Shown: piece after piece, positions 1 through 64,000 of the stretch
How positions within the stretch are numbered: the stretch's first letter is position 1
Layout: each line of letters starts with the position of its first letter
Source: Comamonadaceae bacterium OH2545_COT-014
GTDB taxonomy: Bacteria; Pseudomonadota; Gammaproteobacteria; Burkholderiales; Burkholderiaceae_C
Direction: 5' to 3'
Length of the DNA: 64,000 nucleotides
Assembly: GCA_003859965.1 (NCBI GenBank)
Contig: RQYR01000017.1
Span: forward strand, 1 to 64,000
Notes under the pieces: generated by a model
What the model was told of the DNA's origin: nothing
Databases searched by the model: none
What the model saw: only the letters and a program-made list of their open reading frames with translations
Translations under genes and position numbers: made by a program

Positions 1-1
1 C

Positions 2-430
2 ATGCACCTGGCGGCCAAGCTGGAAGACCCCTACTGGCTGCGCGCCATGCTGGCCCGCGGCGCGCCAACCGAAGTGCGCAACCGGCTGGGCGAGACGCCG
101 CTGTTTCCGGCGCTGGGGCCTCGTACCCAGGCCAATGTGCAACTGCTGCTGGATGCCGGGGCCGATATCCATGCGCGGGATCTGGACAAGAGAACACTGC
201 TGCACGAAGCAGCGGACATCAACAGCCTTACCGATGTCCCCCTGCTGCTTGATCTAGGCGTGGATCCGCGCGCGAAGGATGACCTGGGCTACACCTTCCA
301 GAAGTCCTTCTTCGACACGCCAGAACATCTGCTCAGCGACGAAGCCGTGACCATACGCGCCAAGGTGCGCGCCTGGTTGCAGGCGCGTGGCATCGCGGTG
401 GAGGAAAAAGCCGCCCGGCAGGGCCACTGA
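2..430 (+). CDS. Ankyrin-repeat protein, 5' end cut by the window
   Basis: The frame encodes at least two ankyrin-type helical repeats (LLLDAGADIHARDLDKRTLLHEAA, cut here to its core LLLDAGADIHARD, then LLLDLGVDPRAKDDLG), which act as protein-protein binding scaffolds. The first visible residues MHLAAK look like the middle of an ankyrin repeat (normally xTPLHLAA), so the ATG at base 2 is probably internal and the true start lies outside the window. The C-terminus is a short charged tail (EEKAARQGH) without further repeats. A strong hairpin terminator follows six bases after the stop. Partner and role cannot be inferred. A standalone gene starting at base 2 is possible but less likely. Confidence 0.75.
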   Translation: MHLAAKLEDPYWLRAMLARGAPTEVRNRLGETPLFPALGPRTQANVQLLLDAGADIHARDLDKRTLLHEAADINSLTDVPLLLDLGVDPRAKDDLGYTFQKSFFDTPEHLLSDEAVTIRAKVRAWLQARGIAVEEKAARQGH

Positions 431-435
431 ACCCG

Positions 436-464
436 CCGCCCCGCCTGACGCGGGGCGGTTTTTT
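436..464 (+). terminator. Rho-independent terminator after the ankyrin gene
   Basis: A perfect 9-bp stem (CCGCCCCGC pairing with GCGGGGCGG), loop CTGAC, is followed directly by six T residues. It sits just after the TGA of the ankyrin gene and before the 3' end of the convergent amidase gene. Confidence 0.9.
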
Positions 465-479
465 GGGGCGGCGCGTGTT

Positions 480-1901
480 TCAGGCTGCCGGGGGTTCTGG
501 CCAGGCCTGCTGGGGGCCGCGCAGCTGTTCGAAGGCGCGGGCCATTTGCAGCACGCCCAGGTCGTCGAAGCGTTGGCCGGCGATTTGCAGGCCGATGGGC
601 AGCAGGCGGCCGGGCGCATCGGGCGAGGGCGTGTAGCCGGCGTTGACGCTGATGGCGGGCTGTTCGCCCATGTTGAAGGGCACGGTGAAGCCGATGTGCT
701 CCAGCCCGCGCAGCGGGTCGTTGGCCGGGCTGGCCCATTCGGCGGGGGCGGGCAGGTTGGGCGAGACGGGGCTGAGCAGGTAGTCCAGCCCCTGCATGGC
801 CTGCTGGGTGGCGACGCGCACGGCGTGGGTGGCGCTGTAGGCGCGGAACACGTCGGGGCCGCTCATGGCGCGGGCGCTGTCGGCCCACTGGCGGATGCAG
901 GGCAGCACGCTGGCGCGCGCCTCGGGGGTGAGGGCGTCCAGATCGAGCATGGAGCGCATGCGCCAGAAGTGGTCCAGCCCGGCCAGAAGCTCTTGCGTCA
1001 TGAAGGGCCGCAGGGGCGTGATGACGGCGCCTTGTGCTTCAAAAAGTGAAGCGGCTTGTTCGACGGCGGCGCGGATGGCGGGCTCTAGCGGCAGGCCGCA
1101 GCCAGCGTCCAGCAGCAGGCCCAGGCGCAGGCCTTTCAGGGGTTTGTCCTGCTGCCAGGCGGCGGCCCAGTCGATGGGCTGCGGGGGCAGGGCCATGCTG
1201 TCGCGCGGGTCGGGCCGGGCCAGTGTGTGCATGAGCAGGGCGGCGTCGGCCACGGTGCGGGTCATGGGGCCGGCGGCGCGGCCCATGTAGGGCGGGTCGA
1301 TGGGTACACGCCCCAGGCTGGGCTTGAGGCCGACGATGCCGCACCACGCGGCGGGCAGGCGGATGGAACCGCCAATGTCGGTGCCCACGTGCAGCGGCCC
1401 GTAGCCAGCAGCAGCGGCGGCGCCGGCGCCGGCGCTGCTGCCGCCCGGGGTGCGGGCGGTGTCCCACGGGTTGCGCGAGAGCGGGTGAAAGGACGAGAGG
1501 CCGGAGGACAGCATGCCGTAGTCGGGCATGGTGGTTTTGCCGATGAGGATGGCGCCGGCTTCGCGCACACGGGCGGCGGGCGGGGCGTCTTGCGCGGCGG
1601 GGGCCAGGGGCACGGCGCGGGTGCCCAGCGGGGTGGGGTCGCCCTGGGTGGCGATGTTGTCCTTGAGGGTGATGGGCACGCCATCGAGCGCGCCGCCGGG
1701 CTGGCCGTGCAGCCAGCGGGCCTCGGCGGCGCGGGCTTCGGCCAGGGCGGCTTCGGGGCGGGGCAGCCAGAGGGCGGCGATGTGCGGTTCCCAGCGGGCC
1801 ATGTGGTCGATGGTGGCCTGGATGACTTCGACCGGGGAAAAGTCGCGCCGCTGGTAGCCGGCCAGCAGTTCATGGGCGCTCAGGGCGAAAAGAGGTGTCA
1901 T
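480..1901 (-). CDS. Amidase signature (AS) family amidase
   Basis: A 473-residue amidohydrolase that cleaves a C-N amide bond; the substrate is not predictable. The Ser-cis-Ser-Lys triad of the AS family is visible: Lys80 in PITLKDN, the cis-serine in TPGGSSAGAGAA (Ser155/156), and the nucleophile Ser179 in TDIGGSIRLPA. Length is normal for the family (about 450-500). The frame stays open upstream, but ATG at 1901 begins the usual N-terminus (MTPLFALSAHELL). It is the last gene of a minus-strand run with a peptide-binding protein and two Dpp-type ATPases, which suggests hydrolysis of an imported amide or peptide. GatA is unlikely because gatB and gatC are absent. Confidence 0.9.
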   Translation of the reverse strand: MTPLFALSAHELLAGYQRRDFSPVEVIQATIDHMARWEPHIAALWLPRPEAALAEARAAEARWLHGQPGGALDGVPITLKDNIATQGDPTPLGTRAVPLAPAAQDAPPAARVREAGAILIGKTTMPDYGMLSSGLSSFHPLSRNPWDTARTPGGSSAGAGAAAAAGYGPLHVGTDIGGSIRLPAAWCGIVGLKPSLGRVPIDPPYMGRAAGPMTRTVADAALLMHTLARPDPRDSMALPPQPIDWAAAWQQDKPLKGLRLGLLLDAGCGLPLEPAIRAAVEQAASLFEAQGAVITPLRPFMTQELLAGLDHFWRMRSMLDLDALTPEARASVLPCIRQWADSARAMSGPDVFRAYSATHAVRVATQQAMQGLDYLLSPVSPNLPAPAEWASPANDPLRGLEHIGFTVPFNMGEQPAISVNAGYTPSPDAPGRLLPIGLQIAGQRFDDLGVLQMARAFEQLRGPQQAWPEPPAA

Positions 1902-2078
1902 GGTGTCGGGAGCGTTGGGAGTGTGGTGGCACGAGAGCATTGCCAAGCCGCGTGGGCCGTGCGCGTGGCACGGGCCGAATGAATGAGCCGGATGAACCAG
2001 ATGACTCGGACGGGCCGCGCGAGAGTCATGCAAGAAGCCATGCGGGCTGTATGACGGTATGGGCCGTATGGAACCGTA

Positions 2079-2119
2079 TAGGCCGTATTCACGGCCTGGC
2101 GTGCTCTCTTTTTTGATGC
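2079..2119 (-). repeat. Degenerate copy of the GCTAT...ATAGC palindromic element
   Basis: The inverted repeat AGGCCGT-ATTC-ACGGCCT is followed by a T-rich run and GATGC. Read on the minus strand this resembles the copy at 15853-15909 (TCAAAAAAG, then a CCAGGCCGT hairpin). It lies in the gap between the peptide-binding protein and the amidase and may act as a terminator or processing site. Several CCGTAT words recur just upstream on the plus strand (2050-2090). Confidence 0.5.
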
Positions 2120-2175
2120 GCAAGGGCAGCTTTGCTTTCCCGCCGCAGGGCGTGGCGGCGGGCAGGCTGCGGGCT

Positions 2176-3657
2176 TTAAGTCCAGGCCAGGGCCGACAGG
2201 TCGTTGACGAACACGGGCATGTCGTTCCACAGCCCGCTCAGGCGCTTGCTGGCCACGGTGAGCCATTGCGGCTGGTAGAGGAAGACGGCGGCGGCGTCTT
2301 CAGCCAGCAGGCGCTGGGCATCGGCCAAGAGCTTCAGGCGGGCGTCGCCCGAGGTGCTTTGCAGCTGTTCATGGAGCTTGTCGAAAGCCGGGTTGCGGTA
2401 GGCCCAGTAGTAGTCGGGCTTGGCCCAGTTGCCGAGGTCGAAGGGTTCGACGTGGCTGATGATGGTCAGGTCGTACTGACGCTCCTTGTAGGTGCCGCTG
2501 AGCCACTGCGCCCATTCCACGTTGTGCACCTTGGCGCGGATGCCGACCTGGGCCAGCTGCGCCACCACGACTTCGCCGCCCTGGCGCGCGTAGGGCGGCG
2601 GCGGCAGGGTCAGGGTCAGCTCCAGCGGGGTGGTGATGCCGGCTTCTTTCAGCAGGGCGCGCGCCTTGTCGGGGTTGTAGGGGTTGACGGCGGTGGTGTC
2701 CACGTAGCCGGGCGCGCTGGGCGGGTAGTGGCTGCCGATGGGCACGCCCAGGCCGCTCTGGGCGGCGTCGATGATGGCTTTGCGGTCAATGGCGGCGTGG
2801 ATGGCGCGGCGCACGCGCACGTCGTCCAGCGGCTTCTTGCCGTTGTTGATGGCCAGGATGGTCTTGGCGCGCGAGCCGGCGGTGATGATCTGGAACTTGG
2901 GGTTGGCCTTGAAGCGTGAGGCGCCGCGCTCGGTCACGCGGGGGAACACGTCCACGTCGCCCGCCAGCAGGGCGGCGATTTGCGCGGCCGGGTCGCTGAT
3001 GAAGCGGAAGGTGGCGCGCTGAATGCGTACGGCGCTGGCGTTGCGCCACGCGGGCCAGGCCTTGAGCGTGATGGAGGCGCCCTTGGCCCAGCGTTCCAGC
3101 GTGTAGGGGCCGGTGCCCACGGGCTGGGTGGCGTTGCCGGCGGCGCTCTTGGGCTCGACGATGATGGCGGTGGCCTGGCCCATGAGGAAGGCGAAGTCCG
3201 GCTCGGGCGCTTTCAGGGTGATGACGACAGTGTGCTCGTCGGGCGTGGCGATGTCCTGCATGCCCGCGAAAACGGCCTTGTCTTTGTTGGTGCTTTGCGC
3301 GCTGGCGGCGCGCTCGAAAGCGAACTTGACGGTTTGCGCCGTGAGCGGCTCGCCGTTGTGGAACTTGACGCCGCGCCGCAGGTGAAAGGTGTGGGTGCGC
3401 AGATCGGGCGAGGTTTCCCAGCGCTCGGCCAGCAGCGGGGCGGTTTTGCCGTCGGGGCCGATCTTGGTCAGCGTCTCGTAGATGTTGTAGAGCGTGACCT
3501 CGCCAATGGCCGAGGCGGCGCTGGCCGTGGGGTCCAGCCCGGGCGGCTCCAGTGTCACGCCCAGGGTCAGGGTTTTCTTGCCGGCTTGCGCCAGCGCGGG
3601 CAGGTGGGCCAGGGCGGCGGCAGCGGGCAGGGCAAAGGCCAGGTCGCGGCGTTTCAT
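2176..3657 (-). CDS. Peptide/oligopeptide ABC transporter substrate-binding protein (SBP family 5)
   Basis: Periplasmic solute-binding protein of the DppA/OppA type, 493 residues. The N-terminus MKRRDLAFALPAAAALAH is a signal peptide with a twin-arginine-like start and a likely cleavage after ALAQA. The SBP_bac_5 pattern is clear: an ERW...DLRTHTFHLRRGVKFHNGEPL segment near residue 80 (core FHLRRGVKFHNG), then the typical two-lobe domain ending in YQPQWLTV. Two ATGs are possible. The AAGGAG ribosome site is 8 nt from ATG 3657 but only 2 nt from ATG 3663, so I chose 3657. It follows the two ATPase genes on the same strand. Ligand could be peptides, glutathione or another small amide. Confidence 0.9.
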   Translation of the reverse strand: MKRRDLAFALPAAAALAHLPALAQAGKKTLTLGVTLEPPGLDPTASAASAIGEVTLYNIYETLTKIGPDGKTAPLLAERWETSPDLRTHTFHLRRGVKFHNGEPLTAQTVKFAFERAASAQSTNKDKAVFAGMQDIATPDEHTVVITLKAPEPDFAFLMGQATAIIVEPKSAAGNATQPVGTGPYTLERWAKGASITLKAWPAWRNASAVRIQRATFRFISDPAAQIAALLAGDVDVFPRVTERGASRFKANPKFQIITAGSRAKTILAINNGKKPLDDVRVRRAIHAAIDRKAIIDAAQSGLGVPIGSHYPPSAPGYVDTTAVNPYNPDKARALLKEAGITTPLELTLTLPPPPYARQGGEVVVAQLAQVGIRAKVHNVEWAQWLSGTYKERQYDLTIISHVEPFDLGNWAKPDYYWAYRNPAFDKLHEQLQSTSGDARLKLLADAQRLLAEDAAAVFLYQPQWLTVASKRLSGLWNDMPVFVNDLSALAWT

Positions 3658-3799
3658 GGGCATGTCTCCTTGGTTTCTGGTTGAAGTCGTTGACGCGCAA
3701 GGCCGGTCAGGCGGGGCCTTGCGGGCGTGATGCGCATGGTAGCGCGCCGCGCGCTGGAAGCCGCGCTTTTTGAAGCCGCGTGAGACCGTGCCTGGGACG

Positions 3800-4597
<798 letters not shown>

Positions 4598-4637
4598 GGC
4601 GGGTATGGCGCGTATCCGGGAAAAAAAAGAAACAGGT

Positions 4638-5642
4638 TCACGCCCCGGCTGGGGCTGTCAGGGCTTCAGGCCGCAGGCAGCGCGCCAGGTGGCCGGGGGC
4701 GGGCAGCGCCACGGCAGGCGGCGCGGCGTGGGCGCAGCCGGGGGCGGTGAAGGCGCAGCGCCCGGCAAAGGTGCAGCCGGGCGGCAGCGCCCATAGCTCG
4801 GGCACGCTGCCGGCAATGGTGGGCAGGCGATCGCCCGCGTGGCCGGCCAGGCGCTGCGCCAGGTGCGGGCGGGCCGCCAGCAGACCGCGCGTGTAGGGGT
4901 GGGCGGGGTGGTTGAACACGCGCTCGGTCGTGCCTTCTTCCACCACGATGCCGCCGTACATGACCATCATGCGTTGCACGCTCTGGGCCACCAGCGCCAG
5001 GTCGTGCGAGATGAGCAGCAGGGCCATGCCGCGTTCGGCCACCAGTTCGCTGATCAGGCGCAGCACCTGGCGCTGAACGGTGGCGTCCAGCGCGGTGGTG
5101 GGTTCGTCGGCCACCAGCACATCGGGCGCGCAGGCCAGGGCCATGGCAATCATGATGCGCTGGCGCTGGCCGCCGGAGAACTGGTGCGGAAATGCGCCCA
5201 GCCGGTGCTCCGGCTCGGCAATGCCCACGCGTGCCAGCAGCTCCACCGTGCGCTGGCGCGCCGCTGCGGCTGAAAGCCCCTGGTGCAGCCGCATCGGCTC
5301 GGCCACTTGCCGGCCAATGGGGTGAACGGGGTTGAGGGCGGTCATCGGCTCCTGAAAGATCATGGCGATGCGCCGGCCGCGGATGTCGCACCACGCGCGT
5401 TCGTGCAGGCCCAGCAGCTCCTGCCCGTCCAGCTGCAGGCTGCCCGACAGTGCCGCGCCTTCAGGGGCCAGACCCATCAGCGCCAGCGCCGTCATGGATT
5501 TGCCGCTGCCCGATTCGCCAATCAGCCCCAGCGTTTCGCCGCGCTCCAGTGTGAAAGACAGGCCGCGCACGGCGGCGGCTTCGCCACGCGGGGTGCGCAG
5601 GGTCACGCGCAGGTCACGGGCTTGGAGCAGGGGCGGTGGCAT
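4638..5642 (-). CDS. DppD/OppD-like ABC transporter ATP-binding protein
   Basis: Second ATPase subunit of a peptide importer, 334 residues. Walker A GESGSGKS at 42-49, signature FSGGQRQRIMIA, Walker B VLVADEPTTALD and switch LISHDLALV are present. The C-terminus has the Cys-rich oligopeptide-transporter region (CTFAGRCAFTAPGC), which in relatives carries an Fe-S site. The frame is open further upstream (to 5771), but ATG 5642 (MPPPLLQARDLRV) gives the standard N-terminus; no strong ribosome site helps decide. The next gene upstream is the DUF455 protein, 202 bp away, so no DppB/DppC permeases precede it either. Confidence 0.88.
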   Translation of the reverse strand: MPPPLLQARDLRVTLRTPRGEAAAVRGLSFTLERGETLGLIGESGSGKSMTALALMGLAPEGAALSGSLQLDGQELLGLHERAWCDIRGRRIAMIFQEPMTALNPVHPIGRQVAEPMRLHQGLSAAAARQRTVELLARVGIAEPEHRLGAFPHQFSGGQRQRIMIAMALACAPDVLVADEPTTALDATVQRQVLRLISELVAERGMALLLISHDLALVAQSVQRMMVMYGGIVVEEGTTERVFNHPAHPYTRGLLAARPHLAQRLAGHAGDRLPTIAGSVPELWALPPGCTFAGRCAFTAPGCAHAAPPAVALPAPGHLARCLRPEALTAPAGA

Positions 5643-5844
5643 GGCGTGAACGGTGGGCGTGAGAGGATTTGTGAAAAAGCGCGCGCCAGGCGCGCTTGGG
5701 CCAGTGGCGCAGGTTATAGCGCCAAAACGCGCCCGCTGGCCGTGGAGCAGGCGGAAAGTCACGGGCCGCACGGCCCGAGACAGGGCGGGCAGTGGGGCGG
5801 GGCGACTTTGTGGCTAGCCGTGCCGGTTGGGGTTGTGCAGGTTC

Positions 5845-6654
5845 TCAGGCGCGGCCGTCTGCCAGCTGCTGCATTTCTTCGAACGAGAAACCGGCTTTTT
5901 CTCGGGCGGCCAGGTTGAACGGCCCTTTCAGCCGGGGCGCGCCGTAGCGCCGCACCAGCGCGCGGTAATGCGCGGCGGGGGCCAGTTGCTGGCGCTCGCA
6001 CAGCCAGCCGTACCAGTGGTTGCCAATGGCCACGTGGCCGATTTCGTCGCGCAAGATGATGTCCAGAATGTCGCAGGCGGCCAGCGCGTCGTCCGTGCCC
6101 ACGGCGCGCAGCTTGTTCTGGATGAGCGGGGTGGCGTCCAGCCCGCGCGCCTCCAGCGTGCGGGGCACCAGGGCCATGCGGGCGGTGATGTCGGCCGCGG
6201 TTTTCTCGCACATGCTCCACAGGCCGTCGTGCGCGTCAAAGTCGCCATAGGCGTGGCCCAGCCGGGTTTGCAGGTGCTGGTGCAGCAGGCGGAAGTGACA
6301 GGCCTCCTCGGCGGCCACGCGCAGCCAGTCGCGGTAGTAGTCGGCGGGCATGCCGGAAAAGCGCCACACGGCGTCCAGCGCCAGGTTGATGGCGTTGAAC
6401 TCGATGTGGCAGATGGCGTGCACCAGCGCGGCGCGCCCTTCGGCCGTGTGCACGCTGCGCCGGGGCACCTGGGCGGGGTCAATCAGTACGGGCCGCGGCG
6501 GGCGGCCCGGCAGGGCCAGGTCAGCGGCCCCGGGCGGGGGCGCGTCTGCTATTGAAAGCGTAGCTGCCTGGGCTTGCAGATCCAGCGTGAGGGCGATTTT
6601 TCGCTGCACATCGGCTTCGGCCAGCGCCTGCAGGGCGAGGGTGCGCATTTCCAT
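5845..6654 (-). CDS. DUF455 ferritin-like protein (possible di-iron enzyme)
   Basis: A 269-residue protein of the DUF455 ferritin-like family. Four-helix-bundle iron ligand candidates are in order: HIEFNAIN (Glu85), EEACH (Glu117, His120), a Glu near 169, and DEIGH (Glu204, His207), the E...ExxH...E...ExxH pattern of di-iron proteins such as MiaE. The biochemical role is unsettled. ATG 6654 starts MEMRTLALQAL, the usual family N-terminus. Codons for about residues 18-36 are written by a copy of the short palindromic element (6548-6602), so the N-terminal helix region is partly repeat-derived. The start codon abuts a perfect 14-bp palindrome. Confidence 0.85.
   Translation of the reverse strand: MEMRTLALQALAEADVQRKIALTLDLQAQAATLSIADAPPPGAADLALPGRPPRPVLIDPAQVPRRSVHTAEGRAALVHAICHIEFNAINLALDAVWRFSGMPADYYRDWLRVAAEEACHFRLLHQHLQTRLGHAYGDFDAHDGLWSMCEKTAADITARMALVPRTLEARGLDATPLIQNKLRAVGTDDALAACDILDIILRDEIGHVAIGNHWYGWLCERQQLAPAAHYRALVRRYGAPRLKGPFNLAAREKAGFSFEEMQQLADGRA
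6548..6602 (+). repeat. Palindromic element copy inside the DUF455 gene
   Basis: GCTATTGAAAGCGTAGCTGC, then a TGGGCTTGCAGATCCAGCGTG segment (core GGCTTGCAGATCC), then GGGCGATTTTT. This matches the family layout: a GCTAT...TAGC box, a CTTGC...GCG region, then GGC(A/G)TTTTT. It is read in antisense through the N-terminal coding part of the DUF455 gene without breaking the frame. Confidence 0.6.
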
Positions 6655-6655
6655 C

Positions 6656-6669
6656 CCTAGAATTCTAGG
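6656..6669. promoter_or_regulatory. Perfect 14-bp palindrome between divergent genes
   Basis: CCTAGAATTCTAGG lies one base from the DUF455 start codon and 69 bp from the carbonic anhydrase start. It could be an operator. It also contains TAGAAT on both strands, one mismatch from a -10 box. If that were the DUF455 promoter the mRNA would be almost leaderless. No convincing -35 box is visible. Confidence 0.35.
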
Positions 6670-6738
6670 TTTCGCCCGGGGCAAGCCTGAAAAACCGGTG
6701 CAATCCAGGCGTAACCCGACCCAATCAGGAGACCCGTG

Positions 6739-7260
6739 ATGGCTATGTATGAAGTGGACGGCAAGACGCCGCAGGTGGACGCGAGCGCCTGGGTGGCCGA
6801 CTCGGCGGAGGTGATGGGCGACGTGACCCTGGGCGCTGACGTCAGCGTGTGGTTTGGCGCCGTGGCGCGCGGCGACACGGCCCCCATCACGGTGGGCGAA
6901 GGCAGCAACGTGCAAGACCAGTGCGTGCTGCATGCCGACTTTGGCCAGCCGCTCGTCATAGGCCGGCGCGTGACAGTGGGCCACCGGGTGGTGCTGCACG
7001 GCTGCACCGTGGGCGACGAGAGCCTGATCGGCATTGGCGCGGTGGTGCTCAATGGCGCCCGCATCGGCAAGCACTGCCTGGTGGGCGCCGGTGCGCTGGT
7101 GACCGAGGGCAAGGAATTTCCCGATGGCAGCATGATCCTGGGCAGCCCCGCCAAGGCCGTGCGCCAGCTCACGCCCCAGCAGATTGAGGGGCTGCGCCAG
7201 AGCGCGCGCCATTACATGAACAACGCCCGCCTGTTCCGCGCCACACTCAAGAAAACCTGA
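6739..7260 (+). CDS. Gamma-carbonic anhydrase family protein (left-handed beta-helix)
   Basis: A 173-residue hexapeptide-repeat protein of the YrdA/CamH group; known members bind a metal and may hydrate CO2 or act on related substrates. The three metal-ligand histidines are at His65 (VLHADFG), His82 and His87 (GHRVVLHG), with the usual spacing. The repeats GDVTLGADVSVWFGAV and IGIGAVVLNGARIG form the beta-helix, and the C-terminus GSPAKAVRQLTPQQ is typical. AGGAG at 6727-6731 is 7 nt from ATG 6739, better than GTG 6736 or ATG 6745. Divergent from the DUF455 gene. All visible active-site residues are intact, but many relatives have no measurable activity. Confidence 0.92.
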   Translation: MAMYEVDGKTPQVDASAWVADSAEVMGDVTLGADVSVWFGAVARGDTAPITVGEGSNVQDQCVLHADFGQPLVIGRRVTVGHRVVLHGCTVGDESLIGIGAVVLNGARIGKHCLVGAGALVTEGKEFPDGSMILGSPAKAVRQLTPQQIEGLRQSARHYMNNARLFRATLKKT

Positions 7261-7342
7261 GCACGAAGGCCTGAACCGTCAGCCCGGCCCGCCCGTCAGC
7301 GCGCGGCATTGACAACGGCCTCACCGGCCCCAATTAGCCCCC

Positions 7343-8344
7343 ATGTCCGAGCTTCACAAATTCATCTTCGACGGCCTGCCCGTGCGCGGCCAGCTGGTGC
7401 GCCTGACCGGCGCCTGGCAGGAAGTGCTGCGCCGCCGCGCCGCCAACACCCAGACCGGCGCCTGGCCGCCCCCCGTGGCCGAGCTGCTGGGCGAGATGAC
7501 CGCCGCCGCCGTGCTCATGCAAGGCAACATCAAGTTCGATGGCGCGCTGGTTATGCAGATTTTTGGCGATGGCCCGCTCAAGCTGGCCGTGGCCGAGGTG
7601 CAGTCCGACCTGCGCCTGCGCGCCACCGCCTCCGTGGTTGGCACGGTGGCGCCCGGCATGCGCCTGCCCGAACTGGTCAACGCCCACGGCAAGGGCCGCT
7701 GCGCCATCACGCTCGACCCCCGCCAGCGCTTGCCCGGCCAGCAGCCTTATCAGGGCGTGGTGCCACTGGCCGCCGCCGACGGCGCGCCGCTGCCCGGCCT
7801 GGCGGCGGTGGTGGAGCACTACATGCGCCAGTCCGAACAACTGGACACCACGCTGGTGCTGGCCGCCGACGAACAGGTGGCCGCCGGCCTGCTCATCCAG
7901 CGCCTGCCGGTGCAAGGGCAAGACAACCTCTCGCAAAGCAACGTGGCGCGGGAAGACGGGGCGGAGGACGCGGCAGGAGGGGCCGCCGAGGACGACTACG
8001 CCCGCATCGCCCTGCTGGCGCGCAGCCTGAAGCGTGAGGAACTGCTGGGCCTGGACGCCGACACCATCCTCCATCGCCTGTTCTGGGAGGAAAAGCTGCT
8101 GCGCTTCGAGCCGCGCACCGGCCCCGCCGGCCCGCGCTTTGCCTGCACCTGCAGCCGCGAGCGCGTGGCCGCCATGATCCAGGGGCTGGGCCAGGCCGAG
8201 GCGCAAGACATCCTGCGCGAGCAGGGCCAGATCGAAGTCGGCTGCGACTTCTGCGGCCAGCAGCAGCGCTTTGACGCGGTGGACGTGACGCGCCTGTTCA
8301 CCCCGCCCGAGCAGCAGCCGCCGCAGCCCGGGGCCGTGCAGTGA
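7343..8344 (+). CDS. hslO: Hsp33 redox-regulated chaperone
   Basis: Cytoplasmic holdase activated by oxidation, 333 residues. The N-terminal substrate-binding domain starts MSELHKFIFDGLPVRGQLVRL. The C-terminal zinc/redox switch has CTC (FACTCSRERV) and CDFC (VGCDFCGQQ), giving the CxC...CxxC pattern. A low-complexity insert rich in Asp/Glu/Gly (REDGAEDAAGGAAEDD) sits in the linker, longer than in E. coli Hsp33 (292 residues). The stop codon overlaps the GTG start of the next gene, so the two are probably co-translated. The gap from the carbonic anhydrase is 82 bp. Confidence 0.95.
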   Translation: MSELHKFIFDGLPVRGQLVRLTGAWQEVLRRRAANTQTGAWPPPVAELLGEMTAAAVLMQGNIKFDGALVMQIFGDGPLKLAVAEVQSDLRLRATASVVGTVAPGMRLPELVNAHGKGRCAITLDPRQRLPGQQPYQGVVPLAAADGAPLPGLAAVVEHYMRQSEQLDTTLVLAADEQVAAGLLIQRLPVQGQDNLSQSNVAREDGAEDAAGGAAEDDYARIALLARSLKREELLGLDADTILHRLFWEEKLLRFEPRTGPAGPRFACTCSRERVAAMIQGLGQAEAQDILREQGQIEVGCDFCGQQQRFDAVDVTRLFTPPEQQPPQPGAVQ

Positions 8345-8784
8345 GCGCCCCGCCGGCCACGCCGGTGGCCGTGCGTCTGGGCAAGGACATCCAGGGCCAT
8401 GAGCTGGCGGCCCTGCTGACGGCGGTGGGCTGGGGCGAGCACGGGCCGGCAGAGATGGCGCGCGCCATCCGCGCCTGGCCAGCCACGGTGCATGCCCGCG
8501 TGCCGGAAACGGGGGCGCTGGTGGGCTACCTCAGCGCCTTTAGCGACAGTGTCAGCAGCACATGGCTGGGCGAGCTCGTGGTTCATCCCGACTTTCAGCG
8601 CCAGGGCATTGCCACGCGCATGCTGCGCTGCCTGGAATCGCACTGGCCGGGCCTGCCCGTCACGGTCAGCGCACTGGGCAATGCGCGCCACTTCTTCATC
8701 GCCAATGGCTACCAAACGCCCCGGGCCGAGATGACGGTGCTCTTCAAAAAACCTTCTCAAAGCCCCACTGCCCCGCCTGCGTGA
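8341..8784 (+). CDS. GNAT-family N-acetyltransferase
   Basis: A 147-residue acetyl-CoA-dependent transferase; substrate unknown. The acetyl-CoA loop is visible in [17 protein letters not shown] (R/Q-x-x-G-x-G/A pattern, here QRQGIA), preceded by beta-4 WLGELVVHP and followed by [14 protein letters not shown] near the C-terminus. Start is GTG 8341, overlapping the hslO stop (GTGA), which indicates translational coupling. It lies 5 bp upstream of trmD. Confidence 0.88.
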
Positions 8785-8789
8785 ATCCG

Positions 8790-9695
8790 ATGCGCTTCGA
8801 CCTCATCACCCTGTTTCCCGAGCTGATCGCGCCCTTCCTGCAAGTGGGCATCACGCGCCGCGCCTACAGCAGCGGGCAGGTGCAGGTGCGCACCTGGAAC
8901 CCGCGCGACTTTGCCGACGGCAACTACCGCCGCGTGGACGACCGGCCCTTTGGCGGCGGCCCCGGCATGGTGATGATGGCCGAGCCGCTGGCGCGCTGCC
9001 TGGCCGCCGCGCGCGCCGACCGGGGCGAAGCGGCGGGCGACCCGGCTGGTTTGGCCGGTTCGGACGATTCGGCCGATTCCGTCAGTCCGTCCACGTCTGC
9101 TGACGCAGAGGCCAGCGCCAGCCCCGGCCCTGCTGCCGGGCCGCCCGTGGCGCCGGCTGGCGGGCGCGTCCCCGTGGTGCTTTTTTCCCCGATCGGGGCC
9201 GTGCTCAACCACGCCGCCGTGGCGCGCTGGGCGCACAGCCCGGCTGGCGCCATCCTCATTTGCGGGCGCTACGAAGGCATTGACCAGCGCTTCATCGACA
9301 CCCATGTCACGCACCAGATCAGCCTGGGCGACTTTGTCCTCTCCGGCGGTGAACTGGCCGCGCTGGCCCTGCTGGACGCCGTGGCCCGCCTGCAACCCGG
9401 CGTGCTGGGCGACGAAGGCAGCCACCAGCTCGACAGCTTCAACCCCGCGCTGGACGGCCTGCTGGACTGCCCCCACTACACCCGCCCCGAAGTCTGGCAA
9501 GGCCAAAGCGTGCCCGCGCCGCTGCTGAGCGGCCACCACGCGCACATCGAACGCTGGCGGCGCGACCAGCGCCTGAGCCTCACCGCCCGCCACCGCCCCG
9601 ACCTCATCGCCGCCGCCCGCGCCGCCGACCGCCTGAGCGCCGCTGATGAGGCCGCGCTGGCCCGCCCCTCCACTACGCCCAACTCGGCGGAATAA
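8790..9695 (+). CDS. trmD: tRNA (guanine-N1-)-methyltransferase TrmD
   Basis: Forms m1G37 in tRNAs with G at 36, using SAM, as a dimer with a trefoil knot. Clear motifs: [13 protein letters not shown] start, [17 protein letters not shown], the knot motif [15 protein letters not shown], and [15 protein letters not shown]. At 301 residues it is about 45 longer than typical TrmD because of a Ser/Ala/Pro/Asp-rich insert (about residues 72-120) between the GPGMVMM region and [10 protein letters not shown]. The usual rpsP-rimM-trmD-rplS arrangement is absent: upstream is hslO-GNAT and downstream is a non-coding gap. Confidence 0.95.
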
Positions 9696-10100
9696 GGCCT
9701 CATCGCCTTCCTGCGGCAACGGTGTGCATGTGTGCATCGGAAAAGATAGCGCTCTGGGCAATATCCGTGCGCCATGGCGGATGATTTCAGTGGAGTGGCT
9801 TGACCGTTGGCACGGTAAGCGTGGGCCAGCCATCAGATCAGCGCAGGTGCATCCGGGATGCCGCGCTGGCTGGATGCCGCGCTCACTATCCGCGTTGACC
9901 AGGCATGGCCAGCCACCCCGGCGGGCGTGCCGCCGCCTGAGGTTGACCGCCTACCCTCCGGCCCGGAGACAAGCCAGGGTCTGCCATGCCGGTTCACCAT
10001 CATGAATGCAGGCAAAATAGCCGCCAGCGCCCTATGCCAAAGCGCAAGCAGCTATGAATAAAGAAGCAATCCATCCCCGCCGCCCGTTTCCGGAGCCCGC
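9696..10100. other. Gene-free region between trmD and the glycan locus
   Basis: I see no credible reading frame here. It holds some imperfect short repeats (GGATGCCGCGCTGGCTGGATGCCGCGCT around 9857-9885, i.e. GGATGCCGCGCT twice) and, at its end, a reverse copy of the palindromic element (10011-10062). The promoter of the CapD-like gene must lie here or within the repeat. Confidence 0.6.
10011..10062 (-). repeat. Palindromic element copy upstream of the CapD-like gene
   Basis: Read on the minus strand: TTCATAGCTGCTTGCGCTTTG, followed by GGGCGCTGGCGGCTATTTTGCC (core GCTGGCGGCTATTTTGCC). This is close to the form ATAGCTGCTTGCGCTT...GCGCT...GGC(T)ATTTT that I take as the family consensus. It ends 38 bp before the ATG at 10101. 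Confidence 0.65.
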
Positions 10101-11948
10101 ATGCTGACGGGCCTGCGCCGCAGCCTGTGCAGCAAGAGCTGGCTGGTGGATTTGCCGCTGATCGCGTTGGCCTGGTGGGGGGCGTTCTGGCTGCGCTTCA
10201 ACCTGGGCGTGCCGCCGCCGTATTTCGGCCAGGCGCTGCGCACCCTGCCGCTGGCGCTGGCGGGCATGGCGCTGGCGCTGCTGGCGGCCCGGGTGCCGCG
10301 CCAGTCGTGGCGCTATGTCAGCCTGGCCGATCTGCGGCGGCTGGCCGGGGCGGTGGCGCTGGGCGGGCTGCTGACCACGGCGGCGGTGCTGTGGCTGCGG
10401 GCGCCGGGGTTTCCGCGCTCGGTTTTCGTCATCAGCGCGGCGCTGACGCTGCTGCTGCTGGCGGCGGCGCGCGCGGCCTGGCGCTCGCTGATGGAGCGCA
10501 CGCAGGCGCTGGCGCACGGGCGGCCGGGCGCGGCGGCGCAGCCGCTGCTGGTGGTGGGCACGCTGGATGAAGCCGACCAGGCCTTGCGCACCCTCAAAGG
10601 CGTGCCCGGCTGGCAGGTGGTGGGCATTGCCTCGCCACGCGCGCAGGACGCCGGCCGCACGGTGCAAGGGGTGCGCGTGCTGGGCGGGGTGGACGCGCTG
10701 GATGCGCTGGCCCGCCGCCACCAGGCCGAGACGGCGCTGCTGGCCAGCGCGCCGGGCGATCCGCTGCGGCGCGAGGTGCTGCTGCGCTGGTCAGGCACGC
10801 CCCTGAATCTGCTCACGCTGCCCGCGGCCAGCGAATGGCTGGCGGGAGAAGGCGCGCCCGCCGCGCCGCGCCGCGTGGCGCTGGAAGACCTGCTGGGCCG
10901 CGAGGCGGTGCAACTGGACGCGCCGGGGCTGGCCGCGCTGATCTCCGGCCAGACGGTGATGGTGACGGGCGCGGGCGGCTCCATCGGCGCCGAGCTGTGC
11001 CGCCAGATTGCCCGCTTTGGCGCGGCGCGGCTGGTGTGCGTGGACGTGTCGGAGTTCGCCACCTATACGCTGGAGCAGACCTTGCAGCGCCAGCACCCGC
11101 AGTTGCAGGGCCTGTACTACACGGCCAACGTGCGCGAGCCGCAGCGCCTGCTGGCCATCGCGCGCCAGCACCGCCCCGTGGTGGTGTTTCATGCCGCCGC
11201 CTACAAGCACGTGCCGCTGATGGAGCACAACGAGATCGAGGCGCTGCGCACCAACGTGCTGGGCACGCTGCACGCCGCGCGCGCGGCGGGCGAGGCGGGG
11301 GCGGCGCGCTTCGTGCTGGTGTCCACCGACAAGGCCGTCAACCCCACCAGCGTCATGGGCGCCAGCAAACGCCTGGCCGAGCGCGTGGTGCAGGGGCTGG
11401 CGCCGGCGTATCCCGGCACGCGCTTCGTGTCGGTGCGCTTTGGCAACGTGCTTGGTTCCAGCGGCTCGGTGGTGCCGCTGTTTTCGGCGCAGATCGCGCG
11501 CGGCGGGCCGGTGACGGTGACGCACCCGGACATCGTGCGCTACTTCATGACCATTCCCGAAGCCGCGCAACTGGTGCTGCAAGCGGGCTGGATGGGCGAG
11601 AGCGGCCAGATCTTCGTGCTGGACATGGGCGAGCCGGTCAAGATTGCCGAGCTGGCGCGTCTGCTGATCCGCCTGTCCGGCAAGAGCGAAGCCGAAGCGC
11701 CCATCGTCTTCACCGGCTTGCGCCCCGGCGAAAAGCTCTATGAGGAGCTGCTGGCCAGCGACGAAACCACCGAACCCACGCCCCATCCCAAGCTGCGCAT
11801 CTCCAAGGCGTCGGCGGATGCCGGGGCCGACGCCGATGCCGTGGCCCGCTGGATCGACGGCCCCGGCAGCCAGGCCAGCGGCCCCGCGCTGCGCCAGTGG
11901 CTGCGCGCGCAGGTGCCGGAATACCGTGAGCCGCCCGCGCTGGGCTGA
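10101..11948 (+). CDS. CapD/WbpM/PglF-like membrane nucleotide-sugar 4,6-dehydratase
   Basis: A 615-residue inner-membrane enzyme. About four hydrophobic helices come first (roughly residues 15-130: LVDLPLIALAWWGAFWLRF and following), then a small Rossmann domain (about 145-265), then the catalytic SDR domain with VTGAGGSIGAEL near 286-297. Active-site segment STDKAVNPTSVMGASKR at about 408-424 has Met in place of the usual SDR Tyr, as in UDP-GlcNAc inverting/retaining 4,6-dehydratases of the FlaA1/WbpM group. The product would be a UDP-4-keto-6-deoxy sugar for glycan synthesis. It is followed by a dehydrogenase-aminotransferase fusion and a sugar transferase on the same strand. Confidence 0.92.
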   Translation: MLTGLRRSLCSKSWLVDLPLIALAWWGAFWLRFNLGVPPPYFGQALRTLPLALAGMALALLAARVPRQSWRYVSLADLRRLAGAVALGGLLTTAAVLWLRAPGFPRSVFVISAALTLLLLAAARAAWRSLMERTQALAHGRPGAAAQPLLVVGTLDEADQALRTLKGVPGWQVVGIASPRAQDAGRTVQGVRVLGGVDALDALARRHQAETALLASAPGDPLRREVLLRWSGTPLNLLTLPAASEWLAGEGAPAAPRRVALEDLLGREAVQLDAPGLAALISGQTVMVTGAGGSIGAELCRQIARFGAARLVCVDVSEFATYTLEQTLQRQHPQLQGLYYTANVREPQRLLAIARQHRPVVVFHAAAYKHVPLMEHNEIEALRTNVLGTLHAARAAGEAGAARFVLVSTDKAVNPTSVMGASKRLAERVVQGLAPAYPGTRFVSVRFGNVLGSSGSVVPLFSAQIARGGPVTVTHPDIVRYFMTIPEAAQLVLQAGWMGESGQIFVLDMGEPVKIAELARLLIRLSGKSEAEAPIVFTGLRPGEKLYEELLASDETTEPTPHPKLRISKASADAGADADAVARWIDGPGSQASGPALRQWLRAQVPEYREPPALG

Positions 11949-12068
11949 CTGCGGGGGCAGCACCCCTGCGCGGGCCGGAAAGCCATGGTTCGGGATGGAT
12001 GGCAGGCAGCCATTGGCCCGTGCGGTGCTATTGCGCCGCGCCTGCCCGTCCAGCCCCCGCAAGCACAG

Positions 12069-12125
12069 GGCCAAAGTGCCGCCAGGGCAGTCTGAATCTG
12101 CCCAAGGTGCTATGATTTTTAAATG
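12069..12125 (-). repeat. Palindromic element copy upstream of the Ugd-DegT gene
   Basis: GGCCAAAGTGCCGCC, inverted repeat GGGCAG-TCTGAAT-CTGCCC, then AAGGTGCTATGATTTTTAAATG. The order hairpin-then-box is the reverse orientation and matches the copy in mnmC closely (TGCCGCCA...CTGCCCAAGG...GCTATGA). It ends 48 bp before the start codon of the fusion gene and adds AT-rich sequence to its leader. Confidence 0.65.
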
Positions 12126-12172
12126 AATTGCCACCTTTGCCACCCAGGCCGGCTTTTGGCGGGAGCGCTGTC

Positions 12173-14905
12173 ATGAACCTGAGCATCATCGGTACGGGCT
12201 ATGTGGGCCTGGTCACGGGCGCCTGCCTGGCCGAGATGGGCAATCATGTGCTGTGCCTGGACGTGGACGCGGCGCGCATCGCCGCCTTGCAGCGTGGCGA
12301 AATGCCGATTTACGAAGCGGGTCTGCCCGAGCTGGTGGCGCGCAACGCGGCCAGCGGGCGGCTGGCTTTCACCACCGACATGGCGGCAGCCGTGGCGCAT
12401 GGGCAGTTGCTGTTCATCGCCGTGGGCACGCCGCAGGGCGAGGACGGCGCGGCCGACCTGCAGCATGTGCTGGCCGCCGCGCGCGACGTGGCGGCGCACA
12501 TGGCGGGCGGGGCCTGCCAGGTCATCGTCAACAAGAGCACGGTGCCCGTGGGCACGGCCGCGCGCGTGCGCCAGCAGGTGCAGGCCGTGCTGGACGCGCG
12601 CGGCGTGGCGGCCGACTTTGCCGTGGTGTCCAACCCCGAGTTCCTGAAGGAAGGCGCGGCGGTGCAGGACTTCATGCGCCCCGACCGCGTGGTACTGGGC
12701 ACGGATGACGCGCGCGCGCTGGCCCTGATGCGCCAGCTCTACGCCCCCTTCATGCGCAACCACGACCGCCTGATCTGCATGGACGTGGCCAGCGCCGAGC
12801 TGACCAAGTACGCCGCCAACGCCATGCTGGCCACGCGCATCAGCTTCATGAACGAGCTGGCCCTGCTGGCCGAGCGCTGCGGGGCCGACATCGAGCAGGT
12901 ACGCACCGGCATCGGCGCCGATCCGCGCATTGGCACGCACTTTCTCTACGCCGGCACGGGCTATGGCGGCTCGTGCTTTCCCAAGGACGTGGCCGCGCTC
13001 GCCCGCACCGGGCAGGCGGCCGGGCAGCCCATGCACATCCTGCAGGCGGTGGCGCGCGTGAACCAGCGGCAAAAGCAGGTGCTGCTGGACAAGGTGGCGC
13101 GGCGCTTTGGCGACGACTTGCGCGGGCGGCGCTTTGCCGTCTGGGGGCTGGCCTACAAGCCCGGCACCGACGACATGCGCGAAGCCCCCAGCCTCACCGT
13201 GGTGCGCGGCCTGCTGGCGCGCGGCGCGCAGGTGGCCGCGTATGACCCGGTGGCCACGGCCAGCGCGCGCCAGGCGCTGGGCGCGCCGGCCGGCCTGCAC
13301 TACGCCGCCAGCGCCCAGGCCGCGCTGCAGGGGGCGGACGCGCTGCTCATCCTCACCGAATGGAAAGAGTTCCGCAGCCCCGACTGGGCGCGGCTGCGCC
13401 AGGCATTGCGCACGCCCGTGGTGTTCGATGGCCGGAACCTCTACGAACCCGCCGCCATGCAGGCGCAGGGCATCGAGTACCACGCCATCGGCCGCGCCGC
13501 GGCCGCACACGATGACTGCCGCGCCGCGGCTACGCACGATGACCGGCGCGCCGCGGCCGTGCACGATGGCGCCCCCGCCACGGCCCTGCCTGATGCCGGC
13601 TGCGCCGCCGCTGCGCACGAAGGCCAAGGCATACCGCCCGCGCCGGAAGGCAGTCGCGCCGTGGCGGCGCCGCACGCGCTCTCGACGGCCATGGCGGCCA
13701 CGGCGGCAGGCGAGGGCGCTGCGCCCGCCGCCGCGCCAGCGCCTGATACCGCCGCCCCGCCGTTCCTGCCCTTTGCCCGTCCCGACATTGGCGAGGCCGA
13801 AGTCGCCGCCGTCACGCGCGCGCTGCGCTCCGGCTGGGTCACCACCGGGCCGGAAACCCGGGCGTTTGAGAAGGAGTTCGCCGCCTTCATGGGCGGCGGC
13901 GTACAGGCCGTGGCCGTCAACAGCGCCACCGCCGGGCTGCACCTGGCGCTGGAGGCCGTGGGCGTGGGGCCGGGCGACGAGGTGATCGCCCCCACGCTCA
14001 CCTTCACCGCCACGGTGGAAGTGGCGCGCTACCTGGGGGCCGACGCGGTGCTGGTCGATGTGCTGCCGGGCACGCTCAACCTGGATCCGGCCGCCGTCGA
14101 GGCCGCCATCACCCCCCGCACCCGCGCCATCGTGCCCGTGCACTACGGCGGCCTGGCCTGCGACATGGCGGCCATCCTCGCCATCGCCCGCAAACACGGC
14201 CTGCGCGTGGTGGAAGACGCCGCGCATGCGCTGCCCGCCACCTGCCAGGGGCAGCTCGTGGGCCGGCTGGACAGTGATGCCACCGTGTTCAGCTTCTACG
14301 CCAACAAGACCATGACCTGCGGCGAAGGCGGCATGGCGCTCACGCACAGCGAGGATCTGGCCGCGCGCATGCGCGTGATGCGCCTGCACGGCATCAGCCG
14401 CGACGCGTTCGACCGCTTCACCAGCCGCACGCCCGCGTGGTACTACGAGATCGTGGCCCCCGGCTTCAAATACAACCTGACCGACACCGCCGCCGCCCTG
14501 GGCCGCGTGCAGCTGCAGCGCCTGCCCGCCTTCGTGCAGCGCCGCCAGCAACTGGCCGCCCGCTATTTGCACCAGTTGGCCGGCCTGCCGCTGGTGCTGC
14601 CCGCCGACGCGCCTGCGGGCGAGGTGCACGCCTGGCACCTGTTCGTGCTGCGCCTGGCCGATGGCGCGCCCTGTTCGCGTGATGAAACCATCAAGCGCCT
14701 GAGCGATGCCGGCATTGGCGCCAGCGTGCATTACGTGCCGCTGCACCGCCAGCCCTACTGGCGCGACCGCTATGGCCTGCGGCCGGCGCAGTTTCCCGTG
14801 GCCGAGGCGGCCTGGCAGCGCATGTTCAGCATTCCGCTGTTCACGGCCATGAGCGATGCCGAGCAAGACCGCGTGATCGCCGCGCTGCGGACCGTGCTGG
14901 CATGA
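12173..14905 (+). CDS. Fused UDP-glucose/GDP-mannose dehydrogenase and DegT/DnrJ/EryC1/StrS aminotransferase
   Basis: A single 910-residue frame with two enzymes. Residues 1-437 form a UDP-glucose 6-dehydrogenase-type protein: NAD motif [10 protein letters not shown] at 7-16, [10 protein letters not shown], catalytic Cys268 in YGGSCFPKD, and [16 protein letters not shown]. Residues about 438-530 are an Ala/His/Asp/Pro-rich linker with 9-residue repeats. Residues 531-910 are a PLP aminotransferase: [31 protein letters not shown], and PLP-lysine Lys712 in [17 protein letters not shown] 12173 gives [12 protein letters not shown] with GGGAG upstream. Known separate enzymes make UDP-glucuronate and amino sugars. 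Fusion to one chain is unusual. There is no stop or frameshift between the domains. Confidence 0.9.
13493..13573 (+). repeat. Three tandem 27-bp repeats in the fusion linker
   Basis: Three exact-length 27-bp units begin CGCGCCGCGG and contain CACGATG, at 13493-13519, 13520-13546 and 13547-13573. They encode 9-residue units of the type RAAA-HDD-(C/R). A further degenerate unit (CAAAAHEG) follows near 13599-13625. The register is a multiple of three, so copy number could vary without a frameshift. Confidence 0.85.
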
Positions 14906-15014
14906 ACGCCGGGATGGACGCCGGGGGAGCCAGCGCCGGAATGCGCGCCCGGGCATTCCGGCGCTGGCCTGTTGTGGGACGCAGGCCGGCCCGGATCAGG
15001 CTGCCTTCTTTTTC

Positions 15015-15079
15015 GCAAGCATTTTTGGCCCTCAGGGCACAAGGGGTGTGCCTTGGCAGCTATTTTTTTGGTAGCTTGC
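15015..15079 (-). repeat. Palindromic element copy before the sugar transferase
   Basis: GCAAGCATTTTTGGCC, imperfect hairpin around CAGGGCAC/GTGTGCCT, then GGCAGCTATTTTTTTGGTAGCTTGC. It is a complete reverse-orientation copy with a GCTAT...TAGC box. It fills most of the 235-bp gap between the fusion gene and the sugar transferase. The rest of the gap shows no gene. Confidence 0.7.
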
Positions 15080-15140
15080 ACGGCGCATTCAGCCACGGCT
15101 TGGCTCCCGCCGCGGCCCTGGCCGGGCAGGGCGGCGCGCC

Positions 15141-15803
15141 ATGAGCCGGCCTGCAAGCCGCCCTCGCCCTGTGCCTGGCCGGGGGCGGGCCGCCGTCAAG
15201 CGTGCGTTTGACCTGGCCGTTTGCCTGGCCGCGCTGCCGCTGCTGGCGCCGCTGCTGCTGGCGCTGGCGCTGGCCGTGCGGCTGGATTCGCCCGGCCCGG
15301 CCCTGTTCCGGCAAACGCGCGTGGGGCGGGGCGGGCGCCTGTTTCGCATCCACAAGCTGCGCACCATGCATGTGAACGATGCGGCGCAGGCCGGTGGCGG
15401 CCCGCTGCTCACGGCGGCGGGCGATGCGCGCATTACCCGCGTGGGCCGCTGGCTGCGCGTCACCAAGCTGGACGAGCTGCCGCAACTCATCGACGTGCTG
15501 CGCGGCGACATGAGCCTGGTTGGCCCGCGCCCCGAGGTGCCGCGCTACATGGCGCTGTACGCGCCCGAGGCGCGCGCGCGCATTCTCTCGGTACGCCCCG
15601 GCATCACCGACCGCGCCGCCATTGAGTTGCGCGACGAGGAACGCCTGCTGGCCCAGGCCGCCGACCCCGAGCGCTTTTATGTGGAGCAGCTCATGCCCCT
15701 CAAGCAGCGCCATTACCTGGACTACGTGGCCAGCCACAGCCTGGCAGGCGACGTGCGCATTCTGTGGGACACGCTGCGCGCCGTGGCGCGGCGCCGGGGG
15801 TGA
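15141..15803 (+). CDS. PglC/WbpL-like initiating sugar-1-phosphate transferase
   Basis: A 220-residue bacterial sugar transferase that moves a sugar-1-phosphate from a UDP-sugar to undecaprenyl phosphate at the inner membrane. Motifs: VKRAFDLAVCLAALPLL (re-entrant membrane helix), DSPGPALFRQTRVGRGGRLF, HKLRTM, TKLDELPQLIDVLRGDMSLVGPRPE, and VRPGITDRAAIELRDEE. The size (short, single N-terminal helix, no four-helix extension) fits the PglC class. As the last gene of the plus-strand glycan locus it would use the sugar made by the two genes upstream. ATG 15141 is the first good start. Confidence 0.9.
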   Translation: MSRPASRPRPVPGRGRAAVKRAFDLAVCLAALPLLAPLLLALALAVRLDSPGPALFRQTRVGRGGRLFRIHKLRTMHVNDAAQAGGGPLLTAAGDARITRVGRWLRVTKLDELPQLIDVLRGDMSLVGPRPEVPRYMALYAPEARARILSVRPGITDRAAIELRDEERLLAQAADPERFYVEQLMPLKQRHYLDYVASHSLAGDVRILWDTLRAVARRRG

Positions 15804-15858
15804 CGAAAGAGCGCCACGGCGGACCTGTCCGCTGCGCCCTGGCTGGCAGGATGCTCTC

Positions 15859-15905
15859 AAAAAAGAAGCGCCCCAGGCCGTCAGTACGGCCTGGGGCGCT
15901 GTTTT
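15859..15905. terminator. Bidirectional terminator formed by a palindromic element (15853-15909)
   Basis: A 15-bp perfect stem (15867-15881 with 15886-15900, loop CAGT), centred on CAGGCCGT/ACGGCCTG, is flanked by six A on the left and GTTTT on the right. It can end transcription of both the sugar transferase (plus) and serA (minus). The left flank (GCTCTCAAAAAAG) and the right flank (TTTTGGCTT) are like the dispersed palindromic elements, so it appears to be a co-opted copy. Confidence 0.85.
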
Positions 15906-15947
15906 GGCTTACCCGTCTGGGGCTTGCCCGTGCAGCGCGGCCCGTGC

Positions 15948-17180
15948 TCAGAACAGCACGCGGCTGCGGATGGTGCCGGGCACGGCCTTCAGCGCGGCGC
16001 GCAAGGCAGTGGTGTCGTCAATGCCTTCCACGTCCGTCACCACGTAGCCAATGTCGCCCGCCGTTTGCAGGAACTGGCCGGCGATGTTGACCCCGGCTTC
16101 GGTGAGCACGCGGTTGATCTCGGTCATCACGCCCGGCACGTTGCGGTGGATGTGCAGCAGGCGCTTTTTGCCGGGGTGGGCGGGCAGGGCCACTTCAGGG
16201 AAGTTGACGGACGAGGTGGTGGTGCCGTTGTCGCTGTACTTGACCAGCTTTTCCGCCACCTCCAGCCCGATGTTGGCCTGCGCCTCCATGGTGGAGCCGC
16301 CGATGTGCGGCGTGAGGATCACGTTGTCCAGCCCGCGCAGCGGCGAGGTGAATTCGTCCTTGTTGCTCTTGGGCTCGACCGGGAACACGTCGATGGCGGC
16401 GCCCAGCAGGTGGCCGTCCTTCAGCGCCTGCGCCAGCGGTTCGATTTCCACCACGGTGCCGCGCGAGGCGTTGATGAGCACCGCGCCACGCTTCATGGCA
16501 GCGATCTCCCGGGCGCCAATCATCCACTGCGTGGACGGCAGCTCGGGCACGTGCAGCGTGACCACGTCGGCCTCGGCCAGCAGGGTGTTCAGGCTGTGCA
16601 CCTGGCGCGCGTTGCCCAGGGGCAGCTTGGTCACCACGTCATGGAAGATGACGTTCATGCCCAGCGCCTCGGCCAGCACGGACAGCTGCGAGCCGATGGA
16701 GCCGTAGCCCACGATGCCCAGCGTCTTGCCCCGGATTTCATAGGAGTTCTCGGCCGTTTTCAGCCAGCCGCCACGGTGCGCCGCCGCGCTCTTGTGCGGC
16801 ACGCCACGCAGCAGCAAGATGGCCTCGGCCAGCACCAGCTCGGCCACCGAACGGGTGTTGGAGTAGGGCGCGTTGAACACGGCCACGCCCCGCGCGCGGG
16901 CCGCGTCCAGATCCACCTGGTTGGTGCCGATGCAAAAGCACCCGGCAGCCACCAGCTTGGGGGCGGCGGCCAGCGCGTCGGCGGTGAGTTGGGTGCGTGA
17001 GCGGATGCCGAGAAAGTGCACGTCGGCCAGCTTGGCCTTGAGCGCCTCGCCCTCCAGCGCGCCGGGCAGCACTTCCACGTTGGTGTAGCCGGCGCGTTGC
17101 AGCAGCTCCACGGCGTTGGGGTGGATGCCTTCCAGCAGCAGAAACTTGATCTTGGCCTTGTCGAGCGATGTGCGGCTCAT
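15948..17180 (-). CDS. serA: D-3-phosphoglycerate dehydrogenase
   Basis: First step of serine synthesis: 3-phosphoglycerate to 3-phosphohydroxypyruvate with NAD. 410 residues, the E. coli-type length. NAD-binding GIVGYGSIGSQL, catalytic Arg in NASRGTVVE, Glu in IDVFPVEP, and His in LTPHIGGSTMEAQ are present. A C-terminal ACT domain (HRNVPGVMTEINRVLTEAGVNI) is the serine-feedback site. GAGGAAAA lies 7 nt before the ATG. SerA of this type can reduce 2-oxoglutarate to D-2-hydroxyglutarate, and the next gene upstream encodes an enzyme of the type that re-oxidises it. Confidence 0.96.
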   Translation of the reverse strand: MSRTSLDKAKIKFLLLEGIHPNAVELLQRAGYTNVEVLPGALEGEALKAKLADVHFLGIRSRTQLTADALAAAPKLVAAGCFCIGTNQVDLDAARARGVAVFNAPYSNTRSVAELVLAEAILLLRGVPHKSAAAHRGGWLKTAENSYEIRGKTLGIVGYGSIGSQLSVLAEALGMNVIFHDVVTKLPLGNARQVHSLNTLLAEADVVTLHVPELPSTQWMIGAREIAAMKRGAVLINASRGTVVEIEPLAQALKDGHLLGAAIDVFPVEPKSNKDEFTSPLRGLDNVILTPHIGGSTMEAQANIGLEVAEKLVKYSDNGTTTSSVNFPEVALPAHPGKKRLLHIHRNVPGVMTEINRVLTEAGVNIAGQFLQTAGDIGYVVTDVEGIDDTTALRAALKAVPGTIRSRVLF

Positions 17181-17260
17181 GGCGGTGTTTTCCTCGTCGT
17201 TGATGGGTATGAAGCAAATGATGGATATGAAGCGGGCCGGTGCAAAAGCGGGCAGGCGGC

Positions 17261-18673
17261 TCAGGCCAGCACGCGCCCGGGGTTCATGAGGTTGTGGGGG
17301 TCGAGCGCGGTCTTGACGGCGCGCATCAACTCCAGCGCCACGGCCGGTTTGTAGTGCGGCAAGGTGGCGGCCTTGAGGCTGCCCACGCCGTGTTCGGCGC
17401 TGATGGAGCCGCCATGGCGCGCCACGCTGTCATACACCAGCGTGTTGATGCGCTCTTCCTGCGTGCGCAGGAAGGCGGCCGGGTCCACGCCCTCGGGCGC
17501 TTGCACGTTGTAGTGCAGGTTGCCGTCGCCCAGGTGGCCAAAGTCCACCAGGCGCACGCCGGGGATTTCGCGGGCCATGAGGGCATCGGTTTCCTGCACG
17601 AAGGCGGGGATGCGCGAGACCGGCACGCTGATGTCGTGCTTGATGTTCAGCCCCTCGTCGGCCTGCGCCAGCGGAATGCTTTCGCGGATGTGCCACAGGT
17701 TCTTGGCCTGCGTGAGGTTCTCTGCCACCACGGCGTCGCTCACGCAGCCTTGCGCCAGCGCCGCTTCCAGCAGCGTCTCGAAGCGGGCGCGGGCGTGCTC
17801 TTCGCTCTCGTCGTCGGAGTTTTCCAGCAGCACGCACCAGGGCGATTCGCGCCACAGGGGCACGCGCAGGTGGGCGTGGTGCTTGTCCACCAGGCTCAGG
17901 GCGAACTGGTTCATGACCTCAAAGCCCGTCAGCCCCGCGCTCAGGTGCTGGTGCGCCAGCCCCAGCAGGTCCACGGCGGCCTGCATGGACGGCACGGCGG
18001 CCCAGGCCGTCAGGCGCGCGGCCGGCTGCGGGTAGAGCTTGAGCGTGGCGGCGGTGATGATGCCCAGCGTGCCTTCGCTGCCGATGTAGAGGTTGCGCAG
18101 GTCGTAGCCGGTGTTGTCCTTGCGCAGGCCGGTCAGGCCGTCCCACACCTCGCCCTGCGGCGTTACCACTTCCAGGCCCAGGCACAGCTCGCGCGCGTTG
18201 CCGTAGCGCAGCACTTGCGTGCCGCCCGCGTTGGTGGCCAGGTTGCCGCCAATGGTGCAGCTGCCTTCGGCGGCCAGGCTCAGGGGAAATAGCAGCCCCG
18301 CGTCGCGCGCGGCCTGCTGCACGTTTTGCAGCACGCAACCGGCCTCGGCCGTGAGGGTGAGGTTGGCGCGGTCCAGGCCGCGCACGGCAGTCAGGCGCGT
18401 GGTGGAGAGCACCACTTGCGTGCCCGATTCGTCCGGCACCGAGCCCACCACCAGCCCGGTGTTGCCGCCTTGCGGCACCACGGCCACGCCGTGCGCGGCG
18501 CAGGCGCGCACGCAGGCGGCCACCTCGGCGGTGCTGCCGGGGCGCAGCACGGCCAGGGCGCGGCCGCGCTGGCGCTGGCGCCAGTCCTGCTCCCAGGCGC
18601 TCAGGTCGCCTTCGGTCAGCACATGGGCGGCGCCAATGGCGGCGCGCAGGGTGTCAAGCAAGGGGTGGCTCAT
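17261..18673 (-). CDS. FAD-binding oxidase, probable D-2-hydroxyglutarate dehydrogenase
   Basis: A 470-residue flavoprotein of the GlcD/D2HGDH family. The FAD-binding PCMH domain has VVPQGGNTGLVVGSVPD and the metal/FAD segment IGGNLATNAGGTQVLRYGN; the C-terminal FAD-oxidase domain ends with GDGNLHYNVQ and SAEHGVGSLK, whose His residues bind substrate metal. It would oxidise a D-2-hydroxy acid and pass electrons to ETF or another acceptor. Lying 80 bp upstream of serA on the same strand, it fits removal of the D-2-hydroxyglutarate made by SerA. D-lactate or glycolate dehydrogenase is the alternative. ETF-QO occurs at 55200-56900. Confidence 0.85.
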   Translation of the reverse strand: MSHPLLDTLRAAIGAAHVLTEGDLSAWEQDWRQRQRGRALAVLRPGSTAEVAACVRACAAHGVAVVPQGGNTGLVVGSVPDESGTQVVLSTTRLTAVRGLDRANLTLTAEAGCVLQNVQQAARDAGLLFPLSLAAEGSCTIGGNLATNAGGTQVLRYGNARELCLGLEVVTPQGEVWDGLTGLRKDNTGYDLRNLYIGSEGTLGIITAATLKLYPQPAARLTAWAAVPSMQAAVDLLGLAHQHLSAGLTGFEVMNQFALSLVDKHHAHLRVPLWRESPWCVLLENSDDESEEHARARFETLLEAALAQGCVSDAVVAENLTQAKNLWHIRESIPLAQADEGLNIKHDISVPVSRIPAFVQETDALMAREIPGVRLVDFGHLGDGNLHYNVQAPEGVDPAAFLRTQEERINTLVYDSVARHGGSISAEHGVGSLKAATLPHYKPAVALELMRAVKTALDPHNLMNPGRVLA

Positions 18674-18675
18674 GG

Positions 18676-18733
18676 TTTGCTCTTGAATGTATAGCGTTAA
18701 AGCAAGTGCGGTTCTGCCCTAAAGGGTTTTTTG
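18676..18733 (+). repeat. Possible degenerate palindromic element
   Basis: GCTCTTGAATGTATAGC, followed by AAAGCAAGTGC and CCCTAAAGGGTTTTTT. The order box, AAGC segment, small hairpin, T-run resembles the dispersed element, but conservation is weak. CCCT-AAAGGG-T6 may terminate plus-strand transcription. Confidence 0.35.
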
Positions 18734-18744
18734 ATGGGGCATGG

Positions 18745-19188
18745 TCAATTCTGGGCGCCGTGTCCGTGTCCAGGCGGGGGTTGGCGCAAGCGCAGCCGCA
18801 CATGCAGCGCGCAGGCCATGAACAGCGCCACGCACAGCAGCGTTTGCACCAGCGCCAGCACGTTGCCTGGCGGGCGGTCGCCGCTGGCGCGCACCACCCC
18901 TTCGGCGAAGTACAGCCACACGAACAGGCTGACCCAGCGGTAGGTGTACATGCGGTGCCTCAGCAGGCCCGGCAGCGGCAGCAGCAGCGGCAGGCTTTTG
19001 AGCGCCAGCCAGGAGCCGCCGGGGCGCAGCGGGGCCAGCCAAAGCTCCCAGGCCAGCGCCAGCCCGGCCAGCGCGAGCAGGCAGGCCACGGCCGCCGCGC
19101 GCGTGGCGCGCACGGCGGCGGAAGGGGGCAGGGGGCGTGGGGTTATGGAAGCAGCAGGCGCGGTCATGGCGGAGGCGGGTGGCATCAT
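18745..19188 (-). CDS. DUF2069 small membrane protein
   Basis: A 147-residue inner-membrane protein of the DUF2069 family; function unknown. Hydrophobic helices are visible at AAVACLLALAGLALAW, LPLLLPLPGLL and VLALVQTLLCVALFMACAL, with the family pattern LKSLPLLLPLPGLLRHRMYTYRWVSLF (core KSLPLLLPLPGLL) and YFAEGVVRA. Start is uncertain: ATG 19188, 19185 or 19167; none has a clear ribosome site. It is divergent from the yihY-like gene, a common pairing in betaproteobacteria. Confidence 0.82.
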   Translation of the reverse strand: MMPPASAMTAPAASITPRPLPPSAAVRATRAAAVACLLALAGLALAWELWLAPLRPGGSWLALKSLPLLLPLPGLLRHRMYTYRWVSLFVWLYFAEGVVRASGDRPPGNVLALVQTLLCVALFMACALHVRLRLRQPPPGHGHGAQN

Positions 19189-19303
19189 AGCGGCCCTGTT
19201 TCAAACACAAACAAAGGCGCGCCATCGCCCGTGGCTGGCGTCGGGTATGTCCCGGCCCCGCACGCCGGGGGCGCGCCACGCCATTTTTCATCCCTGACGT
19301 TCA

Positions 19304-20608
19304 ATGACTTCTCCTGCTTCCGGGCTGCTTCAGCGCGTGCGGCGTTTCGGCCAGCGCCTTGACGACGCCACCGACTTTCCCCTTCTGTCCACCGCCGCCA
19401 CGCTGTGGCAGCGTTTCCAGCAAGACCGCCTGGGTGTGACGGCCAGCTCGCTCACCTTCACCACGGTGCTGGCGCTGGTGCCGTTTTTCGCGGTGGTGCT
19501 GTCCATCTTCACGGCCTTTCCCATGTTTGGCCGCATGCAAGAGGCGCTGCAGCAGTGGCTGACCGACAGCCTCATCCCCGCCAGCATCGCGGGCAACGTG
19601 CTCGATTACCTGACGCAGTTCGCCAACAAGGCCAGCCAGCTTGGCACGGTGAGCTTTGCCATGCTGTTTTTCACCACGCTCTCGCTGCTGCTGACGATTG
19701 ACCAGACCCTCAACGGCATCTGGCGCGTGCGCCGCCCGCGCCCGCTGGGCCAGCGCCTTCTGGTGTACTGGGCCGCGCTCACGCTGGGGCCGCTGGTGCT
19801 GGGCGGCAGCCTGCTCATCACCAGCTACCTGGTCAGCCATTCGGGCGTGCTGCTGCCGCGCCTGCCCGGCGGCGTGGGCTTTTTGCTGCACGCGCTGCAG
19901 TTCCTGCTGCTGGCTGGCGGCATGACGCTGCTGTACCGCTTTGTGCCCAACACGCCCGTGCGCTGGGCGCATGCCCTGGCTGGCGGCAGCGTGGCCGCCA
20001 TCGGCATGGTGCTGACGCGGTTGGCGCTGGGCTGGTATCTGGCGCGCATTCCCACCTATTCGCTCATCTACGGCACTTTCGCCACCGTGCCGCTGCTGCT
20101 GCTGTGGCTGTACATCTCCTGGATGATCGTTCTGGTGGGCGCCATCGTTGCGGCCTACCTGCCGGTGGTCATGCAAGGCGTGGCCCGCCGCGGCGACGGC
20201 CCCGGCTGGGACTTCACGCTCGCCGTCGAAGTGCTGCAAGCCATGGCCCCCACGCGCGGCGACCCGGCCCACGGCCTTACGCAGCCGCAGCTGGCCGACC
20301 GGCTGCGGGTGGACACCCTGCAAATCAGCCCCGTGATGGACACGCTGGAAGAACTGGGCTGGGTGGCCCGCCTGGCCACCCAGAGCGACAACGAAGCGCC
20401 ACGCTACGTGCTGTTGGCCGACCCCGCCCGCACGCCGCTCGCCCCCTTGCTGGAGCGCCTGCTGCTGGCCCCCGCCGACGCGCTGGCGCCGCTTTGGGAG
20501 CGCGAAGGCGGCTGGGCTGCCGCCCGCATCGAAGACCTGTGGGCCACGCCCGCAGGCGCAGCCGCCAGCCAGGGCACTGACGCAAGCGCCAGCCGCGCCA
20601 GCGCCTAG
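19304..20608 (+). CDS. YihY/UPF0761 family inner-membrane protein
   Basis: A 434-residue membrane protein of the YihY (formerly ribonuclease BN) family. Six hydrophobic segments can be seen, with conserved stretches DRLGVTASSLTFTTVLALVPFFAVVLS, cut to SSLTFTTVLALVPFFA, LTIDQTLNGIWRV, and IPTYSLIYGTFATVPLLLLWLYISW (core YGTFATVPLLLLWLY). After about residue 290 comes a soluble C-terminal winged-helix-like part (LADRLRVDTLQISPVMDTLEELGWV) common in betaproteobacterial members. The RNase BN name is historical and is not supported as a function. Role unknown. Confidence 0.9.
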   Translation: MTSPASGLLQRVRRFGQRLDDATDFPLLSTAATLWQRFQQDRLGVTASSLTFTTVLALVPFFAVVLSIFTAFPMFGRMQEALQQWLTDSLIPASIAGNVLDYLTQFANKASQLGTVSFAMLFFTTLSLLLTIDQTLNGIWRVRRPRPLGQRLLVYWAALTLGPLVLGGSLLITSYLVSHSGVLLPRLPGGVGFLLHALQFLLLAGGMTLLYRFVPNTPVRWAHALAGGSVAAIGMVLTRLALGWYLARIPTYSLIYGTFATVPLLLLWLYISWMIVLVGAIVAAYLPVVMQGVARRGDGPGWDFTLAVEVLQAMAPTRGDPAHGLTQPQLADRLRVDTLQISPVMDTLEELGWVARLATQSDNEAPRYVLLADPARTPLAPLLERLLLAPADALAPLWEREGGWAAARIEDLWATPAGAAASQGTDASASRASA

Positions 20609-20748
20609 GGCGCGGCCCCGGCGCATTCATACAATGCGCCCGGCAGGCGGCAGGGCATACCCTCGCCGCCCGCCAGCCAAAACAAAAAGCGGCGCCGCCT
20701 GACCTGCCTGACCCGCCTGACGGACGCGCTACCCACCCACGAAGCGAC

Positions 20749-21408
20749 ATGCGCCTGGCCCCGCGCCAGGCGCTGTGGTGCCTGCCAGCCGCCCCTGGTG
20801 GCTGGCGCCGGCCCTGTGAAAATCTGTTCAAAGTCCCCCAGCGCGACAGAAAGCCCCAACACGCCGTGGAAGCCGCCGCCCCGCAACACCTCGCCCGCCC
20901 GCAGGCGCCCCCGGAGCCGCCCGGGCAGGCCATCCAGCAGCTCTACACCCAGCACCACGGCTGGCTGCAAGCCTGGCTGCGCCGCCACCTGGGCGACGCC
21001 TTCGCCGCCGCCGATCTGGCGCAGGACACCTTCGTCAGCGTCCTCAGCGCGGGCATGGCGCCCGACATCCGCGCCCCGCGCCCCTTTCTGGCCACCATTG
21101 CCCGGCGGCTCATGGCTCACCGCCACCGGCGTCAGCTGCTTGAAGCCAGCTACCTGGAAATGCTGGCCGCGCTGCCCGCCGACGCCGCCCCGCCGCCCGA
21201 GGCGCGGCTGCAGGCCCTGCAAACCCTGCAACAGCTCGACCGCGCGCTTGACGGCCTGCCGCCCAAGGTGCGCGAGGCTTTCCTGCTCGCCCATCTGGAG
21301 GAGCTCAGCTACGCCCAGATCGCCCAGCGCCTGGGCGTGTCCGCCAGCTCCGTCAAGCAGTACCTCACGCGCGCCAACCGGCACTGCCTGTTCGCCATCG
21401 CGCCCTGA
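20749..21408 (+). CDS. ECF RNA polymerase sigma factor, FecI-like
   Basis: A sigma-70 family factor of up to 219 residues. Region 2: IQQLYTQHHGWLQAWLRRHLGD...AADLAQDTFVSVL (about 62-105). Region 4: LDRALDGLPPKVREAFLLAHLEELSYAQIAQRLGV (about 162-198, a helix-turn-helix) and SASSVKQYLTRA. The first 55 residues are low-complexity and unlike the family, so the true start may be GTG 20866 or later. It is followed 44 bp on by a FecR-like gene and then a TonB receptor with a signalling domain. This is the layout of iron-siderophore surface signalling, where FecI drives the receptor gene. Confidence 0.88.
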   Translation: MRLAPRQALWCLPAAPGGWRRPCENLFKVPQRDRKPQHAVEAAAPQHLARPQAPPEPPGQAIQQLYTQHHGWLQAWLRRHLGDAFAAADLAQDTFVSVLSAGMAPDIRAPRPFLATIARRLMAHRHRRQLLEASYLEMLAALPADAAPPPEARLQALQTLQQLDRALDGLPPKVREAFLLAHLEELSYAQIAQRLGVSASSVKQYLTRANRHCLFAIAP

Positions 21409-21452
21409 ACCCTGCCGCCGCCTGACAGCCGTCCGAAAGCCGCCCGCCCCGC

Positions 21453-22547
21453 ATGCCCGCCGCCCCCGTCCCCCCGCCTGTCCCTGCCGCCACGGCCCCG
21501 GCCCCGCTCATGGCCGGCGGCGAGCCGCTGCGCGCGGCCGTGGCCGACCAGGCCGCCGCGTGGCTGACCGTGCTCATGTCCGGCCAGGTCAGCGAGAGCC
21601 AGCGCCGCCAGTGGCAGCAGTGGCGCGCCGCCCACCCCGACCACGAACGCGCCTGGCGCCACATCGAGGCCGTCACCGCGCGCCTGCGCGGGCTGGACCC
21701 GCAGGCCGGCTACCACGCCCTCTCGCCCTTCGCACCGCCGCAGGCCGCCGCCCGCCAGCAGCGGCGCCAGGCCGTCCGGCGCCTGGCCGTGGGCGGCGCG
21801 GGCCTGGCCGCCAGCCTGCTGGCTGCCACCCGCACCCCTGTCTGGCAGCGCCAGATGGCCGACCACCACACCGCCACCGGCCAGCAGCTCGCCCTCACGC
21901 TGGACGACGGCACCCGCCTCACCCTCAACACCGCCAGCGCCGTCAACGTGCGCTTCACCCCCGGCCAGCGTCTGCTGCACCTGGTGGCGGGCGAAGTGCT
22001 GGTGGCCACGGTCCACGCCGCCGCTGCCTCCGCCACGGCTGCGTCCGCGCCAGGCAGGGCCGAACCCGATGCCCCACGCGCTGGCGACCCGCGCCCCCTC
22101 ATCGTCCAGACCGCCCAGGGCCGCATCCGCGCCCTGGGCACGCGCTTTGCCGTGCGCCAGCAAGGCGGCGCCACCCGCGTCGCCGTGCTGGAAAGCGCCG
22201 TGGAAATCACCCCCGCCGACGGTGGCGCGCCCCGCCGCCTGCTGGCCGGCCAGCGCACCGACTTCACCCGCGCCGCCGTCGCACCGCCCCAGCCGCTGGA
22301 CGCCAATGCCGACGGCTGGGCGCGCGGCCAGCTGGTGGCCGCCGACATGCTGCTGGGCGAATTTCTGGACGAACTGGCGCGCTACCGCCCCGGCGTGCTG
22401 CGCTGCGCGCCCGAGGTGGCCGGCCTGCGCCTGTCTGGCGTGTACCCCCTGCATGACACCGACCGCGTGCTGGCCGCCCTGCCCAGCGTGCTGCCCGTGC
22501 AGGTGCGCGTGCGGCCCTGGTGGGTCACGGTCGAAGCCGCGCGCTGA
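21453..22547 (+). CDS. FecR-like anti-sigma/sigma-regulator
   Basis: A 364-residue membrane-spanning regulator. Cytoplasmic N-terminal DUF4880-type segment: QAAAWLTVLMSGQVSESQRRQWQQW...HPDHERAWRHIE. One membrane helix is near 108-126 (LAVGGAGLAASLLAA). The periplasmic FecR domain has LTLDDGTRLTLNTASAVNVRF, LVAGEVLV, RIRALGTRFAVRQ and VLESAVEI. The C-terminal STN-like part (LRLSGVYPLHDTDRVLAALPSVLPVQV) contacts the receptor's signalling domain. An Ala/Pro-rich insert (about 190-212) enlarges the FecR domain. It would hold or activate the sigma factor according to receptor occupancy. Confidence 0.9.
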   Translation: MPAAPVPPPVPAATAPAPLMAGGEPLRAAVADQAAAWLTVLMSGQVSESQRRQWQQWRAAHPDHERAWRHIEAVTARLRGLDPQAGYHALSPFAPPQAAARQQRRQAVRRLAVGGAGLAASLLAATRTPVWQRQMADHHTATGQQLALTLDDGTRLTLNTASAVNVRFTPGQRLLHLVAGEVLVATVHAAAASATAASAPGRAEPDAPRAGDPRPLIVQTAQGRIRALGTRFAVRQQGGATRVAVLESAVEITPADGGAPRRLLAGQRTDFTRAAVAPPQPLDANADGWARGQLVAADMLLGEFLDELARYRPGVLRCAPEVAGLRLSGVYPLHDTDRVLAALPSVLPVQVRVRPWWVTVEAAR

Positions 22548-22904
22548 GATCCCTGCCCCCGCAGGTCACGGCGGCCCGCGCGCCACCATGCGGCCTGGCG
22601 TCAGCGATGGTGGCGCCCACGCCCAGGCCACGCCTTTACCGCCCGCTGCCATCACCTTTCAGCGGACTTGCCACGGTCGCCGCCGCCGTGGCGCGCCAGC
22701 CCCCCGCCGCGCACGGGCCGGGCCCGCCCGCATGGCAGCCGCTGCCCGGCGTAGCGCGTGGGTCTGCCTTGGGGCAGGCGTGGCGGCAGGGCAGGGCGGG
22801 GAAAAATTTTTTTGCGGCCAGAACTGCCCGATTGGCCCGCTCGCGGCACCTAGCTGGGTAAGGCATTTCATTTGTTCAACCCCAACCCAGGAGGACCACA
22901 CACC
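22548..22904. other. Leader/promoter region of the TonB receptor gene
   Basis: No credible gene. The region holds an AT-rich patch (GAAAAATTTTTTT near 22800-22812) in otherwise GC-rich sequence, and an AGGAGG ribosome site at 22889-22894. A FecI-type promoter is expected here, but I cannot identify its boxes with confidence. Confidence 0.5.
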
Positions 22905-25553
22905 ATGCCTGCCCCCGCCGCGTACCGCCCTCGCGCGCACACCAGCCATACCAGCCACAACGGCCACGCCACCGCGCCCGCGTGCCCGGGCGCCCGCCCG
23001 ACCCGGCGCCCGTACCCCAACAACCCGCCCGCGCGGCTGCGCCCCGCCGTGCAGGCCGCCCTGTCTGTGCTCTCCGTAGCCGCCTGCGGCCTGGCCGCCG
23101 TGTCGGCGGGCCTGCCCCTGCCCGCGCGGGCACAGGCGGCCAGCCCCGCCGCAAGCGAGGCCGCCACACCGCAAAGCTGGCAACTGCCTGCCGGCCCGCT
23201 GGCCCCGGCCCTGCGCGCGCTGGCCGCCCAGGCCAACCTGCTGCTCAGCTTTACCGAGGCGCAAACCGCCGGCAAAACCACCTCCGGCCTCCGCGGCCGC
23301 CACACCCCGCAGGCTGCGCTGCATGCGCTGCTGGCGGGCACCGGCCTGCAAGCCGCGCCCTTGCCCGGCGGCGGTTACACGCTGCGCGCCGCGCCCGCCA
23401 GCACGGCGGCCGTGCCTGCCCCGGCCCGGCCTTCCGCCCCCGCCGCCCCAGCAGCCATGCCGGGCGCGGCCCAAACCCTGCCCGCCGTCACCGTGACCGC
23501 CGCGCCCGATTTGAGCGGCACCACCGAGGGCACGCGCTCCTTCACCACCCGCGCCATGGCCAGCGCCACTGGCCTGGCCCTCTCGCCGCGCGAGACGCCG
23601 CAGTCGGTCAGCGTCATCACGCGCGAGCGGATCGAGGCGCAGGGCATGAGCAGCCTGAGCGATGCCGTGGCGGCCACGCCAGGCGTCTATACCGCGCCGT
23701 ATGACGGACGCGGCGAGGAGTTCAGCGCGCGCGGCTTTTTCATTCACAGCATCCAAGTGGACGGTGTATCCATGGAGTGGGAAAGTGGTTGGTCTGCGGG
23801 TGAAACCCGCAACAACCTGGCCATGTACGACCGGGTGGAAGTGGTGCGCGGCGCGGGTGGCCTGATGACCGGTACGGGTGAACCGTCCGCCTCCGTCAAC
23901 ATGATTCGCAAGCGTGCCGATTCGGACGTGTTCACTGGCCAAGTGCAAGGTGAGCTGGGCTCTTGGAAAAACCGCAGCGGCATGGTGGATCTGTCCGCCC
24001 CGCTCAACGCCAGCCGCAGCGTGCGCGCCCGCGTGGTGGCGCAGGCGGGCAGCCGCGACACCTTCCGGGACCGTGAGCATTTCAGCAACAGCCTGCTCTA
24101 TGGCACGGTGGAGGCCGATCTCTCCGACGCCACCCGCCTGACCGTTGGCGCCGACTGGAAACGCAACCGGCCGCGTGGCATTCCTTGGGGCGGGCTGATC
24201 CCGTGGTACAGCGATGGCAGTCGCATCGACTGGCAGCGCGGCTACAGTCTGGCACCCCACTGGTCGCAATGGCATTCCTCGCAAAACACGGTGTTTGCCA
24301 AGCTCAGCCACCAGCTCAATAGCCGCTGGAAGCTGGAGGTAGATGCTCAAAAAAGCCGCAGCACTGCCGACGTCAAAGTTTTATGGCCCGAGGGCTGGCC
24401 CGATCGCGCCACGGGCCTGGGCTTGGAAACCGAACGTGACCAGTACGATGCCACGAACACTTACAGCAACATCAACTTGCGCATCCAAGGCGGCTTCGAC
24501 GCCTGGGGGCGGCAGCACGAGCTCACGGCGGGCCTGTCCAGCGCGCGCCACAAGCTGGTGGGATTCCGTTTCAAGCCCGGTTACGGCGTTCTGGGCAGCA
24601 TTTGGGATTTCGATGGCCAATACCCCGAGCCTGACACCACCGTAGGCATTGAGCCGCTGCACCATACAACCACGCGCCAGCGGGCCATCCACGCCGCCAC
24701 GCGCCTGCACCTGACCGAGCCGCTCAAGCTCATCGCCGGCGCGCGCCTGACGAACTGGGAGCGCCAGGGCGAGGACACCACCTTCGAGCCCGCCTTCCGC
24801 CAGCGCCACAGCGCGGTGATGACGCCCTACATCGGCGCGGTGTACGACATCAATAACAACTACTCGGCCTACGCCAGCGCCACGCGCATCTTCAACCCGC
24901 AGAAAAAGCGCGACCGCCACGGCGGCTACCTCGACCCCCTCAAGGGCCAGAACCTGGAGGCGGGCCTGAAGGCCGAATGGCTGGACGGCCAGCTCAACGG
25001 CAGCCTGGCCGTGTTCCAGACCACGCAAGACAACTTCGGCGTGGAAGACGGCAACCTGCGCGTGCCCGGCAGCGCCGACGAGCAAGCCTGGCGCGCCGCC
25101 AAGGGCGTGAAAACGCGCGGCTACGAGCTGGAGCTGGCCGGCCGCCTGGCCCCCGGCTGGGACGTGGGCCTGGGCTGGACGCAGTTCAGCAGCAAGGACG
25201 CGAGCGGCGAGCGCGTAGGCACCACCCGCCCCGGCCGCATGCTCAAGCTGCACACGCAATACCGCCTGGGCGGCGCGTGGAGCAAGCTCACCCTCGGCGG
25301 CGGCCTGCACTGGCAGGGCCGCATCTACAAGGACGTGCAAAACCCCGCTACCGGCGCGCCCGAGCAACTGCGCCAGAACGCCTACGCACTGCTGAACCTG
25401 AGCGCGCGCTACCAGTTCACCCCGCAACTGGCCGCGCGCCTGGCCGTGAACAACGTGCTGGACAAGAAGTACTGGGCCAACGTGGGCTTTTTCGACCGCA
25501 TGACCTACGGCGCGCCGCGCAGCGTGATGCTGACGGTGGATTACCGCTGGTGA
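22905..25553 (+). CDS. TonB-dependent siderophore receptor with N-terminal signalling domain
   Basis: Outer-membrane receptor of the FpvA/FoxA/FecA type, 882 residues. ATG 22905 is set by AGGAGG 10 nt upstream. A long charged leader (about 45 residues, HTSHTSHNGH) precedes the hydrophobic signal segment LSVLSVAACGLAAVSAG and the ARAQA cleavage region. The STN signalling domain covers about 90-160 (LLLSFTEAQTAGKT...GLRGRHTPQAALHALL). The plug begins at RETPQSVSVITRERIEAQG and includes VEVVRGAGGLMTGTGEPSA. The 22-strand barrel ends in the outer-membrane signature MLTVDYRW. It should import a ferric siderophore and signal to the FecR/sigma pair just upstream. The middle of the gene (about 23700-24500) looks less GC-rich than its ends. 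Confidence 0.93.
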   Translation: MPAPAAYRPRAHTSHTSHNGHATAPACPGARPTRRPYPNNPPARLRPAVQAALSVLSVAACGLAAVSAGLPLPARAQAASPAASEAATPQSWQLPAGPLAPALRALAAQANLLLSFTEAQTAGKTTSGLRGRHTPQAALHALLAGTGLQAAPLPGGGYTLRAAPASTAAVPAPARPSAPAAPAAMPGAAQTLPAVTVTAAPDLSGTTEGTRSFTTRAMASATGLALSPRETPQSVSVITRERIEAQGMSSLSDAVAATPGVYTAPYDGRGEEFSARGFFIHSIQVDGVSMEWESGWSAGETRNNLAMYDRVEVVRGAGGLMTGTGEPSASVNMIRKRADSDVFTGQVQGELGSWKNRSGMVDLSAPLNASRSVRARVVAQAGSRDTFRDREHFSNSLLYGTVEADLSDATRLTVGADWKRNRPRGIPWGGLIPWYSDGSRIDWQRGYSLAPHWSQWHSSQNTVFAKLSHQLNSRWKLEVDAQKSRSTADVKVLWPEGWPDRATGLGLETERDQYDATNTYSNINLRIQGGFDAWGRQHELTAGLSSARHKLVGFRFKPGYGVLGSIWDFDGQYPEPDTTVGIEPLHHTTTRQRAIHAATRLHLTEPLKLIAGARLTNWERQGEDTTFEPAFRQRHSAVMTPYIGAVYDINNNYSAYASATRIFNPQKKRDRHGGYLDPLKGQNLEAGLKAEWLDGQLNGSLAVFQTTQDNFGVEDGNLRVPGSADEQAWRAAKGVKTRGYELELAGRLAPGWDVGLGWTQFSSKDASGERVGTTRPGRMLKLHTQYRLGGAWSKLTLGGGLHWQGRIYKDVQNPATGAPEQLRQNAYALLNLSARYQFTPQLAARLAVNNVLDKKYWANVGFFDRMTYGAPRSVMLTVDYRW

Positions 25554-25645
25554 AGCCCCCCGGGCCGTGCGCGCCACGGCCCATCCACGGGCGGGGCGCA
25601 GCGTCACACGCAAGCAAAAGCCCGATGCCGGGCCAACCCTTCTTG

Positions 25646-25680
25646 CCCTCACCCCAACCCTCTCCCAGAGGGAGAGGGAG
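25646..25680 (+). repeat. REP-like palindrome, copy 1
   Basis: CCCTCACCCCAACCCTCTCCC, shown as CCCTCACCCCAACCC then TCTCCC, pairs through its CCCTCTCCC end with GGGAGAGGG after a 2-3 nt loop. The core is the same as copy 2 at 26106-26143. This sequence type is widespread as an intergenic repeat in proteobacteria. Confidence 0.85.
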
Positions 25681-25923
25681 AAAGGCCAGCAGGGCCGAGC
25701 GCAGCGATGGCCCGAAGGACTGCCTCCGCTATCCCCTTGACGGCGTGCCGGGCGGGCAGGGGCAGCGCAGCATGCCCCTGCTTCGTGGTCTGACTCAGCT
25801 AGCGGCTGTCTGAACGGAGCGGCGCAGCCGCGCAGTGAGTTCCGCAGCGCCGCCCGGCGCGTCGTCGGCGCAGGTTGCCCCGCAGCGCAGCGAAGGGGTC
25901 GCAGACAGTGGGGGCGCTTTTGT

Positions 25924-25957
25924 GTTCGCATAACTTTGCTTCGCAAAGTGAGCGAAC
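25924..25957 (+). repeat. Nested hairpin
   Basis: Outer arms GTTCGC/GCGAAC enclose an inner stem ACTTTGC-TTC-GCAAAGT. Part of the intergenic repeat block; a role in transcript ends is possible. Confidence 0.6.
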
Positions 25958-25979
25958 CCCGCTTCGCGACCTTTGCCTT

Positions 25980-26005
25980 CTTTCTTTTGGCGGGACAAAA
26001 GAAAG
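25980..26005 (+). repeat. 10-bp-stem hairpin
   Basis: CTTTCTTTTG-GCGGGA-CAAAAGAAAG is a perfect 10-bp inverted repeat with a 6-nt loop. Similar CTTTCTTTTG...CAAAAGAAAG hairpins recur in related genomes as far as I recall; I cannot confirm that here. Confidence 0.7.
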
Positions 26006-26105
26006 AGGTGCGCCGCCGGGCGCACATCCCGGCCTCTGTCCTTCGGTCAAGCACGGCAGGCCGCTACCGGGCACAAGGTCAGCGTACATCGGTCAAAGCC
26101 CGCCA

Positions 26106-26143
26106 CCCTCACCCCAACCCTCTCCCGCCAGCGGGAGAGGGAG
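26106..26143 (+). repeat. REP-like palindrome, copy 2
   Basis: Same left arm as copy 1 (CCCTCACCCCAACCC then TCTCCC), loop GCCAGC, right arm GGGAGAGGGAG. The two copies are 460 bp apart in the same orientation. Confidence 0.85.
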
Positions 26144-26215
26144 AAAAGATGCGCGCGATGCCGCCCGGTATTGCCCGGCATCGCCGTGCCTTGCGCCTTG
26201 GCGTGATGTATGCCA

Positions 26216-26283
26216 GAGGCGGCGCCTTGCCTCCCATCCCAAGCCGCTGGCCGCCCACCCACGCCGAGATCGTGAACAGGCGC
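26216..26283 (+). repeat. Second dispersed repeat family, copy 1
   Basis: GGCGGCGCCTTGC, then CATCCCAAGCCGCTGG, GCCGAGATCGTGAACAGG. It aligns with 49793-49861 and 61631-61712, which share GCGCC(T/G)TGC, (A)TCCCAA(A/G)CCGCT or TTCCAATCGCT, and GATCTTGAACAGGTTC. It ends at the 3' end of the hydrolase gene. Confidence 0.6.
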
Positions 26284-27102
26284 TCAGGCCGCCAGAAAGC
26301 GCGTGAGGGCGTGCAGCACTTCGTCGGGCGCCTCGGTCATGAGCGAGTGACCGGCGTTGACCTGCACCTGCTGCACTGGCACGCCAGGCGCGGCGTGGGC
26401 GGCCAGGGCGCGGGCGGCCTTCGGCGGGGTCATCTGGTCGTGCCGGCCAATCAGCAGCAGCGTGGGGCACTGCACGGCGCGCATGGCCTGCTCGCCGCCG
26501 GCATAGCTGTCGCAGGCCTTGAAGCCGGTGTGGAACACGTTGGCCTGGCGGTTGCTGGCCAGCACGCGGCGCATGAGCGCGCGCGAGGCGCCGGGCAGCC
26601 ACGTGCCGCCCGCGCCGCCGCTGGCGTGCGGCGGGCACAGGGTGCTGTGCGAAAACACGTTGACCATGTGGATGGCCTTCTCGGGCGCGCTGACCGAGGC
26701 TTCGAGCAGCGCGGGCGAGACTTTCATGGGAAAGGCCGTGCCTACCAGCGCCAGGTGGCTGACGCGCGCGGGCGCGTTGGCGGCGGCTTGCAGCGCGATC
26801 AGGCTGCCGAAGCTGTGGCCCACCAGCGCCGCGCGTTCGATGCCTTGCGCATCCAGCAGCGCCAGCACGGTGGCGGCGGCTTCTTCCACGCTGGCCGGCG
26901 GCGCGCCGGCGCTGCGCATGTGGCCGGGCAGGTCAATCGCCAGCACGTTGTAGCCGTGGTGCGCCAGGTGGCGGCTTTGCAGGGCCCAGACGCTGTGGTC
27001 GTTGAGCACGCCGTGGATGAATACCACCGTGGGCTGGGCCGGGTTGAAGGGTTTGCCGCCGGTGTAGGCGTAAAGGGGGTGGCCGTTGACTGGGATGTGC
27101 AT
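26284..27102 (-). CDS. Alpha/beta hydrolase
   Basis: A 272-residue alpha/beta-hydrolase-fold enzyme with an intact triad: nucleophile Ser97 in LVGHSFGS, acid Asp223 in GRHDQMTPP, and His253 in NAGHSLMTEAP. The oxyanion region is VVFIHGVLNDHSVW (27-40). Resembles the esterase/haloperoxidase-type group; the substrate is unknown. It starts 5 bp after the metY stop on the same strand, so it is co-transcribed with metY. The region downstream is filled with repeats. Confidence 0.9.
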   Translation of the reverse strand: MHIPVNGHPLYAYTGGKPFNPAQPTVVFIHGVLNDHSVWALQSRHLAHHGYNVLAIDLPGHMRSAGAPPASVEEAAATVLALLDAQGIERAALVGHSFGSLIALQAAANAPARVSHLALVGTAFPMKVSPALLEASVSAPEKAIHMVNVFSHSTLCPPHASGGAGGTWLPGASRALMRRVLASNRQANVFHTGFKACDSYAGGEQAMRAVQCPTLLLIGRHDQMTPPKAARALAAHAAPGVPVQQVQVNAGHSLMTEAPDEVLHALTRFLAA

Positions 27103-27107
27103 GGCGG

Positions 27108-28418
27108 TCAGGCTCCTGCTTTTTCGGCGGCTTTCAGCGCGCGCTTGAGGTCGTCGATGAGGTCGGCGGCGTCTTCCAGGCCGATGGACAGGCGGATGGT
27201 GCCGGGGCCGATGCCGGCGCGGGCCAGGGCCTGGTCGTCCATGCGGAAGTGCGTGGTGCTGGCCGGGTGGATGACGAGAGAGCGGCAGTCGCCTACGTTG
27301 GCCAGGTGGCTGAAGAGCTTGAGCGATTCGATGAAGGCCTTGCCTTGCGCGCGGCTGCCCTTGAGGTCGAAGCTGAACACGCTGCCCGCGCCGCGTGCGC
27401 CGTGCCTGAGCAGGCGCTGGGCCACCGCGTGGCTGGGGTGCGATTCGAGCAGGGGGTGGCCGACGCGTGCGACGAAGGGGTGTTCGGCCAGAAAGCGCAC
27501 CACCTGTTCGGTGTTGGCGATGTGGCGCTGCATGCGCAGAGGCAGGGTTTCGATGCCTTGCAGGATGAGCCAGGCGCTGTGCGGCGACAGGCAGGCGCCA
27601 AAGTCGCGCAGGCCCTCGCGGCGGGCGCGCAGCAGGAAGGCGCCGGCGCTGCTTTCCTCGCTGAAGACCATGCCGTGAAAGCCGTCGTAGGGCTCGGTCA
27701 GGGTGGCGAACTTGCCGCTGGCCTCCCAGTCGAAGCCGCCGCCATCGACCAGCACGCCGCCGATGACGGTGCCGTGGCCGCTGAGGAACTTGGTGGCGGA
27801 GTGGTAGACGAGATCGGCCCCCAGCGCCAGCGGCTGCATGAGGTAGGGCGTGGTGAGGGTGGAGTCGACCAGCAGGGGCAGGCCGGCGTCGTGCGCGATT
27901 TGCGCCACGGCGGGGATGTCGAGCACGTCCAGCCCGGGGTTGCCCACGGTTTCGCCAAAGAGCAGGCGGGTTTCAGGGCGGATGGCGGCGCGCCAGCCGT
28001 CCAGGTCGCCTGGTTGGACGAAGGTGGTTTCGATGCCGAAGCGGCGCAGCGTGTAGTGCAGCAGGTTCTGGCTGCCGCCGTACAGCGCCGTGCTGGCGAC
28101 GATGTGGCCGCCCGCGCCCATGAGCGTGCAGATGGCCAGGTGCAGCGCGGCCTGCCCGCTGGCGGTGGCGATGGCGCCCGCGCCGCCTTCGAGCGCGGCC
28201 ACGCGCTGCTCCAGCACGGCGCAGGTGGGGTTGCTGATGCGGCTGTAGACGTGGCCGGCGCGTTCCATGTTGAACAGCGCGGCGGCGAGGTCGCTGGCGT
28301 CGAACGCGAACGAGGTGCTCAGGTGAATGGGCACGGCGCGCGCGCCGGTGGCGGGGTCGGGCTGCGCGCCCGCGTGGATGCTGAGCGTGTCGAAGCCGGG
28401 GTCGGAATAGCCGGGCAT
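27108..28418 (-). CDS. metY: O-acetylhomoserine sulfhydrylase (Cys/Met metabolism PLP enzyme)
   Basis: A 436-residue PLP enzyme that makes homocysteine from O-acetylhomoserine and sulfide (direct sulfhydrylation). Features: GFDTLSIHAGAQPDPATGARAVPI (core SIHAGAQPDPATG), YSRISNPTCAVLEQRVAALEGG, ATASGQAALHLA, VDSTLTTPYL, and PLP-lysine Lys210 in YHSATKFLSGHG. The length matches MetY (about 430) rather than MetB/MetC (about 390). ATG 28418 has GAGGAG 11 nt upstream. No metX is nearby. Divergent from the CBS-domain gene across 186 bp that I find otherwise featureless. Confidence 0.93.
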   Translation of the reverse strand: MPGYSDPGFDTLSIHAGAQPDPATGARAVPIHLSTSFAFDASDLAAALFNMERAGHVYSRISNPTCAVLEQRVAALEGGAGAIATASGQAALHLAICTLMGAGGHIVASTALYGGSQNLLHYTLRRFGIETTFVQPGDLDGWRAAIRPETRLLFGETVGNPGLDVLDIPAVAQIAHDAGLPLLVDSTLTTPYLMQPLALGADLVYHSATKFLSGHGTVIGGVLVDGGGFDWEASGKFATLTEPYDGFHGMVFSEESSAGAFLLRARREGLRDFGACLSPHSAWLILQGIETLPLRMQRHIANTEQVVRFLAEHPFVARVGHPLLESHPSHAVAQRLLRHGARGAGSVFSFDLKGSRAQGKAFIESLKLFSHLANVGDCRSLVIHPASTTHFRMDDQALARAGIGPGTIRLSIGLEDAADLIDDLKRALKAAEKAGA

Positions 28419-28604
28419 GGGGTGCAAGTCTCCTCGGTGAAATACGCGGTGAACCACGCCGGTGGCGGCGCGCGGCGGTGCCGGGTTTGCCGCAAGGCGG
28501 GTGCGGGCGATTGTGGGCTATATTCATCCGCACCCGTCGCCGCCCCGTGGCAAATGGGGCGGCGGCGCGGGCACGATGCAAGGCAACCACGAGGAGTTAG
28601 GAGC

Positions 28605-29075
28605 ATGAAAGTCAGCGACATCCTGCGCCTGAAGGGCAAGGTTCTGTACACCATCACCCCCGAGGACAGCCTGGCCCAGGCGGCCCAGCTCATGGCCGAG
28701 AAGGACATCGGCTCGCTGGTGGTGATGTCGCACGATCGCGTGGTGGGCATCCTCACCTTCCGCGAGGTGATTCAGGCGGCGGTGAAAAACGGCGGCTCGC
28801 TGGAAGGCGTGTCGGTTTACCGCGCCATGGACCCCGGCCCGCTCATCTGCACGCTGGAAACCGAGATGGACGAGGTGCGCCGCATGATGCTGGAGCGCCA
28901 CGCACGCTACCTGCCGGTCATCGACAACCGCGAGCTCAAGGGCGTCATCAGCTTCTACGACGTGGCCAAGGCCGTGGTGGACAGCCAGAACTTTGAAAAC
29001 CGCATGCTCAAGGCCTACATTCGTGACTGGCCCGAAGAGGATGATGCCGCCGCCGCGGCCGCCGCACGGTCATGA
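28605..29075 (+). CDS. Tandem CBS-domain protein
   Basis: A 156-residue cytoplasmic protein made of two CBS domains (about 1-62 and 68-130), which usually bind adenosyl ligands such as AMP, ATP or SAM. Conserved positions include MKVSDILRLKG, LAQAAQLMAEKDIGSLVV, VGILTFREV, and RHARYLPVIDNRELKGVISFYDV (core YLPVIDNRELKGVIS). It ends in an acidic/Ala-rich tail (EEDDAAAAAAA). GAGGAG/AGGAG precedes the ATG. No effector domain is attached; the target is unknown. Confidence 0.92.
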   Translation: MKVSDILRLKGKVLYTITPEDSLAQAAQLMAEKDIGSLVVMSHDRVVGILTFREVIQAAVKNGGSLEGVSVYRAMDPGPLICTLETEMDEVRRMMLERHARYLPVIDNRELKGVISFYDVAKAVVDSQNFENRMLKAYIRDWPEEDDAAAAAAARS

Positions 29076-29107
29076 CAGGCGGCTGCCCGGGTTTGCCATT
29101 CGGGTTT

Positions 29108-29166
29108 GCTATTGTTTGTATAGCTTTTCAGGCCGCCGCTGCGGCCTGAAATGCCAAAAAGGCTTG
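29108..29166 (+). repeat. Palindromic element copy between the CBS gene and aroC
   Basis: Box GCTATTGTTTGTATAGC, hairpin TTCAGGCCGC-CGCT-GCGGCCTGAA (10-bp stem, 29127-29150), then ATGCCAAAAAGGCTTG. A near-complete forward copy. It ends 19 bp before the aroC start and just before its ribosome site, so it lies within the aroC leader. Confidence 0.75.
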
Positions 29167-29184
29167 TAAAAAAGAGGAGGAACC

Positions 29185-30288
29185 ATGAGCGGCAGCACCT
29201 TGGGCGCCCTGTTTGCCGTGACCAATTTCGGCGAATCGCACGGCCCGGCCATCGGCTGCGTGATCGACGGCTGCCCGCCCGGCATGGCTTTGAGCGAGGC
29301 CGACATCCAGCCCGAGCTGGACCGCCGCCGCCCGGGCACCAGCAAGTTCGTCACCCAGCGGCAGGAGGCCGACCAGGTGCAAATCCTCTCCGGCGTGTAC
29401 CAGGGCCGCACCACCGGCACGCCCATCTGTCTGCTGATCGCCAACACCGACCAGCGCAGCAAGGACTATGGCGACATCGCCCAGACCTTCCGCCCCGGCC
29501 ATGCCGACTACGCCTACTGGCGCAAGTACGGCCTGCGCGATCCGCGCGGCGGCGGGCGCTCCTCGGCGCGGCTGACCGCGCCCACCGTGGCCGCCGGCGC
29601 GGTGGCGCGCAAATGGCTGCGCGAGCACTGCGGCACCACCTTCCAGGGTTGCATGACGCAGCTGGGCGAGCTGCCCATCGCCTTCGAGGGCTGGGAGCAC
29701 GTGGCGCGCAACCCCTTCTTCGCCCCGGTGGCCGACGTCTCGGCACTGGAGGACTACATGAACGCGCTGCGCAAAAGCGGCGACAGCTGCGGCGCGCGCC
29801 TGCGCGTGGTGGCGCGCGGCGTGCCCGCCGGCCTGGGCGAGCCGCTGTACGACCGGCTGGACGCCGACATCGCCCACGCCATGATGGGCCTGAACGCGGT
29901 CAAGGGCGTGGAAATCGGCGACGGTTTCGCCAGCGTGGCGCGCAAAGGCAGCCAGCACGGCGACGCGCTGCGGCCCGACGGCGCAGGCGGCGTGCGCTTT
30001 GACAGCAACCATGACGGCGGCGTGCTCGGCGGCATCAGCACCGGACAGGACATTGAGGTGAGCGTGGCCATCAAGCCCACCAGCTCCATCCTGGTGCCGC
30101 GCCCGTCCGTCAACACGGCGGGCGAGGCGGTGGAGGTGATCACCAAGGGCCGACACGACCCCTGCGTGGGCATACGCGCCACGCCCATCCTGGAAGCGCT
30201 GCTGGCCCTGGTGCTGATGGACCACGCCCTGCGCCAGCGCGCGCGCATGGGCAGCCTGCAAGCGTGCGCACCCGCGGCGGCGGCATGA
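29185..30288 (+). CDS. aroC: Chorismate synthase
   Basis: Last step of the shikimate pathway: EPSP to chorismate with reduced FMN. 367 residues, normal length. Signatures: [19 protein letters not shown] (core [11 protein letters not shown]), [48 protein letters not shown] (core [14 protein letters not shown]), and the C-terminal [16 protein letters not shown] lies 5-6 nt before the ATG. No other aro gene is nearby. Confidence 0.97.
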
Positions 30289-30465
30289 GCCTTCACAAAA
30301 GGCGCCGTTGCCGCCCCGGGGCTGGCCCGGCCGCCGGCTTTTGCCTGGGCTGCCGCGAGATGCGCCCCGGCATGCAGGCCGCTGCTGGCCCGGCGCGGGC
30401 AACGCTGGCCAGCACGCTTGGCGCCGCCCCCCACCGTTTGAACAGCCCCCTGAACGGAGACCGCC

Positions 30466-31836
30466 ATGACCGGACTGCGCCCCTCATCTCCGCCTGCGGC
30501 CGCGCCAGTGCCAGCGCCAGAGTGGATGGAGGCAACGCAGTTTCGCCGCATCATGCGCAGCCAGTCACGCACGCAAGGGCTGGCCCTGGTGGTGGCCTGC
30601 CTGCTGTGGCTGCTGATGGCCGAGCACGTGCCCGGCCACTGGCTGGCGGCCTGGATGGCCATGGTGGTCAGCACGGCCATCATCCGCTGGCAGCTGGGGC
30701 GGCAGTTTGAACGGCAAGTCAAGCCGCAAGGCATTGCGGCGCAACTGCACTTTCAGCGCCAGCACCGCTGGATATGGGTGGTCTATGGCCTGACCTGGGG
30801 GCTGTCGCCGCTGCTTTTTTGCGGCCGCATTGAAGCCAATGCCGAGCTGACCGCGTGGCTGCTGATGGCCTGCGTGGCCGGGGTGGCGGTGTTCTGGATG
30901 GCCGTGCATCCTGGCACGGCGCGGCTGTTCCTGGTGTCTTTGTTCCTGGGCGCGACGTTCAGCGCCGCCATGACCTCGTGGCCTTACGGCGGCCGCAGCG
31001 CCTGGCATGCCGTGCACCCCTGGCTGCCGGGCCTTGTGCTGCTGCACGGCCTGGCCATGCTGGCGCTGGCGGCGCGCCTGGCCAGGCGCTACCGGCATCG
31101 CATTGAGCGCTACTGGCGCAGCCAGCGCCTCATCGAGACACTGCAACAGCAGACACATGCCGTGACCGAGAAGCTGGACGAGCAGCAACACCTGCTGCTC
31201 AGCGCCGTGCACGATTTGCGCCAGCCCTTGCATGCATTGGGCATCTACGCCGACTGGCTGAATGCGGAACCGGAAATGGCCGCCGAGCTGGCGCCCCGGA
31301 TCCGCCGCGCCACGCATGCCGTCAACGCCATGTTCGACGAGCTGTTCGACCTCTCCCGCCTGGATGCCGGGCAGCTTCAGGTGCAGCGCGAGCGGCTGGA
31401 TGTGAACGCCTTGCTGACGGCGTTGCAAGCGCAGTTCGAGCCGCTGGCGGCCCGCAAGGGGCTGGCGCTGCGCGTGCGCCAGCCGGCCGGGGTGGTGCAG
31501 GCTGAATCCGACCGGGTGATGCTGCAGCGCATTCTGGGCAACCTGCTTTCCAACGCCATCCGCTACACCCCGCAAGGCGGCGTGCTGCTGGCCGTGCGCC
31601 GCCGGGCGGGCCTGCTGGTTTTTGAAGTGTGGGACACCGGCGCGGGCATTGCCGCCAGCGAAATGGAGCACATCTTCCAGGCTTTCTACCGCGTGCGCGA
31701 CGCCAGCGCGGGCGAAGGCGCTGGCCTGGGCCTGGCCATCGTCAGGCGCCTGGCGGACGCCCTGGGCGCCAGCGTCACCGTGCGTTCAAGCCCGGGGCGC
31801 GGCACCGTGTTCCGCCTGAGCTTGCCGCTTGCCTGA
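30466..31836 (+). CDS. Membrane sensor histidine kinase without a partner regulator
   Basis: A 456-residue kinase. About six membrane segments lie in residues 35-205 (LALVVACLLWLLMA, WLAAWMAMVVSTAI, WVVYGLTWGLSPLLF, WLLMACVAGVAVFWM, LFLVSLFLGATFSAA, GLVLLHGLAMLALAA). A short coiled linker leads to the H-box SAVHDLRQPLHALGIY with phospho-acceptor His249, N-box GNLLSNAIRYTPQGG, G1 WDTGAGI, F-box IFQAFYR, and G2 GAGLGLAIVRRL. No receiver domain and no response-regulator gene lies adjacent. The HDLRQPLHAL H-box is typical of the orphan/hybrid RpfC-like kinases of this group. Signal unknown. Confidence 0.92.
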   Translation: MTGLRPSSPPAAAPVPAPEWMEATQFRRIMRSQSRTQGLALVVACLLWLLMAEHVPGHWLAAWMAMVVSTAIIRWQLGRQFERQVKPQGIAAQLHFQRQHRWIWVVYGLTWGLSPLLFCGRIEANAELTAWLLMACVAGVAVFWMAVHPGTARLFLVSLFLGATFSAAMTSWPYGGRSAWHAVHPWLPGLVLLHGLAMLALAARLARRYRHRIERYWRSQRLIETLQQQTHAVTEKLDEQQHLLLSAVHDLRQPLHALGIYADWLNAEPEMAAELAPRIRRATHAVNAMFDELFDLSRLDAGQLQVQRERLDVNALLTALQAQFEPLAARKGLALRVRQPAGVVQAESDRVMLQRILGNLLSNAIRYTPQGGVLLAVRRRAGLLVFEVWDTGAGIAASEMEHIFQAFYRVRDASAGEGAGLGLAIVRRLADALGASVTVRSSPGRGTVFRLSLPLA

Positions 31837-31929
31837 GAGACGCCGCGCACTCACGCTCGTCAACACGCCCAACCGTGAAGGCATTGGGACAGGGAGCATG
31901 GCTGACCACGCCATCATGTTCTGGTATTT

Positions 31930-31986
31930 GCTATTGAAAATATAGCTTCTCAGGCCGTACATACGGCCTGCAAGGCCGTTTTGGCC
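31930..31986 (+). repeat. Palindromic element copy after the histidine kinase
   Basis: Box GCTATTGAAAATATAGC, hairpin CAGGCCGTA-CA-TACGGCCTG (9-bp stem), then CAAGGCCGTTTTGGCC, itself a small inverted repeat (GGCC...GGCC). A complete forward copy. The 300-bp gap 31837-32136 between the kinase and the dehydrogenase holds this repeat and otherwise nothing I can name. Confidence 0.75.
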
Positions 31987-32136
31987 TTTGCCTGGTCGCC
32001 CAAGGCGCATGGCCGGGGCATGGCGCACCCTCTATCATCCGGCGCACGCGCCCTGGCGGGCAATGCACGGCCCGTGGTTTGTGGCGGGCCGGCGGCGGCC
32101 GGGGCCAGACTTCCATCAACGCAAGGAGAACACCGC

Positions 32137-32910
32137 ATGTCCCTCAAAGGAAAAACCGCCCTCGTGACCGGCTCCACCAGCGGCATTGGCCTGGGCATTG
32201 CCCAGGCGCTGGCCCGGCAGGGCGCGAACATCGTGCTCAACGGCTTTGGCGACGCCGAGGCGGCCAAGGCCCAGGTGGCCGCGCTGGGCGTGGCCGTGCA
32301 GTACCACGGCGCCGACATGAGCAAGCCCGCCGAGATCGAGGCCATGATGCGTTTTGCCGCCGAGCAGTTTGGCGGCGTGGACGTGCTGGTGAACAACGCC
32401 GGCATCCAGCACGTGGCCAATGTGGAAGATTTCCCCCTGGAAAAGTGGGACGCGATCATTGCCATCAACCTCAGCTCGGCCTTTCACACCACGCGCCTGG
32501 CGCTGCCGCACATGCGCAAGCAGGATTGGGGCCGCATCATCAACATCGCCTCGGTGCATGGCCTGGTGGCCTCGGCGGGCAAATCGGCCTACGTGGCGGC
32601 CAAGCACGGCATCGTGGGGCTGACCAAGACGGTGGCGCTGGAAACCGCCACCACCGGCGTAACCTGCAACGCCATTTGCCCCGGCTGGGTGCTGACGCCG
32701 CTGGTGCAAAAGCAGATCGACGACCGCGCCGCGCGCGAAGGCATCAGCGTGGAAGCGGCCACCAAGGATCTGCTGGGCGAAAAAGAGCCCTCGCTGCAAT
32801 TCACCACGCCCGAGCAGCTGGGCGAGATGGCAGTGTTTTTCTGCTCCGACGCCGCGCGCAACATCCGTGGCCAGGCCTGGGCCAACGACGGCGGCTGGAC
32901 GGCGCAGTAA
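32137..32910 (+). CDS. D-3-hydroxybutyrate dehydrogenase (SDR)
   Basis: A 257-residue NAD-dependent SDR that interconverts 3-hydroxybutyrate and acetoacetate, in the breakdown of polyhydroxybutyrate. TGSTSGIGLGIA at 11-22, NNAG at 87-90, Ser139, Tyr152 and Lys156 (SAYVAAKHG) are intact. The family-specific C-terminal part CPGWVLTPLVQKQID...KEPSLQFTTPEQLGEMAVF (core KEPSLQFTTPEQLG) is typical of bacterial BdhA. AAGGAG lies 9 nt before ATG 32137. Followed 19 bp later by a methyltransferase. Confidence 0.93.
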   Translation: MSLKGKTALVTGSTSGIGLGIAQALARQGANIVLNGFGDAEAAKAQVAALGVAVQYHGADMSKPAEIEAMMRFAAEQFGGVDVLVNNAGIQHVANVEDFPLEKWDAIIAINLSSAFHTTRLALPHMRKQDWGRIINIASVHGLVASAGKSAYVAAKHGIVGLTKTVALETATTGVTCNAICPGWVLTPLVQKQIDDRAAREGISVEAATKDLLGEKEPSLQFTTPEQLGEMAVFFCSDAARNIRGQAWANDGGWTAQ

Positions 32911-32929
32911 GTGTCACGAAGCAAGCGCC

Positions 32930-33541
32930 ATGACGGCCCAAACCCGCAATCCGTTCGATGCCCGCGCCCGCGACTGGGACACGCGCCCCATTTCCCGGCA
33001 GCTGGCCGACGTGCCGCCGCGCCTGCTGGCCCGCCTGCCGCTGACAGGCGGCGAGCATGTGCTGGACTTTGGCGCGGGCACCGGTCTGCTGGCGGCGGCC
33101 ATCGCGCCCCATGCGGCCAGCGTCACGGCGCTGGACACCTCGGCCGGCATGCTGCAGGTGCTGCGCGAAAAAGGGCTGCCCAACGTGCAGACCTTGCAGC
33201 AAGACATTCACGACGGCTTGCCCCGGCGTTATGACGCCATCGTCAGCTGCATGGCGCTGCACCATGTGGCCGACCTGCCCGCGCTGCTGCGCGCCTTTGC
33301 CCACGCCTTGGCGCCGGGCGGGCGCGTGGCGCTGGTGGATTTGTACGCCGAGGACGGCAGCTTTCACGGCGACAACGCCGCCAAGGGCGTGCACCACCTG
33401 GGTTTCGAGCCCGCCCGCTTGCAGCGCCAGGCTGAAGACGCGGGGCTGGCGGACGTGGGCTTCGAGGAAATCGCCCGCATCCAGCGCGAAAGCCGCGCCT
33501 ACCCGCTGTTTCTGATGACCGGGCGCCGCGCGGAGCCGTGA
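32930..33541 (+). CDS. SAM-dependent class I methyltransferase
   Basis: A 203-residue methyltransferase. The SAM-binding motif VLDFGAGTGLLAAAIA lies at about 41-56, the acidic strand end at ALDTSAGML, motif II at YDAIVSCMALHHV, and motif III at LAPGGRVALVDLY. The pattern fits small-molecule or ubiquinone-type methyltransferases (Methyltransf_11/25); the substrate is unknown. It is 19 bp after the 3-hydroxybutyrate dehydrogenase gene, so probably co-transcribed. Convergent with trhP, whose end is 32 bp away. Confidence 0.88.
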   Translation: MTAQTRNPFDARARDWDTRPISRQLADVPPRLLARLPLTGGEHVLDFGAGTGLLAAAIAPHAASVTALDTSAGMLQVLREKGLPNVQTLQQDIHDGLPRRYDAIVSCMALHHVADLPALLRAFAHALAPGGRVALVDLYAEDGSFHGDNAAKGVHHLGFEPARLQRQAEDAGLADVGFEEIARIQRESRAYPLFLMTGRRAEP

Positions 33542-33573
33542 AGCAGGCGGGAGGCGGAAGCCGATCCCTGGCG

Positions 33574-35001
33574 TCAGGCCGGCAGCGGCGCGGCGTCAGC
33601 GCCCTCGGGCGTGAACAGCCGGGCGATGAGCGCGCCTTCGGCCGGCCCCTGCAGCTCAATCCACACCCGCATGGGGTTGCCGGCGGCCACCTGCACGGGC
33701 TGGCCGTCGGCGTCTTTCATGGTTTTCAGATGCACGGTGCGGTTGCCGCCGGGGTGCACGATTTCCAGCCAGTCACCCACGGCGAAGCGGTTCTTGGTTT
33801 CCACCTCGGCCCAGCCGTCCTGAACGGCCTTGACCTCGCCCACGAACTGGCTGCGCGTGGCCACCGAGTGGCCGGTTTCGTAGTTCTGGTAGCTCTGCGC
33901 CGGGCGGCGCTCCAGAAAGCCGCTGGTGTAGCCGCGGTTGGCCAGGCCTTCCAGCTCGGTGATGAGCCGGGGGTCGAAGGGGCGGCCGGCCACGGCGTCA
34001 TCAATGGCGCGGCGGTACACCTGCGCGGTGCGGGCCACGTAATACAGGCTCTTGGTGCGGCCTTCGATCTTGAGCGAATCCACGCCAATGGCCACCAGCT
34101 TTTCCACCAGCTCCACCGCGCGCAGGTCCTTGCTGTTCATGATGTAGGTGCCGTGCTCGTCCTCCATGATGGGCATGAGCTGGCCGGGGCGGCCTTCTTC
34201 CTCGATCAGGTACACCTTGTCGGCGGCCGGGTGGCGCTGGCCGCTGCCGCAGGCGGAAAGGCCCTGCGCTTCGGCGCGCTCGGCACGTTCGGCCTCGTCG
34301 GCGAAGCTGAAGCCGGCCAGACTGGCGTCGGCGCGGGCCAGCGCCTCGCCGGTGTTGGGGTCCACGTCCGCGTCCAGCGTCTTGTAGTTCCAGCGGCAGG
34401 CGTTGGTGCAGGTGCCTTGGTTGGGGTCGCGCCGGTTGAAGTAGCCGCTGAGCAGGCAGCGCCCGCTGTAGGCGATGCACAGCGCGCCGTGCACGAACAC
34501 TTCCAGCTCCATGTCCGGGCATTCGTCGCGGATCTGCGCCACCTCGGCCAGGCTGAGTTCGCGCGAGAGGATGACGCGCTCCACCCCCGCGCGCTGCCAG
34601 AACTTCACCGCCGCCCAGTTGGTGCTGTTGGCCTGCACGCTCAGGTGAATGGGCACGTGCGGCCACAGCCCTTTTTCCATTTGCTCGCGCACCAGCATGA
34701 TCAGGCCCGCGTCGGCCATGATGAGGGCGTCGGGGCGCAGTTCCACCACCGGCTGCAAGTCGCGCAGGTAGGTGCGCACCTTGTCGTTGTGGGCGATCAG
34801 GTTGCTGGTTACGAAGAACTTCTTGCCGCGCGCGTGCGCCTCGGCAATGCCTTGGGCCAGCTGCTCCAGGCGAAATTCGTTGTTGCGCGCGCGCAAGGAA
34901 TAGCGCGGCTGGCCTGCGTATACCGCGTCGGCGCCGAAGTCGTAGGCGGCGCGCATCTTGTCCAGGCTGCCCGCGGGCAGCAGCAGTTCGGGAGATTTCA
35001 T
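33574..35001 (-). CDS. trhP: tRNA 5-hydroxyuridine modification protein TrhP (YegQ), peptidase U32 family
   Basis: A 475-residue U32-family protein. E. coli YegQ/TrhP is needed for prephenate-dependent 5-hydroxylation of U34 in tRNA and has no shown peptidase role. N-terminus MKSPELLLPAGSLDKMRAAYDFGADAVYAG (core LLPAGSLDKMRAAYDFGAD) is typical. Cys175, Cys182, Cys198 and Cys202 form the Fe-S-like cluster segment (ALCIAYSGRCLLSG...TCTNACRWNY). SLKIEGRTKSLYYVA is the conserved C-terminal motif. Compared with E. coli (453 residues) there is an insert of about 20 residues (SFADEAERAERAEAQGLS). No trhO or partner is nearby. Confidence 0.9.
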   Translation of the reverse strand: MKSPELLLPAGSLDKMRAAYDFGADAVYAGQPRYSLRARNNEFRLEQLAQGIAEAHARGKKFFVTSNLIAHNDKVRTYLRDLQPVVELRPDALIMADAGLIMLVREQMEKGLWPHVPIHLSVQANSTNWAAVKFWQRAGVERVILSRELSLAEVAQIRDECPDMELEVFVHGALCIAYSGRCLLSGYFNRRDPNQGTCTNACRWNYKTLDADVDPNTGEALARADASLAGFSFADEAERAERAEAQGLSACGSGQRHPAADKVYLIEEEGRPGQLMPIMEDEHGTYIMNSKDLRAVELVEKLVAIGVDSLKIEGRTKSLYYVARTAQVYRRAIDDAVAGRPFDPRLITELEGLANRGYTSGFLERRPAQSYQNYETGHSVATRSQFVGEVKAVQDGWAEVETKNRFAVGDWLEIVHPGGNRTVHLKTMKDADGQPVQVAAGNPMRVWIELQGPAEGALIARLFTPEGADAAPLPA

Positions 35002-35126
35002 GGGGTGCTATTGTCGGCTGTGCGGGCCGGGCGTGCTGGGGCAGGGCGGTTTTGCCGCTGGCCCGGCTGGCAATGGGGCCGTTCACCGCCTGCCGGGCAC
35101 GGGTGGTGTCGTCAATAATGCCGCCC

Positions 35127-36626
35127 ATGTCAAGACGACTTCTCCCTGCCCGCCGCTTCGCGGCTTTTGGCATGGCTGCGGCGTTGGCGCTGCCTTCGGT
35201 CAGCGCCGCCCCGCCGGCCGATGAGCTGCAAGCGCTGGGCTATGCCGAAGCCTTGGCGCTGGCGCGCCAGCAGTCGCCCAGCCTGGCTGCCGCCCGCGCC
35301 GCCGCCGACGGGCAGGCGCTCAAGGCCGAAGCCCTGCAAGGGCTGGGCCGACCCAGCGTGGGCCTCGGCGCCTCGGTCGCCAGCTACCGTGTGGGCGCCA
35401 GCATTGACCCCGGCGCGCTGCTGCCTGCCTTTGGCGGCCTGCTGGGCGGGCTGGGGCTGGGCGCGCAGTTGCCGCACCTGGCCAGCCGCCTGCCAGCCAC
35501 GCTCGACATTGAAAAGCGCGGCGCCCGCGCGGGCGCCACGCTGTCGGCGGTGTGGCCGCTGTACACCGGCGGCGCCATCGAAGCCGTGCAGGGCCTGGCC
35601 GCCGCGCGCCAGCAGGAGGCCGAAGCCGACTGGCGCGCCGCCGGCGATGAACTGGACACCCTGCTGGCCGAGCGCTATTTCAGCGCCCAGCTTGCCGCCC
35701 AGGCCGCCCGCCTGCGCGCCCAGGCCGCCCGCGCCGTGGCCGCGCACGACCACGCCGCCGAGCGCATGCTGCAAGAGGGGCTGATCGCCAAGGTCGAGCG
35801 CCTGCAGGCCCGCAGCGCCCGGCAGGATGCCGAGCGCCAGGCCGCCGCCGCCCAGAGCGATGCCGAGCTGGCCGCCGTGGCCCTGGCCCGCACCCTGGGC
35901 GCAGACGGCGCGGTGCGCCCCAGCACGCCGCTGTTCGTGCTGCGCCAGCCCATCGAGCCGCTGGCCCACTTCACCGCGCTGGCCCAGGCCCAGCACCCCG
36001 GCTTGGCCAAGGTGGCGGCCAAGCAGGCGCAGGCGCGCCAACTGCACGCGGCCGAAGAAGCCCTGCGCCGCCCGCAAGTGGTGGCGCTGGCCGCCAGCCA
36101 GCTCCGTGACCGCCCCAACTGGGCCGCCGGCGTGGCCCTGCACTGGACGCTGTACAGCAGCGTGGACCGCGACCAGCTCGCCCAGTCCAGCCTCAAGGCG
36201 GTGGAGCAGGCCGGGCAGATGGACGCCCAGGCGCGCCGCGACATCGCGCTGCTGGTGGAGCGCCAGTGGCGCGCCGTGGAAAACGCGCGCCAGCACTTCT
36301 TCGCCTTCGACGACGCCCTGGCCGCCGGCGACGAAGTGCTGCGCCTGCGCCGCGCCGGCCTGCGCGAAGGCGCCAGCACCGCGCTGGAGCTGATCGACGC
36401 CGAAACCCGCCAGGCCCAGCGCCATACCGAACGCGCCCAGGCCGCCTACCAGTACACCCAGGCGCTGGCCGGCCTGCTGGCCGCTTGCGGCCAGCCGCAG
36501 CAGCTGCTGCACTACTTGGCGCGCGCCGACGCCGTGCGCCTTCCGGCCGAAGCTGCGGCCAAGCCCGCCAGCGTCTTTGCCCCCGCGCGCCCCGAACCAT
36601 CCGCCAAAGCCTCCACCACGCCATGA
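35127..36626 (+). CDS. TolC-family outer-membrane efflux protein
   Basis: A 499-residue outer-membrane channel with two OEP repeats. Signal peptide MSRRLLPARRFAAFGMAAALALPSVSA (27 residues; core FAAFGMAAALALPSVSA). The first repeat runs through GYAEALALARQQSPSLAAARAAADG and the second through FTALAQAQHPGLAKVAAKQAQARQL; long Ala-rich coiled-coil segments match the periplasmic tunnel. The start could also be ATG 35118, 9 nt earlier. Its stop overlaps the ATG of the next gene (ATGA), so it is the first gene of an exporter operon with a HlyD-type adaptor and two permeases. Confidence 0.9.
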   Translation: MSRRLLPARRFAAFGMAAALALPSVSAAPPADELQALGYAEALALARQQSPSLAAARAAADGQALKAEALQGLGRPSVGLGASVASYRVGASIDPGALLPAFGGLLGGLGLGAQLPHLASRLPATLDIEKRGARAGATLSAVWPLYTGGAIEAVQGLAAARQQEAEADWRAAGDELDTLLAERYFSAQLAAQAARLRAQAARAVAAHDHAAERMLQEGLIAKVERLQARSARQDAERQAAAAQSDAELAAVALARTLGADGAVRPSTPLFVLRQPIEPLAHFTALAQAQHPGLAKVAAKQAQARQLHAAEEALRRPQVVALAASQLRDRPNWAAGVALHWTLYSSVDRDQLAQSSLKAVEQAGQMDAQARRDIALLVERQWRAVENARQHFFAFDDALAAGDEVLRLRRAGLREGASTALELIDAETRQAQRHTERAQAAYQYTQALAGLLAACGQPQQLLHYLARADAVRLPAEAAAKPASVFAPARPEPSAKASTTP

Positions 36627-37621
36627 CCACCCGCCGCCGCATTGCCGCCACCGCGCTGGGCCTGGGCGCCATCGCCCTGCTGGCCTGGGGCCTGTGGGCC
36701 GCCAGCCGCCCCATCCCCGAAGCCCTGCAGGGCCAGATGGAAGCGCAGGAAACCGACATCGCCCCCAAACTCAGCGCCCGCATCACCGAAGTGCTGGTGC
36801 GCGAAGGCCAGTCCGTGCGCGCGGGCGACGTGCTGCTGCGCACCGACAGCCCCGAAGTGCGCGCCAAGCTGGCCCAGGCCGAAGCCGCCCAGGCCGCCGC
36901 CCAGGCCCAGGCCGACAAGGCCGCCCACGGCGCGCGCCGGCAGGAGGTGGAAATGGCCCGCCTGCAATGGCAGCGCGCCGAAGCCGCCGCCACCCTGGCC
37001 GACCAGAGCTTTCGCCGCGTGAACAACCTGGCGCGCGAAGGGCTGGTGGCCCAGCAAAAGCGCGACGAGGCGCTGGCCAACCAGCGCGCCTCGCGCGAGG
37101 CCGCGCGCGCCGCCCGCGCCCAGTACGACATGGCGCGCGAAGGCGCCCGCCCCGAAGACCGCGCCGCCGCCGACGCCCAGGTGCGCCGCGCCGAAGGCGC
37201 CGTGGCCGAAGTGCAGGCCGCCCAGGCCGAAACCGAGCTGCGCAGCCCCGTGGCCGGTGAAGTGGCCAAGGTGCTGGCCCGCGCGGGCGAACTCTCGCCC
37301 CAGGGCGTGCCCGTGGTCACGGTGGTTGACCTGAACGACCAGTGGGTGGTGCTGAACGTGCGCGAAGACCAGTTGCAGCGCTTTGCCATGGGCGCCGAGT
37401 TCGACGCCGAGCTGCCCGCGCTGCCGGCCGAGCCGGGGGGCCAGGGCGGCGCGCGGCAGGCGCGCTTTCAGGTGACGTACAGCGCCGCGCTGCCGCACTT
37501 CGCCACCTGGCGCGCCACCCGCGCCGACGCCGGCTTTGACATCCGCACCTTCGAAGTGCGCGCCCGGCCCGTGCAGCCCATTGACGGCGCGCGCCCGGGC
37601 ATGACGGTGCGCGTCAAATAA
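36623..37621 (+). CDS. HlyD-family membrane fusion protein
   Basis: A 332-residue periplasmic adaptor anchored by one N-terminal helix (ALGLGAIALLAWGLWA, about 10-25). The split biotinyl-lipoyl domain is marked by ITEVLVREGQSVRAGDVLLRTDS and, after a long alpha-helical hairpin (about 80-200), by TELRSPVAGEVAKVLARAGELSPQGVPVVTVVDL (core LRSPVAGEVAKVLARAGE). Resembles YbhG/YiaD-type adaptors of ABC-2 exporters. ATGA overlap with the TolC gene upstream. It connects the inner-membrane permeases to the outer-membrane channel. Confidence 0.92.
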   Translation: MTTRRRIAATALGLGAIALLAWGLWAASRPIPEALQGQMEAQETDIAPKLSARITEVLVREGQSVRAGDVLLRTDSPEVRAKLAQAEAAQAAAQAQADKAAHGARRQEVEMARLQWQRAEAAATLADQSFRRVNNLAREGLVAQQKRDEALANQRASREAARAARAQYDMAREGARPEDRAAADAQVRRAEGAVAEVQAAQAETELRSPVAGEVAKVLARAGELSPQGVPVVTVVDLNDQWVVLNVREDQLQRFAMGAEFDAELPALPAEPGGQGGARQARFQVTYSAALPHFATWRATRADAGFDIRTFEVRARPVQPIDGARPGMTVRVK

Positions 37622-37693
37622 GCGGCCCGCCCCGCAGTCGCTTCCCGCAGCCACTCCTGCCTTCGCGCCCGCCGTCCGCCGCCCGCCCTTGCC

Positions 37694-39034
37694 GTGTCTG
37701 CCGCCGCCATGCCCGCATTCCGCCAGCGCCTGCGCCGCGAAAGCGCCCGCCTGCGCGCCAGCGGCGCCGACCGCGCCATGCTCACCTGGGCGCCGCTGCT
37801 GGGCGCGCTGCTGCTGGCCTGGATCTTCTCCGCCGCCACGCCCACGCGCCTGCCCATTGCCGTGTGGGACGCCGATCACAGCGCCTTGTCGCGCCAGCTC
37901 ACGCGCTGGCTGGACGCCGCCCCCGGCCTGCGCGTGGCCGCCCGCCCGCTCAGCGCTGCCGAGGCCGAGCGCCTGCTGCGCGGCGGCCAGGTGCACGCGG
38001 TGCTGGCCATCCCGTCCGGCCTGGCGCGCGACATCAAGCAGGGCCGCGCCGCCCAGGTCGCCCTGCTGGACAACGCCCAGCGCGGCGTGCATTCGGGCCT
38101 GATCCAGAAAGACGTGCGCAGCGTGGTGGGCACGCTCTCGGCCGGCATCGAAATCAGCGCGCGGCAAAAGCGCGGCGCATCGCCCGCCGCCGCCCGCGCG
38201 CAGGTGGAGCCTTTGCCGGTGGCCGCCGTCAGCCTGTTCAACACCGCGCCCGACTACCAGCGCTTTCTGGGCCTGGCCCTGGTGGCCGCGTTGCTGCACG
38301 TGCTGGCCATGAGCACCGGCGCCTGGGCCGTGGGGCGTGAACTGCGCGAAGGCACGCTGCCCGGCTGGCTGGCGGGCAAGCCTGGCACGGCGCATGGAAA
38401 CATGGTTCGCAATTATAAAAATGATAGCTCCTCAGGCACGCCAGGCGTGCCTGAGGCGGCTCAAAGCCATGCAAATGCCGCGGCGGATGCGGTGACGCCC
38501 ACAGACACGTCCGCAGCCGCGGCCACGGATGCCCGCCTTGGCGCGGCGCTGGCCGCGCTGCTGGCCAAGCTGGCCTGGCCGTTCGCGGCCTTTTCCGCCG
38601 TGGGCGCACTGGCGCTGGCGGCGCTGACCGTAGGGCGCGGCTGGGCCGTGCCCGGCTCACTGGCGCTGGTAGTCGCGGCGCACACGGTGTTCGTGGCGCT
38701 GTCGCTGCTGCTGGGCGCGCTGCTCACGCTGCTGGGCGGCTCGCAGCGCATGGGGCTGTCAGCCTCGGGCTTTATCGCCGCGCCCGCCTTTGCCTTCAGC
38801 GGCATGGGTTTTCCGTGGCTGGCGCTGCCCACGGGCGCGCAGTGGTGGGCCACGCTGCTGCCGTACACGCATTACCTGCGCGTGCAGGTGGCGCAGCTCT
38901 TGATGGGCGCGCCCGCCGCGCCGTCGCTGGCCGTGCCGCTGGGCATGGCCGCCGCCTGCGCGCCGCTGGCGCTGCTGGCCGCCTGGCAACTGGCCCGCCT
39001 GGCGCGCCGGCCCGAACGCTGGGGGCAGCGATGA
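37694..39034 (+). CDS. ABC-2 type exporter permease (YhhJ/YbhR-like), with a repeat-derived insert
   Basis: A 446-residue inner-membrane permease. One N-terminal helix (WAPLLGALLLAWIFSA), then a large periplasmic domain with the family pattern IAVWDADHSALSRQLTRW, then five or so helices in the C-terminal half. A copy of the palindromic element (38409-38478) is read in frame between the first and second C-terminal helices and adds about 40 polar residues (VRNYKNDSSSGTPGVPEAAQSHAN and a further Thr/Ala-rich stretch). The start is GTG 37694 or ATG 37709. Last codon overlaps the next permease (ATGA). No ATP-binding subunit is encoded next to it. Confidence 0.85.
   Translation: MSAAAMPAFRQRLRRESARLRASGADRAMLTWAPLLGALLLAWIFSAATPTRLPIAVWDADHSALSRQLTRWLDAAPGLRVAARPLSAAEAERLLRGGQVHAVLAIPSGLARDIKQGRAAQVALLDNAQRGVHSGLIQKDVRSVVGTLSAGIEISARQKRGASPAAARAQVEPLPVAAVSLFNTAPDYQRFLGLALVAALLHVLAMSTGAWAVGRELREGTLPGWLAGKPGTAHGNMVRNYKNDSSSGTPGVPEAAQSHANAAADAVTPTDTSAAAATDARLGAALAALLAKLAWPFAAFSAVGALALAALTVGRGWAVPGSLALVVAAHTVFVALSLLLGALLTLLGGSQRMGLSASGFIAAPAFAFSGMGFPWLALPTGAQWWATLLPYTHYLRVQVAQLLMGAPAAPSLAVPLGMAAACAPLALLAAWQLARLARRPERWGQR
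38409..38478 (+). repeat. Palindromic element copy inside the permease gene
   Basis: Box GCAATTATAAAAATGATAGC, then a 12-bp perfect inverted repeat with a 1-nt loop (38431-38442 with 38444-38455), then GCGGCTCAAAGCCATGCAAATGCC, whose core is AAAGCCATGCAAATGCC. Compared with the second permease, it lies in a loop that is much longer here. The frame is kept through it. Confidence 0.75.
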
Positions 39035-40221
39035 CGCGCCCGGCCCGCCTCCCCGGCAACACGCCTGGCAGTGGCTTCTGGGCGCAGCTTCGCGCCGCCT
39101 TCCGCGCCGTGCTGGCCGACAAGGGCGTGCTGCTCATCACCTTGCTGGCGCCGCTGCTCTACGGCTTTTTCTACCCCTGGCCCTACAGCACGCAAGCCGT
39201 GCAGCGGGTGCCGGTGGCCGTGGTCGATCTGGACGGCAGCAGCCTCTCACGCCAGCTCACGCGCTTTGCGCAGGCTGCGCCGCAGCTGGACGTGCGCCTG
39301 ATTACCCCGCACCCGGACGCGGCGCGCCAGGCGCTGTGGCGCGGCCAGGTGCAGGGCATCGCCACCTGGCCCGCCCACCTCAAGCGCGACGTGGCGCGCG
39401 GCGCGGCCGTGACGGTGCCCGTGGAAGGCAACGGCGCCTACCCGCTGATCGCCAAGACCGTGCTTACCGGTTTCATGGGCGCCGTGGGCACCGTGTCGGC
39501 CGGCATTGAAATCCGTCGCCTGCAAGCCGCGGGCTTGCCGCCCGCGCAGGCCGCGGCCGCGCGCGCGCCGCTGGGCCTGCACGACGCCCCCCTGTTCAAC
39601 CCCACCCAGGGCTACGGCAGCTACGTCGTGCCCGCCGTGGCCTGGCTGATCGCGCAGCAAACCCTGCTCATCGGCGCCGCCATGCTGGCCGGCCGCTGGC
39701 GCGAACGCGGCACGCTGGGCGCCAGCGCGCGCGGCTGGGCCGGGCGCATTGCGGGCCTGGCGCTGTGGGGGCTGGCCAGCGGCGCGTTCTACCTGGGCTG
39801 GGTGATGGTGCTGCAAGGCTACCCGCGCGGGGCCAACCTGGCCGGGGCGCTGCTGCTGCTTGTGCTGTACGCGCCCGCCGTGGCCGCGCTCGGGCTGCTG
39901 CTGGGCGTGCTGCTGAAAGACCGCGAGCGCGCCATGTACGTGCTGCTGGCCAGCACGCTGCCCGTGGCCTTCGTCTCCGGCGCCTTCTGGCCTAGCGAGG
40001 CGCTGCCGGCCGCGCTGCGCGCGCTGGCGCAGCTGCTGCCCAGCACGGCCGGCATGCAGGCGGGCGTACAACTGGCGCAGATGGGCGCGCGCCTGCCGGA
40101 TGTGGCCCCGTCCCTGGCCGCGCTGGCCGGCACCACGCTGGCCTGCCTGGCGGCGCTGGCGTGGCGGGCGCCGCCGCCTGATGGCGCCACGTCGCGCCGA
40201 CCTGGCCCGGGCGGTGTCTGA
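39031..40221 (+). CDS. ABC-2 type exporter permease, second subunit
   Basis: A 396-residue permease paralogous to its neighbour: VAVVDLDGSSLSRQLTRFAQAAPQLDV matches IAVWDADHSALSRQLTRWLDAAPGLRV (shared core LSRQLTR). One N-terminal helix (GVLLITLLAPLLYGFFYPW), a periplasmic domain, and about five C-terminal helices ending in TTLACLAALAWRAP. The ATG overlaps the stop of the first permease. Together they would form the heterodimeric membrane part of an ATP-driven exporter. The C-terminal tail (PPPDGATSRRPGPGG) is low-complexity. Convergent with the small unknown gene at 40318. Confidence 0.9.
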   Translation: MTRPARLPGNTPGSGFWAQLRAAFRAVLADKGVLLITLLAPLLYGFFYPWPYSTQAVQRVPVAVVDLDGSSLSRQLTRFAQAAPQLDVRLITPHPDAARQALWRGQVQGIATWPAHLKRDVARGAAVTVPVEGNGAYPLIAKTVLTGFMGAVGTVSAGIEIRRLQAAGLPPAQAAAARAPLGLHDAPLFNPTQGYGSYVVPAVAWLIAQQTLLIGAAMLAGRWRERGTLGASARGWAGRIAGLALWGLASGAFYLGWVMVLQGYPRGANLAGALLLLVLYAPAVAALGLLLGVLLKDRERAMYVLLASTLPVAFVSGAFWPSEALPAALRALAQLLPSTAGMQAGVQLAQMGARLPDVAPSLAALAGTTLACLAALAWRAPPPDGATSRRPGPGGV

Positions 40222-40317
40222 GCGCATCGCATTGCATCGTTGCCGTGGCTGGCGCAGGTGGCGGTTTCTTCTTTTCAGGCCATTTCAGCGGGCGGTGAAT
40301 TTGGTCAAGTTGAACGC

Positions 40318-40872
40318 TTAGCGCATGGCGGCGCTTGCCGTGCCTGATGGCATCAGAGGCGCCCATTCGCCCCCTGTTTCCCGCCCGGCCGCCACGGGCA
40401 GGGGCGGGGTGCCGGGGGTGAGGGGCCGGCCGTCGAGCGACCAGCGGTGGCGCTGCGCGAATTCAAAGCCGGGCCGGGGCTGGCGGCAGGCAATGTCTTG
40501 CGTGGCGAAATCGGGGGTGATGTCGTCGCAGGGCAGGCCGGGGCTGCCCAGGCTGGCAGGCGGTGCGCTCACCGGCACGGTGGGGCGGCCCTGCACGGCG
40601 GTGAAGTGAAAGGCGTGCAGGCGGCCGTCGGCCGTGCGCAAAAGCAGCAGGCGGAGGCTGGCGCTTTCCGCCAGCGGCAGGCCCGGCGGCGGCGCGGGGG
40701 CATCAGCCCAGCGCCACTGGCCGGGCGCCAGGCGGGCGGTGCGGATGCCGGGCGTGGCCTCGTCGGGCACGGCCGGGCCGCGCGCCACGTGCCAGCCCAC
40801 GGCGGCGCAGGCCAGCAGGGCCACGGCGGTCATGCCGCGCAGGGCAAGGGCGAGCAGGCGGCGTTCATTCAT
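40318..40872 (-). CDS. Unknown small protein with one N-terminal membrane anchor
   Basis: I do not recognise a family. 184 residues: a hydrophobic segment at about 13-31 (GMTAVALLACAAVGWHVA) suggests a membrane anchor or uncleaved signal, followed by a periplasmic part. Two cysteines flank DDITPDFATQDIA (GLPCDDITPDFATQDIACRQ) and could form a disulfide. The segment LRLLLLRTADGRLHAFHF and later FEFAQRHRWSLDGRPLTPG have the alternation of a small beta domain. The layout recalls a Rieske-type fold, but no C-x-H...C-x-x-H ligands exist. Start ATG 40872. Coding bias is like its neighbours, so I take it as a real gene. Confidence 0.65.
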   Translation of the reverse strand: MNERRLLALALRGMTAVALLACAAVGWHVARGPAVPDEATPGIRTARLAPGQWRWADAPAPPPGLPLAESASLRLLLLRTADGRLHAFHFTAVQGRPTVPVSAPPASLGSPGLPCDDITPDFATQDIACRQPRPGFEFAQRHRWSLDGRPLTPGTPPLPVAAGRETGGEWAPLMPSGTASAAMR

Positions 40873-41010
40873 GGGAATCGGGCAGTCAAGAAGGGCGATG
40901 GAAACGGATGATCAAAGGGGCGGCCCGTGGGCTGTGTGTGGGCTGTGGGCAGGCGCATTGTCCCTGCCCGGCGCGTGGGGCGGCCTGTGGGCAGGCGCTA
41001 CAGTCGCCGC

Positions 41011-41976
41011 ATGTCCGCGCCGCCGCTGCCCCCGCTGTTCATCGTGTTCAACGCCGCTTCCGGCAGCCAGGACGCGCTGGCCGCCAGCGTGCGCGTGGCC
41101 GAGCTGCTGCAGGCGGCCGGGCAGCCGCACGTGCTGCACCTGGTACGCCAGGCGCCGGAGCTGGGCGCGCTGGCGGTGCGCGCCGTGCACGAGGCGCGGG
41201 CCGCGGGCGGCATTGTGGTGGCGGCGGGCGGCGATGGCACGGTGAGCGCCGTGGCGCAGGCGGTGTTCAACGCCGGGCTGCCGCTGGCCGTGCTGCCGCG
41301 GGGCACGTTCAACTATTTCGCGCGCGAACACGGCATGCCGGACGGGCTGCATGAAGCCGTGGCCGCGCTGCTGGCCGCGCGCCCGCGCGCCGTGCCGGTG
41401 GGCATGGTCAACGGACGGCTGTTTCTGGTGAGCGCCAGCGTGGGGCTTTACCCGCGCGTGCTGCTGGCGCGCGAGGCGGCCAAGGCGCGCTTTGGCCGCC
41501 ACCGGCTCACGGCCATGCTGTCGGGCCTGGTCACGCTGCTGCGCGGCGGCGGCCGGCTCACCCTGCAATTGCAGATGACGGGCGAGGCCGAAGGCCACAC
41601 CCGCGTGCTGCACGCGCGCACCCTGTTCGTGGGCCACAACGCCCTGCAATGGCGCATGCTGGGGCTGCCGCAGGCCCAGGCGGTGGCCGAAGGGGCGCTG
41701 GCCGCCATCAGCCTGCAACCGCTGGGGCCGCTGCCCATGCTGTGGCTGGCGCTGCGCGGCGCCATGGGGCGGCTGGACGGGGCGGACGGCATTGAATCGT
41801 TCAGCTTCCAGTCGCTCACGGTGGCGCCCCGCCGCCGCCTGCGGCAGTGGCCCGTGGCCGTGGATGGCGAAGTGCACCACCTGCCCGCACCCCTGCGCTT
41901 TGAGGCCGCGCCGCGCCCGCTGCAGGTGTGGCTACCGCCCGCGCCGTCCGCGCCACCCGCACTGCCGGCGGATTGA
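41011..41976 (+). CDS. Diacylglycerol kinase-like lipid kinase
   Basis: A 321-residue protein of the DAGK/YegS family, which phosphorylates diacylglycerol or a related lipid with ATP at the membrane. IVFNAASGSQD replaces the more usual NPxSG start; the nucleotide-binding motif VVAAGGDGTVSAVAQAV (about 70-86) and LPRGTFNYFARE (about 96-107) are clear. The C-terminal beta-sandwich has VDGEVHHLPAPLRFEA. The GTFNYFAR form, in place of GTGNDFAR, marks a subgroup in which Tyr and Phe occur near the catalytic loop. ATG 41011 is the best start. Convergent with the EamA gene. Confidence 0.88.
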   Translation: MSAPPLPPLFIVFNAASGSQDALAASVRVAELLQAAGQPHVLHLVRQAPELGALAVRAVHEARAAGGIVVAAGGDGTVSAVAQAVFNAGLPLAVLPRGTFNYFAREHGMPDGLHEAVAALLAARPRAVPVGMVNGRLFLVSASVGLYPRVLLAREAAKARFGRHRLTAMLSGLVTLLRGGGRLTLQLQMTGEAEGHTRVLHARTLFVGHNALQWRMLGLPQAQAVAEGALAAISLQPLGPLPMLWLALRGAMGRLDGADGIESFSFQSLTVAPRRRLRQWPVAVDGEVHHLPAPLRFEAAPRPLQVWLPPAPSAPPALPAD

Positions 41977-41986
41977 TGGACGGGTT

Positions 41987-42886
41987 CTAAACGCCGCGCC
42001 GCCAGCGGGCCGCCACGCGCGGCCACAGCACGTTCAGCGCCAGCCCGGCCAGCACCAGGGCGGCGGCGGCCAGCTTCCAGCCGGGCAGGGCTTCGCCCAG
42101 CAGCCAGGCCGAGGCGCCGATGCCAGTCACCGGCACCAGCAGCGCGAACGGCGCGATGCTGGCCGCCGGGTGGCGCGCCATCAGCCAGGCCCAGGCGCCG
42201 TAGCCGAAGATGGTGTTGCCCAGCGCCTGCCACAGCACGGCGGCCCAGGCGGCGGCATCGGCGCTGGCCAGCGCGGCGCCGATGCGGGGCGCGCCTTCCA
42301 GCCAGAGCGACAGGCCCAGCAGCGGCGGCGCCGCGAACAGGCTGGACCAGGCCACGTAGGCCAGCGCGTTCACCGGCCCGGCGGCGCGGCTGGCCAGGTT
42401 GCCCAGCGCCCAGCACAGCGCGGCCAGCAGCACCAGCGCCACACCCGGCGCCGTGGTGTCACCTTCGGTGCGGGCGATGATCAGGCCCATGCCCGCGGCG
42501 GCCACCGCCATGGCCACGGCCTGAAAGGGCCGCGGCCGCTCGCCCGCCTGCCACATGACCAGCCCAATGGTGAAAAACACCTGCGCCTGGATGACCAGCG
42601 AGGCCAGGCCGGGGGAGATGTGCCGCGTCATCGCCAGAAACAGCAGGCCGAACGTGCCCAGGCCAATGGCCAGGCCATAGGCGGCCAGGTTGCGCCAGCG
42701 CACGGGCGGGCGCGGCATGAACAGCGCCAGCGGAAACGCCGCCAGCGCAAAGCGCAGCGCCGCAAACAGCAGCGGCGGCAGTTGCGCCAGCCCCAGCTTG
42801 ATGACGACGAAGTTGCTGCCCCACACAGCCACCACGGCCAGCGCCAGCAGCGTGTGGCGCAGCGGCAGCGCGGCGGGGGCGCTCAT
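41987..42886 (-). CDS. EamA-family (drug/metabolite transporter) permease
   Basis: A 299-residue, ten-helix inner-membrane transporter with two EamA repeats: repeat 1 from LLALAVVAVWGSNFVVIKLGL and RFALAAFPLALF; repeat 2 from ALVLLAALCWALGNLASRAA. Substrate unknown; relatives export amino acids and metabolites (YdcZ/RhaT/EamA). Its ATG overlaps the stop of mnmC (ATGA), so the two are translationally coupled. Downstream gene is convergent, 10 bp away. Confidence 0.9.
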   Translation of the reverse strand: MSAPAALPLRHTLLALAVVAVWGSNFVVIKLGLAQLPPLLFAALRFALAAFPLALFMPRPPVRWRNLAAYGLAIGLGTFGLLFLAMTRHISPGLASLVIQAQVFFTIGLVMWQAGERPRPFQAVAMAVAAAGMGLIIARTEGDTTAPGVALVLLAALCWALGNLASRAAGPVNALAYVAWSSLFAAPPLLGLSLWLEGAPRIGAALASADAAAWAAVLWQALGNTIFGYGAWAWLMARHPAASIAPFALLVPVTGIGASAWLLGEALPGWKLAAAALVLAGLALNVLWPRVAARWRRGV

Positions 42887-45123
42887 GGGGCGGCCTTTCT
42901 TGCCGTGCCGGACGTGGCAGCGGCGGCGTTGGCTTGGGCGTTGACTTTGGCGGTGTCGTCTGGGGTGGCGCTGGGGGGCGCGCTGGCGGCGGCATGGCCC
43001 GTGGCGGGGCCGCCCGCCGCCCAGCGCGCGGCCAGCAGGCGGCGCGCCAGGCTGCGTTCCACCGGCAGCGGTTCGTCATGCAGCCAGGCTGCGCCAATGT
43101 CGCCGCACAGCACGGCCAGCGTGAGGCCGCGCGCGCCCAGGCCGGTGAACACCCAGGGCGGCAAGGGGGCGCTGGATTTATCAAAATTCATAGCGCCTTG
43201 GGCAGAAGGGGCGGTCCTTGGCGGCATTTTTTCGTCAGAAAGCGAAGGCGCGGCCACCCAGCCCGGCAATGGGCCGATGAGGGGCAGGCGGTCGGGCACG
43301 GTGCAACGCACGCCGGCCCAGGCGCGGGCGGCCTCGCCGGGGCGCGGCTCCACGGGCGGGCAGGGCAGGGCGGCCGGCGCGGGTGGCGGCGTTTCCGTCA
43401 TCTCCGCCAGCGTGGCCCACGTGGCCCATTGCGGCGCCAGCGCGGCGGCGGCCTGGGGCAGCAGTTCGGCCAGGCGCTGCTGGTTGGCGGCGTGGTCGGC
43501 GGCGCGCAGCACGGGCTGCGGCTGGGCGCGTTCGAAGGTGCTGCCCGCTACCCACAGGCCGCCGCCGTCCGCCGTGGGCACATGGGCCACCAGGCTGCCG
43601 TGGCCGTTGACGGGAAAGGGCGGCAGGGCGGCAGCGGGGCCGGGCGGCGGCATGGGGCCGTAGGCCACTTGCCCGCGCAGCGCGTGCAGCGGCAGCGCCG
43701 CCGCCGGGGAGGCGGTGTCGCCGAACGAGGCGCGCAGCAGGGCCTGGGTGCCGAAGCCGGCGGCCAGCACGGCCAGGTCGGCCTCGGCCAGCACGGCGCC
43801 CGCCGCGTCCAGCGCCTGCCAGCGCGCGCCCTGCGTGGCCAGGCGTGCCACCTGCTGCCTGCCCAGCCAGCGGATGCCGGGGGCCGCCAGCATGGCGCGC
43901 ACCAGCGCGGCGGGGCGCAGCCAGCCGGCGCGGGCGTGCCACAGCGCGGGGTGGGTGGCGTCCAGCGTGCTCGGTGCCAGCGCGGCCTGGCGGGCGGGGG
44001 CGTCGCCCGGGGCGGCCACGCGGGTGGCGGGGCGGGCGGCTTCGTCTGCAAGCGCTGCCCAGGCGGCGGGCAGGCGGCGTTCGCCGGGGGCGTGGCGTTC
44101 CAGGACGCCGGTGGCGGCCCAGTACTGGCCCTGGCCCTGGCCGGGCGGCAGCAGGGCGCGGGCGCGGGCCAGGGTGGCGCGCGTGCCGGCGCGGCTCAGG
44201 CGCGAGAGGGGCCGGTCATCCGGCGAGACATGCGGGGCCACCACGCCGGCGGGCAGGGCGCTGGCGCCGTCGGCCGGGGCCGCGCCCTGGCTCAGCACCG
44301 TGACTTGCCAGCCGCGCACGGCCAGGCTGTAGGCCAGGCTGGCGGCGGCCAGCCCGGCGCCGACGATGAGGCACTGCCCCGGCGCAGCCACGGCGGCGAC
44401 CTCAGGCGGGCGGCGGCGGGGCTGCCAGCGCGGGGCGTAGCGGGCGGTGAAGGCGGCCGCGGTGGCGGTGGCGGTGGCGGCAGGGGCAGCCGTCGTGCCG
44501 GGTGAGGCTTCGGCCGCCTCGGCGGCATCCGGCACGAAGCCGCAGGCGGCCAGCGACGCCGCCAACGCGGGCGAGGCCGGGCGGGCCCACAGCCGCGTGC
44601 CGGGCTGGCAGTGGCGGGCGAGCGCCTGGAGGGTGTGCTTGTCCCAGACGGGCTGGCTGGGGCCGCTTTCCAGCGCCACGCCGTGCGCGGCGCCATGCAG
44701 CTCGGGCAGCAGCGCGGGCGGCGGCCCCAGCGCCAGCAGCAGGCGCACGGGCGCAGGCCCCAGTCCACGCCCGCACCCAGGCCCGGACATGAGCGGGATC
44801 GCGTGCAGGCCGGGCAGCAGGTCATGCCACTGCGCGGTCAGGGCGTGCCAGTCGGCGTCGGCCATCGCGATGCCCTGCCGGGCCAGGGCGGCCTGCACGT
44901 GCGCCAGCGCGGGCGGGGCGGGCAGAACGGCGGTCAGGCTCAGGCGCGCGGGCCGGGCGGTGGCGGGGCTTTGCTGCCACAACGGCCACAGCGCCAGCAG
45001 CCGGGCCAGCCCGTCGGCGCTGGCGGCCGCCTGGAGCGTGGCATGGCCCACGGCCAGCACGTGCCAGTGCGGCGCGCCGGCCCAGCCGTGGGTGAGCGGT
45101 GCATAGGCGGGCAGGGCAGGCAT
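42883..45123 (-). CDS. mnmC: MnmC-like tRNA mnm5s2U biosynthesis protein with an eroded methyltransferase domain
   Basis: A 746-residue two-part protein. The C-terminal oxidoreductase (MnmC1) starts at QCLIVGAGLAAASLAYSLA (FAD-binding, about 251-269) and includes HALRGQVAYG and WVFTGLGARGLTLA; it converts cmnm5U to nm5U at the wobble base. The N-terminal 200 residues align in outline with the methyltransferase half (ARLSLTAVLPAPPALAHVQ, WHDLLPGLHAIPL, WDKHTLQALARHCQPGTRLWA), but the SAM motif FGTGLNF is replaced by VGHATLQ (25-31) and the LDGFAPAKNP region by LESGPSQPVW. A palindromic element adds about 20 residues near 630-650. ATG 45123 is the best start. Confidence 0.85.
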   Translation of the reverse strand: MPALPAYAPLTHGWAGAPHWHVLAVGHATLQAAASADGLARLLALWPLWQQSPATARPARLSLTAVLPAPPALAHVQAALARQGIAMADADWHALTAQWHDLLPGLHAIPLMSGPGCGRGLGPAPVRLLLALGPPPALLPELHGAAHGVALESGPSQPVWDKHTLQALARHCQPGTRLWARPASPALAASLAACGFVPDAAEAAEASPGTTAAPAATATATAAAFTARYAPRWQPRRRPPEVAAVAAPGQCLIVGAGLAAASLAYSLAVRGWQVTVLSQGAAPADGASALPAGVVAPHVSPDDRPLSRLSRAGTRATLARARALLPPGQGQGQYWAATGVLERHAPGERRLPAAWAALADEAARPATRVAAPGDAPARQAALAPSTLDATHPALWHARAGWLRPAALVRAMLAAPGIRWLGRQQVARLATQGARWQALDAAGAVLAEADLAVLAAGFGTQALLRASFGDTASPAAALPLHALRGQVAYGPMPPPGPAAALPPFPVNGHGSLVAHVPTADGGGLWVAGSTFERAQPQPVLRAADHAANQQRLAELLPQAAAALAPQWATWATLAEMTETPPPAPAALPCPPVEPRPGEAARAWAGVRCTVPDRLPLIGPLPGWVAAPSLSDEKMPPRTAPSAQGAMNFDKSSAPLPPWVFTGLGARGLTLAVLCGDIGAAWLHDEPLPVERSLARRLLAARWAAGGPATGHAAASAPPSATPDDTAKVNAQANAAAATSGTARKAAP
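43175..43234 (+). repeat. Palindromic element copy inside mnmC
   Basis: GATTTATCAAAATTCATAGC, then GCCTTGGGCAG...GGTCCTTGGC, then GGCATTTTTTCG. Forward on the plus strand and antisense to mnmC, in which it encodes an in-frame insert (DEKMPPRTAPSAQGAMNFDK). Close to the copy at 12069-12125. Confidence 0.7.
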
Positions 45124-45185
45124 GGGCAGAACGGCGGAAAGCAACAAGACACGGCAAGCCGTGCAGAAAGACGGCGGCGGCCATT

Positions 45186-45220
45186 GTGCGTGAACTTCGT
45201 GCGTGAACTTCGTGCGTGAA
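45186..45220 (+). repeat. Tandem 13-bp repeats between mnmC and hemC
   Basis: GTGCGTGAACTTC occurs twice in full (45186-45198, 45199-45211), followed by GTGCGTGAA. The array lies in the 166-bp divergent intergenic region, about 70 bp before the hemC start and 63 bp before the mnmC start, where a regulator could bind. Confidence 0.8.
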
Positions 45221-45289
45221 CCCGCCCCGCCCGCCGCGCGCGTAACATCGCGGGCTTTCGTTTCCAGCCGCTGCCCGCGCTTGCCCGCC

Positions 45290-46198
45290 ATGTCCGTTCC
45301 CCTTGTGATCGCCACCCGTGAAAGCCGCCTGGCCCTGTGGCAGGCCGAACATGTGAAAGCCCGTCTTGAAGCCCTGGGCCACACGGTCACGCTGCTGGGC
45401 ATGACCACGCGCGGCGACCAGATCCTGGACCGCACGCTCAGCAAGGTGGGCGGCAAGGGTTTGTTCGTGAAAGAGCTGGAAACCGCGCTGGAAGAAGGCC
45501 GCGCCGACCTGGCCGTGCATTCGCTCAAGGACGTGCCCATGACCCTGCCCGAAGGCTTTGCCCTGGCCTGCGTGATGGCGCGCGAAGACCCGCGCGACGC
45601 CTGGGTGTCGCCGCGCTACGCCACGCTGGCCGAGCTGCCCGAAGGCGCCGTGGTGGGCACGGCCAGCCTGCGGCGCACGGTGCTGCTGCGCGCGCTGTGG
45701 CCAGACCTGCGCATCGAGCCGCTGCGCGGCAACCTGGACACGCGCCTGCGCAAGCTGGACGAAGGGCACTACGCCGGCATCGTGCTGGCCGCCGCCGGCC
45801 TCAAGCGGCTGGGGCTGGGCGAACGCATCCGCCACATCTTCAGCACCGGCGAGATGCTGCCCGCCGCCGGGCAGGGCGCGCTGGGCATTGAAATCCGCGC
45901 CGGCCGCCCCGGCCTGGCCGCCGCGCTGGCCCCGCTGGCCGATGACGCCACCTGGCTCACGGTGGCGGCCGAGCGCGCCGTCAGCCGCGCGCTGGGCGGC
46001 AGTTGCTCCATGCCACTGGCCGCGCACGCCACGCTGCACGACGACGGGGCGCTGCACCTGCGCGCCGCCTGGGGCGACCCCGAGGGCGCGCCCGTGCTGC
46101 TGCACGCCCAAGCGCGCGCCGCCGTGGCCGACCGCGCCGCCGCCGAACGGCTGGGCGAGCAGGTGGCGGCCGAGCTGCGCGCCGCCGGCGCGCATTGA
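45290..46198 (+). CDS. hemC: Hydroxymethylbilane synthase (porphobilinogen deaminase)
   Basis: Joins four porphobilinogens into hydroxymethylbilane. 302 residues. [43 protein letters not shown] with the catalytic Asp, [24 protein letters not shown], and Cys239 in [11 protein letters not shown], which carries the dipyrromethane cofactor. The start is ATG 45290 ([13 protein letters not shown]). First gene of hemC-hemD-hemX-hemY. Confidence 0.97.
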
Positions 46199-46261
46199 CG
46201 CCGGTGGCGGCCTTTCCAATGGTTTCCTTGATAGACCCCGCCGACTGAACGCAAACGCCCC

Positions 46262-47056
46262 ATGCCCTTGCCCCGCGCGCTCCTGACCCGCCCCGCGCCG
46301 GAAGCCGCGCGCTGGGCGCAGGCGCTGGCCGCCCAAGGCGTGGCCGCCGAGGCGCTGCCGCTGATCGCCATCGCCCCGCCGCTGGACGCCGCGCCCCTGC
46401 ACGCGGCCTGGCGCGCGCTGGGCGACTACGCGGCGCTGATGTTCGTCAGCGGCAATGCGGTGCGCGGTTTTTTTGATGCAAAAATGCCGTCAGGGCACGT
46501 CCATTCTGCCCTGCAAGCTATAGAAACAAGAGCATGGGCACCCGGCCCCGGCACCAGCGCCGCGCTGCGCGCCTGCGGCTGGCCGGCCGGGCGCATTGAC
46601 GAACCCGCGCCCGATGCGCCGCAGTTCGACTCCGAAGCGCTGTGGGCGCGCGTGCACGCCCAGGCCCAGCCGGGGCGGCGCGTGCTCATCGTGCGCGGGG
46701 CCGACGCCACGGGCCGCGACCAGGGGCGCGAGTGGCTGCGCGCCCGGCTGGCCGCCGCGGGCGTGGCCGTCACCTCGCTGCCGGCCTACCGCCGCGCGGC
46801 CCCCTTGCTCAGCGCCGCCCAGCAGGCGCGCGCGCGCCAGGCAGCGTACGATGGCACGGTTTGGGTCTTCAGCAGCGCCGAGGCCATTGCCCATCTGCGC
46901 CAAGCCGTGCCCGGCGCCGACTGGTCAGGCGCGCGCGCGCTGGTCACCCACCCGCGCATGGCTGAAGCCGCGCGCGGCGCGGGTTTCGGGCAGGTGGCCT
47001 GCACGCGGCCCACGCTGGCGGCGGTGGCGGCGTCGATAAAATCCGCCGCACCATGA
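46262..47056 (+). CDS. hemD: Uroporphyrinogen-III synthase, with a repeat-derived insert
   Basis: Cyclises hydroxymethylbilane with ring-D inversion. 264 residues. Family features: RALLTRPAPEAARWAQAL, LPLIAIAPP, FVSGNAVRGFF, WAPGPGTSAAL, FDSEALWARV, VLIVRGADATGRDQGREWLRARLAAAGVAV (core RGADATGRDQGREWL), and VWVFSSAEAIAHL. Between RGFF and TRAWAPG the sequence DAKMPSGHVHSALQAIE is written by a copy of the palindromic element (46475-46533) in frame. Overlaps hemX by ATGA. Confidence 0.94.
   Translation: MPLPRALLTRPAPEAARWAQALAAQGVAAEALPLIAIAPPLDAAPLHAAWRALGDYAALMFVSGNAVRGFFDAKMPSGHVHSALQAIETRAWAPGPGTSAALRACGWPAGRIDEPAPDAPQFDSEALWARVHAQAQPGRRVLIVRGADATGRDQGREWLRARLAAAGVAVTSLPAYRRAAPLLSAAQQARARQAAYDGTVWVFSSAEAIAHLRQAVPGADWSGARALVTHPRMAEAARGAGFGQVACTRPTLAAVAASIKSAAP
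46475..46533 (-). repeat. Palindromic element copy inside hemD
   Basis: GATGCAAAAATGCCGT, inverted repeat CAGGGCA...TGCCCTG, then CAAGCTATAGAAACAAGAGC. Reverse orientation; on the minus strand it reads box-first with CTATAGCTTGCAGGGCA. No frameshift or stop results in hemD. Confidence 0.7.
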
Positions 47057-48183
47057 ACCCAGCCCCGCCGCCAGCCGCGCCGCCTGCCGCGGCCCCTGGC
47101 GCCCCCGCCAGGTCTTCCGCGTCTGCCTTGCCGCCCGCGCCGCTGGAGGCGCCTGCCCTGGCGGCCGCCCCCCGCGCCGCTGGCGTGCCGCCCGGCCTGC
47201 TGGCGGCCTGGGCGGCAGCGGCCGTGGCCATCGCCATGAGCGCGCTGCTGTGGCAAAAGCTCTCGCACATGCAGCACCAGCTGGCGCGCCAAAGCGCCCA
47301 GGCAGGCACCCAGGCCGTGGAGGCGCGCACGCTGGCGCGCGAGGCGCGCGACACCGCGCGCGACACCGCCGCCCGGCTGGCCGTCATCGACAACAGCCTG
47401 GGCGACCTGAGCGCCTACCGCACCCAGCTGGAAGAACTGCTGCAAAGCGCCACCCGCTCGCACGACGAAAACCTGGCCGTGGACCTGGAAGCGGCCATGC
47501 GCCTGGCGCAAGAGCAAAGCCAGCTCACCGGCAGCGTGGCCCCGCTGCTGGCTGCCCTGCGCACTGCCGAACACCGCCTGGCCCGCAGCGCCGACCCGCG
47601 CCTGGCCCCCGTGGCCCGCGCCGTGCAGCGCGACCTGGAGCGCGTGCGCAGCGCCAGCCTGCCCGACGTGGCGGGCCTGCTGGCCCGCATTGACCAACTG
47701 CTCAAGCAGGTGGACAACCTGCCCGCCGCCAATGACGTGGGCGCGCCGCTTGCCAGCCGCCAAGCGGGCGACACGCCCGGCGATGCCGCCGCGCCGCCCG
47801 CCGCCTGGTGGCAGCGCGCCTGGCGCACGGTGGCGAATGAAGCCGCCCGGCTCGTACGCGTGAGCCGCATCGACAAGCCCGAGGCCAGCATGCTCTCGCC
47901 CGAGCAGGTGTTCTTCGTGCGCGAAAACCTCAAGCTGCGCTTGCAAGGCGCGCGCCTGGCCCTGCTGGCGCGCCAGTACGAAGCCGCCCGCGCCGACCTG
48001 GCCAGCGCCTCCTACACCCTGGGCACGCTGTTCGACCCGGCCTCGCGCCGCACCCAGGCCGCCGCCACGCTGCTGCAGCAAATTCAGGCGCAAACCCGCG
48101 CCGCCGAACTGCCGCGCGCCGACCAGACCCTGACCGCGCTGGCCGCCGCCGCCAGCCGGGCCGGCAGCAGCGAAGGACGCTGA
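47053..48183 (+). CDS. hemX: HemX-like membrane protein of the heme operon
   Basis: A 376-residue inner-membrane protein. A Pro/Ala-rich cytoplasmic N-terminus (1-45), one membrane helix (LLAAWAAAAVAIAMSALLW, about 56-74), then a long periplasmic coiled-coil (HQLARQSAQAGTQAVEARTLAREARDTA, core ARTLAREARDTARDTAA) and a C-terminal domain with the family motif SPEQVFFVRENLKLRLQGARLALLARQ (core FFVRENLKLRLQGARLALL). Often mislabelled as uroporphyrinogen-III methyltransferase; no methyltransferase motif is present. ATGA overlap with hemD, 5 bp before hemY. Exact role unknown. Confidence 0.92.
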   Translation: MNPAPPPAAPPAAAPGAPARSSASALPPAPLEAPALAAAPRAAGVPPGLLAAWAAAAVAIAMSALLWQKLSHMQHQLARQSAQAGTQAVEARTLAREARDTARDTAARLAVIDNSLGDLSAYRTQLEELLQSATRSHDENLAVDLEAAMRLAQEQSQLTGSVAPLLAALRTAEHRLARSADPRLAPVARAVQRDLERVRSASLPDVAGLLARIDQLLKQVDNLPAANDVGAPLASRQAGDTPGDAAAPPAAWWQRAWRTVANEAARLVRVSRIDKPEASMLSPEQVFFVRENLKLRLQGARLALLARQYEAARADLASASYTLGTLFDPASRRTQAAATLLQQIQAQTRAAELPRADQTLTALAAAASRAGSSEGR

Positions 48184-48188
48184 CCGCC

Positions 48189-49601
48189 ATGCGCGCTGTC
48201 CTCTGGCTCGTGGGCCTGTTTGCCGCCGCCGTGGCGCTGGCCCTCTTTGCCGGTGACAACGAAGGCACCGTCACCATCTTCTGGCCGCCGCACCGGGTGG
48301 ACCTGTCGGTCAACCTCGTCATCGTGCTGCTGGTTGCCGCCTTTGCCCTGCTGCACCTGGCCCTGCGCGGCCTGGCGGCGCTGGCCGAACTGCCCCGCCA
48401 GGCGCGCCGCTGGCGCCTGCAGCAGAAAGAGCGCGCCGTGCATGCGCTGCTGCTGGACGCGCTGGTGCAACTGTCCGCCGGCCGCTACCTGCGCGCGCGC
48501 AAATCGGCCCGGCACGCCCTGGCGCGCGAGGCCGCGCTGCGCGCCGCTGGCGAGCCGCTGGAACACGCCGCCACGCTGTGCGCGCTGGCCCACCTGGCCG
48601 CCGCCGAAAGCGCCCATGCCCTGCAAGACCGGGCGCTGCGCGAACACCATCTGCAGCAGGCGCTGGCGGCGCAGGGCGCAGGCAACGCTTCAGGCGCCGC
48701 CCGCCCGCCCGCGCAGGAGCTGCGCGAAGGCCTGCACCTGCGCGCCGCCCGCTGGGCCGTGCAAGAGCGCGACCCCGCCGCCGCGCTCGCCTGGATCGAC
48801 GGCCTGCCGCATGGCGCGGCGCGGCGCACCCTGGCACTGCGCACCCGCCTCAAGGCCGCGCAGCAAGCCGGGCACACCGCCGCCGCGCTGGACACGGCGC
48901 GCCTGCTCGTCAAACACCGCGCCTTCTCCGCTGACGCCGGGCGCAGCCTGGTCCGCAGCCTGGTGGCCGAACGGCTGGCCGACACGCACGACGCCGCCCA
49001 GCTTGCCCAGGCCTGGGCCGCGCTGACCCCGGCCGAACGCGCCGAGCCGGAACTGGCGCTGAAAGCCGCCGCGCGCCTGGCCGCGCTGGGCGGCAGCGCA
49101 GCCACCGTGCGCGCCTGGTTGCAACCCGTGTGGCAGCCGCTGGCACAGCCCGGCGGCCTGACGCCCGCCCAGCGCGTGGCCCTGGTGCGTGCGCTGGAAG
49201 CGGGCTTGCCCGTGAACGAAACCGGTGACGACGCCGATGAAACGCGCCGCGCGGCGCCAGCAAGCAAAGTGGCGGCCACGCCCGGCGGCCAGTCGGATGA
49301 CGCCACGGCCCGCGACTGGCTGGCCCGCATTGAGGCTGCGCAAAAATCCAACCCGCGCGACCCCGCCCTGCAATACCTGGCCGGTATGGCCTGCCTGCAA
49401 CGCCAGCTCTGGGGCAAGGCCCAGCTTCTGCTCACCCAGGCCGCGCGCGGCCTGCAAGACGCCGACCTGCGCCGCCGCGCCTGGAGCGCCCTGGCCACCC
49501 TGGCCGAACAGCGCGGCGACGAAGCCGCCGCCTTGCAAGCCTGGCGGCAGGCCGCGCAGGAGCGCGTGGAACCCATCTCCCACCGCCTTCCCGGATCCTG
49601 A
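48189..49601 (+). CDS. hemY: HemY-like membrane TPR protein of the heme operon
   Basis: A 470-residue inner-membrane protein (the proteobacterial HemY_N family, not protoporphyrinogen oxidase). Two N-terminal membrane helices (AVLWLVGLFAAAVALALFAG and LVIVLLVAAFALLHLAL), HemY_N segment LSAGRYLRARKSARHALARE, then TPR-like helices to the C-terminus (DPALQYLAGMACLQRQLWGKAQLLL, LATLAEQRGDEAAALQAWRQA). Relatives organise heme synthesis at the membrane. Last gene of the operon; no obvious terminator follows. Confidence 0.92.
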   Translation: MRAVLWLVGLFAAAVALALFAGDNEGTVTIFWPPHRVDLSVNLVIVLLVAAFALLHLALRGLAALAELPRQARRWRLQQKERAVHALLLDALVQLSAGRYLRARKSARHALAREAALRAAGEPLEHAATLCALAHLAAAESAHALQDRALREHHLQQALAAQGAGNASGAARPPAQELREGLHLRAARWAVQERDPAAALAWIDGLPHGAARRTLALRTRLKAAQQAGHTAAALDTARLLVKHRAFSADAGRSLVRSLVAERLADTHDAAQLAQAWAALTPAERAEPELALKAAARLAALGGSAATVRAWLQPVWQPLAQPGGLTPAQRVALVRALEAGLPVNETGDDADETRRAAPASKVAATPGGQSDDATARDWLARIEAAQKSNPRDPALQYLAGMACLQRQLWGKAQLLLTQAARGLQDADLRRRAWSALATLAEQRGDEAAALQAWRQAAQERVEPISHRLPGS

Positions 49602-49940
49602 CCCGGGAGCGCGTTGGGCGCCGTTTCCACGACAACGGGGCGGCGGCAACCGCTCACGGCACTGGCAGGGCTGCCACAAGCACTGGTTCTAAATTCCTGT
49701 GCGGCGGACCCTCAAGCGGATTCGGACGGGATGCAGCACAAGCCACGGGGTATCTACGCGCTATCGCGCGCTATTGGCCGCGTCATGTGTACCAGGTGGC
49801 GCCTTGCTGCATCCCAAACCGCTTGTTGCCTGCTCGTTCCGAAATCTTGATCAGGTTCTAAGCAGGCCAGGTGTTCAGGCGCGGCAAAGCCACCCCGGTT
49901 TCCGGAAAGCCGCGGCGCGCCATGCCGGGAGCCGCTTCAT
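49602..49940. other. Gene-free region after hemY
   Basis: A 339-bp gap between convergent genes. It contains a copy of the second dispersed repeat family (49793-49861) and no credible gene. No clear terminator hairpin with a T-run is visible. Confidence 0.6.
49793..49861 (+). repeat. Second dispersed repeat family, copy 2
   Basis: GGTGGCGCCTTGCTGC, ATCCCAAACCGCTTGTTGCC, CCGAAATCTTGATCAGGTTC. It aligns with 26216-26283 and 61631-61712. Confidence 0.65.
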
Positions 49941-50837
49941 TCAGCCCATTCCGTTGCGCCGCGCCAGTTCAACGAACAGGCCGGAGTGGTCGAGGTCGCC
50001 GTCGCCGTGGGCCACGCCCTGGGCGTACAGGGTTTCGAGCGCGGCGGTGACGGGGGCGTCAAAGCCCATGCGCGCGGCGGTGGCCAGGGCGTTGCGCATG
50101 TCCTTGAGCTGCACGGTCATGCGCGCGCGCGGGCTGAAGTCGCGGGTGACCATGCGTTCGCCATGCAGTTGCAGGATGCGGCTTTCGGCAAAGCCGCCGC
50201 CAATGGCCTCGCGCACGCGGGCGGGGTCGGCGCCGCCTTTTTCGCACAGCAGCAGCGCCTCGGCCACGGCGCCGATGGTGATGCCCACGATCATCTGATT
50301 GGCCAGCTTGGCCAATTGGCCTGCGCCGTGCGGCCCGACGTGGGTGGTGCGGCCCAGCACGCCGAGCACGGGACGGGCGCGGTCCACGTCGGCGGCGTGA
50401 CCGCCGGCCATGATGGCCAGGGCGCCGGCTTCGGCGCCCACGGTGCCGCCGGAGACGGGGGCGTCCACATGGGCCACGCCGCGTTCGGCCAGCAGGGCGG
50501 CATGGTGGCGCGCTTCTTCGGGCTGGATGGAGGCCATGTCCACCACCAGCGCGCCGGGGCGCAGCGCGTGAGCGGCGGGCGGCTGGCCGTCCGTGCTGCC
50601 AAACAGCACCTGGTGCACGACCGGGCCGCTTTCCAGCAGGCTGAGGGCAATGTCGGCGGCGGCCAGCGCATCGGCGGCGTGTGTGTGCACTTGTGCGCCG
50701 CAGGCGGCCAGTGGTTCGGCCTTGGCGCGGGTGCGGTTCCATACGTGCACGGTCCAGCCGTGGACGGGGGCGGCTTCGCACAGGCGGCGGGCCATGGGCA
50801 GGCCCATGTGGCCGGTGCCGAGCAGGGTGATATGCAT
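49941..50837 (-). CDS. Beta-hydroxyacid dehydrogenase (GarR/3-hydroxyisobutyrate dehydrogenase-like)
   Basis: A 298-residue NAD(P)-dependent dehydrogenase. Rossmann motif LLGTGHMGLPMARRL (5-19), substrate motif DAPVSGGTVGAEAGAL (125-140), catalytic Lys177 in GQLAKLANQ, and the helical C-terminal domain ending KDMRNALATA...LFVELARRN. The pattern fits tartronate semialdehyde or 3-hydroxyisobutyrate dehydrogenases; the substrate is unknown. Start ATG 50837; the frame is open upstream but MHITLLGTGHMG is the family N-terminus. Convergent with hemY. Confidence 0.9.
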   Translation of the reverse strand: MHITLLGTGHMGLPMARRLCEAAPVHGWTVHVWNRTRAKAEPLAACGAQVHTHAADALAAADIALSLLESGPVVHQVLFGSTDGQPPAAHALRPGALVVDMASIQPEEARHHAALLAERGVAHVDAPVSGGTVGAEAGALAIMAGGHAADVDRARPVLGVLGRTTHVGPHGAGQLAKLANQMIVGITIGAVAEALLLCEKGGADPARVREAIGGGFAESRILQLHGERMVTRDFSPRARMTVQLKDMRNALATAARMGFDAPVTAALETLYAQGVAHGDGDLDHSGLFVELARRNGMG

Positions 50838-51074
50838 GGTTTGCAAAGGGGCGCTTGGTTGGGGGCAGTACGGCCTGTGGCCAGGGTAGGGCGGCGATTG
50901 TGGCACCTGAGGCATGGCGGCCCGGGGGGCGATCAAAAGTCGAAACAGCAAAGGGAAAAAGGCGGTTGGCGGTCATGCGGATGCCGCGTCAACCGCTTGC
51001 GTGAAAAGACATGCCGCGCCCGGGGCATTTGCGACAATGCCCACGCCTGTCTGATGGAGCCTCTTTGCCCCAAT

Positions 51075-51953
51075 ATGAGCCGCCGTTTTCCTGACCCGCG
51101 CCACCGCCTGCCCGATGCGCAGTGGCTGGAGCGCATGTACAACAACCGTTTGCGCGTGCCGGCGCACGCGCAGCATGCCGCTCGCTGGGAAGCGGCTTCG
51201 CGGCAGGCGCGGGACGCGCTGCCGTGCCAGCTGGATCTGGCCTATGGCGAGGGCGCAGGGCAGGTGCTGGATGTGTTCGAGGCGCCGCGCGCCGCAGCGC
51301 CGGTGGTGGTGTTCATTCACGGCGGCGGCTGGCGCGGCGGCAGCAAGGCGCAATACGGTTTTGTGGCGGCGGCGCTGCGCCAGATGGGCGCGGCCGTGGT
51401 GCTGCCCGATTACGCGCGCTGCCCGTCGCTGGATGTGATGCAGATCACCCTGCAGATGGTGCAGGCGCTGGCCTGGACATGGCGGCACGCCGCCCGCTTT
51501 GGCGGCAGTGCGCGGCGCATTCATGTCATGGGGCACGGCGCGGGCGGCCAGCTGGCGGCCATGATGCTGGCTTGCGCGTGGCCGGTGTTCGACCCGGCGC
51601 TGCCGCCCCGCCTGGTGCGCGGGGCGATGGGCCTGGCCGGCCTGTATGACCTGGCGCCGCTGATGCATACGCCCAGCATTCAGGAAGCGCTGCGCCTGAC
51701 GCCCCGGCAGGTGCAATGCGCCAGCCCTGCGCGCCTGCCTGCGCCGCCCAGTGGCCGCCTGCTGGCCGTGGTGGGGGGCGATGAAAGCGGGGAGTACCAG
51801 CGCCAGACGCGCCTGATCCAGCAAGCCTGGGGCCGCGCGCGGGTGCCGCAAGCCCTGGCGCTGGCCGGGCTGAACCACTTCAGCCTGCTGGATGCGCTGG
51901 CCCAACCGGGGCACCGCCTCAACCGTCTGGCGCGCGAGTTGCTGCGGGGGTAA
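51075..51953 (+). CDS. Alpha/beta hydrolase homologue with Gly in place of the catalytic Ser
   Basis: A 292-residue protein of the esterase/lipase HSL-BD-FAE group. The oxyanion motif VVFIHGGGWRGGSK (78-91) is intact, as are a probable acid Asp236 (VVGGDESGE) and His268 (AGLNHFSLLD). The nucleophile elbow, normally GHSAGG, reads VMGHGAGGQLAAM: residue 155 is Gly, codon GGC at 51537-51539, one transition away from Ser AGC. So it is probably inactive as a serine hydrolase, or a very recent mutant. ATG 51075 starts MSRRFPDPRHRLPDAQWLERMYNNR (core DAQWLERMYNNR), a family N-terminus. Coding quality is otherwise good. Confidence 0.85.
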   Translation: MSRRFPDPRHRLPDAQWLERMYNNRLRVPAHAQHAARWEAASRQARDALPCQLDLAYGEGAGQVLDVFEAPRAAAPVVVFIHGGGWRGGSKAQYGFVAAALRQMGAAVVLPDYARCPSLDVMQITLQMVQALAWTWRHAARFGGSARRIHVMGHGAGGQLAAMMLACAWPVFDPALPPRLVRGAMGLAGLYDLAPLMHTPSIQEALRLTPRQVQCASPARLPAPPSGRLLAVVGGDESGEYQRQTRLIQQAWGRARVPQALALAGLNHFSLLDALAQPGHRLNRLARELLRG

Positions 51954-52038
51954 GCGCCCCCGCCTGTCTGCCTGCGGCCTTGGGGAGACCACTGCCAGCC
52001 GGCGCGGAGCGGGCCGCGCCGCCCGGGATCAAACAGCT

Positions 52039-53316
52039 TTATGAGGCGTATACCAGGTCGCGCAGCGTGAGCGACAGGGCTGGCACGTAAGTGATGATGA
52101 GCAGGCAGACCAGCACCACCGCCACGAAAGGCAACAGGTGGCGGACGATGCGGTCCAGCGGGATGCCGGCCACCGTGCAGGCCGCGAACAGGTTCACGCC
52201 GAAGGGCGGGGTGATCATGCCCATGGCCAAGTTCACCACCATGATGAGGCCGAAGTGCACGGGATCGACCCCGAAGTGCATGGCCACCGGCGCCAGGATG
52301 GGGCCGAGCACGATGATGGCGGCGCTGGTTTCGATGAACATGCCAATGATGAACAGCGCCGCGTTCACGCCCAGCAAGAACAGCACCGGGCTGGTGAGCA
52401 CCTGTTCCAGCCAGTGGCCAATGGCCTCGGGCACGCCTGCGCGGGTGATGAGAAAGGCGAACAGCCCCGCGTTGGCGATGATGAACATGATGACCGTCGA
52501 GGAGATGACCGACTTGCGCAAGATGGCGTACAGGTCTTTCAGCCGGATCTCGCGGTAGATCAGCGTGCCCACGATCAGGGCATACAGCACGGCCACGGCC
52601 GATGCTTCGGTGGGCGTGAAAACGCCGCCGTAAATGCCGCCCAGGATGATGACGGGCATCAGCAGCGCCCAGGCGGCCTGGCGGAAGGCGGGCCACAGGC
52701 CCAGGCGGCCTTCGCCGTCGTTCTTGCCCCAGCCCTTCCACTTGCAATACAGCCACACGAAGAGCATGAGCGCGCCGCAAACCAGCAAGCCGGGGCCGAA
52801 GCCGGCGATGAACAGCTCGCCAATCGATACCTCGGCGGCCACGCCGTAAAGAATCATGGGGATCGAGGGCGGGATGATGACGCCCAGCTCAGCGCTGGTG
52901 GCTTGCAGCGCGGCGGCGTAGCTGGTGGGGTAGCCGTGCTTGACCAGCGCCGGAATCAGGATGGCGCCAATGGCGAAGGTGGTGGCCACCGACGAGCCGG
53001 AGACGGCCGCGAAGATCATGCAGGTGAGCACGCAGGTCATGGGCAGGCCGCCCTGCACGCCGCCCACGATGCTCTTGGCGAACTCCACCAGGCGGCGCGA
53101 GATGCCGCCCGTTTCCATCAGGTTGCCGGCCAGGATAAAGAAGGGAATGGCGGCCAGCGGAAACTTGTTGATGGCGCCGAACATTTCCTTGGCCGACAGC
53201 AGCATGTTCGCGTTGCTGGCCTGAATGCCGACAATGGCCGCCAGCCCGATGGACACGGCCACGGAAACGCTGAGCGCGAAGCACAGCACCATGGTGGTGA
53301 GCATGGCGGCGGTCAT
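52039..53316 (-). CDS. dctM: TRAP transporter large permease (DctM)
   Basis: A 425-residue, twelve-or-so-helix permease of tripartite ATP-independent periplasmic transporters, driven by a Na+ or H+ gradient. MTAAMLTTMVLCFALSVSVAVSIGLA (core LCFALSVSVAVSIGLA), IPFFILAGNLMETGGISRRLVEFA, AAVSGSSVATTFAIGAILIPAL, ELGVIIPPSIPMILYGV, and ITPPFGVNLFAAC are typical. The ATG overlaps the dctQ stop (ATGA). Substrate is set by DctP. Confidence 0.95.
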   Translation of the reverse strand: MTAAMLTTMVLCFALSVSVAVSIGLAAIVGIQASNANMLLSAKEMFGAINKFPLAAIPFFILAGNLMETGGISRRLVEFAKSIVGGVQGGLPMTCVLTCMIFAAVSGSSVATTFAIGAILIPALVKHGYPTSYAAALQATSAELGVIIPPSIPMILYGVAAEVSIGELFIAGFGPGLLVCGALMLFVWLYCKWKGWGKNDGEGRLGLWPAFRQAAWALLMPVIILGGIYGGVFTPTEASAVAVLYALIVGTLIYREIRLKDLYAILRKSVISSTVIMFIIANAGLFAFLITRAGVPEAIGHWLEQVLTSPVLFLLGVNAALFIIGMFIETSAAIIVLGPILAPVAMHFGVDPVHFGLIMVVNLAMGMITPPFGVNLFAACTVAGIPLDRIVRHLLPFVAVVLVCLLIITYVPALSLTLRDLVYAS

Positions 53317-53807
53317 TGCGCGGTCTCCAGTTCAAGGCGGCGGGGGTCAAGAAAGTGGGCGATGATGCCGATGGACGCGAACCCCGCGCCCACGGGCAGG
53401 GCCAGATAGGCCCAGAACATGGAGTAATCGTCCAGCCCGGCAATGGTTTGCACGGCGCCGCGGCGGGCGTAGTCCCAGCCCCACCAGATGATCAGCGCCA
53501 TCAGCGCCAGCGCGGCCAGCGCCACCACGGCATCCAGCACGCGGCGGCCGGCAAAGGGCATGAGGCGGTAGAGCGCGTCCACGCTGACCATGGCGCCTTG
53601 GCGAAAGGCAGCGGCGATGCCGAGAAACACCATCCAGATGAGGCTGAAGCGGATCAGCACCTCGGTCCATTCGGCGGGCTGCTCCAGCACGAAGCGGGTG
53701 ATGATCTGGAACACGCCGAGCGCGGCGGCCATCACCAGCATCAGGCAGGCGCCCAGCAGGGCGCAGCCGGTGGTGAAGCGTTCCAGTTGAAGGAAGCGTT
53801 GTTTCAT
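53313..53807 (-). CDS. dctQ: TRAP transporter small permease (DctQ)
   Basis: A 164-residue, four-helix membrane subunit. The family core QPAEWTEVLIRFSLIWMVFLGIAAAFR (core WTEVLIRFSLIWMVFLG) and VSVDALYRLMP are clear. ATG 53807 is chosen over the upstream ATG 53834 because MKQRFLQLERFTTG starts the usual N-terminal helix. It is separated from dctP by 166 bp that include a strong terminator. Confidence 0.92.
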   Translation of the reverse strand: MKQRFLQLERFTTGCALLGACLMLVMAAALGVFQIITRFVLEQPAEWTEVLIRFSLIWMVFLGIAAAFRQGAMVSVDALYRLMPFAGRRVLDAVVALAALALMALIIWWGWDYARRGAVQTIAGLDDYSMFWAYLALPVGAGFASIGIIAHFLDPRRLELETAQ

Positions 53808-53899
53808 GGCGGATGCTTGGGTCAGGGGCGCCAACGCGGCAGCTGCCGGGCAAGGGGCAGCGGACCGCGCAGCGCGCGCGGCGGATCTGTCTTGAAATG

Positions 53900-53929
53900 A
53901 AAAAGCCCGCCAGCGCAGGTCTGGCGGGC
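53900..53929 (-). terminator. Terminator/attenuator between dctP and dctQ
   Basis: On the minus strand GCCCGCCAG-loop-CTGGCGGGC (9-bp stem) is followed by five T. It lies after dctP but before dctQM, so it would leave more dctP than permease message. Confidence 0.85.
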
Positions 53930-53936
53930 GCTAGAC

Positions 53937-53973
53937 GCTAGCTTAAATATAGCGCCCAGGAGCCCTGGCGCTT
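53937..53973 (+). repeat. Possible short palindromic element copy
   Basis: GCTAGCTTAAATATAGC followed by an imperfect hairpin GCGCCCAGG/CCTGGCGC and TTTTAC. Abuts the dctP stop. Box and hairpin order fit the dispersed family but the copy is short. Confidence 0.45.
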
Positions 53974-54948
53974 TTACTTGAAGTTGCGGATGCGGTCCAG
54001 GTTGGCTTTGCCGAATTCTTTTTCGAACTTGGCGTTGGCGCTGGTCAGCGCGGCCTGGAACTTGGCCTTGTCGAGGTTTTCCACCACGTTCATGCCTTTG
54101 GCGCGCAAGTCGGCCACGCCCTTGGCATCGTCTTCATCCACGCGCGCGCGGTTGGCTTTGACGCCTTCCTTGGCCGCTTCCAGGAAGGCTTGCTGGTCCG
54201 CCGGGGCGAGTTTGTCGAACACGCCCTTGTTCATCACGAAGATGGCGGGCGAGTACACGTGGCCGGTGAGCGAGAGGTGCTTTTGCACCTGGTCGAACTT
54301 GGCGGAGATGATGACGGGCAGGGGGTTCTCCTGGCCGTCCACCGTGCCTTGCTGCAAGGCGGTGAACACTTCCGGGAAGGCCATGGGCGTGGTGATGATG
54401 CCGAAGGCCTTGTAGGCGGTGATATGCACCGGGTTTTCCATGGTGCGCAGCTTCAGGCCCTTGAGATCCTCTGGCGTGTTCACGGCGCGCTTGCTGTTGG
54501 TCATGTGGCGGAAGCCGTTTTCGGCCCAGGCCAGCGCCTTGAAGCCCTTGGACTCGAACTTCTTGAGAATGTCCTGGCCAATGGGGCCGTCCAGCACGGC
54601 GCGTGCGTGCGCCTTGTCGCGAAAGAGGAAGGGCACGTCAAGGATCTTGGCCTCGGGCACGAAGTTGGGCACCGGGCCGCTGGAGCTGAAGGCCAGCTCT
54701 TGCGTGCCCAGCTGCACCGCCTCGATGGATTCACGCTCGCCGCCCAGCGCGCCGTTGTAGAAGGTCTGGATCTTGTAGCGGCCGTTGGTGCGCTTTTCCA
54801 CTTCCTTGGCGAAGGTGTCGATGGCGATGCCCTGGTGCGAGTTCTGCGCGGTGGCAATGCTGATCTTCATCGTCGTCTGGGCCGCGGCGCTGGCGGCGAT
54901 GCCCAGCGTCAAACCAGCGGCCAACATCAGACGGGTCAGTTTCTTCAT
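53974..54948 (-). CDS. dctP: TRAP transporter solute-binding protein (DctP)
   Basis: A 324-residue periplasmic receptor. Signal peptide MKKLTRLMLAAGLTLGIAASAAAQ. DctP family features: FAKEVEKRTNGRYKIQTFYNGALGGERESIEAVQLGTQELAFSS (core FYNGALGGERESIEAVQ), RAVNTPEDLKGLKLRTMENPVH with the conserved carboxylate-binding Arg, and TALQQGTVDGQENPLPVI. Ligand is probably an organic acid, exact type unknown. AGGAGA precedes the ATG. First gene of dctP-dctQ-dctM. Confidence 0.95.
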   Translation of the reverse strand: MKKLTRLMLAAGLTLGIAASAAAQTTMKISIATAQNSHQGIAIDTFAKEVEKRTNGRYKIQTFYNGALGGERESIEAVQLGTQELAFSSSGPVPNFVPEAKILDVPFLFRDKAHARAVLDGPIGQDILKKFESKGFKALAWAENGFRHMTNSKRAVNTPEDLKGLKLRTMENPVHITAYKAFGIITTPMAFPEVFTALQQGTVDGQENPLPVIISAKFDQVQKHLSLTGHVYSPAIFVMNKGVFDKLAPADQQAFLEAAKEGVKANRARVDEDDAKGVADLRAKGMNVVENLDKAKFQAALTSANAKFEKEFGKANLDRIRNFK

Positions 54949-55104
54949 GGTGTCTCCTGTTACAAAGGTAGGGAAAAGCAAAGAAGCTGATTATCGGCGC
55001 AGTGGGGCGGCTGCTCACACAGGGATTGTGCGCATGGCGCCGTACGGGGGCCGCATGCGCCGGGCACAGAGGCAGGCAAGGGTCCTGTGCGCGCACCACC
55101 CAAG

Positions 55105-55146
55105 AAAAAAGCCGCGCCAAAACCAAAAAATGTCTTGGCAGCGGCT
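55105..55146 (-). terminator. Terminator after the ETF-QO gene
   Basis: On the minus strand AGCCGC(T)GCCAA pairs with TTGGCGCGGCT, followed by six T. It is 54 bp past the stop of the ETF-QO gene. The rest of the 251-bp gap to dctP shows nothing else. Confidence 0.75.
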
Positions 55147-55199
55147 GAGGGGGCAAAGGGGTGAAAGCGCCCGGCGGATAGCGCGCCCCGGCGGTTGGC

Positions 55200-56900
55200 T
55201 TACATGCCCGAGTAGTTCGGCCCGCCGCCGCCTTCGGGCGCGACCCAGACGATGTTTTGCGTGGGGTCCTTGATGTCGCAGGTCTTGCAGTGCACGCAGT
55301 TGGCGGCGTTGATTTGCAGGCGCTGCGCGCTGCCGCCCTTGGCTTCGTCGGGTACGAACTCGTACACGCCAGCGGGGCAGTAGCGCCCTTCGGGCCCGGC
55401 GAATTTGGCCAGGTTCACGTTTACCGGCACGCTGGGGTCTTTCAGCGTCAGGTGCGGGGGCTGGTTTTCCTCGTGGCTGGTGTTGCTGATGAACACGCTG
55501 GAGAGGCGGTCGAAGGTGAGCTGGCCGTCGGGCTTGGGGTAGGCAATGGGCTGGCACTCGGCCGCGGACTTGAGCTGCACGTGGTCGGGCTGGTGGCGGT
55601 GCAGCGTCCAGGGCGCGTGGCCGCCCAGGGCCTTTTGCTCCAGGCCGTTCATCAGCGTGCCCACCGTCAGGCCCTTCTTGAACCAGTTCTTGAAGTTGCG
55701 GTCCTTGTGCAGCTCGTCGTAGAGCCAGCTTTGCTGGAAGGCCTCAGGATAGGTGCCCAGCTCGTCGTGCTGGCGGCCGGCTACTACGGCGTCGTAGGCG
55801 GCCTCGGCGGCCAGCATGCCGCTCTTGATGGCGGCGTGGCTGCCCTTGATGCGGCTGACGTTGAGAAAGCCCGCATTGCAGCCCAGCAGCGCGCCGCCGG
55901 GGAACACGGTCTTGGGCAGCGCCAGCAGGCCGCCGGCGGTGATGGCGCGCGCGCCGTAGCTGATGCGCTTGGCGTTGACCTTGCCCTCATCATCGGTGAA
56001 GTACCACTTCACGCGCGGGTGCGTTTTCCAGCGCTGGAACTCCTCGAAGGGGCTGAGGTAAGGGTTCTTGTAGTTCAGGCCCACCACATAACCGCAATAG
56101 ACCTTGTTGTCCTCGGCGTGGTACATGAAGGCGCCGCCGTAGGTCATTTCGTCCATGGGCCAGCCGGCGGTGTGCATGACGAAGCCGGGGCTGTGGCGGC
56201 TGGGGTCGATCTCCCACAGCTCCTTGATGCCGATGGCGTAGCTCTGCGGGTCGCTGTCGGCATCGAGCTTGTAGCGCTCAATGAGCTGGCGGCCCAGCTG
56301 GCCGCGCGAGCCTTCGGCGAACAGGGTGTACTTGGCGTGCAGCTCCATGCCGAGCTGGAAGTTCTCGGTCGGCTCGCCATTCTTGCCGATGCCCATGTTG
56401 CCCGTGGCCACACCCTTGACGCTGCCGTCGTCGTTGTAAAGCACCTCGGCCGCCGGGAAGCCGGGAAAGATTTCCACGCCCAAGCTTTCGGCCTGCTGTG
56501 CCAGCCAGCGCACCAGGTTGCCCAGGCTGAGAATGTAGTTGCCGTGGTTGTTGGCGAAGGCGGGCAGCAGCGGGCCGGGCACGCGGGCGCCGCCTTTTTC
56601 GCTCAGGAACACGTAGGCATCGTCCAGCACGGGCTGGTGCAGCGGCGCGCCTTTTTCCTTCCAGTCGGGAATCAGCTCGGTCAGCGCGCGCGGGTCCATC
56701 ACCGTGCCGGCCAGGATGTGCGCGCCCGGTTCCGAGCCTTTTTCCAGCACCACCACCGACACGTCCTGGCCTTTCTCGGCGGCCAGTTGCTTGAGGCGGA
56801 TGGCGGCGGACAGGCCGGCGGGGCCGCCGCCGACGATGACCACGTCGTACTCCATGGCCTCGCGCGGGCCGTATTGCTCCAGAATGGCTTGAGGTGTCAT
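55200..56900 (-). CDS. Electron-transfer flavoprotein:ubiquinone oxidoreductase
   Basis: A 566-residue membrane-associated enzyme that passes electrons from ETF to ubiquinone. FAD-binding VVIVGGGPAGLSAAIRLKQ (about 20-38), GAHILAGTVMDPRAL, LFAEGSRGQLG, AGGLLALPKTVFPGGALLGCNAGFLN (core FPGGALLGCNAGFLN), and a C-terminal 4Fe-4S site from Cys508 (YCPAGVYEF), Cys535, Cys538 and Cys541 (CVHCKTCDIKDP). All ligands are intact. ATG 56900 gives the usual N-terminus. etfA and etfB are not in the window. It can serve acyl-CoA dehydrogenases and possibly the flavoenzyme at 17261. Confidence 0.96.
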   Translation of the reverse strand: MTPQAILEQYGPREAMEYDVVIVGGGPAGLSAAIRLKQLAAEKGQDVSVVVLEKGSEPGAHILAGTVMDPRALTELIPDWKEKGAPLHQPVLDDAYVFLSEKGGARVPGPLLPAFANNHGNYILSLGNLVRWLAQQAESLGVEIFPGFPAAEVLYNDDGSVKGVATGNMGIGKNGEPTENFQLGMELHAKYTLFAEGSRGQLGRQLIERYKLDADSDPQSYAIGIKELWEIDPSRHSPGFVMHTAGWPMDEMTYGGAFMYHAEDNKVYCGYVVGLNYKNPYLSPFEEFQRWKTHPRVKWYFTDDEGKVNAKRISYGARAITAGGLLALPKTVFPGGALLGCNAGFLNVSRIKGSHAAIKSGMLAAEAAYDAVVAGRQHDELGTYPEAFQQSWLYDELHKDRNFKNWFKKGLTVGTLMNGLEQKALGGHAPWTLHRHQPDHVQLKSAAECQPIAYPKPDGQLTFDRLSSVFISNTSHEENQPPHLTLKDPSVPVNVNLAKFAGPEGRYCPAGVYEFVPDEAKGGSAQRLQINAANCVHCKTCDIKDPTQNIVWVAPEGGGGPNYSGM

Positions 56901-57024
56901 GGCACTCCTTTGTCTCTCGCGGGATTTAGATAATGCAGCGCCTGACAACCGGCCATGCGCTCTGCCTGTGTCACGGATTGTATGCATGGCCCTGCGCATC
57001 ACGCTGCAAAAAAAGGAGTTTGCA

Positions 57025-57807
57025 ATGAGCTACAGCATCGATCTTTCTGGCCGGGTGGCCCTGGTCACGGGCGCTTCAGGGGGCTTGGGGGCGCAATTCG
57101 CGCGCACATTGGCCCGTGCGGGCGCGGGGGTGGTGCTGGCCAGCCGGCGCCTGGAGCGGCTGAAAGACTTGCGCGCCCGTATCGAAGGCGAGGGCGGCGA
57201 CGCGCATGTCGTGGAATGCGATGTGACGGATGTCGCTTCCATCCGCGCCGCCGTGGCGCACGCTGAAACCGAGATGGGCTCCATCGACATCCTGGTGAAC
57301 AACTCGGGCGTGTCCACCACGCAGCGCCTTCAGGACGTGGTGCCGGAGGACTTTGACTTCACTTTCGGCGCCAACGTGCGCGGCGCTTTCTTCATGGCGC
57401 AGGAAGTGGGCAAGCGCATGGTGGCGCGCGCCCGCGGCGCGGCACCCGGCAGCTACACGGGCGGGCGCATCATCAACATTGCCAGCATGGCCGGGCTGAA
57501 AGCAGTGCTGCAAATCGGGGTCTATTGCATGAGCAAGGCCGCCGTGATCCACATGACGCGCGCGATGGCCCTGGAGTGGGGGCGCTTTGGCATCAATGTC
57601 AACGCCATCTGCCCCGGCTACATCGACACTGAAATCAACCACCACCACTGGCAGACCGAACAAGGCCAGAAACTGGTCAACATGCTGCCGCGCAAGCGCG
57701 TGGGCGCGCCGCAGGATCTCGACGCACTGCTGGTCATGCTTGCCAGCGACCAGAGCCACTTCATCAACGGCGCCATCATCACGGCGGATGACGGTTTTTC
57801 GCTGTAA
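57025..57807 (+). CDS. Short-chain dehydrogenase/reductase
   Basis: A 260-residue NAD(P)-dependent SDR. TGASGGLGAQFA at 15-26, NNSGV at 92-96, catalytic Ser154, Tyr167 and Lys171 (YCMSK), and CPGYIDTEINHHHW. It resembles 3-oxoacyl-ACP/hydroxyacyl-CoA type SDRs; the position next to ETF-QO suggests fatty-acid or acyl-CoA metabolism, but that is inference. AAAGGAG lies 8 nt before the ATG. Divergent from the ETF-QO gene across 124 bp. Confidence 0.9.
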   Translation: MSYSIDLSGRVALVTGASGGLGAQFARTLARAGAGVVLASRRLERLKDLRARIEGEGGDAHVVECDVTDVASIRAAVAHAETEMGSIDILVNNSGVSTTQRLQDVVPEDFDFTFGANVRGAFFMAQEVGKRMVARARGAAPGSYTGGRIINIASMAGLKAVLQIGVYCMSKAAVIHMTRAMALEWGRFGINVNAICPGYIDTEINHHHWQTEQGQKLVNMLPRKRVGAPQDLDALLVMLASDQSHFINGAIITADDGFSL

Positions 57808-57925
57808 AAGCTGTGGCAGGTAGGAATGGGATGACGGCCAGGCGGGCTTTGGCCGGATAGCCAGCGACGGCGGCGCTTGTGACAATTCTGTTTTCAACAT
57901 TGTTCAAGCAAAGGAACCCCGCCGA

Positions 57926-59038
57926 ATGATCTACAGGGACTCGATTCGCGAAAAGGAATTTCTCCGACTGGCCGCCGAACGCGGCGTTTGTGTTTCCATC
58001 TTCTTGCCCACCACGCGCCTGACGCAAGAAGCCCAGGGCGACCGCATTCAGCTCAAGAACCTGGCCAAGGAAGCACTGACCCAGGCGGAAGCCATTGCCG
58101 ACAAGCGCGCCATTCGCGACATGCAGAGCCACCTGGAAGAGCTGGAAGCCGACGACGACTTCTGGGCTCATCAGGCCTACGGTCTGGGTGTGCTGGTCAC
58201 TCCGGAAAAAATTCGCACCTACCGCCTGGCCTACAGCGTGGAAAGCGCCGCCGAGGTGAGCGACCGTTTCTACCTGAAGCCGCTGGTGCCCGCGCTGCGT
58301 CCCAAATCCGCCTATGTGCTGGCGCTGGCGCAAAAAGCCGTCAAGCTCTATGAGTTCACCCCCGCCCGTGAGCTGGTGGAAGTGAAAGTGCCCGATCTGC
58401 CTGCCGACTTCAGCGACGCCACCGGCCGTACGCAGCAGCGCGACAAGGCGCCGGCCCGCAAGCTGGAAGGTGAAGAAGGCCACAAAGTGCTGCTCACACA
58501 GTTCTTGCGGGCGGTGGAAAAAGCCGTGCGCCCGGTGGTCAGCGGCAGCCATGTGCCGCTGGTGCTGGCCGCCACGGCAGAGCTGCAGGCCATTTACCGC
58601 TCGCTCAACCATTACGACTTGCTGGCCGACGAATCGTTTGACGGCAGCCCTGACAACCTGCCCGAAGAAGAACTGCGCAAGGCCATGATCCCGATCGTGC
58701 AGAAACTGCGCCAGGATCGCGTGGACCGCTGGGTGGAGCAGTACGAGCAGCGCAAGAACGACAACCGCGCCATTGCCGACATGGCCACCATTGCCAAGCT
58801 GGCCAGCCAAGGGCAAGTGAGCGATCTGCTGGTTGACGCTGACCAGGTGCAGTACGGCACCGTCAACGACACGGGCGTGCTGACCCTGACCGACGAGCGC
58901 AGCGCCGAAAGCTATGACGTGATCGACGAGATCATGGTGCGCGTGATGGAAGCAGGCGGCGAAGTGCTGGCCGTGCGCAAGGGCGAAGATGCGCCCGAGG
59001 CGCTGATGCCCATGGCGGCCGTGCTGCGCTGGGCCTGA
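57926..59038 (+). CDS. baeRF-like protein (bacterial archaeo-eukaryotic release factor family)
   Basis: A 370-residue protein that I assign to the baeRF group by its pattern: VSIFLPTTRLTQEAQGDRIQLKNLAKEA (core SIFLPTTRLTQEAQGDRI), DDDFWAHQAYGLGVLV, DRFYLKPLVPAL, YVLALAQKAVKLYEF, and a last domain with SYDVIDEIMVRVMEAGGEVLAV resembling the eRF1 domain-3 fold. No GGQ peptidyl-release motif is present. Function is unproved; some relatives are linked to ribosome rescue or stress. It has a good terminator 113 bp past the stop. Coding sequence looks slightly less GC-rich than its neighbours. Confidence 0.75.
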   Translation: MIYRDSIREKEFLRLAAERGVCVSIFLPTTRLTQEAQGDRIQLKNLAKEALTQAEAIADKRAIRDMQSHLEELEADDDFWAHQAYGLGVLVTPEKIRTYRLAYSVESAAEVSDRFYLKPLVPALRPKSAYVLALAQKAVKLYEFTPARELVEVKVPDLPADFSDATGRTQQRDKAPARKLEGEEGHKVLLTQFLRAVEKAVRPVVSGSHVPLVLAATAELQAIYRSLNHYDLLADESFDGSPDNLPEEELRKAMIPIVQKLRQDRVDRWVEQYEQRKNDNRAIADMATIAKLASQGQVSDLLVDADQVQYGTVNDTGVLTLTDERSAESYDVIDEIMVRVMEAGGEVLAVRKGEDAPEALMPMAAVLRWA

Positions 59039-59397
59039 GAGGCTCCTTCAGCCGCCTGTGGTGGGCGTTGGGGCATGTGGGCTTCATAAAGGCCCACGTT
59101 TTCAAAGTCACTTTCTTTGCCTCTTGCCTCTTTGTGCGCCCAGATAAAAGGCACATGATCTGCCCTGAAAACAGGACAGTCATGTGCTTTTTTGCGTATG
59201 CACGGGCGTCGCAAGCAAGCCGCCGTGCTACTCAAAGCAAAAGGGCGCAGGTGTAGTTCACCGGATCATCTGCAACAAACGGCTTGGGCAGTTCTGTGGG
59301 GCGCTAGCTGGGCAAGAGCCTGGCGTTGTGCCAGCATGGCATGGCACTACTGAACCCTGTCGGAGAAAGAGCGCAGGCTCGAACGGTTTTTTCCCTG
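59039..59397. other. Gene-free region with a terminator
   Basis: A gap between convergent genes. Apart from the hairpin at 59151-59193 I see no gene, RNA or repeat. Base composition is lower in GC than the genes around it. Confidence 0.6.
59151..59193 (+). terminator. Terminator after the baeRF-like gene
   Basis: GCACATGA pairs with TCATGTGC; inside, CCTG-AAAA-CAGG extends the stem. Six T follow at once. AAAA just before the left arm may allow function on the minus strand too. Confidence 0.85.
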
Positions 59398-59910
59398 TCA
59401 AAGCTGTTTGACCATGAGCAGCTTGTCGCAGTAGCGCTCGCCCAGCTTGATGGCGCGGGGCAGCAGGCCATAGCGCACGAAGCCCGCGCCTTCATACAGC
59501 TTGACGGCGGCCGTGTTGCTGGCGGTAACGCTGAGCACGATGTGCTCCAGCCCGTGCAGCTGGCGCACGAGCCGGTCGAACTGGCGCAGCAGCGCCTTGC
59601 CTATGCCGCGCCCGCGTGCGCCGGGGGTGATGATCATGCCGGCCAGCGTGGCTTCGTGGCGTTTTTTCAGGCGCGCCTGGCGTTCGCACACCACGGCGCC
59701 CAGCAGGGCGCCGTCGGGCGCGAAGGCGCCGAGGATGAAGTGGTCGTCGGGCGGCTGGCCCAGGCGCGTGGCGTAGGAGGCCGCGGGCAGGGCGCTGGCA
59801 GTGTCGAAGTCGGAGGTGAAGGCTTCGGGGTCGCTTCGCAGGCCGGCGTCGCGCAGGGCCTTGTAGGCGGGCAGATCGGCGTCAGTCAGCAGGCGGATGG
59901 TGGCGGGCAT
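59398..59910 (-). CDS. GNAT-family N-acetyltransferase
   Basis: A 170-residue acetyltransferase. The acetyl-CoA loop is TPGARGRGIGKALLRQF, the motif-B part is VTASNTAAVKLYEGAGFVRYG. The N-terminal part IRLLTDADLPAYKALRDAGLRSDPEAFTSDF (core AYKALRDAGLRSDPEAF) is typical of a large GNAT subgroup with unknown substrates. ATG 59910 has AAAGGAG 6-7 nt upstream; the open frame continues upstream but does not look coding. Confidence 0.9.
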   Translation of the reverse strand: MPATIRLLTDADLPAYKALRDAGLRSDPEAFTSDFDTASALPAASYATRLGQPPDDHFILGAFAPDGALLGAVVCERQARLKKRHEATLAGMIITPGARGRGIGKALLRQFDRLVRQLHGLEHIVLSVTASNTAAVKLYEGAGFVRYGLLPRAIKLGERYCDKLLMVKQL

Positions 59911-60126
59911 GCGTGTCTCCTTTGGCTGTAGTTCGGCGCGCACTTCAAGCCGGATTTTCAGGGCTGGCACAAGTATCCCTGCGCGGACGCCGTGGGCCCA
60001 CGCATGGGCCATGCGGGTGTACGATGCGGCGCATTTTTCCGGCGGCCAGGCGTTTGGTTGGCCCAGGGGCGCTGTGCGGGGCGGCGCCTGGCGGGTGGGG
60101 CCGCAGGCTATTCTTTTCTTTTTTCT

Positions 60127-61029
60127 ATGTGGACGGGCATCTTGGCTGGCCTGGGCGCGGGGGCGCTGTGGGGCATCGTGTTTCTGGCGCCGAAAGCGCT
60201 GCCCGGCTTTGCGGCGCTGGATGTGACAGCCTCGCGCTTTGTTGTTTACGGTCTGGTCGCTGTCGCCATGATGGCCTGGCGGCTGAACATGCGCCGCCTG
60301 CCCAGTTGGCGGCATGCATTGGCAGCGCTGGGGCTGTCGGTGCTGGGGTTCACGGGTTACTACCTGCTGCTGGTGCTGGCCATACGCGACATGGGCGTGG
60401 CCATGCCGGCGCTCATCATTGGCACCATTCCCATCTGGGTCATGCTGCTGGGCAAGCCGCAAGGCTTGCGGTGGGGCGCCTTGCTGCCAGGGCTGGCGCT
60501 GACGGCTGGCGGCCTGTGGTTGATGGCTGTCTCACCGGCTCCCTACCATGCCACGGCTAATTCAGCCGTGCCTGCGAATGACGGGCGTGGCTGGCTATGG
60601 ATTTTGATAGCCCTGGCCAGCTGGACGGCTTTTGCCCTGCTCAATGCTGCCTGGCTCAAGCGCCATCCGCACGTTCATGCAGGTGACTGGGCGAACTGGC
60701 TGGGCTTGGCGACCGGGCTGGGCGGACTGTGGCTCTGGCTGGCGGCTGGCACGCCCTTGGCGCAGCTGGCAGCCATGCCGGACATCGGTTTGTTTGTGCT
60801 GATGGCGCTGGCGATGGGCTTTGGTTCAAGCTGGCTGGCCACGGTGCTGTGGAATGTGGCCAGCCAGCGCCTGCCTGCCAGTCTGTGCGGCCAGCTCATT
60901 GTCAGTGAAACCCTGTTCGCGCTGCTTTATGCGTTTGCGTGGGATGGCTCATGGCCCAGCGCTGCGCAATGGCTGGCAGTGCTTCTTTTCACGCTGGGCA
61001 TCCTGGCCTCGATACGCGCCCACCGATAA
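60127..61029 (+). CDS. EamA-family (drug/metabolite transporter) permease
   Basis: A 300-residue, ten-helix inner-membrane transporter with two EamA units (GILAGLGAGALWGIVFLAPKAL; LIALASWTAFALLNAAWL). Substrate unknown. The loop between the two units (YHATANSAVPANDGRGW) is encoded by what looks like a palindromic element copy (60549-60611). No good ribosome site is visible before ATG 60127. Followed 41 bp later by a thioesterase. Confidence 0.87.
   Translation: MWTGILAGLGAGALWGIVFLAPKALPGFAALDVTASRFVVYGLVAVAMMAWRLNMRRLPSWRHALAALGLSVLGFTGYYLLLVLAIRDMGVAMPALIIGTIPIWVMLLGKPQGLRWGALLPGLALTAGGLWLMAVSPAPYHATANSAVPANDGRGWLWILIALASWTAFALLNAAWLKRHPHVHAGDWANWLGLATGLGGLWLWLAAGTPLAQLAAMPDIGLFVLMALAMGFGSSWLATVLWNVASQRLPASLCGQLIVSETLFALLYAFAWDGSWPSAAQWLAVLLFTLGILASIRAHR
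60549..60611 (-). repeat. Probable palindromic element copy inside the EamA gene
   Basis: Inverted repeat CACGGCT-AATTC-AGCCGTG, then GGGCGTGGCTGGCTATGGATTTTGATAGC, whose box GCTAT...ATAGC spans 60594-60611. Reverse orientation, in frame with the transporter. The hairpin part is less like the other copies. Confidence 0.5.
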
Positions 61030-61070
61030 TCCGGGGCTTTTTTCCGCAAACCCGTCCAAGCCAACCGCCC

Positions 61071-61541
61071 ATGCGCATCGACCTGCCCGAACAAAAGAAG
61101 CTCGTTTTTGAAGCCCGCTACCCTATCCGCTGGGGGGACATGGATGCGCTCGGCCATGTGAACAACACGGTGTATTTCCGCTATCTCGAAAGCGCACGCG
61201 TGGACTGGTTTCAGAGCATTGGTTTCAAGCTGGAAGCGCAGGGCGCAGGGCCGGTCATCGTCAATGCCTTCTGCAACTTTTACCGTCAATTCGAATACCC
61301 TGGCGATGTGTTGCTGAAGATGTACGCCAGCGACCCGGCCCGCGCCACTTTCGAGACGTGGGCCACCATGGAAAAGGCCGAGGCGCCAGGGCAAATATGC
61401 GCAGCCGGTGGCGCCACCGTGATCTGGGTGGACTTTGCGACGCAGAAAGCCACGTCGCTGCCGGAGTGGCTGCGCGCCATGGTCACGGTCAACGATCTGC
61501 CGGCTCCGCCCGCATCAGGCCCCATCACGCCGCGAGGCTGA
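61071..61541 (+). CDS. Hotdog-fold thioesterase (4HBT/YbgC-like)
   Basis: A 156-residue acyl-CoA thioesterase. The catalytic segment RWGDMDALGHVNNTVYFRYLE carries Asp25 (core GDMDALGHVNN) as in 4-hydroxybenzoyl-CoA thioesterases. EYPGDVLLKMYAS is the second conserved strand. Native acyl group unknown. ATG 61071; no strong ribosome site. Confidence 0.9.
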   Translation: MRIDLPEQKKLVFEARYPIRWGDMDALGHVNNTVYFRYLESARVDWFQSIGFKLEAQGAGPVIVNAFCNFYRQFEYPGDVLLKMYASDPARATFETWATMEKAEAPGQICAAGGATVIWVDFATQKATSLPEWLRAMVTVNDLPAPPASGPITPRG

Positions 61542-61630
61542 TCGCCAGCTGATTCAGCTTGGCCACAGGCTAGCGCCGCCGCAGGCTGGATGGTGCCAAG
61601 GAAAAGCCCGTGGCTTGCGAGCCATGGTTG

Positions 61631-61712
61631 AGGCGCCGTGCGGCATAGGCCGCAGCCCATTCCAATCGCTGGTTGCCTAACTCGCGCCGAGATCTTGAAC
61701 AGGTTCGGAGCA
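61631..61712 (+). repeat. Second dispersed repeat family, copy 3
   Basis: GAGGCGCCGTGCGGCATAGG, CCATTCCAATCGCTGG, GCGCCGAGATCTTGAACAGG. It aligns with 26216-26283 and 49793-49861 and fills the leader of the GST gene. Confidence 0.65.
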
Positions 61713-61731
61713 AAAACGTCTCTCACCCGCC

Positions 61732-62400
61732 ATGCGCCTGCCTGTGCTTTACACCTTCCGCCGCTGTCCTTATGCCATGCGCGCGCGCTGGGCTTTGCAT
61801 GTGGCCGGGGTAGCCTTGCGCCAGTGCGAGGTAGCACTGCGTGACAAACCGCCAGCTATGCTGGCGGTGTCGCCCAAGGGCACGGTGCCTGTTCTGGTGT
61901 TGCCTGATGGCGCGGTGATCGACGAGAGCCTGGACATCATGCGGTGGGCGCTGGCGAGGCACGATCCCGAAGGCTGGCTGACGCCGCAGCAAGGCTCGCT
62001 GGAGGCGATGCTGGCGCTGATTGCCAGCTGCGAGCAAGATTTCAAGCCCCATCTGGACCGCTACAAATACCCCGTGCGCTACCGCTGCGAATGGGCCGGG
62101 GCTGACGAACCAGGCTTTTCCCAGGCCCATTTTGAGCAGGGCTTGGGCTTCTTGCATGCACTGTCGCAGCGACTGAGCCTACAGGGTGGGGCGGCCGGAG
62201 AGGGGGGTGGATTCGGGCTGTTCGGCCCCCAGCCCGCATTGGCTGACATCGCCATCGTGCCCTTCGTGCGGCAGATGGCCAGGCATGACCCCGCACGCTT
62301 TGCCCAGCGCGCCCCGGCTGAGGTAGGGCGGTGGATGCAAGCCTTGCTGGCGCGGGATGACTTCGAAAGCATCATGCGCAAGCCAGCGGCGGGCGCTTGA
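61732..62400 (+). CDS. Glutathione S-transferase family protein
   Basis: A 222-residue GST. The N-terminal thioredoxin-like domain has the active-site segment RRCPYAMRAR (10-19) with Cys12, as in omega/beta-like classes, and the glutathione-binding VPVLVLPDGAVIDESLDI (cis-Pro and ESxxI). The C-terminal helical domain includes PALADIAIVPFVRQM with the N-capping Asp. Could act as a glutathione-dependent thiol transferase. Preceded by a dispersed repeat copy. Confidence 0.9.
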   Translation: MRLPVLYTFRRCPYAMRARWALHVAGVALRQCEVALRDKPPAMLAVSPKGTVPVLVLPDGAVIDESLDIMRWALARHDPEGWLTPQQGSLEAMLALIASCEQDFKPHLDRYKYPVRYRCEWAGADEPGFSQAHFEQGLGFLHALSQRLSLQGGAAGEGGGFGLFGPQPALADIAIVPFVRQMARHDPARFAQRAPAEVGRWMQALLARDDFESIMRKPAAGA

Positions 62401-62439
62401 AAAGCGGCCGATCACCAAGGCCGGAAGAAAAACCACTCA

Positions 62440-62470
62440 AAAAAAAGCCACGGCGCGTGTACGCCGTGGC
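62440..62470 (-). terminator. Terminator downstream of aceA
   Basis: On the minus strand GCCACGGCG pairs with CGCCGTGGC (9-bp stem, 5-6 nt loop), followed by eight T. It is about 95 bp past the aceA stop. Two further imperfect hairpins (GCATGCGCA...TGCGCATGC and CCGCAG...CTGCGG) lie between. Exact edges may be off by one base. Confidence 0.8.
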
Positions 62471-62562
62471 TTGCATCAAAAAGAGCCGAAGCATGCGCAC
62501 CGCTGGCGCAATGCGCATGCCTGCCGCAGTTTTGCCGAATCTCGGCTGCGGCTTTTAATGGC

Positions 62563-63885
62563 TTAGTGGAACTGCTCTTCCTCGGTCGAGCCGGTCAGCG
62601 CCTTCACGCTGGAGGAGCCGCCCTGGATGACGGTGGTCACGTCGTCGAAGTAGCCCGCGCCCACCTCCTGCTGGTGGGACACAAAGGTGTAGCCCTGCTC
62701 GCGCGCGGCGAACTCGGGCTCCTGGATCATTTCCACGTAGTGCTTCATGCCCTCGCCGCGCGCGTAGGCGTGGGCGAACTTGAAGGTATTGTACCAGTTG
62801 CTGTGGATGCCCGCCAGCGTGATGAACTGGTACTTGTAGCCCAGTGCGGAGAGCTCGTCCTGGAACTTGGCGATGGTGGCGTCGTCCAGGTTCTTCTTCC
62901 AGTTGAAGGAGGGCGAGCAGTTGTACGAGAGCAGCTTGCCGGGGTACTTGGCGTGCACGGCCTGGGCGAACTCGCGCGCAAAGCCCAGGTCGGGCGTGCC
63001 GGTCTCGCACCACACCAGATCGGCGTAGGGCGCGTAGGCCACGCCGCGGCTGATGGCTTGCTCCAGGCCGTTCTTGACACGGAAGAAGCCCTCTTGCGTG
63101 CGCTCGCCGGTCAGGAAGGGCTTGTCGTTGGCGTCGTGATCGCTGGTCAGCAGGTTGGCGGCCTCGGCGTCGGTGCGGGCCAGCACGATGGTGGGCACGC
63201 CCATCACGTCGGCGGCAAAGCGCGCGGCGATCAGCTTCTCGACGGCTTCCTGCGTGGGCACCAGCACCTTGCCGCCCATGTGGCCGCACTTCTTCACGGC
63301 GGCCAGCTGGTCCTCGAAGTGCACGCCGGCCGCGCCTGCGGTGATCATGTTCTTCATCAGCTCAAACGCGTTGAGCACGCCGCCAAAGCCCGCTTCCGCG
63401 TCGGCCACGATGGGCAGGAAGTAGTCGATGAAGTCCTTGTCGCCAGGGCCGATGCCGCGGCCCCACTGGATCTCGTCGGCGCGCTTGAAGGTGTTGTTGA
63501 TGCGGCGCACCATGGTGGGCACCGAGTCGTAGGCGTACAGCGACTGGTCGGGGTACATGGTCTCAGAGGTGTTGCCGTCGGCGGCAACTTGCCAGCCCGA
63601 CAGGTACACGGCCTCCAGCCCGGCCTTGGCCTGCTGCATGGCCTGGCCGGCGGTGATGGCGCCAAAAGCGTTCACATAGCCCTTCTTGGCGCCGCCGTTG
63701 ACCTTGGCCCAGAGCTTTTCCGCACCCTGGCGGGCCAGCGTGTACTCGATGTGCTGGCTGCCGCGCAGGCGCACCACGTCAGCGGCGCTGTAGTTGCGCT
63801 TGATGCCTTTCCAGCGGGGGTTCTCGGCCCAGTCTTTCTCCAGGGCGGCAATTTGTTGTTCGCGGCTAAGCGGTTGGTTGGACAT
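62563..63885 (-). CDS. aceA: Isocitrate lyase
   Basis: First step of the glyoxylate shunt: isocitrate to succinate and glyoxylate. 440 residues, bacterial length. Catalytic loop [10 protein letters not shown] with Cys200, metal site segment [24 protein letters not shown], and [20 protein letters not shown]-type part (core [15 protein letters not shown]) are all present. ATG 63885 ([11 protein letters not shown]) has GGAG 7 nt upstream; ATG 63897 is the alternative. aceB is not in the window. With 3-hydroxybutyrate dehydrogenase it allows growth on C2 units. Confidence 0.97.
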
Positions 63886-64000
63886 GAAATGCTCCATTGA
63901 AATGTTGAAGAAATGGGAAAAGGGGCAGGCCGGCGCGGGCATCGGGCAAGGCGGTTGACTGCGACGACGTGCCAGAACGGGACGGCTTGGGGCAATCATA

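Follow-up and report, generated by a model that had tools for sequence, protein, structure and literature searches.

A UDP-glucose dehydrogenase and a DegT-family sugar aminotransferase encoded as one chain in a glycan cassette of Comamonadaceae bacterium OH2545_COT-014

In the 64,000-nucleotide stretch of contig RQYR01000017.1 that was analysed (the window), a UDP-glucose 6-dehydrogenase (Ugd) and a DegT-family sugar aminotransferase are encoded as a single polypeptide: positions 12173-14905 of the forward strand form a stop-free frame of 910 codons and translate into 910 residues. The identical frame, also without a stop, is present on contig C9 of the source genome (G000:C9:12173-14902). 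The predicted chain consists of Ugd (residues 1-442), an alanine-rich linker of 86 residues, and the aminotransferase (residues 529-910), and its features and neighbours are listed in Table 1. The best joint explanation, to which we assign a probability of about 0.7, is that a gene pair of related bacteria was fused by loss of a stop codon, and that the product would act as two independent enzymes in two parallel branches leading to one lipid-linked glycan. Antisense to the whole fusion lies an open frame of 945 codons (12119-14956, reverse strand), which is probably an effect of the high G+C content and not a gene.

Table 1. Features of the fused frame, its cassette neighbours, and separate gene pairs in relatives.
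Feature	Position	Strand	Basis or remark
PglF/WbpM-type membrane UDP-sugar dehydratase (Polysacc_synt_2)	10101..11948	+	profiles; probable source of the aminotransferase substrate
UDP-glucose 6-dehydrogenase half, residues 1-442	12173..13498	+	Pfam domains, motifs, solved relatives
27-bp (9-codon) tandem repeat, 4.8 copies	13491..13620	+	RAAA-x-HDD-x-like units in the fused frame
Linker, 86 residues (35 Ala, 9 Pro)	13499..13756	+	translation
Possible internal start GTG, aminotransferase alone	13661..13663	+	GGAAGG upstream
DegT/DnrJ/EryC1 sugar aminotransferase half, residues 529-910 and stop	13757..14905	+	Pfam, PLP Lys712
Phosphoglycosyltransferase (Bac_transf), start at 15141 or 15171	15141..15803	+	profiles; may load the amino sugar onto the lipid carrier
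Adjacent separate pairs in relatives			L030, L031, L032, L035, L036, L038, L039, L042, L045, L047, L048, L051, L068, L071, L080, L104

Both halves are full length and retain their key residues, which rules out a broken or decaying half and bears out the sequence-only reading, which had described an uninterrupted 910-codon frame with a complete Ugd-type enzyme (Cys268) and a complete pyridoxal phosphate (PLP) aminotransferase (Lys712). The Ugd half, whose start codon is preceded by GGGAG, possesses three Pfam domains (UDPG_MGDP_dh_N at residues 1-189, a central domain at 207-298, and a C-terminal domain at 322-426), the motif GTGYVG at residue 7, Lys212, and Cys268 within GGSCFPKD (from residue 265); we take GxGYVG to be the NAD motif of UDP-glucose 6-dehydrogenases and the cysteine of GGSCFPKD to be catalytic. 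It passes the nucleotide sugar dehydrogenase model TIGR03026 (441.7 bits, cut-off 189.8) and falls below the equivalog cut-offs of TuaD (476.7 of 700) and AglM (390.9 of 670). The nearest solved structures are the UDP-glucose dehydrogenases 2y0e (the best, at 594.5 bits), 2y0d and 2y0c, presumably the Burkholderia-type enzyme BceC, which are colinear with the Ugd half across residues 1-441; whereas these are stand-alone enzymes, here Ugd continues into the linker and the aminotransferase. Judged by sequence, the first half is a UDP-glucose dehydrogenase with UDP-glucose as its predicted substrate. It is the only UDPG_MGDP_dh match in the source genome (E <= 0.001; genome 99.83% complete).

The second half matches the DegT_DnrJ_EryC1 family (PF01041) at residues 538-906 (427.2 bits; profile positions 2-360 of 360), and Lys712 within SFYANK (from residue 707) is presumably the PLP lysine. 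Its best solved relatives are labelled ArnB (8sng at 340 bits, 1mdo at 321 bits; also 4oca), and the top NCBIfam model is likewise ArnB (NF008658), with 402.8 bits against a cut-off of 631; the PseC model TIGR03588 gives 379.4 bits against a cut-off of 423.5. Because neither cut-off is reached, the sequence by itself does not assign the aminotransferase a substrate, and the candidate substrate is suggested by its neighbours. These provide a PglE-like context, in which genes for a PglF-type dehydratase and a phosphoglycosyltransferase stand next to that of the aminotransferase.

Within the searches made here, the fused form is so far unique. All genome samples count the source genome itself and overlap one another. 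In the genus sample, all 29 genomes match at E <= 0.001, and the match extends across both halves in the source genome only. Among the other 28, 24 have an aminotransferase at 70-82% identity located apart from any Ugd (22 near-complete or long, two fragments at contig ends), and their Ugd matches are mostly at 57-63% identity. No second full-span match was found among the matches listed for 60 relatives. The same was true of wider samples, at thresholds at which a too distant fusion would be missed: 100 genomes of the family (E <= 1e-190, 10 rows), the matches listed down to approximately 599 bits for 399 genomes of the order (E <= 1e-170), and 398 genomes of the phylum (E <= 1e-175, 11 rows), with two candidates scored per genome in the order and phylum samples. 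None of 192 matching plasmid records (E <= 1e-100) covers 80% of the query, and the titles and abstract openings of the papers listed in literature searches name no such fusion. The earlier statement that no described enzyme of this exact architecture was known to its author agrees with the genome, plasmid and literature searches. A domain-architecture search across Burkholderiales had been proposed with it; the similarity search of the order gave no second fusion among the matches listed.

The two genes are nevertheless established partners. No fused form occurs among the best 80 named loci, taken from at least 595 stretches in at least 568 relatives: ugd and the aminotransferase gene are side by side in 16 of these loci, 48 have ugd only, and 16 the aminotransferase only. 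A stop codon separates the genes in all 16 adjacent pairs (0 of 16 fused), which belong to Acidovorax, Simplicispira, Comamonas granuli, Methylibium, Azohydromonas and metagenome-assembled genomes. Gene order is as in the fusion, the encoded proteins are 66-73% (Ugd) and 67-79% (aminotransferase) identical to its halves, and a phosphoglycosyltransferase gene lies downstream as it does here, but the relatives have two genes where the source genome encodes one chain. In five of the 16 pairs (L045, L051, L068, L080, L104), the stop codon of ugd shares bases with an ATG or GTG that lies in the reading frame of the aminotransferase. The sequence-only reading was right to regard the two as normally separate genes, although the pairing already present in relatives was invisible to it; given the adjacency in 16 of 80 loci, what is new is the loss of the boundary between the genes and not their partnership, which was already known.

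The lost boundary could be an artefact of sequencing or assembly, in which case a stop in another frame would end ugd soon after residue 442, translation of the aminotransferase would begin at 13661 or 13691, and the repeat would lie in the spacer of an ordinary gene pair. The DNA here is rich in G+C and repetitive, the adjacent homologues are separate in all 16 cases, and one of the other frames contains TGA at 13513, 13540, 13591 and 13744, so that an indel of the right size within 13499-13591 would split the genes. The openness of the linker is uninformative by itself, since the DNA is GC-rich and 2462 of 5000 shuffles of the 258 nucleotides were also stop-free. Codon usage was assessed with a table built from the window's 28 other genes: six of 5000 shuffles, which destroy the tandem repeat, favoured the fused frame at least as strongly as the linker does, and the linker's per-codon log-odds in the three frames were 0.10, -0.52 and -0.82 (fused frame first). 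The fused frame is preferred both in the repeat part (0.17, -0.37, -1.15) and in the non-repeat part (0.02, -0.69, -0.45); two flanking intergenic stretches give negative values in all frames. The linker's preference is weaker than that of all 126 segments cut from the 28 genes. A stop codon hidden between the domains by a sequencing error, which had been raised as grounds for rejecting the fusion, is therefore unlikely, though one indel within 13499-13591 could create it. An assembly error as a whole is highly improbable given that the repeat part retains the codon preference of the fused frame, that the 27-bp repeat unit is a multiple of three, and that a coarse frame screen by eye (runs of at least 200 nucleotides) revealed no gene in the window broken by a frame switch.

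Differences among the repeat copies number 15, 15 and 16 at the three codon positions. An origin of the linker by copying from elsewhere in the genome is unsupported: beyond itself, it matches the genome in four places, each match being short and partial and none scoring above 42.8 bits. Low-complexity expansion in the window is not confined to the fusion linker, because in the translation of TrmD (8790-9695, forward strand) the match to the Pfam model is split in two, with an insert rich in alanine, serine and proline between the parts.

Gene order in the window is PglF-[ugd:aminotransferase]-phosphoglycosyltransferase, and the dehydratase does not reach the cut-offs of the PseB and FnlA models. 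Four of the loci with adjacent pairs (L104, L068, L051, L080) have the order wzx-oat-gt4-gt2-mt-ugd-aminotransferase-pgt-PglF (oat, acetyltransferase; mt, methyltransferase; pgt, phosphoglycosyltransferase), and four Ottowia-type loci (L033, L124, L125, L127) have wzx-oat-gt4-gt2-aminotransferase-pgt-PglF, without mt and ugd. The label wzx is based on a Pfam match (PF13440) in L033; the counterpart in L104 has no family match and is named by position. In L030, L036 and L071, a PglF-like gene (42-45%) is located at the opposite end. In the genus, all 11 short stretches have the aminotransferase, without ugd, beside the phosphoglycosyltransferase, and all five longer stretches have it beside PglF as well. 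A gt4-gt2 pair of the cassette type is present on contig C6 of the source genome (GT4 73% or 67% in two comparisons, GT2 72%); this pair (L132:5826-10452) is flanked by a tRNA synthetase gene of the W/Y type on one side and by a frame of 257 residues without a Pfam match on the other. No PglD-type acetyltransferase was found among the neighbours examined by Pfam profile. Some Ottowia-type cassettes encode a protein of 249-250 residues between the aminotransferase and the phosphoglycosyltransferase (L034:10040-10789, L128:9650-10396), with sub-threshold methyltransferase matches only (E 0.02 and 0.0042).

This context bears on how the two activities may be related. In the UDP-Ara4N route, a UDP-uronate is the precursor of the keto-sugar used by the aminotransferase, and the fusion could couple its halves sequentially in the same manner; the ArnB-labelled structures and the top-scoring ArnB model point in that direction. 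However, the score is below the ArnB cut-off, the profiled neighbours (the only genes considered on this point) encode a PglF-type dehydratase and a phosphoglycosyltransferase instead of ArnA, and in the Ottowia stretches examined the same aminotransferase accompanies PglF and the phosphoglycosyltransferase where ugd is missing. On this gene context, a coupling of the halves in sequence by way of UDP-glucuronate was set aside as very unlikely. By analogy with the known steps of PglF, PglE and PglC, the most likely route, given that PglF and a phosphoglycosyltransferase adjoin the aminotransferase, runs from UDP-GlcNAc through UDP-4-keto-6-deoxy-GlcNAc and the 4-amino sugar to the lipid carrier. 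Of the two mechanisms suggested earlier, formation of a UDP-uronate followed by aminotransfer in the same route fares poorly, whereas the tying of two branches at one site is the better fit, given these neighbours and the presence of the aminotransferase beside both of them without ugd in the genus.

In the careful trees, the Ugd half belongs to a 13-row set with 12 Ugds of tandem pairs (bootstrap/SH-aLRT 100/100), its place inside the set not being fixed, and 13 standalone Ottowia Ugds form a separate set (100/100). The aminotransferase half groups with 23 standalone aminotransferases of Ottowia, Brachymonas and relatives (98/88), and two standalone aminotransferases (L052 and L094) fall among the tandem ones. 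In AU tests on quick trees, neither alternative was rejected: placing the aminotransferase half with the 12 tandem aminotransferases gave p 0.061, and grouping the Ugd half with the 13 standalone Ugds of Ottowia gave p 0.224. Of 86 Ugd rows, 48 entered the trees, and the aminotransferase trees omitted seven of 49 rows, which were second copies of the same loci. A simple history may be that the ugd-aminotransferase pair is old, that the cassette ugd was lost in other Ottowia, and that the pair was retained and fused here; alternatively, Ugd may have been acquired from an Acidovorax-type donor. The standalone ugd of another Ottowia (L112:1531-6683) is beside glycosyltransferase-like and presumably epimerase-like genes, a locus that we suppose to be possibly involved in surface or lipid A decoration; of 13 further ugd loci, 11 contain a match to the epimerase-like gene, which has no close relative in the source genome (best 32%).

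In the preferred explanation, ugd and the PglE-like aminotransferase gene that followed it in a Wzx-type glycan cassette would have merged by loss of the intervening stop, and the 27-bp repeat would have expanded into the 86-residue linker. The chain would form two separately folded enzymes joined by a flexible tether. The Ugd half would convert UDP-glucose and NAD+ to UDP-glucuronate, and the aminotransferase half would convert the 4-keto-6-deoxy product of the adjoining PglF-like dehydratase to UDP-4-amino-4,6-dideoxy-GlcNAc, from which the adjoining phosphoglycosyltransferase would derive the first sugar of a lipid-linked glycan. The GT4 and GT2 enzymes encoded on the other contig could add glucuronate from the second donor. 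The fusion would set a 1:1 supply of the two enzymes, with no substrate handed between the halves. Partly overlapping with this explanation, the fusion may be functionally neutral, the chain being cut in the linker or the aminotransferase being made also from an internal start, so that the halves would work as they do in relatives. GGAAGG upstream of the GTG at 13661 and the alanine-rich, repeat-built linker, which resembles a drifting spacer, are consistent with neutrality, but in-frame GTG and ATG codons are expected by chance, the other candidate start, ATG 13691, has no motif like a Shine-Dalgarno sequence, and nothing resembling a cleavage site was noticed; this reading is possible, if somewhat unlikely. 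Slightly less probable, and put forward tentatively, is a bifunctional chain that keeps the initiating amino-dideoxy sugar and glucuronate in equal supply for one lipid-linked glycan while positioned close to the phosphoglycosyltransferase and to the membrane-bound PglF, as a natural scaffold of parallel donor branches instead of consecutive steps.

Known systems offer partial parallels. In the PglF-PglE-PglD-PglC route, dehydratase, aminotransferase, acetyltransferase and phosphoglycosyltransferase roles lead toward bacillosamine-type sugars (PMC1976384), and Pcryo_0612, Pcryo_0638 and Pcryo_0637 of Psychrobacter have dehydratase, DegT-type aminotransferase and phosphoglycosyltransferase roles (PMC8040287). 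Both systems bring these three functions together as here, but the present cassette has no adjacent acetyltransferase and has Ugd fused to the aminotransferase. Neisserial PglB, a single polypeptide with proposed transferase and acetyltransferase activities (PMC1976384), likewise joins two enzymes from a cassette of this kind, although both of its activities are in one branch and those of the present fusion would be in two. The plant rhamnose synthase RHM is also a gene fusion of nucleotide-sugar enzymes (PMC3220709), which carry out consecutive steps on one substrate, in contrast to the parallel branches proposed here.

For Comamonadaceae-type bacteria, the fusion connects ugd with a glycan cassette that contains PglF and a phosphoglycosyltransferase. 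It offers a testable case of whether fusing the enzymes of parallel donor sugars alters glycan assembly, because relatives in other genera still have the unfused pair, the repeat expansion at the joint can be seen directly, and the genome yielded no further Ugd.
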